Shown here piece by piece: positions 1-44,674 of a stretch of 44,674 nt of DNA. How positions within the stretch are numbered: position 1 is the stretch's first letter; each line of letters starts with the position of its first letter. A program made the position numbers and the translations under genes. The notes under the pieces were generated by a model, which saw nothing but the letters and a program-made list of their open reading frames with translations, had not been told where the DNA came from and did not search any database. Origin of the DNA: an uncultured Bacilli bacterium (GTDB lineage: Bacteria; Bacillota_I; Bacilli_A; RF39; UBA660); assembly GCA_944372195.1 (NCBI GenBank), contig CALVYK010000010.1, positions 1-44,674 of the forward strand. Direction: 5' to 3'.

Positions 1-36
1 CTCCTTTCTACATTTTGTTTGGCATAACCATTATAT
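1..36 (-). promoter_or_regulatory. Promoter -10 and RBS of a leftward gene outside the window
   Basis: On the minus strand, positions 35-30 read TATAAT and positions 9-1 read AGAAAGGAG, a strong ribosome binding site at the very edge. A leftward gene should therefore start just beyond position 1. The -35 is weak (ATGACT-like near 55-60). Confidence 0.55.
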
Positions 37-82
37 CACACTTTTTGTATTATCAGTCATAAAGTTTAACAAAACTTTTTGT

Positions 83-110
83 AAAAAAAACAAGTTATTT
101 AATTAACTTG
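83..110 (-). terminator. Intrinsic terminator of the FemABX-type gene
   Basis: Inverted repeat CAAGTTA (91-97) / TAACTTG (104-110) followed, in the minus-strand reading direction, by eight T (83-90). The stop codon of the leftward gene lies inside the hairpin. Confidence 0.8.
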
Positions 111-1351
111 CTTTTTATTAGATTTTTTAAAGGAACATAGTTTCTATATAAATTATAATTTCTTTTATGAGTAACTAATTCAAAGTCGCCAGCATATTCG
201 TACATTTTGGAACCAAAACCTAATTTAAATTCGTCTAATCCGTTATATTTTTTTTCATCAATTGTTAAATTAGACATACCACCTAAATTAAATTTAGTGT
301 AACCTTGATTTTTATAAATATCAATTATTTGCCAAATTAATAAATGCTTAGAATTTAAATTTTTGAATTTTTTATCATATCCATCAATTAAAATTGTAAT
401 TTCTTTATCTTGTTTTATCAATAAAATGCAAGATGTTACAATACCATCCGGATAAGTTCTTAACAAATTAGTAGCTTTTACTAGTTCATTTCTATATTTA
501 TTTAAATATTTATCCATATTGATTTTTTTAGTAATAATTTTTTTGTTATTTCTTTTTTTTATAATAAGTTCATTTAAGTAATTTGTATGTTGCTCATAAT
601 AATTTAACTTTTTTTGAATAATTTGTAAGTATGTTTTGGTATCTAATTTTGTATAATATAAATCAACCATGTTTCTTTTATAAAAATAGTTATAACAATC
701 TTTAAAGTAATTTAATTCTCGTTTATATTTCCCTTTTGTAAAGTTATATAAATATGTTAAATCGTTTATATTTCCTTTATAAACTTTTATACCATTTCTA
801 ATTGCACTTCTTATTTTGGTGCGATATTCTTTTTTTACATTTTTAAATAATTCATTGATTGAAATATTTAAATCCAAAATTGCTTCAAATCTTGGCTTTA
901 AAGCTTCAAAGAAATTATTATATCCTAAATGATAATAATTATTTTGCTTTAATGATTCATATATTAACTCATATTTAGGATTTTTATATGACAATTGTTT
1001 ATTAAAGTCATAAATATTTCTTATTATTAGAGGATTAATTTTTATTCCCATTACTCCCAGATTATTTAAATAATTTTTTAAATTAATTGTGAAATCTCTT
1101 AAAATATAAAAATCTTCATAATCTAATATAAATCCGCGTGGAGCGTAAGCGTATTTAAATCCTTCTTCTTTTTTAATCAATATTAATGATGCTGCTTTAA
1201 CAATATTATCTTTAACTAAACCTAAAATAACTGAATTAAATCCTTGATTGTTCATTATAAATCCATATTCTGGAGTTTGATATATTGATTTTAAAGGACA
1301 GTTTGTTATAAAATTGATAAATTCTTGATTAGTCAATTCTCTAAATTCCAT
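95..1351 (-). CDS. FemABX-family peptidoglycan bridge aminoacyltransferase
   Basis: This 418-residue protein has the size and layout of the FemA/FemB/FemX/MurM family, which add amino acids from aminoacyl-tRNA to the stem peptide of lipid II in the cytoplasm. Two GNAT-like halves are visible, split by a lysine-rich helical arm (about residues 240-290, LNYYEQHTNYLNELIIKKR-like) typical of FemA. Near the C-terminus FNLGGMSN and LDEFKLGFG match the family end motifs. The ATG at 1351 is preferred over a GTG nine bases upstream because AGGTGA sits five bases before it; a minus-strand TATAAT lies at 1374-1369. It is the only Fem gene seen, which would suit a single-residue or simple cross-bridge. 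The exact amino acid added cannot be read from sequence. Confidence 0.85.
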   Translation of the reverse strand: MEFRELTNQEFINFITNCPLKSIYQTPEYGFIMNNQGFNSVILGLVKDNIVKAASLILIKKEEGFKYAYAPRGFILDYEDFYILRDFTINLKNYLNNLGVMGIKINPLIIRNIYDFNKQLSYKNPKYELIYESLKQNNYYHLGYNNFFEALKPRFEAILDLNISINELFKNVKKEYRTKIRSAIRNGIKVYKGNINDLTYLYNFTKGKYKRELNYFKDCYNYFYKRNMVDLYYTKLDTKTYLQIIQKKLNYYEQHTNYLNELIIKKRNNKKIITKKINMDKYLNKYRNELVKATNLLRTYPDGIVTSCILLIKQDKEITILIDGYDKKFKNLNSKHLLIWQIIDIYKNQGYTKFNLGGMSNLTIDEKKYNGLDEFKLGFGSKMYEYAGDFELVTHKRNYNLYRNYVPLKNLIKSKLIK

Positions 1352-1439
1352 AAATTTCACCTAATAAAATTATATCATAATGTTTATTAAAAGTCATATA
1401 AATTGTATTTAGTAAATATAATTTGTGTAGGTGATTATA

Positions 1440-2291
1440 ATGAAAATTGGACTACCTAAGGGATTATACTATTATTATTGTAAAAAATGGATTTATTTTT
1501 TTGAAGAATTAGGGGTTGAAGTTGTAAGTTTTGATACCAATAAAGAAATTTTAGAGTTAGGTAATACTATAGCTACTAGTGAGATGTGTTTATCTTTAAA
1601 AATATTTTTAGGTCATGTTGCTTATTTAAAAGATAAATGTGATTATATTTTAATACCGAAATTAAATTATGGTATAAAAAATCAAATGTGCTCAAATTTT
1701 GATTGTTTATATGATTTGTGTAACAATTTATTAGATGTTAAAATACTTACATTTGATAGTAAAAAAGAAATTAAAAATTTTATTAAAATTGGTAAGGAAT
1801 TAGGCTTTAAAAGAAACCAAATTAAAAAAGCCTATTTAAAGTCTTCAATTATATATAACAAAGAATTAAAAAAATTAAAATTAGAAAATATTAATAAATT
1901 AAATAGCTCAAATAAAAAAATATTATTAGTCGGTCATTCTTATAATATTAGGGATAAGTATTTAAATGAAATAATTGATATAATAAAAAAATATGATGTT
2001 GAAATAATTTATAGTGATTTATTTGATGATGATTATTATTTTTATTTATCAAAAGATTTATATTGGAAGTATAGTAAAAAAAATGTATCTAGTGTTATGT
2101 ATTGTAAAGAAAAAGTTGACGGGATTGTCTTTTTCACTGCTTTTCCATGTGGCTTAGATAGTTTGGTAAATGAATTAGTGATGCGTAAAATTGATAAACC
2201 TTATTTAAATTTGGTTATTGATGATTTAGATTCTTTAGCAGGAATGGAAACACGAATAGAAAGTTTTGTGGATATAATTGAGCAAGCTTAA
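1440..2291 (+). CDS. CoA-dehydratase activase-associated protein, DUF2229-type (first half)
   Basis: A 284-residue protein that starts MKIGLPKGLYYYY, the usual opening of DUF2229 proteins found fused or linked to 2-hydroxyacyl-CoA dehydratase activases. Conserved cysteines appear in SEMCLS, QMCSNFDC and AFPCGLDS and could bind an iron-sulfur cluster. The end (LAGMETRIESF) matches the family TRIEAF motif. The ATG at 1440 follows TAGGTGAT; a GTG at 1431 is less well placed. The next gene begins inside its 3' end, and the activase follows with an ATGA overlap, so the three are surely co-translated. In many clostridia these domains form one very long protein, so this looks like a split version. 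Substrate unknown. Confidence 0.75.
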   Translation: MKIGLPKGLYYYYCKKWIYFFEELGVEVVSFDTNKEILELGNTIATSEMCLSLKIFLGHVAYLKDKCDYILIPKLNYGIKNQMCSNFDCLYDLCNNLLDVKILTFDSKKEIKNFIKIGKELGFKRNQIKKAYLKSSIIYNKELKKLKLENINKLNSSNKKILLVGHSYNIRDKYLNEIIDIIKKYDVEIIYSDLFDDDYYFYLSKDLYWKYSKKNVSSVMYCKEKVDGIVFFTAFPCGLDSLVNELVMRKIDKPYLNLVIDDLDSLAGMETRIESFVDIIEQA

Positions 2292-3342
2292 AGTATCTTT
2301 TCCCCATATGGGAAATTATTATATTCCTGCTAAATATTTGTTAAGTCATATAGTTGATGCTGAAATAATTATACCACCTTTTATAACTGCTAAAACAGTT
2401 GAACTAGGTAGTAAATATAGCCCGGATTTTGTATGTACTCCTTTTAAATATACTTTAGGAACAATGATTGAATCTTTAGAACAAGGGGCATCTATATTAA
2501 TTCAATTTGGTGGTGGATGTAGATATGGTTATTATAGTGAATTACAAGAGCAAATATTAAAAGATTTAGGATATAAGTTTGAACTTCTTAATTTAATTAC
2601 TAATGGTAAGGCAAACATTAAAAGAATATATAAAATGATTAAAAGAATTGATAAAAAATTTAATATTATTAAAGGCCTATATTATTTATACATAACGAAA
2701 AATATGGTTAAATATATGGATAAAATAGATGATTATGTAAGAAAAAATATTGGATTTGAAGTAAATAAAAATAGTTTTGATAATTTAAATAAAGAAATGT
2801 TGGATAGATTTAGTAAAGTTAATAATCCAATCAATTTGTATGTTTTGTATAAAAAATATTTTAGAAAGTTTAAGAAAATAAATATTAAAAAACCAAAAAA
2901 ATGTTTAAAAGTTGGGGTAATAGGGGAATTATATACTTTAATGGAACCTTTTAGTAATTATTATTTAGAAAAAGAACTAGCTTCATTTAATATTGAAATC
3001 AAAAGATTTACTAATGTAAATTATTTATTATTTAAAAATAAAAAAACAATTAAAAAAGCTTTAAAGAAATCTAAAAAATATATGAAATATAAAATGGGTG
3101 CGGATGCATCTAGTAATATATATTGGACTAAATATTTATGTGATAAAAAATATGATGGCATTATTCATATCAAATCTAGTTTTTGTACACCTGAAATAGG
3201 TTCAATGCCAATAATTGATAAAATTGCTAGTAATTATAATGTACCTATAATATATTTTAGTTTTGATGCGAATACGAGTGAAGTTGGAATAAAAACTAGA
3301 TTAGAAGCTTTTTATGATATGATAGAAATGAGGAGACAATGA
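2278..3342 (+). CDS. CoA-dehydratase activase-associated protein (second half, HgdB-like fold)
   Basis: 354 residues, beginning at a TTG (2278) that overlaps the previous gene by 14 bases. The TTG is favoured because the conserved start KVSFPHMGNYY must be included and no ATG lies upstream of it in frame. Motifs include DFVCTPFKY, FGGGCRYGYY and SFCTPEIGSMPI, each with a cysteine suited to a shared Fe-S cluster, and a C-terminal SEVGIKTRLEAF that parallels the end of the preceding protein. Residues 110-200 are lysine/tyrosine-rich. It resembles the C-terminal portion of large activase-fusion proteins. No classical dehydratase alpha/beta pair is present in the window, so whether this protein is itself the enzymatic partner is open. 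Confidence 0.72.
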   Translation: MSKLKVSFPHMGNYYIPAKYLLSHIVDAEIIIPPFITAKTVELGSKYSPDFVCTPFKYTLGTMIESLEQGASILIQFGGGCRYGYYSELQEQILKDLGYKFELLNLITNGKANIKRIYKMIKRIDKKFNIIKGLYYLYITKNMVKYMDKIDDYVRKNIGFEVNKNSFDNLNKEMLDRFSKVNNPINLYVLYKKYFRKFKKINIKKPKKCLKVGVIGELYTLMEPFSNYYLEKELASFNIEIKRFTNVNYLLFKNKKTIKKALKKSKKYMKYKMGADASSNIYWTKYLCDKKYDGIIHIKSSFCTPEIGSMPIIDKIASNYNVPIIYFSFDANTSEVGIKTRLEAFYDMIEMRRQ

Positions 3343-4280
3343 ATTGTTATTTAGGTATTGATATAGGTAGTATTTCGACTAAAGGAGTAATAATTGATGA
3401 TAATAACAAAATAATTACTTCTTCTTATATATGGACAGAAGGTAATCCTGTTACTTCTGTTAAAAAATTAATCAATATATTAAAAAATAATTTAGATAAA
3501 AAATATGTGGTAAAAGGAATAGGAACAACCGGAAGTGCTAGAAAATTAATTGGATTGTTGTTGGATGCTAATGTAGTTAAAAATGAAATAATGGCTCATG
3601 CTATTGGAACATTATCAATATATCCAGATGTTAAAACAATATTAGAAATAGGCGGTCAAGATTCCAAAATAATTTTACTTAATAATGGCATTATAACCGA
3701 TTATGCAATGAATACATTATGTGCCGCAGGTACTGGTTCATTTTTATCTAGTCAAGCAAAAAGATTGAATATAAATATTGAAGACTTTGGAAATCTTGCA
3801 TTAAAAAGTAATAATCCTGTTAAAATAGCAGCTCGTTGTACTGTGTTTGCAGAATCAGATTTAATTCACAAAGCCCAAGTAGGATATAAAAAAGAAGATA
3901 TTGTAGCTGGACTATGTAAAAGTATTGTCTTAAATTATCTAAATAATGTTGGTAAAGGAAAAAAAATAAAATCACCAGTTATATTTCAAGGTGGTGTATC
4001 TAAAAATTTAGGTGTATTAAAATATTTTAAAGAAATATTAAATACTGATGTTATAGTTGATCCTAATAGTCATTTAATGGGCGCTTTAGGAATAGCTATA
4101 TTATCTAAAAAAAATAGTTCTAATAAAATATACGATTTAAATATTCAAGATGTTTCATTTGATACTAAAGCGATAGATTGTGGTGGTTGTAGTAATAACT
4201 GTGAAATATTAAGAATCTATAAAGATAATAAACTAATTGACATATGGGGTAATAGATGTGATAAGTATATAAAAATTTAA
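3339..4280 (+). CDS. 2-hydroxyacyl-CoA dehydratase activase-like ATPase (BadF/BadG/BcrA/BcrD family)
   Basis: 313 residues of the ASKHA (acetate kinase/Hsp70/actin) fold. Phosphate-1 loop GIDIGSISTKG (residues 6-16), phosphate-2 loop LEIGGQDSK (102-110), and GGVSKN near residue 225 are clear. Cys128 (LCAAGTGSF) and Cys167 (ARCTVFAESD) match the two cysteines with which HgdC-type dimers hold one [4Fe-4S] cluster. The family uses ATP to inject a high-energy electron into a dehydratase. After the kinase-like core there is an extra CGGC-x3-C motif and a final RCDKY, which may bind another cluster. The start overlaps the stop of the previous gene as ATGA, with GAGGAG upstream. Confidence 0.88.
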   Translation: MNCYLGIDIGSISTKGVIIDDNNKIITSSYIWTEGNPVTSVKKLINILKNNLDKKYVVKGIGTTGSARKLIGLLLDANVVKNEIMAHAIGTLSIYPDVKTILEIGGQDSKIILLNNGIITDYAMNTLCAAGTGSFLSSQAKRLNINIEDFGNLALKSNNPVKIAARCTVFAESDLIHKAQVGYKKEDIVAGLCKSIVLNYLNNVGKGKKIKSPVIFQGGVSKNLGVLKYFKEILNTDVIVDPNSHLMGALGIAILSKKNSSNKIYDLNIQDVSFDTKAIDCGGCSNNCEILRIYKDNKLIDIWGNRCDKYIKI

Positions 4281-4319
4281 TATATTGTCCAATTTTTGTA
4301 AATTGTACAATATATTAAA
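4276..4319. terminator. Long AT-rich palindrome after the activase operon
   Basis: TTTAATATATTGT (4276-4288) pairs perfectly with ACAATATATTAAA (4307-4319), with an inner CAATT/AATTG pair. It begins at the activase stop codon and has no long T-run, so it may be a weak terminator, an RNA-stability hairpin, or an operator just upstream of the next promoter. Confidence 0.5.
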
Positions 4320-4339
4320 TAAATATATAAAAAATGTGG

Positions 4340-4345
4340 TATAAT
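4340..4345 (+). promoter_or_regulatory. -10 box of the LCP gene
   Basis: A perfect TATAAT at 4340-4345 lies 19 bases before the chosen ATG. An in-frame ATG at 4334 precedes this box and is therefore rejected as a start. No convincing -35 is present at the right distance. Confidence 0.6.
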
Positions 4346-4363
4346 GATTTAAGTGGTGATAAT

Positions 4364-6181
4364 ATGAAATTAAGCATTAATCGAATTATATATACAATTG
4401 TTGCTTTTTTATCTGTTTTGTTTTTAATATTTATTATAAGTACTAATATGGTACCATTAAAATATTTATTATTATTATTTGTTATATTTATTTTGTATGA
4501 TGTTGGATTATTATTTTTGTTATTTAAAAAACATAAAATAAAAAATATAATAGGTTATGTTTTAAGTGGAATTTTAGTTATTATTATGGGGGTTCTATTT
4601 TATTATTTAAATATAACTGTGGGATTTTTTAAAGGATTTGGAACAAATAAATATAAAGAAGAAAACTATTTAGTATTAGTTTTAAATGATAGTAGATATG
4701 AGTCTTTAAATGATTTATCTAATATTGGTTATACTTCTAACGAACTCTCTAATATTGATGAAGCTTTAACAAAATTAAATGAGAAAATTACAATTCAAAA
4801 TGTAAAATACGATAATAATGTGGAATTGTTTGAAGATTTAATAAATAAAGAAATAGATTCAGTTTTTATTGAAGAATCATCTATGTCTTTAATATATGAA
4901 CAAAATGAAGAATATAATGGAAAGTTTAGAACAATTTATACAATAAATATTAAAACAGAAATTGAAATTACTAAAGAAACTGACGTTACCAATCAGCCAT
5001 TTACTGTTTATATAAGTGGTATTGATTCTTATGGAAGTATTTCTACTGTATCAAGAAGTGATGTTAATATGATAGCAACAGTTAATCCTAAAACAAAACA
5101 AGTATTATTAATTTCTATCCCAAGAGATTATTATGTTCAATTAAGGGGCACAACAGGGTATAAAGATAAACTAACTCATGCTGGACTTTATGGCGTTGAA
5201 ACTTCTGTTGGAACATTAGAAGATTTATTAGATGTTGAAATAAATTATTATGCAAGAGTTAACTTTTCATCTTTAGAACAAATTGTTGATGCATTAGGTG
5301 GCGTTGATGTATATTCTAAATATACTTTTACTACTTCTCCATCAGCTGGCGGAACATATTATTTTACTGAAGGGTATAATCATATGAATGGTAAACAAGC
5401 TTTAGCTTTCTCTCGTGAAAGAAAGAAACTCCCTATAAGTGCTGGGGGAGATAGAGGTCGTGGTGTTAATCAACAAGCAGTTATTGATGGTATTATAAGA
5501 AAAGCAACTAGTCCTGCAATTATAACAGGTTATAGTAAAATATTAAGCTCATTAAATGGTACTTTTCAAACTAATATGAGCGATAATGACATTCAAAAAT
5601 TAATTAAAATGCAACTAAATGATATGGCTAGTTGGAATATTACAAGCTATAGTTTAGATGGAACTGATGGAAGTGAATACACTTATTCTTATCCAACTCA
5701 AAAATTATATGTTATGAAACCAATTGAAGAAACAGTAACAGAAGCTCAAGGATTAATTGATAAGGTTATAGCTGGTGAATTATTAGAAAGTAGTTACGAT
5801 AAAGAAGCTACTGATGTTAATGACCCTGTATATGTTGAACCAAAACCAAGTCCTGAACCTGAAGGACCAACTATAATAGGTGAATTACCAGTTATATCTT
5901 TTGATGAAACACCACTTATTATGATTAAAGGAACAATAATTGATTTGTTAAGCGATGTAACTGTTACTGATAAGGAAGATGGTACATTAAAGCCAACACT
6001 AACATTTAATGGTTTACCTTTTACAGATACTAGTATATTTTTAGAAGGAACAAATATTATAACTTATTCTGTTACTGATAGTGATAATAACACTGTAACT
6101 AAAAATAGAAAAATTGTTGTCAAATTAGATTTAAATGGTGATGGTATACCAGATGATGATATATCTACACCTTCAGAATAA
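4364..6181 (+). CDS. LytR-CpsA-Psr (LCP) family cell-wall ligase with C-terminal Ig-like extension
   Basis: 605 residues. Three hydrophobic segments occupy roughly residues 7-90, followed by an extracellular region. The LCP core (about 205-370) shows SRSDVNMIATV, the SIPRDYYVQL motif, DKLTHAGLYG, GGVDVY and FSRERK...GDRGRGVNQQ, the arginine- and aspartate-rich pocket that binds polyprenyl-pyrophosphate. LCP enzymes move anionic glycopolymers from the lipid carrier to peptidoglycan or protein. After a proline-rich linker (about 490-510) comes a DUF5011/HYR-like beta domain containing VTDKEDGT and ITYSVTDSDNN, ending with DLNGDGIPDDD, an EF-hand-like calcium motif. This tail is unusual for LCP proteins and suggests extra surface binding. 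Start chosen at 4364 after GTGGTGAT. Confidence 0.88.
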   Translation: MKLSINRIIYTIVAFLSVLFLIFIISTNMVPLKYLLLLFVIFILYDVGLLFLLFKKHKIKNIIGYVLSGILVIIMGVLFYYLNITVGFFKGFGTNKYKEENYLVLVLNDSRYESLNDLSNIGYTSNELSNIDEALTKLNEKITIQNVKYDNNVELFEDLINKEIDSVFIEESSMSLIYEQNEEYNGKFRTIYTINIKTEIEITKETDVTNQPFTVYISGIDSYGSISTVSRSDVNMIATVNPKTKQVLLISIPRDYYVQLRGTTGYKDKLTHAGLYGVETSVGTLEDLLDVEINYYARVNFSSLEQIVDALGGVDVYSKYTFTTSPSAGGTYYFTEGYNHMNGKQALAFSRERKKLPISAGGDRGRGVNQQAVIDGIIRKATSPAIITGYSKILSSLNGTFQTNMSDNDIQKLIKMQLNDMASWNITSYSLDGTDGSEYTYSYPTQKLYVMKPIEETVTEAQGLIDKVIAGELLESSYDKEATDVNDPVYVEPKPSPEPEGPTIIGELPVISFDETPLIMIKGTIIDLLSDVTVTDKEDGTLKPTLTFNGLPFTDTSIFLEGTNIITYSVTDSDNNTVTKNRKIVVKLDLNGDGIPDDDISTPSE

Positions 6182-6206
6182 TCAGATTAATTTCTGATTA
6201 TTTTTT
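6177..6206 (+). terminator. Intrinsic terminator of the LCP gene
   Basis: AATAATCAG (6177-6185) pairs with CTGATTATT (6194-6202), followed by a T-run ending at 6206. It overlaps the LCP stop codon. Confidence 0.85.
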
Positions 6207-6226
6207 GTAAAGTTTAAGTACATTTA

Positions 6227-6255
6227 TTGCATTTGGTAATAAAATGTTATATAAT
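6227..6255 (+). promoter_or_regulatory. Sigma-A type promoter of the prepilin-like gene
   Basis: TTGCAT (6227-6232), a 17-base spacer, then TATAAT (6250-6255), 25 bases before the start codon. The in-frame ATG at 6244 would precede the transcription start and is rejected. Confidence 0.8.
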
Positions 6256-6279
6256 TATATAAAGATAGGAGATGTATTT

Positions 6280-7878
6280 ATGACTAAAAAAGGCTTTACA
6301 TTAATAGAATTACTAGCAGTAATAATTATATTAGCTATAGTAGCACTTATAGCTACACCAATAATATTAAATGTAATAGATGATGCAAGAATATCAGCAG
6401 GAAGATCAGAAGCAAATATGATATTAAGTGGCATCAATAATTATTGTGCTAGTGAAGAGATGAAGTATCAACTAGATAATAGTTATACAAAAATATGCAC
6501 CAAAGATATGACAAAAGAAGATGTACCAACAATGGTTAATTTAGGAAATGCGACAGTAGAAAAATTAACATATAATGGTACTAAATTAACAGAGTTAGTT
6601 GTAAAAAGTAATACTCATACATTTACATTATGTGCCAGTGGAACATTTGTAATGGATGATGAAGAATGTAATGGAGAAATAGGTGGAGAAGATAGTCAAC
6701 CAGAAGAACCTTCTGATGATAGTGGCATTGCTAATAGTCCGGAACTATTAGATAATATGATACCAGTATACTATGATGGAGAAAATTGGATATATGCTGA
6801 TGTATCACAGAAATGGTATAATTATGATGCTAAAGAATGGGCAAATGCGGTTGTATTAAATAATGATCTTAGTAAAAATGTCGGAGATCCAATAAGTGAA
6901 GATGAAATAGCTTTATGGTATGTATGGATACCAAGATATACATATACAATATTTAATGGTAACAATGAAGGTGTAGAAGAACAGGAAATTCAAATAAAAT
7001 TTGAAAGTGGAACAAATAGTAGCGGAACAGTAGAATGTGTCGATACAGCAAATGGAGATAGTAGTGAAATATGTACAGATTCGACAAATGGAAGTATAAA
7101 AAATGGAACAAGTACATATACTCATCCAGCATTTACATTCGGAGATCAAGAATTAAGAGGATTTTGGGTAGGAAAATTTGAAGTAAGTGGCAGCACAGAT
7201 GAGATAACTATAAAACCTAATATAACCAGTTTAAGAAATAAAGCAGTATCATCATTTTTTACAGCAATACAAAATATGAGTACAACATATTCATTGAATG
7301 GTGATAGTCATATGATGAAGAATATGGAATGGGGAGCAGTAGTATATCTATCTCATAGTAAATATGGTACATGTACTGACGGAACATGCGTAGAAGTTGT
7401 AACAAATTCAAGTAGTAGATATTACGCAGGTGGTGGTTCTTCAAATGCGTATAAAACAAATGTTGCGCAATCTACTACGGGAAATATTTATGGAGTGTAT
7501 GATATGTCAGGTGGGGCAGCAGAATACGTCATGGGTAATATGGTAAGTAGCAGTGGTAGCTTTGCTTCAGCTTGGTCTGGATTTAGTGAAACACCTGATT
7601 CAAAATATTATGACAGCTATATATATGATACATCTTATACTACCCAAAATAGAGGTAAATTAGGAGATGCCACGAAAGAAATATTAAAAACAACTGGAAT
7701 TAGTACTGGTGGTTGGTATAGTGACTACACACGTTTTCCGTGCTCTAGTGGAACTGGCTATTGGTTTCGTCGTGGTGGGGGGGATGGTAAAGAAGTAAAT
7801 TCTGGGTTATTTTACTTCTATGAATCTAATGGTGGCAGTTTTTCCGACAGGTCAACTCGTGCTATATTAGTTAAATAA
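6280..7878 (+). CDS. Type IV prepilin-like surface protein with C-terminal FGE/C-type-lectin-fold domain; candidate diversified protein
   Basis: 532 residues from the ATG after AGGAGA. MTKKGFTLIELLAV is a class III (prepilin) signal: cleavage by a prepilin peptidase is expected after Gly5 and Glu10 is the conserved glutamate, followed by the hydrophobic stalk helix to about residue 35. A linker rich in Glu/Asp/Ser follows. The rest resembles the formylglycine-generating-enzyme/sulfatase-modifying fold: WYVWIPRYTYT, FWVGKFEVSG, KNMEWGAVVYLS, GVYDMSGGAAEYVMG. The last 55 residues read GWYSDY...YWFRRGG...SGLFYF...STRAILVK, the layout of C-type-lectin variable regions in diversity-generating retroelement targets. 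Base and codon use change there (see finding). No pilus assembly genes are nearby. It probably sits on a pseudopilus or on the cell surface as a binding protein. Confidence 0.82.
   Translation: MTKKGFTLIELLAVIIILAIVALIATPIILNVIDDARISAGRSEANMILSGINNYCASEEMKYQLDNSYTKICTKDMTKEDVPTMVNLGNATVEKLTYNGTKLTELVVKSNTHTFTLCASGTFVMDDEECNGEIGGEDSQPEEPSDDSGIANSPELLDNMIPVYYDGENWIYADVSQKWYNYDAKEWANAVVLNNDLSKNVGDPISEDEIALWYVWIPRYTYTIFNGNNEGVEEQEIQIKFESGTNSSGTVECVDTANGDSSEICTDSTNGSIKNGTSTYTHPAFTFGDQELRGFWVGKFEVSGSTDEITIKPNITSLRNKAVSSFFTAIQNMSTTYSLNGDSHMMKNMEWGAVVYLSHSKYGTCTDGTCVEVVTNSSSRYYAGGGSSNAYKTNVAQSTTGNIYGVYDMSGGAAEYVMGNMVSSSGSFASAWSGFSETPDSKYYDSYIYDTSYTTQNRGKLGDATKEILKTTGISTGGWYSDYTRFPCSSGTGYWFRRGGGDGKEVNSGLFYFYESNGGSFSDRSTRAILVK
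7711..7875 (+). other. Candidate variable region (VR) of a diversity-generating retroelement target
   Basis: By hand count 67 of 150 bases (7711-7860) are G or C, about 45%, against about 25% in the surroundings. Arginine is CGT four times and AGG once here, but AGA at all seven arginines earlier in the gene. Many codons end in C or T at positions where a template AAC/AAT codon would give such a result after adenine mutagenesis. No template repeat or reverse transcriptase was found in the window. Confidence 0.55.
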
Positions 7879-7911
7879 AAAAATTCATAACAATTAAATT
7901 ATGAATTTTTT
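7878..7911. terminator. Bidirectional terminator between convergent genes
   Basis: AAAAAATTCATAA (7878-7890) pairs with TTATGAATTTTTT (7899-7911). The T-run on each strand lets it end both the prepilin-like gene and the leftward ferritin-like gene, and it overlaps both stop codons. Confidence 0.85.
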
Positions 7912-8386
7912 AATTATTTTTGTTTAATAAATCATTAAATATTTTTAAATGTATTTCTTCATCAATTATTATTCTTCGTAATAATTCCTTAATATATTTA
8001 TCATCTATTACTTTAATTAAATTATTATAGTTTTTAATTGCTAATGTTTCGGCTGCTATATTTATTTTTAATATCTCTTTTAAGTTAGTATTATAGTTAA
8101 CGTATTCAGTTGTCCATGGAATATCATTAGATTTATATTCTGGTTTAAGTCCTAACATATTAATTGTTCTTGCTAGTAATTCTAAATGTTTCATTTCTAC
8201 TATGGCAATATTTTCTAATATTTTACTTATTTCATCATCTAAAATAAATGATTGAAACATGTATAGATGAGTTGCTGTGTCTTCACTTATCGTACTAGCA
8301 TATGGATACATTAACATTTTCGCATATTCAATGTTTTCTTTTTCAACTTTAATTTCAGGATAAGGTAAAGTTGATTTATAATACAT
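7910..8386 (-). CDS. Ferritin-like di-metal protein
   Basis: 158 residues, four-helix ferritin-like fold. Metal ligands are expected from the glutamate in STISEDTATH (about residue 35), VEMKHLELLA (ExxH, about 65-68), AAETLAI (about 113) and IDEEIHLKIF (ExxH, about 143-146). This ligand set is shared by rubrerythrin-type proteins, manganese-catalase relatives and the spore-coat CotJC group. No rubredoxin domain is present. In a spore former it could act in oxidative protection or the spore coat, but the sequence does not decide this. Read from ATG at 8386 with AGGTGATT upstream; convergent with the prepilin-like gene. Confidence 0.75.
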   Translation of the reverse strand: MYYKSTLPYPEIKVEKENIEYAKMLMYPYASTISEDTATHLYMFQSFILDDEISKILENIAIVEMKHLELLARTINMLGLKPEYKSNDIPWTTEYVNYNTNLKEILKINIAAETLAIKNYNNLIKVIDDKYIKELLRRIIIDEEIHLKIFNDLLNKNN

Positions 8387-8469
8387 AATTAATCACCTAA
8401 TTAATTATATTAAAAAAAATAATTAAAATGTATCTTTTTGGGATATAATAATTATAGGAGAGTGATAAA

Positions 8470-9630
8470 ATGCAAGAAAAGTATGCGGAATTGTTATTAA
8501 AAAGATGTTTAAATATATCTAATCAACCTTTATTAATATCATGTCCAATTGAAGTTTATGATTTTGTAAGGATATTAGTTAAAAAGGCTTATGAAATTGG
8601 TGTTAAAGATATTCATATTGATTTTGAAGATGAAGAATTAAAAAAATTACAATTAAATAATTTAAGTGATGATGAATTAAAAAATAGTAGTTTCTTTAAT
8701 AAAAAAATATTTGATGAATATGCGAAAAAAGATGCTTGTTTTTTAATGTTATATGCTTATGAAGATTTTAGTGGTATCGATAATAAAAAATTAGAATTAA
8801 GCGCGAAGTTAGTAAGAGAAACGAAACCTATTTATAAAGAAAGACAATTAAAAAATGAAATTGTTTGGTGTATTGCTTCGGTTGTAACTAAAACATGGGC
8901 TGATAAGTTATTTTCAAATGAAGAAGATAATGTAAATAAGTTATGGAATATTATTTATAAAATGTGTTTAATTGATAAAGATGATCCGATTAAGGAATGG
9001 GATAATAAAATAAAATTAAATAGTAAAAAAGCAGAATTTATGAATAATAAACAATATAAAAAATTAACTTTTAAAAATAGTTTAGGCACAAATTTAACAA
9101 TAGAATTACCAAAAGATCATATATGGGCTGGTGGTAATACAGTAATAAATGGAATAGAAACAATTGCTAATATGCCAACAGAAGAAATATTTACATCACC
9201 TTATAAGTTTGGTGTTAATGGTATTGTTTATAGTTCGAAACCATTAGTATATAATGGTAGTTTAATTGAAGATTTTTATTTAGAATTTAAAGATGGTTCT
9301 GTTATTAATTTTGATGCTAAAGTAGGTAAGGAAACTTTAAGACAAATAATTGAATATGATGAAAATTCTAAATATTTAGGAGAAGTTGCTTTAGTTGATT
9401 ATGATTCTCCTATATCTAAATCTAATTTAATTTTTTATGAAACATTATATGATGAGAATGCTGCTTGTCATTTAGCGTTAGGATCTAGTTATTTAGAATG
9501 TATCAAAGAACCTAATTTTGACATAGTTAATAAAAGTAATACGCATGTTGATTTTATGATTGGAACTAAAGATTTAGAAGTCATAGCTGATGGTGAAATA
9601 ATTATGAAAGATGGTAATTTTATAAAGTAA
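8470..9630 (+). CDS. M29-family metallo-aminopeptidase (AmpS/PepS-like)
   Basis: 386 residues, slightly shorter than the usual ~410. The C-terminal catalytic half carries the M29 di-metal ligands in NMPTEEIF (Glu), YLGEVALVD (Glu), ACHLALGSSY (His and Tyr) and THVDFMIG (His and Asp). The N-terminal half is the alpha/beta substrate-binding domain. It releases N-terminal residues from peptides in the cytosol. ATG at 8470 follows ATAGGAGAG; a TATAAT at 8444-8449 serves as -10 and faces away from the ferritin-like gene. Monocistronic as far as can be seen. Confidence 0.9.
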   Translation: MQEKYAELLLKRCLNISNQPLLISCPIEVYDFVRILVKKAYEIGVKDIHIDFEDEELKKLQLNNLSDDELKNSSFFNKKIFDEYAKKDACFLMLYAYEDFSGIDNKKLELSAKLVRETKPIYKERQLKNEIVWCIASVVTKTWADKLFSNEEDNVNKLWNIIYKMCLIDKDDPIKEWDNKIKLNSKKAEFMNNKQYKKLTFKNSLGTNLTIELPKDHIWAGGNTVINGIETIANMPTEEIFTSPYKFGVNGIVYSSKPLVYNGSLIEDFYLEFKDGSVINFDAKVGKETLRQIIEYDENSKYLGEVALVDYDSPISKSNLIFYETLYDENAACHLALGSSYLECIKEPNFDIVNKSNTHVDFMIGTKDLEVIADGEIIMKDGNFIK

Positions 9631-9683
9631 TTGTATTAAATATCTCTTTTTATATCATAATTGATATGAAAGGAGATTTTTTT

Positions 9684-10457
9684 ATGGCACGTCATAGAGT
9701 TGAAATTTGTGGCGTGAATACTGCGGATATTAAAGTTTTAAGTAATGAAGAGATGATTGACTTATTTAAAAAGTATCAAGGTGGTGATATGTCAGCTAAA
9801 GAAGACTTAATTAGTGGCAATTTGAAATTAGTTTTATCGATTTTAAGAAAGTACAATAACAGAACTGATAATTTAGATGATTTGTTTCAAGTCGGATGTG
9901 TTGGATTAATTAAAGCAATTGACAATTTTGATTTATCACATGAAGTAAGATTTTCAACTTATGCAGTTCCTATGATATTAGGAGAAATTAAAAGATATTT
10001 AAGAGATAATAGTTCGTTAAGAGTTACTAGAAATTTAAAAGATATTGCATATAAAGGTTTAAAAGCTAAAGAAGAATTAACTAATAAATTAAATAGAGAA
10101 CCAACTATTAAAGAAATTGCTCAAGCATTAGAACTAGACGAGTTAGATGTTATGCAGGCTTTTGAAGCAGTTAAAGATGCTGTTAGTATTCAAGAACCTA
10201 TTTATAGTGATGGAGGAGATACAATTTATTTAGAAGAACAGATAGCAGATAAAAAGGATAAAGTAGGTTTAGATATGAATATTATGTTGCGAGAGGCAAT
10301 TAATAAGTTAAAAGAAAAAGAAAGATATATTATTTATAAAAGATATTTTGAAGGTATTACCCAAATGGAATTATCAGAAGAAATTGGTATATCCCAAGCT
10401 CAGATATCAAGAATTGAAAAGAATTGTTTGGATAATATGAAAAAATTATTAAAATAA
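9684..10457 (+). CDS. sigG: RNA polymerase sporulation sigma factor SigG
   Basis: 257 residues. The N-terminus ARHRVEICGVNT matches the sigma-G-specific opening (RNKVEICGVDT in Bacillus), which distinguishes it from sigma-F. Region 2 has NGNLKLVLSILRKY-like sequence, the core-binding DDLFQVGCVGLIKAIDNFD and the -10-recognition RFSTYAVPMILGEIKRYLRD. Region 3 and region 4 (about 205-257, TQMELSEEIGISQAQISRIEK) follow. It drives late forespore transcription. The true start is the ATG at 9684 behind AAAGGAGA; an ATG at 9666 overlaps that RBS and is rejected. ylmC follows 25 bases downstream, as in other spore formers, so both are probably one unit. Confidence 0.95.
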   Translation: MARHRVEICGVNTADIKVLSNEEMIDLFKKYQGGDMSAKEDLISGNLKLVLSILRKYNNRTDNLDDLFQVGCVGLIKAIDNFDLSHEVRFSTYAVPMILGEIKRYLRDNSSLRVTRNLKDIAYKGLKAKEELTNKLNREPTIKEIAQALELDELDVMQAFEAVKDAVSIQEPIYSDGGDTIYLEEQIADKKDKVGLDMNIMLREAINKLKEKERYIIYKRYFEGITQMELSEEIGISQAQISRIEKNCLDNMKKLLK

Positions 10458-10482
10458 TGAATAAATATTATTAGGTGGTAAT

Positions 10483-10704
10483 ATGCGGTTAAGTGAACTA
10501 CAATCTAAGAACATTATAACAACAGAAGGCAAATTAATTGGGAATATTATCGATGTTATAATTGAAAATGGAACAATAAAATATTTGGTTGTTGAAAAAA
10601 GTAAATTTTTAATATCGATGTTTACATCAAAAGATGAAATAGAAATAAAGTGGAGTCAAATAAAAACAATTGGTGATGATGTCATAATTGTAAGTAGTCA
10701 ATAA
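10483..10704 (+). CDS. ylmC: YlmC/YmxH family PRC-barrel protein
   Basis: 73 residues forming a single PRC-barrel: RLSELQSKNII, KLIGNIIDVIIENG and the aromatic/hydrophobic YLVVEKSK strand. The family commonly sits next to sigG in spore-forming Firmicutes; its role is not settled. ATG at 10483 follows AGGTGG. It ends inside the terminator hairpin. Confidence 0.88.
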   Translation: MRLSELQSKNIITTEGKLIGNIIDVIIENGTIKYLVVEKSKFLISMFTSKDEIEIKWSQIKTIGDDVIIVSSQ

Positions 10705-10730
10705 AATGATAATTATTTTATTGATTTTTT
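10699..10730 (+). terminator. Intrinsic terminator of sigG-ylmC
   Basis: CAATAAAAT (10699-10707) / ATTTTATTG (10715-10723), 7-base loop, T-run 10725-10730. The intergenic stretch from 10731 to 10915 is AT-rich; it holds a TATAAT at 10749-10754 without a good -35, and I see no gene in it. Confidence 0.8.
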
Positions 10731-10915
10731 AAATTCTTTGAAAAATGTTATAATTTAAATTTTAATAAGTTATGTTTATAAAAATAATATTATAGTTACA
10801 TTTGCTACTAATAATTTGATACCAAAATTTTATTTTTTCATTTGATTTTAATTTTATGTTATTAGGGTTGAATAATAAAGTAATAAATAAGATGTAAAAA
10901 TAAAATAACTAGAAC

Positions 10916-10944
10916 TGGACTAATTCGTTATTTTTTGATATAAT
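10916..10944 (+). promoter_or_regulatory. Promoter of the RNase J2-like gene
   Basis: TGGACT (10916-10921), 17-base spacer, TATAAT (10939-10944), then AAAGGAGG before the ATG at 10979. Confidence 0.7.
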
Positions 10945-10978
10945 TAATTAGTCTTTTTAAATGAAAGGAGGTTATTAA

Positions 10979-12613
10979 ATGATTAAAATTTTCGCGTTAG
11001 GTGGTTTAAATGAAATAGGTAAAAATATGTATGTTGTTAATGTTGATGATGAAATATATATATTTGAAGCTGGATTAAAATATGCTGATGATAAAATGTT
11101 GGGTGTTGATTATATAATTCCTAATTATGATTATTTAATTAAAAATAAAAATAAAATTCAAGGTATATTTTTATCTCATGGTCATGATGAACAAATAGGC
11201 GCTATTCCTGATATGCTATATGACTTACCAAATATCAAAATATATGGAACTAAATTTACTTTGGATTTGTTAAAAGAAGAATTAAAGCAAGAAAAATTAA
11301 AAGCTGATTTAGTTGAAATTAAACCACATAAAAAAATAAAAGTAGGTAAGAATTATATTTTCCCTATTAGTTTATCGCATTCGGTACCAGATGCCGTTGG
11401 ATATGTATTATATACTAAAGATGGAGCAATATTTTATACTGGTAACTTTGTTTTTGATTCTGCTATGCAAGGAAATTATAAAACTGATATTGGTAAACTT
11501 GCTTATGTTGGAAAACAAGGGGTATTATGTTTATTAAGTGAATCATTATATGCTGATAAAATAGGTTATACATCTCCAAAACATAGAAGTTATAATTATT
11601 TAAGAGAAATTATTAATAATTCTAAAAATAGAATCTTAATTAATATATTACAAGGTCAAATATTTAGAATTCAAGAATTGTTAAATGTTATAACTGAATC
11701 AAATAAAAAAGTTGTTATTTTAGGTAAAAGATTAGAAAATACTTTAATTAATTCAATTAATAATGGTTATATCAATTTTGATAAATCAAGAATTGGTAAT
11801 ATACATCATTTAGAAAAAGATTCAATTATAATTGTATCTGATGAAAGAGAAAAACCTTTTTCTAATATTAAAAGAATTGTTAAAGGATATGATAAATTTA
11901 TAACTTTAACAGAAGATGATACTATTATTTTCGCTTCACCTGTTTATGATGGTATGGAAAAAAGTGCTACTATGGTATTTGATGATATAGCTAAAAAAGG
12001 ATGTAATTTAATTACAATGTCAAGCAAACAATTTAATTCCTTACATGCTTCAAGTGAAGATTTAATGTTGATGTTAAATTTATTACAACCTAAATATTAT
12101 TTTCCAGTTAATGGGGAATATAGGCATCAAGTGGCTAATAGTGAAGTTGCTAAACAAATGGGTATGAAAGACGAAAATATCATTTTAAAATTAAATGGTG
12201 AAGTAGCTACTTTTGTTAATGGTAAACTAACTGATGATAAAGAATTTATTAAAGTAGATGATATATTAATCGATGGTAAAACATTAGGCGATGTTGGCGA
12301 CTTAGTTATCAAAGATCGTGAAATGTTGGGAGAAAATGGTATTGTTTTAATCTTAGCTATCGTTGATAAAGCTACTAAACAAATTTTATCAGGTCCACAA
12401 ATTGTAACTAAAGGTTTTGTTTATGTTAAAGAAAATATTGATTTAATTAAAGAAGCTAGTAATATGGCTTTGGAAATAATTAAAAATAATACTAAAGTAT
12501 CTTATATTGATTATGGTAAAACTAAAAATGAAATAAGAGATAAAGTAGGAAATTATTTTTATCAACAAACAGAATCAAAACCAATAATTTTAATTATGAT
12601 TCAAGAAATTTAA
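10979..12613 (+). CDS. rnjB: Ribonuclease J2-like protein
   Basis: 544 residues: metallo-beta-lactamase domain with inserted beta-CASP domain and the RNase J C-terminal domain. The metal motif reads HGHDEQ (residues 67-72) where active J1 enzymes have HGHEDH; Bacillus J2 has the similarly altered HGHDEN. The later TGDF motif is TGNF here (about residue 157), removing another ligand, while the histidine in LSHSVPD is kept. MLGVDYIIP, VNGEYRHQ and SGPQIVTKGFVYV are family hallmarks. J2 proteins pair with J1 in RNA decay and 5' maturation; with this site the protein is probably weak or inactive alone and structural in a J1/J2 complex. No J1 gene is in the window. Confidence 0.85.
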   Translation: MIKIFALGGLNEIGKNMYVVNVDDEIYIFEAGLKYADDKMLGVDYIIPNYDYLIKNKNKIQGIFLSHGHDEQIGAIPDMLYDLPNIKIYGTKFTLDLLKEELKQEKLKADLVEIKPHKKIKVGKNYIFPISLSHSVPDAVGYVLYTKDGAIFYTGNFVFDSAMQGNYKTDIGKLAYVGKQGVLCLLSESLYADKIGYTSPKHRSYNYLREIINNSKNRILINILQGQIFRIQELLNVITESNKKVVILGKRLENTLINSINNGYINFDKSRIGNIHHLEKDSIIIVSDEREKPFSNIKRIVKGYDKFITLTEDDTIIFASPVYDGMEKSATMVFDDIAKKGCNLITMSSKQFNSLHASSEDLMLMLNLLQPKYYFPVNGEYRHQVANSEVAKQMGMKDENIILKLNGEVATFVNGKLTDDKEFIKVDDILIDGKTLGDVGDLVIKDREMLGENGIVLILAIVDKATKQILSGPQIVTKGFVYVKENIDLIKEASNMALEIIKNNTKVSYIDYGKTKNEIRDKVGNYFYQQTESKPIILIMIQEI

Positions 12614-12637
12614 ATTGTACTTAGTTACAATTTTTTT
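12612..12637 (+). terminator. Intrinsic terminator of the RNase J2-like gene
   Basis: AAATTGTA (12612-12619) / TACAATTT (12626-12633) with a T-run to 12637, overlapping the stop codon. Confidence 0.75.
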
Positions 12638-12689
12638 CTTGAAATAATTTATTAAATATGATATTATTTATACCTAGGAAGTGGTTTTA

Positions 12690-14096
12690 ATGAATCTACC
12701 AAATTTAAATGATGCAAGAAGAAGAACAAAAGAAAAAGTTGAAATTTTAGATAATTATAAAATAACAGAAGAACAAAAAACATTAGGGTTAAACAAAAAA
12801 TATTTTGTTAAGACTTATGGTTGTCAAATGAATGAACATGATTCTGAAAATATTAAAGCAATATTAGAAGATATGGGATATACTGCTACTGATAATATGG
12901 AAGATGCTAATTTAATTATTTTAAATACATGTGCAATAAGAGAAAATGCTCATAATAAAGTATTTGGCTTATTAGGTAGAATTAAACATATGAAACAATC
13001 TAAAGAAGTTATGGTTGGTTTCGGTGGTTGTATGGCCCAAGAAGAAGTAATAGTTGATGAAATATTAAATAAATATAAATGGATTGATTTTGTTTTTGGT
13101 ACTCATAATATTTATGATTTACCTAATATAATAGAAAAATCAAAAAATAAACAAGAAATAGATGTATTTTCTATTGAAGGTGATGTTATTGAAAATATTC
13201 CAGTTAAGAGAGATAGTAAATATAAAGCTTGGGTTAATATTATGTATGGCTGTGATAAATTCTGTACTTATTGTATAGTACCTTATACTAGAGGAAAACA
13301 AAGAAGTAGATTACCTAAATATATAATTGATGAAGTAAATGAATTGATTAAAGATGGCTATAAAGAAGTAACATTATTAGGTCAAAATGTTAATGCATAT
13401 GGTAAAGACTTGGATATCGATTATAACATGGCTAATTTATTAGAAGATGTTGCTAAAACTAATATCGAAAGAATTAGATTTGTAACTAGTCACCCATGGG
13501 ATTTTAATGATGATATGATCGATGTAATGAGTAAATATAAAAATATTATGCCTTATATTCATTTACCTTTACAATCAGGCTCTGATAAAATATTAAAATT
13601 AATGGGTAGAAGATATACCAAAGAAGAATATATTGATTTATATAATAAATTAAAATCTAAAATACCTAATTGTTCAATTACGACAGATATTATAGTTGGT
13701 TTTCCAAACGAAACTAAAGAAGATTTTCAAGATACATTAGATGTAGTAAATATTTGTAAATATGATGGCGCATTTACTTTTATCTTTTCTCCTCGTATTG
13801 GAACACCAGCTAGTCGCATGAAAGATGATATAACTTTAGAAGAAAAAGAAGAAAGATTACAAACTTTAAATAATTTAGTAAATAAATATTCTAAAGAAAA
13901 TAATGATAAATACTTAAATAAAATAGTACCTGTCTTATTAGAAGATTATAGTAGTAAAAATGGTAATTATTTAAAAGGATATACTGATACTATGAAATTA
14001 GTAAATGTTAAAGCAGATAGTAGTTATTTAGGAAAAATAGTAAATGTCAAAATAACTTCAGTTAAAACATGGAGTATGGATGGCGAAATAATATAA
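12690..14096 (+). CDS. miaB: tRNA-2-methylthio-N6-dimethylallyladenosine synthase MiaB
   Basis: 468 residues. The N-terminal UPF0004 domain has three cluster cysteines (TYGCQMNEHDSE, LNTCAIRENAH, FGGCMAQEE), the radical SAM core has CDKFCTYCIVP (CxxxCxxC) with PYTRGKQRSR after it, and a TRAM domain ends the protein. It thiomethylates i6A37 in tRNAs. The NEHDSE and SHPWDF details favour MiaB over MtaB. ATG at 12690 follows TAGGAAGTGG. metK and its riboswitch begin four bases after the stop, so a miaB transcript must run through the riboswitch. In Bacillus miaB also lies close to cotE, which is found 2.6 kb downstream here. Confidence 0.94.
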   Translation: MNLPNLNDARRRTKEKVEILDNYKITEEQKTLGLNKKYFVKTYGCQMNEHDSENIKAILEDMGYTATDNMEDANLIILNTCAIRENAHNKVFGLLGRIKHMKQSKEVMVGFGGCMAQEEVIVDEILNKYKWIDFVFGTHNIYDLPNIIEKSKNKQEIDVFSIEGDVIENIPVKRDSKYKAWVNIMYGCDKFCTYCIVPYTRGKQRSRLPKYIIDEVNELIKDGYKEVTLLGQNVNAYGKDLDIDYNMANLLEDVAKTNIERIRFVTSHPWDFNDDMIDVMSKYKNIMPYIHLPLQSGSDKILKLMGRRYTKEEYIDLYNKLKSKIPNCSITTDIIVGFPNETKEDFQDTLDVVNICKYDGAFTFIFSPRIGTPASRMKDDITLEEKEERLQTLNNLVNKYSKENNDKYLNKIVPVLLEDYSSKNGNYLKGYTDTMKLVNVKADSSYLGKIVNVKITSVKTWSMDGEII

Positions 14097-14209
14097 TTTT
14101 ATCAAGAATGAGGGAGAGGATTAGCTCAGTGAACTCATACCAACCTATTAAGTTAGGTGGTAAAGCTAATATCGATGAAAGAAAAAGACTCTTTCATGGA
14201 GTCTTTTTT
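14097..14209 (+). promoter_or_regulatory. SAM-responsive riboswitch-like leader with terminator, upstream of metK
   Basis: P1: TTTATC against GATGAAA (14174-14180, one bulge). P2: ATGAG (14108-14112) / CTCAT (14134-14138), with an internal GGA / GTGAA kink-turn-like bulge and inner GAG/CTC. P3: ACCTA (14143-14147) / TAGGT (14154-14158). A pseudoknot pairs ATTAG in the P2 loop (14120-14124) with CTAAT (14166-14170). ATCAAGA, GAGGGA, CAACC, AGGTG, GCTAAT and GAAAGA recall the S-box (SAM-I) core. The P4 arm seems absent. A terminator, AAAAAGACTC (14182-14191) / GAGTCTTTTT (14199-14208), follows P1 directly. Position upstream of SAM synthetase fits feedback control by SAM. Confidence 0.75.
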
Positions 14210-14236
14210 CATATAATATAATTGGAGGTAATTTAA

Positions 14237-15316
14237 ATGAAAAAATTGATAACTAGTGAATCAGTAACCGAAGGTCACCCAGATAAAATATGTGACAAAA
14301 TAAGCGATAAAATATTAGATATGGCTTTAATGGAAGATATTAATAGTCATATGGCTGTAGAAGCAACAATCAAAGATAATTTTATTTTAATATATGGAGA
14401 AGCTAATACAAAAGCAAAATTAGATTATTCTAAAATAGCTAAAGATGTACTTAAAGATATTGGCTATGATGATGATTTTGAAGTATTAGTTAAAGTAAGC
14501 GGTCAATCACAAGAAATTAATAACGCTGTTTCTAGAAAGAAAATATGTGCCGGAGATCAAGGAATAATGTTTGGTTATGCAACTAATGAAACTAAAGAAT
14601 TTATGCCTTTGCCTATTTTACTTGCTAACAAAATAACAAAACAACTTGCTTTAGTTAGAAAGAAAGATAAAAATTCTATTTTAATGCCAGATGGTAAAGC
14701 TCAAGTTACAGTAGAATATGTAGATAATATTCCTAAAAGAATTGATACAATAATTGTTTCGTCTCAACATAAAAAAGATGTTACACAAGAAGAATTAAAA
14801 AAATATATAAAAGAAAATGTAATTGATGAAGTTATACCTAAAGAATTAATGATAGACACTAAAATATTAATTAATACAAGTGGTTCTTTTGTAATTGGAG
14901 GACCATTTGGTGATAGTGGTACAACGGGAAGAAAAATAGTAGTAGATACATATGGTGGCGTTGGTAAAGTCGGTGGTGGTTGTTTTAGTAGTAAAGATCC
15001 ATCTAAAGTAGATAGAAGTGCTGCTTATTATGCAAGATATGTAGCTAAAAATATAGTTTATCATAATTTATGTGATAGATGTGAAGTAGAAGTATCTTAT
15101 GCTATTGGATTAGAACAACCTATTAGTGTTAATATTGAAACATTTAATACGAATAAAGTAAGTATAGAAGAAATAAATGATTATGTTAAAAATAATTTTG
15201 ATTTTTCAGTTGATAACATTATAAAAGAATTAAATTTATTAAGACCAATTTATTATGATATAGCAAGTTATGGTCATTTTGGTTATGATAATTTACCATG
15301 GGAACAAATAAAGTAA
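14237..15316 (+). CDS. metK: S-adenosylmethionine synthetase MetK
   Basis: 359 residues, about 40 shorter than the usual ~395. Signature pieces are SEGHPDK-type TEGHPDKICDKISD (catalytic His15), CAGDQGIMFGYA, GGPFGDSGTTGRKIVVDTYGG, DPSKVDRSAAYYARYVAKN and the ending YGHFGYDNLPWE. It makes SAM from ATP and methionine. The usual RHGGGAFSGKD segment is KVGGGCFSSKD here, a divergent loop. The start has TTGGAGGTAA eleven bases upstream. Transcription is expected to be gated by the riboswitch in front. A terminator straddles its stop codon. Confidence 0.92.
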   Translation: MKKLITSESVTEGHPDKICDKISDKILDMALMEDINSHMAVEATIKDNFILIYGEANTKAKLDYSKIAKDVLKDIGYDDDFEVLVKVSGQSQEINNAVSRKKICAGDQGIMFGYATNETKEFMPLPILLANKITKQLALVRKKDKNSILMPDGKAQVTVEYVDNIPKRIDTIIVSSQHKKDVTQEELKKYIKENVIDEVIPKELMIDTKILINTSGSFVIGGPFGDSGTTGRKIVVDTYGGVGKVGGGCFSSKDPSKVDRSAAYYARYVAKNIVYHNLCDRCEVEVSYAIGLEQPISVNIETFNTNKVSIEEINDYVKNNFDFSVDNIIKELNLLRPIYYDIASYGHFGYDNLPWEQIK

Positions 15317-15330
15317 TTTATTTGTTTTTT
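15303..15330 (+). terminator. Intrinsic terminator of metK
   Basis: AACAAATAAA (15303-15312) / TTTATTTGTT (15317-15326), T-run to 15330; the stop codon is partly in the loop. Confidence 0.8.
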
Positions 15331-15397
15331 AATAATAACAATAAATAACTAAACTATGATATAATTATTATGTAGTATATTTAAGAGGTGATTTTAT

Positions 15398-15721
15398 ATG
15401 CCTAATGCAAGAAAATTAGTTGAACATATAGTTAATTTTATTATGATATGTTTAGCTTCATCAGTTATAGGAGGAATATTTAATATATTTTTTGATTTTG
15501 AATCAAATAAAACTATAGTAATATCATTTATATTTGTTATTACAATGTTTATACTAGCATTTTATTTACAAATATATGAAAAAAATAAAGTAGCTAAATA
15601 TATTGCAAGTAAATTAGTTAAAAATCCAGATAGGAAATTGACAATAAAGGATATAGTAATTATGGTAATCGTATTTAATTTTATTCCTTTAATTATTGGA
15701 ATTTTGAGTAATTACTTTTAA
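15398..15721 (+). CDS. Small membrane protein of unknown function
   Basis: 107 residues with three hydrophobic segments: about 13-33 (MICLASSVIGGIF), 38-62 (VISFIFVITMFILAF) and 84-107 (IVIMVIVFNFIPLII), separated by lysine-rich loops. I do not recognise a family. It has its own extended -10 promoter (TGATATAAT, -10 at 15360-15365) and AGAGGTGAT before the ATG. Confidence 0.7.
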   Translation: MPNARKLVEHIVNFIMICLASSVIGGIFNIFFDFESNKTIVISFIFVITMFILAFYLQIYEKNKVAKYIASKLVKNPDRKLTIKDIVIMVIVFNFIPLIIGILSNYF

Positions 15722-15763
15722 ATATATAAAAGTTGATTTTGAATAATAAGTTAGGAGAAATAA

Positions 15764-16069
15764 ATGAAAAAAATATTTTTGTGTATAATTTTAATAATAT
15801 TATTAACAGGTTGTCAAAAAGAAGAAGAGTATGAATTGATTTTTGATAAAAATTCAATTGTAAATTGTCTTAATTTTGTATATGAATTTGAAGATGGAAC
15901 AAGAATTTATACTGATTATACAAATATTAAATATAAAAAAAATAATATTGAAATGTCTATAATTGATGCGTTGAATAAAGGATTATTAGATTTTGATGAT
16001 ATAAAAAATTATGAAGAATTTAAAATAGTTAAAAAAGATGAACCTAAACCATTAGAGTGTAATGATTAA
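15764..16069 (+). CDS. Small predicted lipoprotein
   Basis: 101 residues. The N-terminus MKKIFLCIILIILLTGCQ is a lipoprotein signal with lipobox LTGC; Cys17 should be lipidated and anchor the protein outside the membrane. The mature part is acidic and shows YEFEDGTRIYTDYTNIKYK, reminiscent of small structural lipoproteins in related genomes. No enzymatic motif. It follows the membrane gene by 42 bases behind TTAGGAGA and precedes the nudix gene by 15 bases, so it may be co-transcribed with them. Confidence 0.72.
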   Translation: MKKIFLCIILIILLTGCQKEEEYELIFDKNSIVNCLNFVYEFEDGTRIYTDYTNIKYKKNNIEMSIIDALNKGLLDFDDIKNYEEFKIVKKDEPKPLECND

Positions 16070-16084
16070 GAAGGGAATGATAAA

Positions 16085-16576
16085 ATGGAATTAGTAGATT
16101 TATTAAACAATAGAAAAGAATTAACAGGTGAAACATGTGAAAGGAATGCTGTCCCAGAGGGAAAATATAGATTATCAATTCATATTTGGATTGTTAATGA
16201 CAAAAATGAAATATTGATTCAACAAAGAAGTGCAAGTAGAAAAATGTTTCCTAATATGTGGACTAATACAGGTGGTGCATGTATTGCTGGTGAAACTAGT
16301 ATTGAAACAGTTTTTAGAGAACTAAAAGAAGAATTAAACATTATTCCAAATATAGATAATTTAGAATTAATTGCATCTTATAAAAGAAAAAAAGATTATG
16401 TTGATGTATGGTTATTAAGACAAAATATAAATATAAAAGATTTAAAATTTAATGATAACGAAGTACAAGCAGCAAAATGGGCAACTATAGAAGAATGGGG
16501 AAAATTATTAATAGAAGAACAAGCTGTAAAATCTTCTACATATTATTTTTTAAATTATATAAATAATGAATTCTAA
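16085..16576 (+). CDS. NUDIX hydrolase
   Basis: 163 residues. The nudix box is complete: GGACIAGETSIETVFRELKE followed by ELNI, matching GX5EX7REUXEEXGU closely. The region before it (HIWIVNDKNEILIQQRS) and the W-T-N-T-GGA context are like the isopentenyl-diphosphate isomerase/YfcD-type subgroup with the ERN-x-VPEG lead-in. Substrate cannot be told. AGAAGGGAATG precedes the ATG. A terminator follows. Confidence 0.87.
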   Translation: MELVDLLNNRKELTGETCERNAVPEGKYRLSIHIWIVNDKNEILIQQRSASRKMFPNMWTNTGGACIAGETSIETVFRELKEELNIIPNIDNLELIASYKRKKDYVDVWLLRQNINIKDLKFNDNEVQAAKWATIEEWGKLLIEEQAVKSSTYYFLNYINNEF

Positions 16577-16580
16577 AAAG

Positions 16581-16616
16581 CAGATTATTTATTTAAATTT
16601 AATAATTTGTTTTTTT
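16581..16616 (+). terminator. Intrinsic terminator of the nudix gene
   Basis: CAGATTATT (16581-16589) / AATAATTTG (16601-16609, one G-T pair), T-run 16610-16616. Confidence 0.7.
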
Positions 16617-16664
16617 ATGTACAAATGACTACCTATTGCATATATTAAAATGAGAGGTGATATT

Positions 16665-17186
16665 GTGTCTTTATATAAAGAAATAGTCACTAAGGCAGTT
16701 ATTGGTAAAGGTAAAAAATATTTTAAAAATAATTATAAAATAACTACTAGTGATCAACCAACTACAATTTTAGGATGTTGGGTAATTAATCATAAGTTTA
16801 AAGGATATAAAACAGGAGATAAAATAGGTGTCGATGGATCTTTTGATGTAAATATTTGGTATTCTTATGAAAATGATTCTAAAACAACTGTTGTTAATCA
16901 AAAAATTGAATACAATGATTTATTCAATGTAAAATTAAAAGAAAATGCTGATTTAAGTAGTGAAACAGATATAATTGTAAGAACACTAAAACAACCAACT
17001 TGTTTAGGTGTTAATATATTAGAAAATAATCAAATTTCTTTTGATATTGAAAAAGAATTAGGTGTTGAAATAGTAGGGGAAACAAAAGTAAAAATAGCAA
17101 TTGAAGAGGATGAAGAGCCTTGGGAAGACATAGTTGATGATGATGTTGATAAAGAAATAGATGAAGTAAATGAAAATTACATATAG
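16665..17186 (+). CDS. cotE: Outer spore coat morphogenetic protein CotE
   Basis: 173 residues from a GTG start; GAGAGGTGAT just upstream rules in this codon, and the in-frame ATG at 16650 overlaps the RBS. The opening SLYKEIVTKAVIGKGKKY, then TTILGCWVINHKF, FDVNIWYSY and VGETKVKIAIEEDEE, matches Bacillus CotE (SEYREIITKAVVAKG, SSILGCWVINHKY, YDINVWYSY, VGETKV). The C-terminus is an acidic tail. CotE assembles on the mother-cell side of the forespore and recruits outer coat proteins. A strong terminator closes the gene. No clear sigma-E promoter was identified. Confidence 0.92.
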   Translation: MSLYKEIVTKAVIGKGKKYFKNNYKITTSDQPTTILGCWVINHKFKGYKTGDKIGVDGSFDVNIWYSYENDSKTTVVNQKIEYNDLFNVKLKENADLSSETDIIVRTLKQPTCLGVNILENNQISFDIEKELGVEIVGETKVKIAIEEDEEPWEDIVDDDVDKEIDEVNENYI

Positions 17187-17214
17187 TGTCAACCAAAAAT
17201 AGTTGACACTTTTT
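17185..17214 (+). terminator. Terminator of cotE, overlapping the rpsP -35
   Basis: AGTGTCAAC (17185-17193) / GTTGACACT (17202-17210), T-run 17210-17214. The 3' arm contains TTGACA, the -35 of the next promoter. Confidence 0.88.
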
Positions 17215-17231
17215 AGATTTTATGTTACAAT
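17203..17231 (+). promoter_or_regulatory. Strong promoter of rpsP-khpA
   Basis: TTGACA (17203-17208), 17-base spacer, TACAAT (17226-17231) preceded by TGT (extended -10). The -35 lies within the terminator arm of cotE. Confidence 0.88.
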
Positions 17232-17256
17232 GTTTGAAGAAAAGGAGTGATTAATG

Positions 17257-17535
17257 ATGGCTGTTAAATTAAGATTAAAAAGAATGGGAGCTAAAAAAAG
17301 ACCATTTTATCGTATCGTAGCTGCAGATTCTAGAAATAAAAGAGATGGAAAAGTAATCGAAGAAATCGGTTATTATAATCCAATTGTAGAACCTGCTGAA
17401 GTTAAAATTGATGTTGATTTAGCTCAAAAATGGTTAAGTAATGGAGCTATTCCAACTGATACTGTTAGAAACATATTTAAAAAACAAGGTATTATGAAAA
17501 AATTCCATGAATCTAAAATGACTAAAGGAGAATAA
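17257..17535 (+). CDS. rpsP: 30S ribosomal protein S16
   Basis: 92 residues beginning [20 protein letters not shown], the standard S16 start, with [13 protein letters not shown] and [17 protein letters not shown] later. The ATG at 17257 restores the usual MAVK start; an adjacent ATG at 17254 is equally close to AAAGGAG. khpA starts two bases after the stop, the common Firmicutes arrangement. Confidence 0.96.
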
Positions 17536-17537
17536 TA

Positions 17538-17783
17538 ATGAATTTAGTAGGATTAACGGAATTTTTAGTAAAAAGTGTTGTAACTGATCCTGATATGGTT
17601 TCAGTTAAACAATTTGAAGATGATGAAGATTATATTACAATTCAAGTATTAGTAGACGATAGTGTAATCGGTTCAGTAATCGGTAAACAAGGAGTTATTG
17701 CTAATGCTATTAGAACTATTGTACAAGCTTCATCTTATGCTAATGGATTAAAAAAAGTAAAAATTAATATTGATTCATTTTAA
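17538..17783 (+). CDS. khpA: KH-domain RNA-binding protein KhpA (YlqC family)
   Basis: 81 residues, a single KH domain with the GSVIGKQG (GxxG) RNA-binding loop and ANAIRTIVQA helix. KhpA pairs with KhpB in RNA binding and cell-size control in other Firmicutes. It is translationally close to rpsP and ends in a terminator. Confidence 0.92.
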   Translation: MNLVGLTEFLVKSVVTDPDMVSVKQFEDDEDYITIQVLVDDSVIGSVIGKQGVIANAIRTIVQASSYANGLKKVKINIDSF

Positions 17784-17803
17784 GAAGATTTATCTTCTTT
17801 TTT
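17782..17803 (+). terminator. Intrinsic terminator of rpsP-khpA
   Basis: AAGAAGA (17782-17788) / TCTTCTT (17793-17799) with a 4-base loop and T-run. Confidence 0.8.
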
Positions 17804-17861
17804 CTTGTATTAAATATAAATTTATAATATAATATTAAATAGGAAAGATTTGGAGGCATAT

Positions 17862-18647
17862 ATGAAAAAAAGAGTTATCAGTGCAGTAGTAGCTTTATTA
17901 ATAAGTCTTCCTTTAGTTTATATTGGTGGTGTTCCATTTTATATTTTGGCTATTATTATATCTTTATTAGCTTTTAAAGAAATATTGGATCTTATTACTA
18001 ATGACTATTGGATAAGATTAGTTAGTTATATAAATTTTTTATTTTTAATTGGTAATAGTATTATCCAAAAAAACTTTAGTTCTATTTTAGATTTTAAAGT
18101 TTTAGGAATTGTTTTATTAATATATGGATTATTATTATTGTTTAATCATAAAAATAAAGAATTTAATGTTGAAAAGTGTTTTTATTTAATTGGAATTACT
18201 TTATTTTTAAGTACAGCTTTTGCTACTTTAATAATAATAAGAAATATGAGTTTGTATTATTTCATTTATATATTTTTAATTACTATTATGACTGATACAT
18301 TTGCTCATTCGGTAGGAACTTTATTTGGTAAACATAAGATAAATGAAATATCGCCTAATAAATCTTGGGAAGGATGTTTAGGTGGTGCATTTTTTGGAGT
18401 ATTGATAAGTGTTTTGTATTATCTAATATTTATTAATTCAGAGATTGATTTGTTATTATTAATTTTTATTACTTTATTTTTATCAATAATTGGTCAATTA
18501 GGAGATTTATTTTTCTCACAAATTAAAAGAAGTTATAAAATTAAAGATTTTTCAAATATTATGCCAGGACATGGTGGCATGTTAGATAGATTTGATAGTG
18601 TTATATTTGTAGCTTTAGCTATTATATATTTTATTAATTTTTTATAG
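17862..18647 (+). CDS. cdsA: Phosphatidate cytidylyltransferase CdsA
   Basis: 261 residues with about eight transmembrane helices. The C-terminal signature SQIKRSYKIKDFSNIMPGHG and GGMLDRFDS fits the CDP-diglyceride synthase pattern exactly. It converts phosphatidate and CTP to CDP-diacylglycerol for phospholipid synthesis. ATG at 17862 follows TTGGAGG; an in-frame TTG at 17850 is part of that RBS. rseP follows after ten bases, the usual cdsA-rseP pairing. Confidence 0.94.
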   Translation: MKKRVISAVVALLISLPLVYIGGVPFYILAIIISLLAFKEILDLITNDYWIRLVSYINFLFLIGNSIIQKNFSSILDFKVLGIVLLIYGLLLLFNHKNKEFNVEKCFYLIGITLFLSTAFATLIIIRNMSLYYFIYIFLITIMTDTFAHSVGTLFGKHKINEISPNKSWEGCLGGAFFGVLISVLYYLIFINSEIDLLLLIFITLFLSIIGQLGDLFFSQIKRSYKIKDFSNIMPGHGGMLDRFDSVIFVALAIIYFINFL

Positions 18648-18657
18648 GAGATGAGTT

Positions 18658-19686
18658 ATGACTTTAATATATTTTATATTAGTATTAAGTGTTACAATTT
18701 TTGTTCATGAATTAGGTCACTTTATATTTGCTAAGAAAGCAGGTATTTATGTTTATGAATTTTGTATAGGAATGGGACCTAGAATATTTATGTTTAAAAG
18801 AAAAAATGATGAGACTGAATATGGTATTAGGTTATTTCCAATTGGTGGCTTTTGTGCGATGGCTGGTGAAGGCGTAGAAGATGATGAAAATGTTCCTAAG
18901 GATAAAAAATTACAAAATAAAACATGGATGCAAAGATTTTTGACAATTGTTGCTGGTGTTATGTTTAATTTTATCTTTGCTTTAATTATTTTGATTATTA
19001 TTGGTTTTATAAATGGTAATCCAAATAATAAGCCTATTGTATCTCAAGTACCAGTTGATAGTCCAAGTTATAATGCTGGATTACAATCAGGTGATTTGAT
19101 TAAAACATTAAATGGTACTAAAATAAATACAATCGATAGATTAATGATCGAATATCAAATGGAGTATGGTAAGACTTTAGAATTGGAAGTTTTAAGAAAT
19201 AGTAAACTAGAAAAAATTAACATTGTACCAACCGAAAAAGATGGCGTATATTCATATGGATTTTCATTAGATTCAACTATTAGATATGGATTTTTTGAAG
19301 GAATTAAATATGGATTTAGTAAGTTCTTTAGTTTAATTGAACAGATGTTTTTAGTTATTACTTATTTAGTTACTGGTAAACTTAGTTTAACTAATTTATC
19401 TGGTCCAGTAGGAATTTATAATATTGTAGGGGAGTCTGCTAAAGCAGGATTAATTAATTTAGTTTATTTAACAGGTTATTTATGTATAAATGTTGGGTTC
19501 ATTAATTTACTTCCTATACCAGCATTTGATGGAGGAAGAATATTATTTTTAATAATTGAAAAATTAAGAAGAAAACCAATCGACATTAAAGTTGAAAATA
19601 CTATTCATGCTGTAGGACTTGCGCTTCTTATGATTTTAATGGTTGCAATAACTTATAATGATATTGTAAGGTTTATAATTAAATGA
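18658..19686 (+). CDS. rseP: Site-2 intramembrane metalloprotease RseP/RasP
   Basis: 342 residues. FVHELGHFIFAKKAG gives the HExxH zinc motif in the first membrane helix (about residues 18-22); a PDZ domain occupies about 115-190 (SPSYNAGLQSGDLIKTLNG); NLLPIPAFDGGRI supplies the third metal ligand (Asp) near residue 290. It cleaves transmembrane anti-sigma factors and signal-peptide remnants. GGAGATGAG precedes the ATG. The next small gene overlaps its stop as ATGA. Confidence 0.94.
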   Translation: MTLIYFILVLSVTIFVHELGHFIFAKKAGIYVYEFCIGMGPRIFMFKRKNDETEYGIRLFPIGGFCAMAGEGVEDDENVPKDKKLQNKTWMQRFLTIVAGVMFNFIFALIILIIIGFINGNPNNKPIVSQVPVDSPSYNAGLQSGDLIKTLNGTKINTIDRLMIEYQMEYGKTLELEVLRNSKLEKINIVPTEKDGVYSYGFSLDSTIRYGFFEGIKYGFSKFFSLIEQMFLVITYLVTGKLSLTNLSGPVGIYNIVGESAKAGLINLVYLTGYLCINVGFINLLPIPAFDGGRILFLIIEKLRRKPIDIKVENTIHAVGLALLMILMVAITYNDIVRFIIK

Positions 19687-20000
19687 TAACAATCAGTTGT
19701 TGTAAACATTACGATAAAATAGTAAATTTCTTATATTTAGAAAACGATATTATGTCTAAGTTATTGATAGATTATTATCAAGAATATGTTTTTAATATTA
19801 AAAGTGAAAAAAGTAAAATTAAAGTTGATAATATTATGAATTTATACACTGATAAGGAAGATTTTTATAAATATGTTCAATTAAAATTACAAGATGACAT
19901 ATATGATAATTATGAAAAAGTAATTAGAAAATTAATTAAAATTTATAATGAATATGAAAATGATAAATTAAAAAAAGTCAAAAATTCGAGGTGGTTATAA
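19683..20000 (+). CDS. Small protein of unknown function, coupled to rseP and the ABC exporter
   Basis: 105 residues, lysine- and tyrosine-rich, mostly helical, without signal peptide or membrane segment. The start overlaps the rseP stop (ATGA) and the stop overlaps the next ATG (TAATG), so it is translated as part of one operon. No RBS of its own is obvious, so expression probably depends on coupling. I do not recognise a family. A shorter start at the internal methionine near residue 24 is possible. Confidence 0.55.
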   Translation: MITISCCKHYDKIVNFLYLENDIMSKLLIDYYQEYVFNIKSEKSKIKVDNIMNLYTDKEDFYKYVQLKLQDDIYDNYEKVIRKLIKIYNEYENDKLKKVKNSRWL

Positions 20001-20899
20001 TGTTAAAAGTAGATGGAGTAACAAAATATTATGGTGATTTTAAAGCAGTAGATAATTTATCTTTCGAAGTGAAACCGGGAGAAATATTTGGATTATTGGG
20101 TGTTAATGGTGCTGGTAAAACAACAACTTTTAGAATGATTATGGGATTACTTGAACCAACTAGTGGAAACATCACTTTAAATGGTAAAAAAATAGATTAT
20201 GATGCAACTGATAAAATTGGTTTTTTAACTGAGGAAAGAAGTTTATTAACTAAATTAACAGTTAAAGAACAATGTATTTTCTATGGTGTTTTAAAAGGAA
20301 TGAAAGAAGAAGATATATTAAAAAGAACTAAAGAATTATTAGAAAAATTTGAAATACCAGAATATTTAGATAAAAAAATAAAAGAACTATCAAAAGGTAA
20401 TCAACAAAAAGTACAATTTATAACAGCAATATTAAATGAACCTGAATTATTAATATTAGATGAACCTTTTAGTGGATTAGATCCATTTAATGTTGAAATG
20501 TTTAAAAAAGAAATAGTTGAAATGTCTAAAAAAGGAAGTATGATTATATTTTCTTCTCACAGAATGGAACATGTTGAATTGTTTTGTAAAAAATTAGTTG
20601 TTTTAATGAAAGGTAAATCAGTTTTATCAGGAGAACTAAAAAAAATAAAACAACAATATCGTAAGAAAAATATTTTAATTAAAGGTGATATTGATACCAA
20701 AGAAATTGAAAAGATAAAAGGTGTTGTATCAGTTATTAAAAAAGTAGATGAATATGAAGTTAAAATTGAAAACCAAGATATAGTTAAAGATGTATTTAAA
20801 TATGTTAGTAAATGTGATAATGTAACTAAATTTTCTGTTGAAGAACCATCTTTAAATGAAATATTTGTAGCTAAAGTAGGTGAATCTTATGAAAAATAA
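20000..20899 (+). CDS. ABC transporter ATP-binding protein (NatA/YhaQ-like)
   Basis: 299 residues. Walker A GVNGAGKTT (about 38-46), ABC signature LSKGNQQKVQF (about 132), Walker B LLILDEPFSGLDP and H-loop FSSHRMEHVE are complete. A DUF4162-type C-terminal domain (about 215-299) is typical of ATPases paired with ABC-2 permeases such as NatAB/YhaQP. The ATG at 20000 follows GAGGTGG. The permease gene starts inside its 3' end. Confidence 0.92.
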   Translation: MLKVDGVTKYYGDFKAVDNLSFEVKPGEIFGLLGVNGAGKTTTFRMIMGLLEPTSGNITLNGKKIDYDATDKIGFLTEERSLLTKLTVKEQCIFYGVLKGMKEEDILKRTKELLEKFEIPEYLDKKIKELSKGNQQKVQFITAILNEPELLILDEPFSGLDPFNVEMFKKEIVEMSKKGSMIIFSSHRMEHVELFCKKLVVLMKGKSVLSGELKKIKQQYRKKNILIKGDIDTKEIEKIKGVVSVIKKVDEYEVKIENQDIVKDVFKYVSKCDNVTKFSVEEPSLNEIFVAKVGESYEK

Positions 20900-22205
20900 A
20901 TTAAAGTTTTTAGTTGGTGTTAGTTTAAAAAGAAAAATTAAAACTAAATGGTTTGTTTTAGCTAATATCTTTTTAGCTATCCTAATAATCGGTGTTGCTA
21001 ATATAGACCATATAATTACTTTCTTTGGCGGTGATTTTGATAAAGAAACTAAAATATATGTAATAGATAATACAAATACTTATGATGTGTTTAAAGCAAG
21101 TATTGATGCTGGATTTAAATTAACCGAAGACAGTAAATATGAGATTATTAAACATGATAAATCTAAAGAAGAAATAACTGAAACGATTAAAACAAATGAA
21201 GATGAAAAAGATTCTATTGCCTTAGTTTTTGATTATGATGAAGAAAATATTATAAAAGTAGAAATGATTACCAATGGTTTTGTTGATACTTTAAATATGA
21301 CTTTAATTAATAATTCTGTTAATTCTGTTAAAACTTATTTAGCAGTTGAAAAATTTGAAATAAGTCAAGAAGAGTTGTTAGCACTAAATACTCCTGTTAC
21401 TATCGATAGAACAGTTTTAGATGAAGAAAAAGATTCAGCTGAAGAAAATATGGACATGATTATGAGTACAGTATTTCCAATTATTATCTTACCATTTTTT
21501 ATGTTAGTTATATTTTTAGTTCAAATGATTGGTGCTGAAGTTAATGATGAAAAAACTACTCGTGGTATGGAAATAATTATTGGTAATGTATCACCTCAAG
21601 TTCATTTCTTTAGTAAATGTATCGCTGGTAATTTATTCATTTTAATTCAAGCAGGTTTATTATTGTTATTTGGTGTATTAGGTTTTATATCTAGAAGTTT
21701 CTTTGGTGATGTATCAGGTATTAATGATGTATTTAATCAAGTAAGTGGGTTAATGAATAATTTATTTACTCCAACTTTCTTAGAGTCATTAAGATATATA
21801 ATACCTTTGGTATTAATACTTATGTTTTTAACATTTATTGGTTATTCATTACTTGCTGGTATATTAGCTAGTATGACTACTAACACTGAAGACTTTCAAC
21901 AATTACAAACACCTATTATGTTAGTTAGTTTATTAGGTTATTATTTAGCTATTATGGCAGGAGCATTTAAAGGATCTATTATAATTAATATATTAGGTTA
22001 TGTTCCATTTATATCAGCCATTTTAAGTCCCTCTTTGTTAGTTATGGGAGAGTTTACTATTATTGATGTTTTAATTTCTATTGCATTAATGATAGTAATT
22101 ATATTCTTATTAATTAAATATGGCTTAAAAATATATAAAGTAGGAATATTGAATTATTCTTCTGATAAATTATGGCGTAAAATGTTTAAAGCACTTAAAA
22201 ACTAG
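20889..22205 (+). CDS. ABC-2 type permease (NatB/YhaP-like)
   Basis: 438 residues: one N-terminal helix (KTKWFVLANIFLAILII), a ~150-residue extracellular domain with VALVFDYDEENI, then five or six helices from about residue 195 (VFPIIILPFFMLVIFLVQ), including EVNDEKTTRGMEIIIGNVS, the family signature of YhaP/NatB. It exports an unknown substrate (sodium, drugs or lipids in relatives) with the preceding ATPase. AGGTGA lies seven bases before the ATG; the overlap with the ATPase is 11 bases. Confidence 0.9.
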   Translation: MKNKLKFLVGVSLKRKIKTKWFVLANIFLAILIIGVANIDHIITFFGGDFDKETKIYVIDNTNTYDVFKASIDAGFKLTEDSKYEIIKHDKSKEEITETIKTNEDEKDSIALVFDYDEENIIKVEMITNGFVDTLNMTLINNSVNSVKTYLAVEKFEISQEELLALNTPVTIDRTVLDEEKDSAEENMDMIMSTVFPIIILPFFMLVIFLVQMIGAEVNDEKTTRGMEIIIGNVSPQVHFFSKCIAGNLFILIQAGLLLLFGVLGFISRSFFGDVSGINDVFNQVSGLMNNLFTPTFLESLRYIIPLVLILMFLTFIGYSLLAGILASMTTNTEDFQQLQTPIMLVSLLGYYLAIMAGAFKGSIIINILGYVPFISAILSPSLLVMGEFTIIDVLISIALMIVIIFLLIKYGLKIYKVGILNYSSDKLWRKMFKALKN

Positions 22206-22220
22206 ATTAATTCTAGTTTT
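22198..22220 (+). terminator. Hairpin between the permease gene and tRNA-Leu
   Basis: AAAACTAG (22198-22205) / CTAGTTTT (22213-22220). The T-run is short, and tRNA-Leu begins only four bases later with no room for its own promoter, so partial read-through is likely. Confidence 0.6.
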
Positions 22221-22224
22221 ATTT

Positions 22225-22309
22225 GCACAGATGGTGGAATAGGTAGACACGTAGGCTTGAGGTGCTTATGAAGTAATTCGTGAGGGTTCGAGTCCCTTTC
22301 TGTGCACCA
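22225..22309 (+). tRNA. tRNA-Leu (anticodon GAG)
   Basis: Class II tRNA with acceptor GCACAGA/TCTGTGC, D arm TGGTGGAATAGGTAGACAC, anticodon stem TAGGC/GCTTA around TTGAGGT (GAG), a long variable arm and T arm AGGGTTCGAGTCCCT; CCA is encoded. A reading frame that seems to start at 22302 actually overlaps the tRNA 3' end and is trimmed to 22326. Confidence 0.95.
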
Positions 22310-22325
22310 AATTAAAGGTGATTTT

Positions 22326-22820
22326 ATGAAAGTATTATGGCGTATTGAAAACGATAAATATTTAATTACTTTAAAACAAAAAGACGAGGAAATGAAAATA
22401 AATTTTGAAGGTGTTGATTTATATTTTGTAATGTATAATTATCATGAAGATAATAAATTTGTTATAGATAAAGATAATGATTTATATGCTTATTTTAAAA
22501 ATTTATTTAATGATATTAGAATTAATGATGATTCATATAATAAAATAATTAATGATAACAAATTTATTTGGATAAGTGAAGATTATGGAGAATATGAAAA
22601 TGCGAACAGATTAACTATTACAGAACTAGATAATAGTTATATTATTCAATTTTATAATAATCCAAATAAGATATTTGGAAATGCTAAAGTATGTCCTATA
22701 TGTTTTTGTTTGAGTGGTAGTAAAAATCAAAATATTGCTAACTTATTTGCTATAATGTTTAATAATATTATTAGTGAAAAATGTTGTAATAAAATATTAA
22801 AGAAATGTTATGAAAAATAA
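22326..22820 (+). CDS. Hypothetical protein
   Basis: 164 residues from the ATG after AAAGGTGAT, 16 bases beyond tRNA-Leu. Soluble, rich in Asn/Asp/Tyr/Lys; the only notable motif is a pair of cysteines in VCPICFCLSG near residue 127 and two more in EKCCNK near the C-terminus. No family recognised. Probably read through from the tRNA transcript. Confidence 0.65.
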   Translation: MKVLWRIENDKYLITLKQKDEEMKINFEGVDLYFVMYNYHEDNKFVIDKDNDLYAYFKNLFNDIRINDDSYNKIINDNKFIWISEDYGEYENANRLTITELDNSYIIQFYNNPNKIFGNAKVCPICFCLSGSKNQNIANLFAIMFNNIISEKCCNKILKKCYEK

Positions 22821-22878
22821 AAAAATTTTTAAAGAAATATTATTTTTAATTATTAATTGCATAAAATAATATAAGAAC

Positions 22879-22907
22879 TTGACGTACGTTAAAAAGTACG
22901 CTATAAT
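22879..22907 (+). promoter_or_regulatory. Promoter with operator palindrome of the toxin-antitoxin pair
   Basis: TTGACG (22879-22884), 17-base spacer, TATAAT (22902-22907). CGTAC (22883-22887) and GTACG (22896-22900) form an inverted repeat inside the promoter, a fitting binding site for the Phd/YefM-type antitoxin. Confidence 0.85.
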
Positions 22908-22925
22908 GTATGTGAGGTGATTAAT

Positions 22926-23180
22926 GTGAATACAATTAATATTACAAATGCAAGACAAAATTTGTTTCAATTAGTATCTGATGTAAATAAAGGGTTCAAT
23001 CCTATTAATATTATTAATAATAAGGGAGAAAATGCTGTTTTATTATCTGAAAGTGATTGGCGAGATATAGAAGAAACAATTTATTTAAATTCTATACCTG
23101 GTTTTGTTGATACAATAGAAGATGCTCGTAAAGAAGATAAAACTAAATGTAGCGTTTATAATAAAGGTGAAGAATGGTAG
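22926..23180 (+). CDS. Phd/YefM-family antitoxin
   Basis: 84 residues from a GTG start placed five bases after AGGTGA; the ATG at 22924 is out of frame and stops at once. NTINITNARQNLFQLVSDVN is the Phd/YefM DNA-binding N-terminus, followed by INIINNKGENAVLLSESDWRD and an acidic C-terminus that would wrap the toxin. It should repress its own promoter through the palindrome there. The toxin gene overlaps its 3' end by seven bases. Confidence 0.9.
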   Translation: MNTINITNARQNLFQLVSDVNKGFNPINIINNKGENAVLLSESDWRDIEETIYLNSIPGFVDTIEDARKEDKTKCSVYNKGEEW

Positions 23181-23446
23181 AATATAAAATAATATTTTCA
23201 AAATATGCAGATAAAGACAAAAAATTATTAAAACAAGCAGGTCTTGAGTATAAAGCAAAAGAGTTACTTGATTTGATTTCTATAAATCCCTATCAAACAC
23301 CACCTACTTATGAAAAATTAAAAGGTAATTTGACAGGATGCTGTTCTAGAAGAATAAGTTACCAACATCGTTTAGTTTATGAAATAGACGAAATAAAAAA
23401 GGAAATATTTATATTAAGAATGTGGACTCATTATGATAAATTATAA
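23174..23446 (+). CDS. Txe/YoeB-family mRNA interferase toxin
   Basis: 90 residues. The end YEKLKGNLTGCCSRRISYQHR followed by LVYEID and WTHYD matches YoeB ([23 protein letters not shown]...HY). The catalytic Glu, Arg and C-terminal His-Tyr are all present, so it looks active. YoeB cleaves mRNA in the ribosomal A site. Overlaps the antitoxin gene, giving balanced expression. Confidence 0.9.
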   Translation: MVEYKIIFSKYADKDKKLLKQAGLEYKAKELLDLISINPYQTPPTYEKLKGNLTGCCSRRISYQHRLVYEIDEIKKEIFILRMWTHYDKL

Positions 23447-23460
23447 TTAAGGTGGTATGT

Positions 23461-23637
23461 ATGAATAAAGAATATGTAAGAGTAATGTTATTTGATGGGA
23501 CTGTTATAAGGGCAGGAGTAACCTGTGAAGAGTTTAGACAAGAAATGGATAAAAAAATCGATAAGATTTGTAAACAACATGATTGTCATGAAAGATTACA
23601 AAAAGTTAAAACTAAAGTATCAAGTTTGTTTAAATAG
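23461..23637 (+). CDS. Small protein following the toxin-antitoxin pair
   Basis: 58 residues, 14 bases after the toxin gene, with AAGGTGG before the ATG. Sequence EYVRVMLFDGTVIRAGVTCEEF suggests a small beta-strand start and then a charged helix with CKQHDCHE. Unknown family; possibly a third member of the operon. Confidence 0.55.
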   Translation: MNKEYVRVMLFDGTVIRAGVTCEEFRQEMDKKIDKICKQHDCHERLQKVKTKVSSLFK

Positions 23638-23668
23638 TATGTATATACTATTTTTAAATATTTAGTAC

Positions 23669-23703
23669 TTGACAATACAAGGTAGTTGATATATAATTGT
23701 ATT
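23669..23703 (+). promoter_or_regulatory. Promoter of the PadR gene with a possible operator
   Basis: TTGACA (23669-23674), 17-base spacer, TATAAT (23692-23697). AATACAA (23674-23680) and TTGTATT (23697-23703) form an inverted repeat spanning the core promoter, which could be the PadR site. Confidence 0.8.
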
Positions 23704-23714
23704 AGAGGTGAGAT

Positions 23715-24038
23715 ATGAACACACAATTTAAAAAAGGCGTTTTAGAGTTAATAGTTTTATTAGCTGTCAATAAAAAAGATATGTATGGTTATGAATTAGT
23801 TATGGAAGTATCTAAAGTTGTCGATGTTAATGATGGAACAATTTATCCATTATTAAAAAGATTAACTAATGAAAGATATTTTGAAACATATTTAGTTGAT
23901 TCTACTGAAGGACCTGCAAGAAAATATTATAAAATAACTGTTTTAGGTAAAGAAAGAGTAGAAGAGTTAAGAGATAATTGGAAAGTATTCGCTAATAGTG
24001 TTAATAAGTTTATAAAGGAGAGTATGAAAAATGAATAA
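23715..24038 (+). CDS. PadR-family transcriptional regulator
   Basis: 107 residues: winged helix with FKKGVLELIVLLAV, DMYGYELVMEVS, NDGTIYPLLKRL (recognition helix) and GPARKYYKITVLGKERVEEL, then a C-terminal dimerisation helix. It overlaps the next gene by eight bases. PadR genes next to HAAS/DUF1700 membrane genes form a common two-gene module thought to control envelope stress or adhesion; here it probably represses its own operon. Confidence 0.92.
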   Translation: MNTQFKKGVLELIVLLAVNKKDMYGYELVMEVSKVVDVNDGTIYPLLKRLTNERYFETYLVDSTEGPARKYYKITVLGKERVEELRDNWKVFANSVNKFIKESMKNE

Positions 24039-25353
24039 AAATAGTTTTATTAGTAAATTAAAGAAAAATTTAAAAATATTAGATGAAAATGAAGTTAAAG
24101 ATATTATCGATGAATATAGTGAAATAATAGATGAAAAAATTAAAAATGGTAAAACAGAGGAAGAAGCTATTAATGATTTTGGTGATGTAAATGAATTAAG
24201 CAAAGAGATTTTAAAAGCTTATAAAATAAATCCAAAATATACTAGTGATGAGGAAGCCAAAATTGATGTTCATAATTTTATTAAAGAAGCAGCTAATAAG
24301 TTATCTAATTTTACTAAAGGTATTTTTGATGATATAAAGAAACATGATGATATTTCTTTGGAATTTGTTTTTGAAATTTTAATTAAAGCAGCTATTTTAT
24401 TAGTTATTTTCGCAATTATTGGTTTACCATTTTTAATTGTATGTAGATTAGGATATTCAATATTTGAAATTGCATTTTTCCCTTTAGATATTATTTTAAA
24501 TGTTTTGTGGGGAATGTTAATATGGATTCTATATTTTGTTGTTTGTGTTTTAATAAGTATTAGAATGTTTAAAGATAATATAAAACAAACTAAAAAAATA
24601 GCAAAAAAAAGCAAAAAAGTAAAAAGAAATGAAAAAATAAGTAATGAAGAAATAAGTAATGAAAAAATAGTAAAAGAAAATAAAGTAAAAAAAGATGAAG
24701 AGGCAAATATTTTAAAAGAAATAGCTAAAATATTCATTTTTATATTTATTGTTTTACCTTTAATATTTGTTAATTTAGGTATTGTGGTAGCAATTTGTTT
24801 TACAATTTATTATTTAATAATTGGTATCGATTTATTAGGAATATTATTTATTTTAGTTGGTTTATTAGTATTCTTTGGATATATTTCTAATCAATTATCT
24901 AATTTATTTAGCAAAAAAATTCAATTTAAACTTTATCCGTTTTTAATTTTTATAATATTATTAGGAATAGGAATCATTTTGTCTTTTAATACATTTAAAG
25001 ATGTACAATATATTAGATATGAAAATGATGACACTTTAAAATATTATTATACTATTGACCGAAAAACAAATTTATATTTAAATGGTGATTATAATATTAA
25101 TTATGATGAAAATATGGAAGATAATAAATTAATAATTGAAGTATATTATAATGCTGATTTTGTTACAGTAAACGAGCAACATTCACAAAGTAAAATAATT
25201 ATTAACGCTAATAGTAAAGGCTTTTCTAATTGGTATAATGATTGTATCAATAATTTAAAAAATCATAAAATAGTTGATTATGATGAAGCAGATGAACTAT
25301 ATTTTAAAATATCTGGCAATAGACATACTATTGACGATATTCATGTTAAATAA
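24031..25353 (+). CDS. HAAS/DUF1700-domain membrane protein
   Basis: 440 residues. The first 65 residues are a HAAS domain (FISKLKKNLKIL, EEAINDFGD), which in relatives contacts the PadR partner. Hydrophobic pairs lie near 115-185, 240-285 and 305-320, with a lysine-rich cytosolic loop at 195-235. A C-terminal extracytoplasmic beta region from about 325 (TNLYLNGDYNINY) resembles DUF4097-type repeats. Function unknown. It ends in a terminator. Confidence 0.78.
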   Translation: MNKNSFISKLKKNLKILDENEVKDIIDEYSEIIDEKIKNGKTEEEAINDFGDVNELSKEILKAYKINPKYTSDEEAKIDVHNFIKEAANKLSNFTKGIFDDIKKHDDISLEFVFEILIKAAILLVIFAIIGLPFLIVCRLGYSIFEIAFFPLDIILNVLWGMLIWILYFVVCVLISIRMFKDNIKQTKKIAKKSKKVKRNEKISNEEISNEKIVKENKVKKDEEANILKEIAKIFIFIFIVLPLIFVNLGIVVAICFTIYYLIIGIDLLGILFILVGLLVFFGYISNQLSNLFSKKIQFKLYPFLIFIILLGIGIILSFNTFKDVQYIRYENDDTLKYYYTIDRKTNLYLNGDYNINYDENMEDNKLIIEVYYNADFVTVNEQHSQSKIIINANSKGFSNWYNDCINNLKNHKIVDYDEADELYFKISGNRHTIDDIHVK

Positions 25354-25382
25354 AAAGACATATGAAATTTATGTCTTTTTTT
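25352..25382 (+). terminator. Intrinsic terminator of the PadR operon
   Basis: AAAAAGACATA (25352-25362) / TATGTCTTTTT (25370-25380), T-run to 25382. A TGATATAAT extended -10 (25396-25401) for tRNA-Thr follows 14 bases later. Confidence 0.85.
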
Positions 25383-25411
25383 ATGCTACTTATGATATAA
25401 TTAATATAGTT

Positions 25412-25487
25412 GCTGGAATAGCTTAGTTGGTAGAGCAACGCATTCGTAACGCGTAGGTCGTAGGTTCGAGTCCTATTTCCAGCACCA
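25412..25487 (+). tRNA. tRNA-Thr (anticodon CGT)
   Basis: 76 nt with encoded CCA. Acceptor GCTGGAA/TTCCAGC, D arm GCTTAGTTGGTAGAGC, anticodon loop TTCGTAA (CGT), T arm GTAGGTTCGAGTCCTAT. The anticodon stem ACGCA/CGCGT has one A-C mismatch next to the loop. Confidence 0.94.
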
Positions 25488-25506
25488 TTTATTAAGGAGT
25501 ATGATT

Positions 25507-26544
25507 ATGAAGTTAAAGTGGAATAGAATTATAGCAGTATTTTTAGTTTTTATATTATTAATTGGAGTAGGAGTTTATTTTATATTTTTTAATAAAAAAG
25601 AAGAAGTACAATTAGAAGAAGAATCGCAAGAACCTGCAGTTGAAAAAAAATTACAAATTTTAGATTTAGAATCTAATACTAGACCAATTGCAGTTATGAT
25701 AAATAATCATAAAACTGCCCAACCATATCAAACGGGATTAAATGATGCTTATTTAGTTTATGAGATAGTTGTCGAAGGTGGCATTACTAGAATGATGGCA
25801 GTATTTAAAGATCAAGATACAGCAACAATTGGTACAGTAAGAAGTTCTAGACATTATTTTCTAGACTACGCTCAAGAAAATGATGCTATATATACACATT
25901 TTGGATGGAGTCCACAAGCAGAAGAGGATATTAATAATTTAAATATCGATAATGTTAATGGTATGGTTGATAGTGGATTTTGGAGAGATCAAGAATTATT
26001 AAATAATGGAGTTCCATCTGAACATACTGCTTATAACAACATAGAAAATATTTTAGAAGTAGCAGATAAAAGAGGATATGAAACAACTTCAACAAAAGAT
26101 ACATTATTAAATTATAGTGTTGATGAAATAGATTTATCAACAATGGAAGGAGCTATAAAAGCGGATAATGTTTATATTGAATATTCAAGTTATCAAAAAA
26201 ATACCTTTAAATATGATCCTGTTAATAAAGTTTATAATAAATATAGTAATGATACATTAAGAAAAGATTATGTTACTGGAAAAGCCTTTGAAGCAAAAAA
26301 CATTATTACATATCAAGTAAATAATTATAGCATGGATAGTTATGGTAGACAAGAAATAGAAAATATTGGTAGTGGTGAGGGATATTTCATATCAAATGGT
26401 TATGCAGTTCCAATTACTTGGGAAAAGGAAAGTCCATCTAGTCAAACTGTTTATAAATTTTTAGATGGTAAAGAAATAACCGTTAATGATGGAATAACCT
26501 ATATTCAAATTCAACCAAAAGGTAAAACTTTAGAAATTGAATAA
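25507..26544 (+). CDS. DUF3048 (YerB-like) membrane-anchored protein
   Basis: 345 residues. One N-terminal membrane anchor (IIAVFLVFILLIGVGVYFIFF, no lipobox) then a linker. RPIAVMINNHKTAQPYQTGL, DAYLVYEIVVEGGITRMMAVF, TIGTVRSSRHYFLDYA and HFGWSPQAEEDI are the DUF3048 N-domain; YFISNGYAVPITWEKES and ITYIQIQP its C-domain. The family is extracytoplasmic and uncharacterised, possibly ligand binding. The ATG at 25507 is seven bases from AAGGAG; the ATG at 25501 is too close. Confidence 0.87.
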   Translation: MKLKWNRIIAVFLVFILLIGVGVYFIFFNKKEEVQLEEESQEPAVEKKLQILDLESNTRPIAVMINNHKTAQPYQTGLNDAYLVYEIVVEGGITRMMAVFKDQDTATIGTVRSSRHYFLDYAQENDAIYTHFGWSPQAEEDINNLNIDNVNGMVDSGFWRDQELLNNGVPSEHTAYNNIENILEVADKRGYETTSTKDTLLNYSVDEIDLSTMEGAIKADNVYIEYSSYQKNTFKYDPVNKVYNKYSNDTLRKDYVTGKAFEAKNIITYQVNNYSMDSYGRQEIENIGSGEGYFISNGYAVPITWEKESPSSQTVYKFLDGKEITVNDGITYIQIQPKGKTLEIE

Positions 26545-26572
26545 TTTTTAGACAAAAGTTATTCTTTTTTTT
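26539..26572 (+). terminator. Intrinsic terminator of the DUF3048 gene
   Basis: GAATAATTTTT (26539-26549) / AAAAGTTATTC (26554-26564, one T-G pair), T-run 26565-26572. TGATATAAT of the next gene (-10 26585-26590) follows. Confidence 0.75.
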
Positions 26573-26610
26573 ATCTAACTATGATATAATGTTATAGTTC
26601 GGGGTGAAAA

Positions 26611-27102
26611 ATGATACTAGATGAAGAATACTTGAATATAGTTAAATATATATTAAATGATGAAGAATTTTTAAAACTTAAAAATTATGAACATCATGGC
26701 ATATCAAGATTTGATCATTCTTTAAAAGTTTCTTATCAAGCTTATAAATATGCAAAAAAACATAATTTAGATTATAAATCAGTTGCTATTGGAGGATTAT
26801 TGCATGATTTCTTTCATTCTTCCAATGTTAGTTTAAAAGAAAAATTTGTTTCAACTTTTAATCATCCTTTAAAAGCAGAAACTAATGCTTTAGAAAAATT
26901 TAATGTTAATAAAAAAGAAGCTGATATTATAAGAAGTCATATGTTTCCTTTAAATTTAGTAGTACCTAAATATAAAGAAAGTTGGTTAGTAAGTTTATAC
27001 GATAAAAAAGTTGCATTGTTAGAATTTAGTTATAAATTAGGTTATAAATTAAGATATGCATCTAATTTAACTATATTATTATTATTTAATTTTATAAAAT
27101 AG
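26611..27102 (+). CDS. HD-domain phosphohydrolase
   Basis: 163 residues. Metal-binding residues of the HD fold are visible: SRFDHSLKVSYQAY (His), GGLLHDFFH (His-Asp), IIRSHMFPL (His) and SLYDKKVALLE (Asp). A small stand-alone HD protein, likely a nucleotide or phosphomonoester hydrolase; the substrate is not evident. GGGGTGA precedes the ATG; it has its own promoter and terminator. Confidence 0.82.
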   Translation: MILDEEYLNIVKYILNDEEFLKLKNYEHHGISRFDHSLKVSYQAYKYAKKHNLDYKSVAIGGLLHDFFHSSNVSLKEKFVSTFNHPLKAETNALEKFNVNKKEADIIRSHMFPLNLVVPKYKESWLVSLYDKKVALLEFSYKLGYKLRYASNLTILLLFNFIK

Positions 27103-27120
27103 ATAGATTTCTATCTTTTT
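27101..27120 (+). terminator. Intrinsic terminator of the HD gene
   Basis: AGATAG (27101-27106) / CTATCT (27111-27116) with T-run, just after the stop codon. Confidence 0.75.
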
Positions 27121-27160
27121 TAATTGTATTAAATAAAAAAATATATTATAATATTGTTGT

Positions 27161-27237
27161 GTCCTCGTAGCTCAGTAGGATAGAGCGATAGCCTCCTAAG
27201 CTGTAGGTCGTTGGTTCGATTCCAATCGAGGACGCCA
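27161..27237 (+). tRNA. tRNA-Arg (anticodon CCT)
   Basis: 77 nt with encoded CCA. Acceptor GTCCTCG/CGAGGAC, D arm GCTCAGTAGGATAGAGC, anticodon stem ATAGC/GCTGT around CTCCTAA (CCT), T arm TTGGTTCGATTCCAA. Reads AGG, a rare codon in this AGA-dominated genome. Confidence 0.95.
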
Positions 27238-27248
27238 TATAAAAAATT

Positions 27249-27268
27249 ACTTGCTTAAGCAAGTTTTT
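27249..27268 (+). terminator. Terminator of tRNA-Arg
   Basis: ACTTGC (27249-27254) / GCAAGT (27259-27264), loop TTAA, T-run 27264-27268. Confidence 0.85.
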
Positions 27269-27295
27269 CATTATACAATTATAAAGGTGTTAGTT

Positions 27296-28555
27296 ATGAT
27301 AAAATTAGAAAAAATCATATACAAATTTATTATGTTATATATGATATTAATTCCTTCATTTAAATTAATATCATATATTTTATATTTAAGTGGTGTAATT
27401 GAAAATTCATATGATTTTAACCATGTTTATGTTTTATGGTTTTCATTGCCAGGTTTAATAATATTATATTTAATTAATCTAATTTATAAAAAAATAACCT
27501 ATGTTGATATTATAATTTATTTTTTAATTATTCTAGCAATTATCTCAACTATTTTCGCACAAGATGTAAAAATATCAATATTTGGTGAAATAAATAGAAA
27601 TGAAGGATTACTTACACTTTTAAATTATTATTTTCTATTTTTAAATGTAAAAAATATAAATGAGAAAAAATATAAAGAAAAAATAATCAATCTATTTATA
27701 ATATTAGGTGTTTTTCAAGTTATATATTCTTTATCGCAAGTATATACTGATTTTAATTTTATTAAACATTTTTCTAAATCTCATATGGCTATGGGATTAT
27801 GTGGTAATCCAAATTTTTTAGGAAGTTATATGGTTATGTTAGTTTTAATAACTAGTACCTTGTATTTGTTAAAAAATAAAAATATATATTTAATATTATC
27901 GTGCTTATTTGTTTTATGTTTATATCTAGCAAATTCAACCGGTCCATTTATAGGATTTGTTCTTGCTTTAATATTTTTAATAATATTTAATTTTAAAAAA
28001 ATCAAATTGATAAATTTATCTAAACTTATTATTTTATTTATACTAATATTTTTTATTAATGATTATTTAGTAAATAAAAAATATACAGAAGTTAGTACTG
28101 ATTATAGAAATTACAATATCAAATATGATATTGTAGATACAACAACTAACATAAAAGAAAATAATAAAGAATATAATTATGGTAGCAGTAGATTTAAGTT
28201 ATGGAAAAATTTACTGCCAATAGCTAAAGAGTATTATTTATTTGGGGCAGGATTAGATAATTTAAGAGTAGTTTATCCTAAGGATAAAGGTTTAGTTTAC
28301 GATAAAGCACATAATGTTTATTATCAAATATTAATAACAAATGGTATATTTACTTTATCTTTATATTGTATATTATGTTTAATTATATTTATTAAAGGAT
28401 TTAAATTAAAAGATACTTTTTATATTGCTTTATATATTTCGTTTATAGGATATTGTATTCAAGCATTTGGAAACATAAGTGTAATTGATGTAGCCCCTTA
28501 TTTCTTTGTAATATTAGGTTTATTATATTCCAAAGATAATGAAATTGTGATATAA
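27296..28555 (+). CDS. O-antigen ligase/polymerase-like (Wzy/WaaL) membrane protein
   Basis: 419 residues with ten or more hydrophobic helices. The large extracytoplasmic loop near residues 265-330 contains NYGSSRFKLWKNLLPIAKEY, then FGAGLDNLRVVYP and DKAHNVYYQILITNGI, the RxxxW...H-N pattern of the Wzy_C/WaaL family. GLCGNPNFLGSYM and ANSTGPFIGFVL are also typical. It may polymerise or ligate a surface polysaccharide from its lipid carrier, but no other polysaccharide genes are adjacent. ATG at 27296 behind AAAGGTG; a TTG upstream lies in the tRNA-Arg terminator and is rejected. Confidence 0.85.
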   Translation: MIKLEKIIYKFIMLYMILIPSFKLISYILYLSGVIENSYDFNHVYVLWFSLPGLIILYLINLIYKKITYVDIIIYFLIILAIISTIFAQDVKISIFGEINRNEGLLTLLNYYFLFLNVKNINEKKYKEKIINLFIILGVFQVIYSLSQVYTDFNFIKHFSKSHMAMGLCGNPNFLGSYMVMLVLITSTLYLLKNKNIYLILSCLFVLCLYLANSTGPFIGFVLALIFLIIFNFKKIKLINLSKLIILFILIFFINDYLVNKKYTEVSTDYRNYNIKYDIVDTTTNIKENNKEYNYGSSRFKLWKNLLPIAKEYYLFGAGLDNLRVVYPKDKGLVYDKAHNVYYQILITNGIFTLSLYCILCLIIFIKGFKLKDTFYIALYISFIGYCIQAFGNISVIDVAPYFFVILGLLYSKDNEIVI

Positions 28556-28564
28556 TTTCATTAT

Positions 28565-28638
28565 GCCGATATAGTTTAGTGGTAAAACAGGTCCTTGGTA
28601 AGGATCAGCGGACAGTTCAATTCTGTCTTTCGGCACCA
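28565..28638 (+). tRNA. tRNA-Thr (anticodon GGT)
   Basis: 74 nt with encoded CCA. Acceptor GCCGATA/TTTCGGC with a T-T mismatch at pair 6-67, D arm GTTTAGTGGTAAAAC, anticodon loop TTGGTAA (GGT), T arm GACAGTTCAATTCTGTC. A TATAAT at 28551-28556 overlaps the stop of the preceding gene. Confidence 0.9.
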
Positions 28639-28649
28639 TTTAAAATGAT

Positions 28650-28700
28650 AGGTTGTAATCAACCTTTTATAAAAAATTGCAGAAATATGCAATTTTTTTT
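28650..28700 (+). terminator. Tandem terminators after tRNA-Thr(GGT)
   Basis: First hairpin AGGTTG (28650-28655) / CAACCT (28660-28665). Second hairpin AAAAAATTGCA (28671-28681) / TGCAATTTTTT (28688-28698) with T-run to 28700. Confidence 0.85.
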
Positions 28701-28759
28701 AATGATTAAAAGGAAATTATAAAGTTACGTCTAATATAACTAATAGGAGGTGATTTAAT

Positions 28760-29551
28760 ATGGATGGATATTTAAATGAACAATTTATAGTAAATTATTT
28801 AAATGGTAGAAAAATAAAAAGTTTGAATATTATGTGTTTGGAAATGATTGAGAGTTTATTTGAAAATATAAAACAAAATGACAAATTAATTGCTTGGAAG
28901 AATCCATTTAAACAAAAAACAGATATATTTATAAAAATAAATGATCAAATAAAAAGAATAAGTGTAAAATCTGGTATAAAAAATTCTATTCATGTTGAAC
29001 CAATTTCAGAGTTTATTCATTTTTTGATTGAAAATAATATCGAAAGAAAATATATAATAAGTTACTTAAAATATCATTATGCAGATGGAACAACTAATGG
29101 TAGTGGTATTAAAAGACTTTCTGTTGAAGAATATAAAAAAGAACATCAAAATGAAATAGATCTGCTAAATAAAAAATTAAATAACAAATTATTAATTAAT
29201 AAAATTATTGATAGATTTATTTTAAAAGGGAATAATGATATTCATTCGATAGATGCTATTATATATGGCTCTTGTGATGATTTTGTTTTTATAACACGAA
29301 ATGAAATAAAAGAAATTATATATAATAAAATGAATGATTATTCAACCGGTGTTCATTTTAGTACTTTATCTTGTCAGCCAATGAATAGATGCTTGAATTA
29401 CAATCCTAAATATGAGAAAAATAGATTTTGTGTTCAAATTAAATGGTATAATTTATTTGATGATATATTGGAATATAAAAATAATTTGTTAATAAAAAAA
29501 TGTCAGAACTCTAATCCTTCCGCTAAGAACGTGGCACAAAAAAACTTGTGA
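28760..29551 (+). CDS. Unassigned soluble protein between tRNA genes; possible restriction-nuclease-like fold
   Basis: 263 residues. No family recognised. Around residues 46-80 KTDIFIKINDQIKRISVKSG (Asp, then SVK about 13 residues later) and SIHVEPI resemble the Asp...(x)xK arrangement of PD-(D/E)xK nucleases, though the usual acidic residue before Lys is Ser. The C-terminal half has a helical HTH-like segment (FITRNEIKEIIYNKMN) and TLSCQPMNRCLNYNP, which could contact DNA. It stands alone, with AGGAGGTGAT before the ATG, between tRNA-Thr and the convergent tRNA-Gly, a typical site for acquired genes. Confidence 0.55.
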   Translation: MDGYLNEQFIVNYLNGRKIKSLNIMCLEMIESLFENIKQNDKLIAWKNPFKQKTDIFIKINDQIKRISVKSGIKNSIHVEPISEFIHFLIENNIERKYIISYLKYHYADGTTNGSGIKRLSVEEYKKEHQNEIDLLNKKLNNKLLINKIIDRFILKGNNDIHSIDAIIYGSCDDFVFITRNEIKEIIYNKMNDYSTGVHFSTLSCQPMNRCLNYNPKYEKNRFCVQIKWYNLFDDILEYKNNLLIKKCQNSNPSAKNVAQKNL

Positions 29552-29564
29552 ATAATCACAAGTT
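29536..29564 (-). terminator. Terminator of leftward tRNA-Gly
   Basis: AACTTGTGA (29543-29551) / TCACAAGTT (29556-29564). The T-run exists only on the minus strand (A-run at 29538-29544), so it mainly serves tRNA-Gly, though the hairpin also overlaps the end of the rightward gene. Confidence 0.8.
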
Positions 29565-29580
29565 AGTATTATATAAAATA

Positions 29581-29654
29581 TGGAGCGGGTGATGGGAATC
29601 GGACCCACGTTATTAGCTTGGAAGGCTAGAGTTCTACCATTGAACTACACCCGC
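29581..29654 (-). tRNA. tRNA-Gly (anticodon TCC)
   Basis: 74 nt on the minus strand with encoded CCA. Acceptor GCGGGTG/CACCCGC, D arm GTTCAATGGTAGAAC, anticodon loop CTTCCAA (TCC), T arm GTGGGTCCGATTCCCAT. Confidence 0.95.
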
Positions 29655-29674
29655 AAATCAAGTAGGCAATATAA

Positions 29675-29703
29675 ATTTTACATGAAAATAACGTTGTTGT
29701 CAA
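29675..29703 (-). promoter_or_regulatory. Promoter of tRNA-Gly
   Basis: On the minus strand TTGACA (29703-29698), 17-base spacer, TAAAAT (29680-29675) preceded by ATG. The rest of the gap to 29872 is AT-rich; only the RBS for spoVS stands out. Confidence 0.85.
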
Positions 29704-29872
29704 CAGATTTAATAAAAAAATTCAAAATTTAACGTAAAAAATGTAATATAAATTTATGAAATGTTTTTATACATAACTATTATATGAGTTAAATGTAAAA
29801 ATATTTCATAAAGATATAGGAATATTAAAATAAGTTGTTCATATATTTAAATTGTAGAAAGGAATAAGATAT

Positions 29873-30133
29873 ATGGAAACATTAAAAGTAGGATCAAAAT
29901 CAAATCCTAATTCAGTAGCCGGAGCACTTGCTAATGTATTTAGGGAAAAAGGAAGTTTAGAAATTCAAGCGATAGGAGCAGGAGCTTTAAATCAGGCAAT
30001 TAAAGCAATAGCAATTGCAAGAGGTTTTGTAGCACCATCAGGAAAAAATTTAGTATGCATACCAGCATTCACTGATATAATAATCGATGGCGAAGAAAGA
30101 ACAGCAATCAAATTAATTGTAGAGGCTAAATAG
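29873..30133 (+). CDS. spoVS: Stage V sporulation protein S
   Basis: 86 residues of the Alba-like SpoVS family: ETLKVGSKSNPNSVAGALAN, EIQAIGAGALNQAIKAIAIA and LVCIPAFTDIIIDGEERTAI match Bacillus SpoVS closely. It influences coat and cortex formation and septation. GAAAGGAAT precedes the ATG; a short terminator follows. Upstream AT-rich sequence gave no clear sigma-H box. Confidence 0.95.
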   Translation: METLKVGSKSNPNSVAGALANVFREKGSLEIQAIGAGALNQAIKAIAIARGFVAPSGKNLVCIPAFTDIIIDGEERTAIKLIVEAK

Positions 30134-30142
30134 CCTTTTTTT
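30123..30142 (+). terminator. Terminator of spoVS
   Basis: AGGCT (30123-30127) / AGCCT (30132-30136), loop AAAT, T-run 30136-30142; spans the stop codon. Confidence 0.75.
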
Positions 30143-30172
30143 CATATAGTCATATAATAATATGGTGATTAT

Positions 30173-31117
30173 ATGAAAGAATTAATTGGTAATACCCCTT
30201 TAATAAAAATAAAATATAAATATCAAAACAAAATAAAATATATATATGCAAAACTAGAATATTATAATTTAACGGGAAGTATAAAAGATAGAATGGCTTA
30301 TTATATAATAACTGAAGCATACAAAACTAAAATATTAAAGAAAAATCAACCTATTATCGAAGCAACAAGTGGAAACACGGGAATCTCGCTAGCAGCTATC
30401 GGAGCATATTTTAATAATCCAGTTTACATATTCATGCCAGATTGGGTAAGCAAAGAAAGAAAAAGCATTATGGAAAAATATGGCGCTAAAGTATACTTAG
30501 TATCTAGACAAGAAGGCGGATTTTTAGAATGTATTAAAAGAGCTAATCAATTGTCCCAAAAACTTAATGGTTTTAGACCAAATCAATTTGAAAATAAATT
30601 AAATGAAGAAATAAATTATACTACGACGGCTCAAGAAATTATCGATAAAAATATTATAATTAATGGATTTGTAAGCGGAGTAGGAACAGGTGGTACTTTG
30701 ATGGGAATCGGTAAAAAATTAAAAGAAATATATATAAATTCAAAGGTGATTGCAATAGAACCAGAGAACCTACCTCTTATAAGTAAAGGTATAAGTGAAG
30801 GAACACATAAAATAGAAGGAATTGGTGATGAATTTATACCAGAATTATTAGATAAAAGTATAATTGATCAAATAATTTTAATAAATGATGATGACGCAAT
30901 AAATATGGCTAATTTATTAGCAAGTAAACTAGGATTAGGTGTCGGTATATCAAGTGGCGCAAATTTTTTGGGAGCGGTACTAAGCAATTTAGATAATGTA
31001 GTAACAGTATTTCCTGATGATTTAAAAAAATATCTTAGTATTGAAAACATAAATAAAGAGCAGGAAGACAAACTTATATCAACTAAAATTGAACTAATAG
31101 ACTTCGAAATAGTTTAA
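30173..31117 (+). CDS. Cysteine synthase-like PLP enzyme (CysK/CBS family)
   Basis: 314 residues of fold-type II PLP enzymes. ELIGNTPLIKI opens the protein; LTGSIKDRMAY holds the PLP lysine (about residue 43); EATSGNTGISLA binds the substrate carboxylate; GVGTGGTLMGIG binds the PLP phosphate; LGVGISSGANFLG is the C-terminal serine loop. It most likely makes cysteine from O-acetylserine and sulfide, though a cystathionine beta-synthase role is possible. Gene order cysK-like, sufU, sufB suggests it feeds cysteine sulfur to Fe-S assembly. GGTGATTAT precedes the ATG. Confidence 0.88.
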   Translation: MKELIGNTPLIKIKYKYQNKIKYIYAKLEYYNLTGSIKDRMAYYIITEAYKTKILKKNQPIIEATSGNTGISLAAIGAYFNNPVYIFMPDWVSKERKSIMEKYGAKVYLVSRQEGGFLECIKRANQLSQKLNGFRPNQFENKLNEEINYTTTAQEIIDKNIIINGFVSGVGTGGTLMGIGKKLKEIYINSKVIAIEPENLPLISKGISEGTHKIEGIGDEFIPELLDKSIIDQIILINDDDAINMANLLASKLGLGVGISSGANFLGAVLSNLDNVVTVFPDDLKKYLSIENINKEQEDKLISTKIELIDFEIV

Positions 31118-31167
31118 ATTGCTTGATTTTTTTAAAATATAAATATATAATTAAATAGGTGGTTAAA

Positions 31168-31599
31168 ATGGATAATAATTTAAAAAGAAGCATTATTTTA
31201 GAACATTATCAAAATCCCAAAAATAAAGGATTAATTAATGATAATACATATTTGACTTCTAATACAAATAATGAAAGTTGCATCGATGAAATAAACTTAA
31301 TGGCAAAAATCGATAATGATAAAATAGTTGATATTAGGTTTGATGGTGAAGCATGCGCAATATGCACAAGCAGTACATCAATAATGATAGATACATTAAT
31401 AGATAAAACGATTGACCAAGCCAATGAAATATATAGCAACTTTGAAAATATGATTAATGAAAAAGAATTCAATAAAGACATTTTAGAGCAAGCAATAGTT
31501 TATGAAGATATATATAAACAACCTAATAGAAAAAAATGTGCATTGCTTCCATGGTGGGGAATAAAAAAAATAATTGATAAGGAAAATAAAAATGACTAA
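31168..31599 (+). CDS. sufU: SufU-type sulfur relay/scaffold protein
   Basis: 143 residues. Three conserved cysteines occur in NESCIDEI (with the adjacent Asp), GEACAICTSS and RKKCALLPW, the zinc-binding set of Gram-positive SufU. SufU accepts persulfide from the desulfurase SufS and passes it to SufB. Start at 31168 after TAGGTGG. It overlaps sufB by eight bases. sufS, sufC and sufD are not in the window. Confidence 0.9.
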   Translation: MDNNLKRSIILEHYQNPKNKGLINDNTYLTSNTNNESCIDEINLMAKIDNDKIVDIRFDGEACAICTSSTSIMIDTLIDKTIDQANEIYSNFENMINEKEFNKDILEQAIVYEDIYKQPNRKKCALLPWWGIKKIIDKENKND

Positions 31600-32899
31600 A
31601 GGATTAACCAAAACAAAAATTAAAGAAATATCAAAAATAAAAAAAGAGCCCAAATGGATGCTAGAATTTCGATTAAAAGCATATGAAACATTCAAAAACT
31701 TTGATAATCCATTTTTTGGCCCAACTTTAAATATAAAATTTGATGAAATAAACTACTACAAAAAAGTAACTGACAAAATTGCTGATAATTGGAAAGATGT
31801 ACCAAAAGATGCAAAAACAGTTTTTGAAAAAGTTGGATTAATTGACGCTGAAAAAAAATACTTATCAGGAGTAGGAGCTCAATTTGAAAGTGAAGTTATA
31901 TACCATAATATGATAGAAGAATTGGTCAAGAAAAACATTATTTTTTGTGATACTGATACAGCTTTAAAAAAATATCCAGATTTGTTCAAAAAGTACTTTA
32001 ATAAATTAGTAAAATACGATGAAAATAAATATACTGCTTTAAATAGTGCAGTTTGGAGTGGTGGAACATTTATATATATACCGCCAAACACAAAGTTAGA
32101 CCGACCATTACAGAGCTATTTTAGAATAAATACAAAAAACATGGGCCAATTTGAAAGAACAATTATCATAGTAGATGAAAATAGCGAGTTACATTATATG
32201 GAAGGCTGTACTGCACCAACATACACTTCAGATTCATTACATGCAGCAGTAGTTGAAATATACGTGGGAAAAAATGCAAAGTGTCGTTATACTACAATTC
32301 AAAACTGGTCAACAGATGTATATAATCTAGTAACTAAAAGGGCAATTGTAGAAGAAAATGGCTTAATGGAATGGATAGATGGTAATATTGGATCTAGTGT
32401 TAATATGAAATATCCAGCATGCATTTTAAATGGAAAATATGCTAGAGGAAACACTATTTCAGTCGCAATAGCTTCCAAAAATCAAATTCAGGATACAGGT
32501 GCGAAGATGATTCATCTTGCGCCATATACTACAAGTAATATCATAAGTAAATCTATAGCGGTTAATGGTGGTGAGGCAAACTATCGCGGAACTGTAAATA
32601 TAACAAGCAAAGCAACAAATTCAAAAAGTAAAATAAAATGTGATACAATTATAATAGATGATTTTTCGCGAAGTGATACAATACCAAAAAATATTGTTAG
32701 TAACAACACATCAAATTTAGAACACGAAGCAACAGTATCAAAATTAGACCAAGACAAACTATTTTATTTGATGAGTAGAGGATTAAGTGAAGAGAAAGCT
32801 AAAGAATTGCTAATAATTGGCTTTATAGATAAATTTAAAGAAGAACTTCCAATGGAATATGCAGTAGAATTAAATAATTTATTAAAAAACTATTTTTAG
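31592..32899 (+). CDS. sufB: Fe-S cluster assembly protein SufB
   Basis: 435 residues. KEPKWMLEFRLKAYETF, GVGAQFESEVIYHN, WSGGTFIYIPPN, HYMEGCTAPTY and SKIKCDTIIIDDFS...LEHEATVSKLDQDKLFYLMSRG follow Bacillus SufB through to the ELPMEYAVELNNL ending. It is the scaffold subunit of the SufBCD complex. ATG at 31592 overlaps sufU. The usual partners SufC and SufD are absent on either side, so they must be encoded elsewhere. Confidence 0.95.
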   Translation: MTKGLTKTKIKEISKIKKEPKWMLEFRLKAYETFKNFDNPFFGPTLNIKFDEINYYKKVTDKIADNWKDVPKDAKTVFEKVGLIDAEKKYLSGVGAQFESEVIYHNMIEELVKKNIIFCDTDTALKKYPDLFKKYFNKLVKYDENKYTALNSAVWSGGTFIYIPPNTKLDRPLQSYFRINTKNMGQFERTIIIVDENSELHYMEGCTAPTYTSDSLHAAVVEIYVGKNAKCRYTTIQNWSTDVYNLVTKRAIVEENGLMEWIDGNIGSSVNMKYPACILNGKYARGNTISVAIASKNQIQDTGAKMIHLAPYTTSNIISKSIAVNGGEANYRGTVNITSKATNSKSKIKCDTIIIDDFSRSDTIPKNIVSNNTSNLEHEATVSKLDQDKLFYLMSRGLSEEKAKELLIIGFIDKFKEELPMEYAVELNNLLKNYF

Positions 32900-32900
32900 T

Positions 32901-32929
32901 TTGAAAAAATTTTAATAATGTGATATAAT
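32901..32929 (+). promoter_or_regulatory. Promoter of the small lipoprotein gene
   Basis: TTGAAA (32901-32906), 17-base spacer, TATAAT (32924-32929) with TGA extension, right after the sufB stop. Confidence 0.8.
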
Positions 32930-32952
32930 GGTAATCATAAGAGGAGGAGAAT

Positions 32953-33258
32953 ATGAAAAAACTATTATTAGTATTAGTAACTTTAACATTTTTAGTTGGT
33001 TGCAATAATCAAAAAGACTATGAAAAAGCTATGAAAGACAATGCGACATCTTTTTACAACAATTATCAAAAAGGACAAGAGGGATTAACAAACCCAACAA
33101 TTTCAATCAAACAATTAAAAGAAGCAAATGAATATGTAGATGCTAATTATGATTTAAGTAAATTAGAAAAATGTACAGATGATTCATATGTTGAATTAAT
33201 AATTGATCAAGATACAAAAGAAGTTACAGATGTAAAATATTTTATGCAATGTGAATAA
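32953..33258 (+). CDS. Small predicted lipoprotein
   Basis: 101 residues. MKKLLLVLVTLTFLVGCNN has lipobox LVGC with Cys17. The mature part contains PTISIKQLKEANEYVDANYD and ends with a paired cysteine pattern (KCTDDS...MQCE), possibly a disulfide. No known family. AGAGGAGG before the ATG, own promoter and terminator. Confidence 0.75.
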   Translation: MKKLLLVLVTLTFLVGCNNQKDYEKAMKDNATSFYNNYQKGQEGLTNPTISIKQLKEANEYVDANYDLSKLEKCTDDSYVELIIDQDTKEVTDVKYFMQCE

Positions 33259-33284
33259 AACTTATCAAAAATGATAAGTTTTTT
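33257..33284 (+). terminator. Terminator of the lipoprotein gene
   Basis: AAAACTTATCA (33257-33267) / TGATAAGTTTT (33272-33282), T-run to 33284. Confidence 0.85.
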
Positions 33285-33309
33285 AAATTTTTTAATATTT
33301 TATATGATT

Positions 33310-33432
33310 TTGAAAATTAATTGCTTTGGTAGAAAAAAATAAATATAATTTTCAAAATTAATCAATTTAAACTTGAAAATTAATGTAATAAATTATAAAA
33401 AAGCACAAAAAATATCATTTGAATTGCTTTTT
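33310..33432 (+). promoter_or_regulatory. Repeat-bearing leader upstream of ssb
   Basis: TTGAAAATTAAT occurs at 33310-33321 and again at 33373-33384, with an inverted TTTTCAA between them. A hairpin AAAAAGCA (33398-33405) / TGCTTTTT (33425-33432) lies before the RBS. This looks like a regulated leader, but no transcription start can be fixed. Confidence 0.4.
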
Positions 33433-33469
33433 AATAAGTAGTATATTGTTTTTCGAAAGGAGGAAAAAA

Positions 33470-33802
33470 ATGTTAAATCAATCTATATTAGTAGGAAGAA
33501 TTGTTAAAGAACCAGAAGTAAGAGAAACCGAAAATGGGACAAAAGTTACTAACATAACACTAGCTGTTCAACGACCATATAAAAATATCGAAGGAGAATA
33601 TGATACAGATTTTATTTCATGTGTTTTATGGAAAGGAATTGCTGAGACAACTGCCGAATATTGTAAAAAAGGTGACTTAATAGGGATTAGAGGAAGAATA
33701 CAATCGAAGATTACTGATTACCCAAATGATATTAAGCATAATGTTATGGAAGTCGTTGCTGAAAGAGTAACATTTTTATCTAGTAAAAAACAAGAAAATT
33801 AA
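33470..33802 (+). CDS. ssb: Single-stranded DNA-binding protein (short form)
   Basis: 110 residues, one OB fold: LNQSILVGRIVKEPEVRET, VTNITLAVQRPYKN, DFISCVLWKGIAETTAEYCK and GDLIGIRGRIQSK. The protein ends at SSKKQEN right after the OB domain and lacks the long linker and acidic DDDIPF-type tip that recruits repair proteins. It thus resembles SsbB-type short paralogues. AAAGGAGG lies before the ATG at 33470. Confidence 0.9.
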   Translation: MLNQSILVGRIVKEPEVRETENGTKVTNITLAVQRPYKNIEGEYDTDFISCVLWKGIAETTAEYCKKGDLIGIRGRIQSKITDYPNDIKHNVMEVVAERVTFLSSKKQEN

Positions 33803-33804
33803 AA

Positions 33805-33834
33805 TTAACCCCGTTATCAATAAAACGGGGTTAA
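33805..33834. terminator. Bidirectional terminator between ssb and a leftward regulator
   Basis: TTAACCCCGT (33805-33814) / ACGGGGTTAA (33825-33834), 10-base loop, A/T-rich flanks on both sides. It is the most GC-rich hairpin in this region. Confidence 0.85.
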
Positions 33835-33837
33835 AAT

Positions 33838-34047
33838 TTAACCATGTATTTTTTTTATATAATCATCATAAAACAAACCATCAGGTTTCATTTTAAATAT
33901 CTTGGCAATTTTTAAAGCGGTTTCATAGCTTAGTCTCCTTTTTTGATTTTCAATTTGCCAATAAAAAGATTTACTAATATTTAATTTGTCAGCCATATCT
34001 TGACAACTATAATTATATTTCATACGATATTGTTGCAACTTACTCAT
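33838..34047 (-). CDS. Small XRE-family helix-turn-helix regulator
   Basis: 69 residues consisting of one HTH_3 domain: CQDMADKLNISKSFYWQIEN (helix-turn-helix) and RLSYETALKIAKIFKM. No C-terminal effector domain. Minus-strand CAGGAGG precedes the ATG. It is transcribed away from a second XRE gene; both share an intergenic region with matched promoters and palindromes. Confidence 0.85.
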   Translation of the reverse strand: MSKLQQYRMKYNYSCQDMADKLNISKSFYWQIENQKRRLSYETALKIAKIFKMKPDGLFYDDYIKKIHG

Positions 34048-34064
34048 AAATATTACCTCCTGTA

Positions 34065-34097
34065 GTTAATTATACATTAACTTTATATTAATTTCAA
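34065..34097 (-). promoter_or_regulatory. Promoter and operator of the leftward XRE gene
   Basis: Minus strand TTGAAA (34097-34092), 17-base spacer, TATAAT (34074-34069). A perfect inverted repeat GTTAAT-N5-ATTAAC at 34065-34081 covers the -10. Confidence 0.8.
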
Positions 34098-34124
34098 GTA
34101 AATATTAACAAATAATTAAAAAAG

Positions 34125-34163
34125 TTGTAAAATAGAAAATATAATGATATAATTATGTTAACA
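34125..34163 (+). promoter_or_regulatory. Promoter and operator of the rightward XRE gene
   Basis: TTGTAA (34125-34130), 17-base spacer, TATAAT (34148-34153). The palindrome TGTTAACA (34156-34163) sits at the expected transcription start and shares the GTTAA half-site with the palindrome on the leftward promoter. Confidence 0.78.
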
Positions 34164-34183
34164 ATTTGATTACGGAGGTTTAT

Positions 34184-34543
34184 ATGATAATAGGAGAAAG
34201 ATTAAAAGAAGCAAGATTAGCAAAAAAAATGTCACAAGAAACATTAGGCAAAATGTTAGGAGTATCAAAAGTTTCTATATGTGGTTACGAAACAGGAACA
34301 CGTACGCCAAATATGAGTAATTTCTTAAAATTGATAGAAATATTAGATTTAGATGCTAAATATGTATTAGGTATGGATGTTAAGGTAATTAATGAAGACA
34401 ATGAAGAATATCCAGTTAAACTAGCAAAAACTGATATTCAAATAATTGAGGAATTAAAGAAAAATCGCGAATTATATAATATGTTTTGTTCTAATCCAAA
34501 AAGAACAGTTGAAAGGGTTAAGAGTAAATTAAATTTAAAATAA
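34184..34543 (+). CDS. XRE-family helix-turn-helix regulator
   Basis: 119 residues. HTH_3 domain at about 4-58 (IGERLKEARLAKKMSQETLG, SKVSICGYETGTRTP), then LDAKYVLGMD and a basic C-terminal helix possibly for dimerisation. CGGAGG precedes the ATG at 34184; an upstream in-frame TTG (34166) overlaps this RBS. It probably regulates itself and the divergent small regulator. The gene lies directly upstream of mreC but has its own weak terminator. Confidence 0.87.
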   Translation: MIIGERLKEARLAKKMSQETLGKMLGVSKVSICGYETGTRTPNMSNFLKLIEILDLDAKYVLGMDVKVINEDNEEYPVKLAKTDIQIIEELKKNRELYNMFCSNPKRTVERVKSKLNLK

Positions 34544-34557
34544 TTACTCTTTTATTT
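34520..34557 (+). terminator. Weak terminator of the rightward XRE gene
   Basis: AAGAGTAA (34520-34527) / TTACTCTT (34544-34551), 16-base loop, then a broken T-run. mreC's TATAAT (34572-34577) follows. Confidence 0.6.
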
Positions 34558-34596
34558 TTAAAAAATTTTGGTATAATACTATTAGGAGAGAATACT

Positions 34597-35445
34597 ATGT
34601 ATAGAAAAAAACAAAAAGAAAAAAGAAATAAAATAATAATTATATGTATATTAATTTTTTGCTTAATAACAGGATTTATTATAAATGTAGTAATTACAGA
34701 TAGAAATTTAACTATATTCGAAAAAACTATTAAAGATAGTGTTTTAACCGTACAAAAAGTATTAGCTTTCCCAATAGACTTTGTTGTGAACAAAATAAAC
34801 GAAAACAATGGAAAAAATAAAATGTACGAAAAATATAATGATTTAGAAAATCAAGTTAAAGAAAATGAAAAATACAAAGTGGAAAACGAAGAATTAAAGA
34901 AACAACTTTCTGATATGAAAGAATTATTGAACATAAATGACACAATAGCTGAATATACTTATTTAAACGCCAATGTAATAAATAGAAATTTAGATTACTG
35001 GAATGATACTATAGTAATAAATAAAGGCGAACATGATGGAATTACTAAAGACATGCCAGTTGTAATAGGAACTAATTTAATTGGAAAAGTAATCAGTACA
35101 ACAACATTTAATAGCACAGTAAGACTAATTACAGCTACTGATGTAGTTGACAAAATATCAGTAAAAATTAAAAATGGAGATAACTATGTTTACGGGATAT
35201 TAAATGGGTACAATAAAGAAAATGATACGTACACAATTGAGGGAATATCCCAAAATATAAAAATAGAAAACGAATCGATTGTAACTACAACAGGAATGGG
35301 CGATATATTTCCTTCTGGAATAGTAATAGGTAAAATTACCGGAATAAATACCGACACATTCGATTTATCAAACGTTTTAGAAATGAAATCTGATGTCAAT
35401 TTTGATAATATAAACTATGTTACAGTTTTAAGGAGAAATATATGA
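34597..35445 (+). CDS. mreC: Rod shape-determining protein MreC
   Basis: 282 residues: cytoplasmic basic tail, one membrane helix (IIIICILIFCLITGFIINVV), a coiled coil (about 68-110, ENQVKENEKYKVENEELKKQ) and the two beta-barrel domains with VINRNLDYWNDTIVINKG, GTNLIGKVIS and DIFPSGIVIGKI. It links the elongasome to peptidoglycan synthesis. mreD overlaps by ATGA. mreB is not next to it. Confidence 0.93.
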   Translation: MYRKKQKEKRNKIIIICILIFCLITGFIINVVITDRNLTIFEKTIKDSVLTVQKVLAFPIDFVVNKINENNGKNKMYEKYNDLENQVKENEKYKVENEELKKQLSDMKELLNINDTIAEYTYLNANVINRNLDYWNDTIVINKGEHDGITKDMPVVIGTNLIGKVISTTTFNSTVRLITATDVVDKISVKIKNGDNYVYGILNGYNKENDTYTIEGISQNIKIENESIVTTTGMGDIFPSGIVIGKITGINTDTFDLSNVLEMKSDVNFDNINYVTVLRRNI

Positions 35446-35933
35446 TTGTCTTAATAACAATGATATCATTTTTCCTAGATGGAATATTATCACGATATAT
35501 TTTACCTAATAGCTTATTTTTACCGTTGTTTACAATTGTTTCTTTAGTTATTATTTATCCATATTTTAATAATGATAATTTTCGTTACTTTAAATTTATT
35601 GCAATAATAGGCTTACTATATGATATCACTTATTACAATACATTATTTTATAATTTCTTTATATTTTTAATGTTGGGATTTATAATTGGATTAATAAATT
35701 ACTTACTATCTAATAATATATATACTAACATATTGATGACAGTTGCTAGTATTGTTACTTATCGTACAATAACATTTTTAACAATCATTATTTTTAAAAC
35801 ACACTCATATTCATTGTATGAATTATTACAAAGTATATATAGATCGTTAATTTTAAATATAATTTACTGTCTAATAATTTATATAATAACCGAATTTTAT
35901 AGTAAAAAAAATAAAATATTAAGAAGTAAGTAG
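35442..35933 (+). CDS. mreD: Rod shape-determining protein MreD
   Basis: 163 residues with five hydrophobic helices. The first (MISFFLDGILSRYI) and GLLYDITYYNTLFYNFFIFLM resemble MreD; position directly after mreC with an ATGA overlap secures the call. Ends 3 bases before the rplS promoter region. Confidence 0.85.
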   Translation: MIVLITMISFFLDGILSRYILPNSLFLPLFTIVSLVIIYPYFNNDNFRYFKFIAIIGLLYDITYYNTLFYNFFIFLMLGFIIGLINYLLSNNIYTNILMTVASIVTYRTITFLTIIIFKTHSYSLYELLQSIYRSLILNIIYCLIIYIITEFYSKKNKILRSK

Positions 35934-36006
35934 TTGACATAACAACTAGTTATATGATATTATTAAAAGCGACGTAATCCGCTGATAAAATTATTATGAT
36001 TATAGT
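35934..36006 (+). promoter_or_regulatory. Promoter and structured leader of rplS
   Basis: TTGACA (35934-35939), 18-base spacer, TATTAT (35958-35963), then a leader with hairpin AGCG / CGCT around ACGTAATC. Low-GC Gram-positives are known to carry an L19-binding leader here, so autoregulation by L19 is plausible. Confidence 0.55.
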
Positions 36007-36027
36007 TTGAAAAAGGAGAGTGACATC

Positions 36028-36381
36028 GTGAATTTAATAGACAAAATTACTGAAAAACAAATTCGTAACGATATTCCTGAATTTAGAGTTGGGGATACAA
36101 TTAAAGTAAATGTTAAAATTGTTGAAGGTAAAAGAGAAAGAATTCAAGCGTTTGAAGGATTAGTAATGGCTATTCAAGGAAGTGGCGTTAGCAAAAACTT
36201 CATCGTACGTAAAGTATCTGGTGGCGTTGGCGTTGAAAGAACATTCCCAATCAATAGTCCAATTATTGAATCAATTGAAGTTGTTAGAACAGGTAAAGTT
36301 AGACAAGCAAAACTTGGCTATATCAGAACAATGACTAAACAACCAAAAATAAAAGAACGTCGTGTAAAAGAAGCTGCATAA
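36028..36381 (+). CDS. rplS: 50S ribosomal protein L19
   Basis: 117 residues from a GTG start nine bases after AAGGAG; starting at the upstream TTG (36007) would include that [56 protein letters not shown] and IKERRVK follow bacterial L19. Its terminator is AAGCT/AGCTT at the stop codon. Confidence 0.95.
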
Positions 36382-36390
36382 GCTTTTTTT
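36371..36390 (+). terminator. Terminator of rplS
   Basis: AAGCT (36371-36375) / AGCTT (36381-36385), loop GCATA, T-run to 36390; includes the stop codon. Confidence 0.75.
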
Positions 36391-36438
36391 GTTTAATTTT
36401 TTCTAAAAATGTTATATAATATTATAGGATGTGATAAG

Positions 36439-36909
36439 ATGAAATTACTAAAAGAATTAATTCCTTATGCCATAATACTAGTTACAGTTATTTTTATTAG
36501 AACATTTATAGTAACTCCAGTTATCGTATCTGGAACTTCTATGGATAATACGTTAAAAAATGGCGAAATATTATTATTAAATAAATTTGATAAATCTTAT
36601 AAAAGATATGATATAGTTGTTTTTGATTATAAAGACTCTAAATTAGTAAAAAGAGTTATTGGTCTACCAGGAGAAACTGTCGAATATAAAGATGGAATTT
36701 TATATATCAATGGAGAAGAAACAACAGATCATTTTGCTTCAATTACTAGTGACTTTAAATTAGATGGGGTAATACCAGAAGGATATTATTTTGTAATGGG
36801 CGATAATCGTAATAATTCTAGCGATAGTAGAATTATTGGATTGATAGATGAAAAAAAAATAAACGGAACAACCACGTTTAGTTTATGGCCAATTAAATTT
36901 GTAAAGTAA
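36439..36909 (+). CDS. lepB: Type I signal peptidase
   Basis: 156 residues. One N-terminal membrane helix, then catalytic Ser34 in VSGTSMDNTL, Lys71 in LVKRVIGLPGE, and MGDNRNNSSDSRIIG (box E). Short like Bacillus SipS/SipW-type enzymes, here with a P-type Ser/Lys dyad. It cleaves secretory signal peptides outside the membrane. An upstream ATG (36409) lies beside the TATAAT and is rejected; TAGGATGTG precedes the ATG at 36439. Confidence 0.93.
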   Translation: MKLLKELIPYAIILVTVIFIRTFIVTPVIVSGTSMDNTLKNGEILLLNKFDKSYKRYDIVVFDYKDSKLVKRVIGLPGETVEYKDGILYINGEETTDHFASITSDFKLDGVIPEGYYFVMGDNRNNSSDSRIIGLIDEKKINGTTTFSLWPIKFVK

Positions 36910-36937
36910 GTAATTCTTACTTTTTTTGTGATATAAT
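36904..36937 (+). terminator. Terminator of lepB running straight into the next promoter
   Basis: AAGTAAG (36904-36910) / CTTACTT (36916-36922), T-run to 36927, then GTGATATAAT (-10 at 36932-36937). Confidence 0.82.
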
Positions 36938-36954
36938 GTAGGAGGTGACTTTTT

Positions 36955-38466
36955 ATGAATGGTGTTTTAGGTAGTTTAAAAAATATGCTTAAAAGATGGC
37001 GTATTAATTTTAAAAAAAAGAAAAAACAAGACGAAATTAAAATATACAATAGAAAAATTACAAGATATCCTAGACTTACATCTTTTATCTATAGTGCAAT
37101 AGCGATAATCTATTGTCCATTTGGTTACATGTTTGCCAAAAGTAATAAACAAGCAAAAAGTGAACAACCTAAACTATATAAAAAAATAGAAAAAATAAAT
37201 GTTAAATTAGATGAAATGATTGTTAAAAAAGATGATAACGTAAAAAATATCGTAAAAGAAATATTTGAAGTAAAAAAACAGATCAAATCGCCAATGTCTA
37301 AAGAAAGTAAAGAATATTTTACATCAAAATTAAAAGAAATAGAAATAAAAACTAACTTTATCAAAAATCCTGAAAAAGTTAATAATATAGAAGCTAAAAT
37401 AATTAAAGATTCATTAGAAAAAAAATCTATTAAACCAAAAAATGTTAATAAAAAATTAATTAAAGCATTACCAATTTCATTAGTATTAGTTAAACAAAAA
37501 AGTAATAAGAAAAAAGAAAATAAAGTAAAAAATATCAAAGATAAATCCTTATTTATAAAACAAGCAAATAAAGAATTAAAAAATATAGCTGAACAAATTA
37601 AAAGTATAGAAATTAAAATACCAAGCATTAATCAATATAATCATTTTTACGATTTAGAAAATGAATTAAAATATTTAAGAGAAAAAATTGAAAAGTTAAA
37701 AGAAAAGTATAAAGAAATAAAAGAATTTACTGATATTGAAATCGAATTTGATAAATATGAATTAATTAAAAGCCCTAAAAAAATCGATGAAACTTTAGAG
37801 CAAATTGAAAAAGATTTGAAATTAATTGAAACAAAGAAAAAAGAAATGTTAAATAAAAAAGAAGAAAAAATAAAAAAGAAAGAAACCACTAAAAAGGAAG
37901 AAAAAAAAGAAGAGAAAAAACAAAAAATAGACGATATAATAAAAGCCCAACAATTAATTTTAAATAACATTATGAATCAAAACAAATATTTTGACGAATA
38001 CATGAAAAAAATGGCTAAAGCAACAAATAAAAAAAGAACATTACTTTCATCATTGTCTAATTTATCTAATACTATTTTAAATTTTACTATATCATTGTTA
38101 CCTTTTTCGTTATTTAAAAATAAATTATTAGGTACTTTAGTAAGTAGTATTATGATAAATAATTCAATTAAAACAATGCGTAGAATATTGAATCCAAGTT
38201 TAAAAATAGATTATGAATTGTTTATTGACAATTATTATAATAGTAAAAATATATTATATAATACATATCAAATGTGTGATAATTCACTACAAGAATTAAT
38301 GATATTAAAAAATGAATTATTAATTTTTGATCAAAATGAAATAAAAACTTTACTATTTCAAATTGAATTAATTGAAAATAATATTAAAAATCAAATGAAA
38401 TCTTTAAACATAAAAAAAGACAATCTTGAAAAAGTATATGTTAAAGTAAAAAAACAAATAAAATAA
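36955..38466 (+). CDS. Large lysine/glutamate-rich coiled-coil membrane protein, unknown function
   Basis: 503 residues. A basic N-terminus is followed by one hydrophobic segment (about 44-60, FIYSAIAIIYCPFGYMF). Residues 65-330 are dominated by charged heptad-like helices rich in Lys and Glu, including a run of alternating KKEE blocks near 295-325. A second hydrophobic stretch lies near 375-405 (LNFTISLLPFSLF, GTLVSSIMI), followed by a helical tail. It could be a membrane-bound scaffold. AGGAGGTGA gives a strong start. I recognise no family; low sequence complexity limits inference. Confidence 0.7.
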   Translation: MNGVLGSLKNMLKRWRINFKKKKKQDEIKIYNRKITRYPRLTSFIYSAIAIIYCPFGYMFAKSNKQAKSEQPKLYKKIEKINVKLDEMIVKKDDNVKNIVKEIFEVKKQIKSPMSKESKEYFTSKLKEIEIKTNFIKNPEKVNNIEAKIIKDSLEKKSIKPKNVNKKLIKALPISLVLVKQKSNKKKENKVKNIKDKSLFIKQANKELKNIAEQIKSIEIKIPSINQYNHFYDLENELKYLREKIEKLKEKYKEIKEFTDIEIEFDKYELIKSPKKIDETLEQIEKDLKLIETKKKEMLNKKEEKIKKKETTKKEEKKEEKKQKIDDIIKAQQLILNNIMNQNKYFDEYMKKMAKATNKKRTLLSSLSNLSNTILNFTISLLPFSLFKNKLLGTLVSSIMINNSIKTMRRILNPSLKIDYELFIDNYYNSKNILYNTYQMCDNSLQELMILKNELLIFDQNEIKTLLFQIELIENNIKNQMKSLNIKKDNLEKVYVKVKKQIK

Positions 38467-38625
38467 TATTTATATTTTTAAAATAAAAAGGTTTAGGCAT
38501 GATTAAAATTAGTAAAAAATATATATTTATAAAGAAATTAATAATTTAGAAGTTAAAATTTATTTTAATAATTTAGATTTAGTAAATGGAATAATAAAAT
38601 ATAATTTTTAGTGTTATTAATTTAT
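38467..38625. other. AT-rich intergenic stretch without a recognisable gene
   Basis: Short in-frame pieces occur but are quickly stopped. It could hold a decayed gene, but no family was recognised. Confidence 0.4.
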
Positions 38626-38660
38626 AGTAGATAAAAAAATTTACTTTTTTGTGATATAAT
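38626..38660 (+). terminator. Terminator-promoter unit before the HAM1-like gene
   Basis: AGTAGAT (38626-38632) / ATTTACT (38639-38645, one G-T pair), T-run to 38650, then GTGATATAAT with -10 at 38655-38660. A near copy occurs at 40033-40068. Confidence 0.75.
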
Positions 38661-38684
38661 GATAAAAAAGAAGGATGTGAATCT

Positions 38685-39287
38685 ATGAAAAAAGTTTTAT
38701 TTGCAACTGAAAATGAAAGTAAAGCTAAAAGATTTAAAGATTATCTTTTAAAAAATGGTATTGAAATAATTACAATTAACGATATAGAAAATAAAATAGA
38801 AATTGAAGAAAATGGTAAAGATGCAATAGAAAATGCATTGATAAAAGCAAGAGTGTATGCTGAAAATTTAGATTTACCAGTATTTGCTATGGATGATAAT
38901 CTATATATTGATGGAATACCTGAAAATAAACAACCAGGAATGTATGTAAGAAGAGTTAATGGGAAAAGACTTACGGATAATGAAATGATTGAATATTATT
39001 CTTCTTTAGCCCATAAATATGGTAAAAAAGGTAAATTAACATGTAGGTGGGTATATGGGATAGCTGTTATTAAAAATGGTGTTGAATCAACATATACATG
39101 GAGTAAAGAAGATTTTTATATAGTAGATAAACCATCAGATAAAATAAATCCAGGGTATCCTTTAAATACAATATCCATTAACAAAAAATTAAATAAATAT
39201 TTTACTGACATAACAGAGAAAGATAAAAAACAGCTTAAAGAAGATGAAAATGATGTCATAGAGTTTCTTTGTAATAATTTATTATAA
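38685..39287 (+). CDS. HAM1/RdgB-like non-canonical purine NTP pyrophosphatase
   Basis: 200 residues. KVLFATENESKAKRFKDYL matches the T-x-N-x-x-K nucleotide-binding start; IEENGKDAIENALIKARVYA and VFAMDDNLYIDGI correspond to the EEt-G-tF-eNA-lKA and DDSGL metal motifs; MYVRRV and WVYGIAVIKNG follow. The family hydrolyses dITP and XTP; this copy is divergent, so it may be a specialised member. AAGGATGTG precedes the ATG. Confidence 0.8.
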   Translation: MKKVLFATENESKAKRFKDYLLKNGIEIITINDIENKIEIEENGKDAIENALIKARVYAENLDLPVFAMDDNLYIDGIPENKQPGMYVRRVNGKRLTDNEMIEYYSSLAHKYGKKGKLTCRWVYGIAVIKNGVESTYTWSKEDFYIVDKPSDKINPGYPLNTISINKKLNKYFTDITEKDKKQLKEDENDVIEFLCNNLL

Positions 39288-39320
39288 ATTTTATGAGAAA
39301 TTTGAAAGTGAAGTGACTAT

Positions 39321-40012
39321 ATGATTTCTAAAATTTTCAATTATTTATCAACAATTAGTTGTCTTATTACAATAATTTTATTATATAGTTTTATAATAAT
39401 TAGCGATAGCTTTTATATTAATGGATGTGCAATTTTAATGTTTTTATTAATGTTATTAAATCCTATTGCTAATATATTTAGATTAAATAAAAAAATTATA
39501 AATAATCCTATATTTCATATTTTAATTATTACATTTATTAGTTATATTTCATATATTTTAATAAATAGTATTATAAGATATAAAAATATTTTAAATGAAA
39601 CTTTAGATAAATTATTAGCTATTAATAAATCCGTATTGTTTTTTATGACAATCTTATATATATTTTAATAGCAACTATTTTTATATTATTAATAACATTT
39701 TTATTTAAAAAAAATAATGTAAAATCTAATAAAGATAATTCTAAAATTATGCTTTTAATAATTTTAATAACATCATTAGTACCAATATTAACTCATAGCA
39801 GTGTACCATTAATAAGTGCTGGGTTTAATATTGCATTATTTATCTTTACTGTAATTACTGTTTTTAAATTAAACTTAGTAAATACAACAGATGAATTACG
39901 AAAATATTATTTAATTTTGATTGTTTGCTCATTAGTATCAATTAACCCAATTGCACTTGTTTTATCTATATATCTTTTTTTACAATTAGATACTTTTGGA
40001 TTACATATTTAA
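39321..40012 (+). pseudogene. Frameshifted multi-pass membrane protein
   Basis: Two open pieces, 39321-39668 and a second that becomes readable from about 39650 and includes an ATG at 39749, together make one membrane protein of about 230 residues. The first ends FFMTILYIF; the second frame reads YILIATIFILLITFLFKKN at the same place, so a one-base deletion near 39655-39668 in a TATATATATT run restores a continuous helix. Six or seven hydrophobic segments are seen. The family is unknown. It could be a real inactivation, a phase-variable site or a sequencing error. Confidence 0.65.
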
Positions 40013-40032
40013 TAATAAACTATAATTTATAG

Positions 40033-40068
40033 AGTAGATACAAAAATCTACTTTTTTTGTGGTATAAT
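40033..40068 (+). terminator. Terminator-promoter unit before the DUF1835-like region
   Basis: AGTAGAT (40033-40039) / ATCTACT (40046-40052), T-run to 40058, then GTGGTATAAT with -10 at 40063-40068. It copies the layout and sequence at 38626-38660. Confidence 0.75.
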
Positions 40069-40100
40069 GGTAAGGAATGAAGAAAGTTATTTATGCTTGA

Positions 40101-40142
40101 AAATAAATATTAATTGGTTGATTGCAATTTATTGAACCCCCC
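40101..40142 (+). repeat. Dispersed repeat, copy R1
   Basis: Reads AAATAAATATTAATTGGTTG then ATTGCAATTTATTGAACCCC. It shares the core with R4 at 43747 and, more loosely, R2 and R3. Confidence 0.75.
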
Positions 40143-40195
40143 TTAGTTTTTTACAAAAAAATATGAGAAAATAAAATTATTTAGGAAGGTTAATT

Positions 40196-40933
40196 ATGAA
40201 AACATTAGAAATTGTATTTGGAAATTCTTGTTATATGACAATGAAAAACAGTTCACTTAGAAGTAATAATATTTTGTTATGCAATTTACTTCTCAATGTA
40301 GGTGATTTATCAACAATTTATCAATATAGGATAAATATACCAGATGAATTATGTAACGAAAATGGTAACTATTTTTTTGAAAATGAAATAGCAATTATTA
40401 ATGAAGTAATAAAAAGAAAAGATAAAATAAGAATTTGGACAAGTCATTATAATGTTTATTCTTATTTAATTATGTTATATATTTGTAATATTGTTAAGAA
40501 TATCGATTATGAATTATATGTTACGTATAGTGATGAATATAATAATGATAAAAATTGTATTTCTCCTAGTATGATGAATTCAAAAGAGTTAGAAAATTTG
40601 TCTAAACTAGAACATAAATTATCTAAAAATGATATATTAAAATTTTCTGATGTATGGGAAGAACTTGTTAAAAACAATTCTGAAATGAGGGTATTAGAAA
40701 ATGGTATAGTAAAATCAGTATCAATTAATTATTATGATAGTATAATTCTTGATAAACTTAAATTATTAGGGACTGTTAAAGTTTCAAAGTTAGTAGCTAT
40801 GTTGATACAGGAAATATATTTGATGGATATTTTATATGTATATTTAATAAAGAAATTAATAAAAAATGGTAAAATAAAAATTGTAAAAATAAATAATGAT
40901 AGATTTTTTGATAATGTTATTGAACTAGTATAA
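40196..40933 (+). CDS. DUF1835-like protein
   Basis: 245 residues. The start TLEIVFGNSCYMTMKNS, then RKDKIRIWTSHYNVYSYLIM, recalls DUF1835 proteins (HIVFGDS...; IWTGNNANEQ), and the C-terminal helical part resembles the DUF3658 region often attached to it. The function of the family is unknown. TAGGAAGG lies before the ATG. Located just after repeat R1. Confidence 0.6.
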   Translation: MKTLEIVFGNSCYMTMKNSSLRSNNILLCNLLLNVGDLSTIYQYRINIPDELCNENGNYFFENEIAIINEVIKRKDKIRIWTSHYNVYSYLIMLYICNIVKNIDYELYVTYSDEYNNDKNCISPSMMNSKELENLSKLEHKLSKNDILKFSDVWEELVKNNSEMRVLENGIVKSVSINYYDSIILDKLKLLGTVKVSKLVAMLIQEIYLMDILYVYLIKKLIKNGKIKIVKINNDRFFDNVIELV

Positions 40934-41001
40934 TCGTATAAAAAGATAAGATAATTATAGCGTTTAAACTATATTAAAAGTACGAAAGAGAAGTTTATAA
41001 A

Positions 41002-41399
41002 ATGGATAATTCTGAACAAAATAAATTGCTCATTTATAAAAATAAAGATGGCAATGTTGTTATAGATGCTATTTATAAAGATGAAACATTACGATTTTCA
41101 TAGAAATGGATGGTAAAAGTATTTTATGTACATGTTTACGCTATTTCAAAACATTTAAAAAATATATTTGAAGGACAAGAATTAGATGAAAAAGTGGTTG
41201 TTTCCAAAATGTAAAATACCACTAAACATGGAACTATTGAAAGTAAAACTCAGACAACTGAAATAAATGTATATAGTTTAGATGCTATAATAATGGTTGG
41301 ATATAGAATTAATTCAAAAAAGCAACTGATTTTAGAATATGGGAAACAAAAGTATTAGAATAATATATGAAAAAAGGTTTTGTTTTAAATATTGGTTAA
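41002..41399 (+). pseudogene. Degraded N-terminal part of a RhuM-family gene
   Basis: Opens MDNSEQNKLLIYKNKDGNVV as in RhuM, then stops at 41101. After frame changes the homology continues: NIFEGQELDEKVVV, TTKHGTIESKTQT, YSLDAIIMVGYRINSK, TDFRIWETKVLE, YMKKGFVLN. At least three disabling changes (stops and shifts) are visible. The C-terminal half is missing; the next gene is the YhcG nuclease. Confidence 0.82.
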
Positions 41400-41459
41400 A
41401 TAATAGTATTTAAAAATAAAAATGTAAAAATAGAATTTAAGTAAAGGAGATGAAAATTA

Positions 41460-42485
41460 ATGTTAGAAAATGACTTTAAAAATGTTATAAATGAAATAAA
41501 AGAAGATATAAAAAATACACAATTTAAGGCAATGCAAGAAGTAAATAGCAATTTAATTATGTTATATTTTAGATTGGGTAAAATTGTTTCTGAAAATAAA
41601 GCATATGGAAGCAATTTTACAAAAAAAGTTTCTCAAGAATTAAAATTAACATTTCCAAATATGAAAGGTTTTTCTGAAAGAAATATAAGAGCAATGAGAA
41701 TGTTTTATGAAGAGTATGCTGCCGATGAAAAATGGCAACAGCTTGTTGCCAAATTACCTTGGGGTCATAATTTATTACTTATAGAAAAAATAAAAGATAA
41801 AGAGATAAGAAAAATATATGTTGAAGGCGTATTAAAAAATGGTTGGAGTAGGAATGTACTTGCTATCCAAATTGATGGAGGATATCATAATAGAATAGGA
41901 AGTAGTAATAATAATTTTAATCACTTATTACCTCCGGTCAATAGTGACTTAGTAAATAATACAGTTAAAGATCCATATATTTTTGACTTCATAACGTTAA
42001 GAGATAGTTATAAAGAAAAGGAACTAGAATTTGCAATGGTTGAAAAAATAAGAGATGTATTATTGGAATTAGGAAAAGGATTTAGCTTTGTAGGAAATCA
42101 ATATAAAATATCTATGAGTGATAAAGATTATTATATAGATTTATTATTTTACCATTTAGAATTAAGATGTTATATTGTTGTTGAACTTAAAGCAACTGAA
42201 TTTAAGCCAGAATATATAGGACAGCTTGGATTTTATGTAACAGCAGTAGATGAAACTTTAAAAAAAGAATACGATAATCAAACAATTGGGTTACTTTTAT
42301 GTAAGGAAAAGGATAGATTAACTGTAGATTGGTCTTTAAAATCAACAAATGTACCAATTGGAGTATCAACATACAATGTAAAAGAAAAACTACCAGATAA
42401 TATTATGAGCATGTTACCAACAGAAGAAGATATTAATCTTCATATTGATATAAAAGAAGAGAAAGTGGAAATAGATGACGAATAA
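41460..42485 (+). CDS. YhcG/DUF1016 family PD-(D/E)xK nuclease
   Basis: 341 residues. The N-terminal DUF1016 domain (about 1-150) shows NLIMLYFRLGKIVSE, FPNMKGFSERNIRAMRMFYE and LPWGHNLLLIEKIKD. The C-terminal nuclease domain has DKDYYIDLLFYH (catalytic Asp) and RCYIVVELKATEFKPEYIGQ (ExK). The family is frequent in defence and mobile islands and its substrate is unsettled. AAAGGAGATG precedes the ATG. Its end runs directly into repeat R2. Confidence 0.92.
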   Translation: MLENDFKNVINEIKEDIKNTQFKAMQEVNSNLIMLYFRLGKIVSENKAYGSNFTKKVSQELKLTFPNMKGFSERNIRAMRMFYEEYAADEKWQQLVAKLPWGHNLLLIEKIKDKEIRKIYVEGVLKNGWSRNVLAIQIDGGYHNRIGSSNNNFNHLLPPVNSDLVNNTVKDPYIFDFITLRDSYKEKELEFAMVEKIRDVLLELGKGFSFVGNQYKISMSDKDYYIDLLFYHLELRCYIVVELKATEFKPEYIGQLGFYVTAVDETLKKEYDNQTIGLLLCKEKDRLTVDWSLKSTNVPIGVSTYNVKEKLPDNIMSMLPTEEDINLHIDIKEEKVEIDDE

Positions 42486-42502
42486 CGAAGAAAATTATCA
42501 AA

Positions 42503-42545
42503 AAATCAATATTAATTGATTGATTACAATTTAATTAAGAACATG
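42503..42545 (+). repeat. Dispersed repeat, copy R2
   Basis: AATATTAATTGATTGATTAC then AATTTAATTAAGAACATG. Nearly identical to R3; the pair flanks the deaminase gene in direct orientation. Confidence 0.8.
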
Positions 42546-42562
42546 GAAAAAAGGTGGTTAAA

Positions 42563-43015
42563 ATGAATGATAAATTTATGACAATAGCAATTGAAGAATC
42601 AAAAAAAGCGAATTGTGCTAAAGGTAAAGTTGGCGCAGTTATTGTTTTAAATGGTAAGATATTAGGTAGGGGTAATAACTCTGTACCTAAAGGATGTATA
42701 CCGTGTACAATTGATACTTGTTTAAGAAAAAAATATAATTTAAAAAGTGGAGAAAGACAAGAAATATGTAGGGTTGTTCATGCGGAACAAAATGCTATAT
42801 TAAATGCATTGAAAAACGGTTATAATTTGATTAATTCTACAATTTGTGTGACAAAATCACCTTGTATGATATGTGCAAAGTTAATAATAAATGTTGGAAT
42901 AAAAAAAGTAATTTATGCAAGTAAATATCCAGATGAAGAAGCTTTTAAAATTTTGAAAGAAGCAGGGGTTAAAACTGAATATTTTGAAATAAATAAGATT
43001 AAGGAATTGATATAA
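42563..43015 (+). CDS. Cytidine/deoxycytidylate deaminase family protein
   Basis: 150 residues. Zinc site: VVHAEQNAI (His, catalytic Glu) and TKSPCMICAKLII (PCxxC). The region GRGNNSVPKGCIPCTIDTCL with extra cysteines is characteristic of ComEB/dCMP deaminases. It should deaminate dCMP or a related nucleotide. ATG at 42563 follows AAAGGTGG. Bounded by the direct repeats R2 and R3, so it has the form of a single-gene cassette. Deaminases in defence islands can also deplete nucleotides, but nothing here shows that. Confidence 0.88.
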   Translation: MNDKFMTIAIEESKKANCAKGKVGAVIVLNGKILGRGNNSVPKGCIPCTIDTCLRKKYNLKSGERQEICRVVHAEQNAILNALKNGYNLINSTICVTKSPCMICAKLIINVGIKKVIYASKYPDEEAFKILKEAGVKTEYFEINKIKELI

Positions 43016-43020
43016 ATGAA

Positions 43021-43062
43021 TGAAAATATAAATTGATTGATTATGATTTAATTAAGAACATG
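43021..43062 (+). repeat. Dispersed repeat, copy R3
   Basis: TGAAAATATAAATTGATTGA then TTATGATTTAATTAAGAACA. It begins a few bases after the deaminase stop codon and aligns with R2 over about 40 bases with few differences. Confidence 0.8.
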
Positions 43063-43097
43063 TAAAATTTAGTTTTAATGTTGCCTAATTTGATTAA

Positions 43098-43388
43098 TTA
43101 ATATTTGCGCTAATAATTATTTAACTAAAGAAAAATTAGAAAGTTTAGAACGTATTATTTCACCTTCTTAGATTTAGTAGAAAATAGAGCAAGAAGGAAC
43201 ATAGCAATAACTAAGAAAAATTGGGCAATTAGAATTGATAAGTATTATTAGATGATGATAGAGATATATTAAAAGATGCATGTAAAATATTACATGAAAC
43301 AGACTGTGATAAAGATTTAACAGAATTTGAAAAGTATAAAATAAAACAAGATAAATTATATAAATCAGACTTTGATTTATTGATGTAA
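43098..43388 (+). pseudogene. Degraded C-terminal part of a RhuM-family gene
   Basis: Reading across two frameshifts gives ANNYLTKEKLESLERIIS, FLDLVENRARRNIAIT, NWAIRIDKY, LLDDDRDILKDACK and LTEFEKYKIKQDKLYKSDFD, the C-terminal third of RhuM. The last ~45 bases are almost the same as the end of the RhuM-like gene at 44540-44585. It stops at 43388. Confidence 0.8.
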
Positions 43389-43413
43389 GAAAGTAATAAA
43401 GGAGGTAGTAGCA

Positions 43414-43740
43414 ATGTTTAGTAAGGAAGAAAAGCAAATAAAAGAAGTCATAATAGCTTCAAGAAGATTAGAAGAATATTTATGGGGAGAATTTAATGGT
43501 CAGTGGAATATAGAAGAATGGAGAAGAATGTTTAGAAAAAGAATTAAAAAAATAGATGATATAGATGTAAACAATCCTCATGCAATTATAGAAATGAGAA
43601 AAAGACTTATGCAAAATGCCGCTTTAAGTGTAGCGTTGATGAAAATTTTGGATACAAAAGGAATACCAACAAATGAATGTAAGATTCCATCAAATTTACC
43701 TCAGTACGCTATAGAAAAGGAATGTGATTTAAATGAATGA
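43414..43740 (+). CDS. Small helical protein of unknown function
   Basis: 108 residues, charged and helical (EEKQIKEVIIASRRLEEYL, WNIEEWRRMFRKRIKKID). Two tryptophan-rich spots (YLWGEFNGQWNIEEW) stand out. No family recognised. AAAGGAGGTAG precedes the ATG, so it is probably expressed. It follows the RhuM remnant and ends at repeat R4. Confidence 0.65.
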   Translation: MFSKEEKQIKEVIIASRRLEEYLWGEFNGQWNIEEWRRMFRKRIKKIDDIDVNNPHAIIEMRKRLMQNAALSVALMKILDTKGIPTNECKIPSNLPQYAIEKECDLNE

Positions 43741-43807
43741 TAATAAAACAAATATTAATTGCTTGATACCAATTTATTTAACCCCTCCAAGAAATCCTTA
43801 TAAATAA
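43733..43807 (+). other. Possible 24-residue ORF coupled to the preceding gene
   Basis: ATG at 43733 overlaps the preceding stop codon (ATGAATGA) and opens a frame of 24 codons, MNDNKTNINCLIPIYLTPPR and NPYK, lying across repeat R4. Copies R2 and R3 also begin with an ATG at the end of the upstream gene but stop after NIN. It may be a remnant of a once longer gene or a chance frame. Confidence 0.3.
43747..43788 (+). repeat. Dispersed repeat, copy R4
   Basis: ACAAATATTAATTGCTTGAT then ACCAATTTATTTAACCCCTC. It matches R1 best. The TTGATACCA-N6-TTAACCCC part recurs at 43909-43930. Confidence 0.78.
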
Positions 43808-43961
43808 AGGGTTTGCGAGCATATAGATCTTACACGTTTTTTCAAAAAAACAGTAAAAAATAATAAAAAGCAATCAAAAATAGTTAAAAATGGGGTGTTT
43901 GTTTTTAGTTGATACCACAAGGTTAACCCCATAATATTTTGACGAGAAAGGAGAATAATAA
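43789..43961. other. Structured non-coding stretch before the RhuM-like gene
   Basis: It holds the second TTGATACCA-N5-TTAACCCC motif (43909-43930) and an inverted repeat ATGGGGT (43890-43896) / ACCCCAT (43926-43932). No promoter with both boxes was found and no plausible gene on either strand. AGAAAGGAG at 43944-43952 is the RBS of the next gene. Confidence 0.5.
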
Positions 43962-44606
43962 ATGGCTGAAAAAGATTTACAAATAACAAATCATGATTTT
44001 TTAATATATAGAGATTCAAACAATGATGTTAAAGTTAGTGTAATGTTAATAAATAATGATATATGGCTAACTCAAAATTTAATCGCAGAATTATTTGGTG
44101 TGGGAAGAAGTACAATAACTGAACACATCAATAATATATTAAATAGTGGTGAACTTACCGAAAATAACACCGTCGGAAAAACCGACGTTGATCATTCTAA
44201 AAAAACTGTAAAGATATATAATAGGGTAGATGCTGAAAAAGAACATATGGGACTTACAAATTGGAAAAATTCACCTGATGGTCCAATTTATAGGTATGAT
44301 GTTGATATTGCAAAAAACTATTTAAACGAAAAGGAATTAAAAGATTTAAATAGGATTGTCACTATGTATTTAGATTATGCAGAATTACAAGCTGAAAATC
44401 ATAATGCAATGACTATGAAAGATTGGATAGAAAAATTAAATGTATTCTTACAATTTAATGGAAAAGAAATTCTTCATAATGCTGGGAAAATATCTGCTAA
44501 GGTCGCACAAGAATTAGCATACAGAGAATATGATAAGTTTAAAGTTAAACAAGATAAATTATATAAATCAGATTTTGATTTATTATTAGAAGAAATCGAT
44601 AAATAG
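43962..44606 (+). CDS. RhuM-family protein with an internal in-frame deletion
   Basis: 214 residues, against about 330-345 for intact RhuM. The N-terminal HTH-like domain is present (DIWLTQNLIAELFGVGRSTI, NNILNSGELTENNTVGKTD), and at KTVKIYNR it jumps directly to VDAEKEHMGLTNWKNSPDG, which is near residue 220 of the family. The YNLD-x-IISVGYRV and DYFDELLERIR-type centre is gone. The C-terminal DVDIAKNYLNEKELKDLNRI and EYDKFKVKQDKLYKSDFD are kept. AGAAAGGAG gives a good start. RhuM genes are frequent in genomic islands; their role is unclear. The product may be non-functional or an altered DNA-binding variant. Confidence 0.85.
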   Translation: MAEKDLQITNHDFLIYRDSNNDVKVSVMLINNDIWLTQNLIAELFGVGRSTITEHINNILNSGELTENNTVGKTDVDHSKKTVKIYNRVDAEKEHMGLTNWKNSPDGPIYRYDVDIAKNYLNEKELKDLNRIVTMYLDYAELQAENHNAMTMKDWIEKLNVFLQFNGKEILHNAGKISAKVAQELAYREYDKFKVKQDKLYKSDFDLLLEEIDK

Positions 44607-44633
44607 TAATTTGTAGAGATGATAGGAGTATTT

Positions 44634-44674
44634 ATGAATAAAAAGTTAGTTAAGGAATTTTTAATAATAACATT
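44634..44674 (+). CDS. Start of a gene truncated by the window edge
   Basis: ATG at 44634 after ATAGGAG opens MNKKLVKEFLIIT and continues past the edge. The start is like that of membrane proteins such as CPBP-type proteases, but 13 residues do not support a family call. Confidence 0.4.
   Translation, partial: MNKKLVKEFLIIT

Follow-up and report, generated by a model that had tools for sequence, protein, structure and literature searches.

The window is a 44.7-kb stretch of DNA and constitutes an entire contig in a draft genome of 1.28 Mb. Its right end is most likely a cassette array targeted to rbgA by serine recombinases, resembling an integron in its working and SCC in its build, with a presumed role of these enzymes as catalysts. 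Cassettes of this kind occupy a single target, are separated by joints of common anatomy whose two halves are inherited independently, and are exchanged between species with breakpoints at the joint core. The original prediction for this DNA had described a deaminase gene flanked exactly by two near-identical direct repeats, and the finding goes beyond that: rbgA is the site of an integron-like array, whose likely movers are serine recombinases.

The two predicted repeats, R2 and R3, were indeed nearly identical (91% over 43 nt). Within the 44.7-kb window, the R2 sequence (AATATTAATTGATTGATTACAATTTAATTAAGAACATG, 42508-42545) matched only itself and R3 (43025-43062, 3 mismatches), and none of 100 dinucleotide shuffles of the window matched this 38-nt sequence. 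Only the deaminase open reading frame (ATG at 42563, stop at 43015) and its ribosome-binding site were found between them, as expected. R1 (40106) and R4 (43751) have a 28-nt core in common at 86-89%; the four copies (40106, 42508, 43025, and 43751) share one direction and cluster at the window's right end. Further copies were observed in the same genome on two short contigs (C45:3583 and C50:147), all forward, and the reversed repeat pattern gave no match in this genome. Blast matches at C17 and C10:40878 look like A+T-rich chance similarity and were discarded. The subtype that had been proposed to set R2 and R3 apart (TTTAATTAAGAACATG) does exist but is shared more widely: it belongs to the several types of right half that occur in many cassettes of relatives. 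Judging from the copies in the same genome and the joints in related genomes, R2 and R3 are two among many joints rather than a special bracketing pair, and a repeat pair specific to the deaminase was rejected on these grounds.

Each repeat is a recombination joint: its left half copies the 5′ end of rbgA, and its right half forms the left end of the following cassette. The left half contains a ribosome-binding site, a start codon, and codons for "MN..NINW"; joint copies read MNENKTNINW after the ribosome-binding site, then LI.I, and usually then a stop, and the last unit in each row reads MNENKTNINWYPGHMAKTKR, which is the start of RbgA/YlqF. Among 311 left-half copies, the Ile codon was ATA, ATC, or ATT in 305 and ATG in none, the second Asn was AAC or AAT in 309, and an in-frame start was kept in 285. 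Since the codons and the start are kept across these copies, selection has maintained the left half as the N-terminus of RbgA. A reading in which the copies yield a conserved small peptide in its own right was rejected, the "peptide" being this N-terminus.

The right half follows the core with TTGAT or related letters and then one of several types (TTAAGAACAT, GTCAAGACC, CTAGCC, TTTAACCCC, and TTTAAACCCC). Either the gene begins about 45 nt further on or a leader precedes it, and the distances from the joint to the first open reading frame fell mainly into two groups, 40-60 and 180-220 nt. At its far end, the leader has the right-half motif again, in direct orientation; this second copy lies about 158 bp into leader-bearing cassettes, and in most of the 30 strongest cases its distance from the start of the joint was 167-169 nt. 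The type of this second copy tended to match that of the first in the same cassette (score 22.4 within the cassette, against 18.5 with other cassettes and 17.5 with the reversed control). When 317 joints were compared, the letters left of the core were predicted by the left context and those right of the core by the right context; AAYTG was common to nearly all of them, and breakpoints fell between -4 and +6. Because each side of the core follows its own context and AAYTG, the core shared by attP and attB, is nearly universal, the crossover probably lies at AAYTG|N, give or take a few bases.

The features of the array in the window are listed in Table 1. In R1, the native rbgA promoter (TATAAT) and the displaced native 5′ end (..KININW) are joined to a cassette left end (TTGATTGCAATTTATTGAACCCC). 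The left half of R2 is a tiny open reading frame, MTNNEENYQKININ and a stop, reproducing the rbgA 5′ end with TGA as the W codon; it is followed by the core AATTG and the right half TTGATTACAATTTAATTAAGAACATG in a leaderless joint. R3 likewise consists of a tiny open reading frame, MNENIN and a stop (a copy of the rbgA 5′ end, W codon TGA), and the right half TTGATTATGATTTAATTAAGAACATG, and R4 of a tiny open reading frame, MNDNKTNINCLIPIY.., and the right half TTGATACCAATTTATTTAACCCC; the R4 leader terminates in a repeat of the right-half motif in the same direction (TTGATACCACAAGGTTAACCCC, 43909-43930).

Table 1 Features of the cassette array and its left flank in the window
Feature	Position	Strand	Basis and remarks
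rplS (L19)	36007-36381	+	Sequence; with lepB, the fixed left flank of the rbgA locus
lepB	36409-36909	+	Sequence; with rplS, the fixed left flank of the rbgA locus
R1, leftmost attL	40060..40140	+	Terminator/promoter same in congener G180; repeat comparison
DUF1835/DUF3658 gene, first cassette	40196..40933	+	Pfam
Decayed RhuM-like remnant	40985..41400	+	Similar by reading to the C50 RhuM gene (L014); no open frame
DUF1016/YhcG PDDEXK nuclease gene	41460..42485	+	Pfam, E 8.8e-62 and 3e-37
R2	42475..42550	+	Repeats; compared with 311 copies
Deaminase cassette gene	42563..43015	+	PF00383, E 2.4e-23; RBS AAGGTGG at about 42551
R3	43016..43062	+	Repeats, shuffles
RhuM gene 3′ remnant	43080..43400	+	Direct repeat D4, 84% to 44525-44603
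108-aa gene, cassette cargo	43414..43740	+	No Pfam or NCBIfam match
R4	43733..43778	+	Repeats
R4 leader, about 150 nt	43779..43930	+	Similar spacing (+155-169) in other genomes
RhuM-family gene, internal deletion	43962..44606	+	PF13310, E 2.8e-40; blastp to G180, 92-93%

This array is partly decayed, because R2 and R3 have TGA in the Trp codon. The RhuM remnants are further decay; the last RhuM gene in the window aligns to residues 1-87 and 204-314 of the 341-aa homologue in the congener G180, with about 117 internal residues gone. Pfam and NCBIfam searches gave no match for the 108-aa gene. Homologues of the DUF1835/DUF3658 cassette (cluster 6) were found directly before rbgA in S260 and also in S296. 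The order rplS-lepB-(array)-rbgA is the same in G195, G299, G323, and G198. The window contig stops before rbgA, and since rbgA was not found anywhere in the draft genome, the contig probably breaks inside the array. To the left of R1, two adjacent open reading frames at 39321-40012 each correspond to half of a single protein whose intact form is found in G180 (84-89% identity), indicating that the copy in the window is frameshifted.

Related genomes were compared. The joint core, with up to three mismatches, was present in 79 of 386 genomes of the family; a longer joint pattern was present in 80 of 288 genomes, which had been drawn at order level but all belonged to this family, and the reversed-pattern control gave no match. 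Rows of same-strand joints comprised 17-18 in G155 (about 14 kb), 14 each in G233 and G122, 11 in G377, and 9 within 8.4 kb of G316, and the joints were all on one strand within a contig. In 18 of 18 cases with both on the same contig, rbgA lay downstream of the joints on the same strand, 0.4-11.4 kb away; in the remaining pairs, joints and rbgA were on separate contigs, and in several of these rbgA stood at the extreme end of its contig. A repeat scattered over the genome without relation to gene ends, which would have spoken against the predicted cassette, was not what we observed: copies of the repeat sit where cassettes end, at a single locus upstream of rbgA. Spread beyond the family was judged solely from a scan of 84,980 GTDB species with the exact pattern, which returned 101 stretches, nearly all from MAGs labelled as Bacilli, Tenericutes, Erysipelotrichaceae, or Bacillales of the gut or rumen. 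The exact joint pattern had no match in IMG/VR, and a phage origin of the repeat was rejected for this reason.

From all loci, 209 distinct cassettes were cut, with a median of 954 bp and one open reading frame in 142 of them. Several were 91-99% identical across species while their neighbours were unrelated. A 1,100-bp cassette was 99% identical between G233 and S255, one of 2,244 bp was 99% identical between G184 and S279, and one of 705 bp was 95% identical between G233 and S284, each with flanks at background. The per-position identity of such shared cassettes rises at the left core and ends at the right core (AAYTG|). The cargo includes acetyltransferase, methyltransferase, NUDIX, and HAD genes, and RhuM, DUF1016, and Bro-N genes are candidate defence cargo.

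The deaminase domain has a dCMP/cytidine deaminase fold, and reading of the sequence shows both zinc motifs, HAE and PCxxC, to be intact; NCBIfam scores were weak, below the cut-offs of named deaminases. The gene was found in three genera and in three different contexts. In G064 (84% identity), it stands behind a RhuM gene and a small gene, directly before rbgA; in G028 (78-79%, broken by TGA), it stands behind RhuM and NUDIX genes and before another joint. In the congeners G180 and G344, the homologous DUF1016 gene lies directly before rbgA with no deaminase between them. Hence the gene is not fixed among unchanged neighbours, and the reading as a mobile cassette, whose ends the repeat marks, was supported. 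That the mobile unit is a single gene held only in part: it can be one gene, but it can also hold several, as with the deaminase of G028 and G064, which is part of multi-gene cassettes. These multi-gene cassettes show that gene content changes by other routes too.

We also examined what lies between the arrays and rbgA. In G155, a conjugative element of about 39 kb separates the cassette row from rbgA, and its last two genes encode large serine recombinases (566 and 522 aa) in which the domains PF00239, PF07508, and PF13408 were identified. All nine relatives of the 522-aa recombinase (at least 53% identity, itself included) sit in such a pair, of ~570 and ~522 aa in conjugative elements, which are inserted at the same rbgA codons as the cassettes; the pair stands directly before rbgA in eight of the nine, and in the ninth before a joint with which a second conjugative element begins. 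Shorter relatives, of about 410 aa, are encoded by the cassette nearest to rbgA in genomes including G091 and G184, and a 357-aa one occupies this position in G233. Related genomes thus encode a PF00239 and PF07508 (plus PF13408) protein beside the attachment site, a position that the window contig does not reach. The second of the conjugative elements in G114 shares the cassettes' left end (joint), leader, and second core. Their position beside the joint and the ends common with the cassettes tie the recombinases to the joint, and the catalysts are presumed to be the large serine recombinases of conjugative elements or of recombinase-bearing cassettes. Of 72 genomes searched for close relatives of the 522-aa recombinase, 18 had one; the genome of the window gave none at the search threshold, and the array-bearing G198, G034, G122, and G226 gave no PF07508 match. 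As such relatives are missing from many array genomes, many arrays look stranded. At L333 (G114:C10, 6056-10527) and L220, two conjugative elements stand in tandem at rbgA with different serine-recombinase pairs. Inside the G155 element (L128:8534-12601), restriction-specificity-like genes are split around a 321-aa tyrosine recombinase, an arrangement resembling phase-variable hsdS loci.

We propose the following mechanism. Site-specific recombination would insert cassettes in succession at a single attB within rbgA, formed by the codons for Ile-Asn-Trp in INW|YPGHM. A cassette consists of a right half P′ (TTGAT..TTTA..), with or without the leader of ~150 nt, the gene or genes, and a left half P, comprising a ribosome-binding site, a start codon, the codons of the RbgA N-terminus, and AAYTG. 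Insertion would cut rbgA after AAYTG, and the P half of the cassette would supply rbgA with a new ribosome-binding site, start, and N-terminus, so that the essential gene survives. A new attB-like site (P and YPGHM) would thereby arise for the next insertion, and the newest cassette would adjoin rbgA. Under this scheme, internal joints are P.P′ hybrids, the left edge (R1) is the native 5′ end joined to P′, and the right edge is P joined to rbgA. The recombinases (a pair of ~570 and ~522 aa, or one of ~410 aa) may act in trans on recombinase-less cassettes such as that of the deaminase, and single cassettes may be excised by recombination of joint with joint. On balance, we favour a broader view as well, in which the system is the serine-recombinase counterpart of the integron: a family-wide capture platform of gut Bacilli, in which recombinases of rbgA-specific conjugative elements gather and reshuffle single-gene cassettes, each with a spare rbgA 5′ end, and the second covarying core (~158 bp) takes part in the reaction or its control.

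Other explanations were weighed against the serine-recombinase reading. Short repeats are common under a strong A+T bias, yet chance or local duplication around the deaminase gene is hardly credible, given the shuffles described above and a joint present in dozens of genomes with a control of zero. A classical integron (IntI, attC) or its remnant (CALIN) is equally improbable. The arrays do form tandem, one-orientation rows of short, mostly one-gene, exchangeable cassettes, with accessory cargo such as acetyltransferase and NUDIX genes that is shared between species in new order at one fixed locus. However, no IntI was found beside the arrays of 19 genomes, on which ground the classical integron was rejected; large serine recombinases adjoin the site instead. 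Furthermore, the joint has a short core with unlike halves and the joint and leader motifs are direct copies, whereas the attC hairpin has inverted R″/L″...L′/R′ halves, and the left half here is rbgA coding sequence, each joint rebuilding the 5′ end of an essential gene. Homologous recombination between joints (for example after DNA uptake), with the joints as remnants of old integrations and no dedicated recombinase, would be favoured by the 40-200 bp of similarity that joints and leaders provide and by the many arrays without a recombinase; we regard it as improbable, since breakpoints cluster at one short core, the joint halves have separate histories, and the joint has one place in rbgA with recombinase genes adjoining.

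Somewhat less improbable, though still unlikely, is that a tyrosine recombinase (a Tn5253-type integrase, or resident XerC/XerD as with pdif) moves the cassettes and that the serine recombinases belong only to the conjugative elements. In pdif modules, small gene modules lie between short recombination sites and have no recombinase of their own, as here; the joints described here differ in having one orientation and in being located at one chromosomal gene with its coding start. Tyrosine recombinases (PF00589), mostly Xer-like, were present in all 19 array genomes checked, but none lay beside the array except one after topA in G198. G219, G233, and G271 have two each, none beside the array, and in the complete genome G219 these two, both far from the array, are the only ones. 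Serine recombinases, in contrast, stand directly at the joint, and conjugative elements with the serine pair have the cassettes' left end. Tn5253 inserts after nt 20 of rbgA by a tyrosine integrase (PMC8571831, PMC4701971), and its duplicated end restores the rbgA reading frame (PMC8571831). The streptococcal ICEs thus resemble the present system in their place in rbgA and the restored frame, but they are single large ICEs with a tyrosine integrase and form no arrays of small cassettes; the cassettes here lack a tyrosine integrase and a conjugation module, and the G155 element ends in the serine pair. In its paired large serine recombinases beside the site, its one site in a conserved gene, its tandem composites, and its recombinase-less members, the system with serine recombinases as movers is similar to SCC/SCCmec (CcrA/CcrB), although SCC is found at the 3′ end of rlmH and measures tens of kb, compared with the 5′ end of rbgA and about 1 kb for the cassettes. 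The recombinases are of the same superfamily as Ccr, yet they are no CcrA or CcrB by model cut-offs (94 and 92 bits against 900 for CcrB, 69 and 56 against 700 for CcrA).

Literature searches of open-licence papers returned no description of serine-recombinase cassette arrays. If the proposed reading is true, uncultured Bacilli of the gut and rumen have evolved gene-cassette capture outside the integrons, with another recombinase class, and this would explain part of the accessory gene content of these small-genome gut bacteria as well as the frequent assembly breaks at rbgA. It would also provide a new pair of att sites with recombinases for genome engineering. Elsewhere in the window, a SAM (S-box) riboswitch was identified at 14096-14181 (Rfam RF00162, 52 bits). 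Three consecutive tyrosine recombinase genes, resembling a RIT trio, were observed in the same genome (G000:C2:30568-32901) and in a relative (G297:C24:1589-3954).
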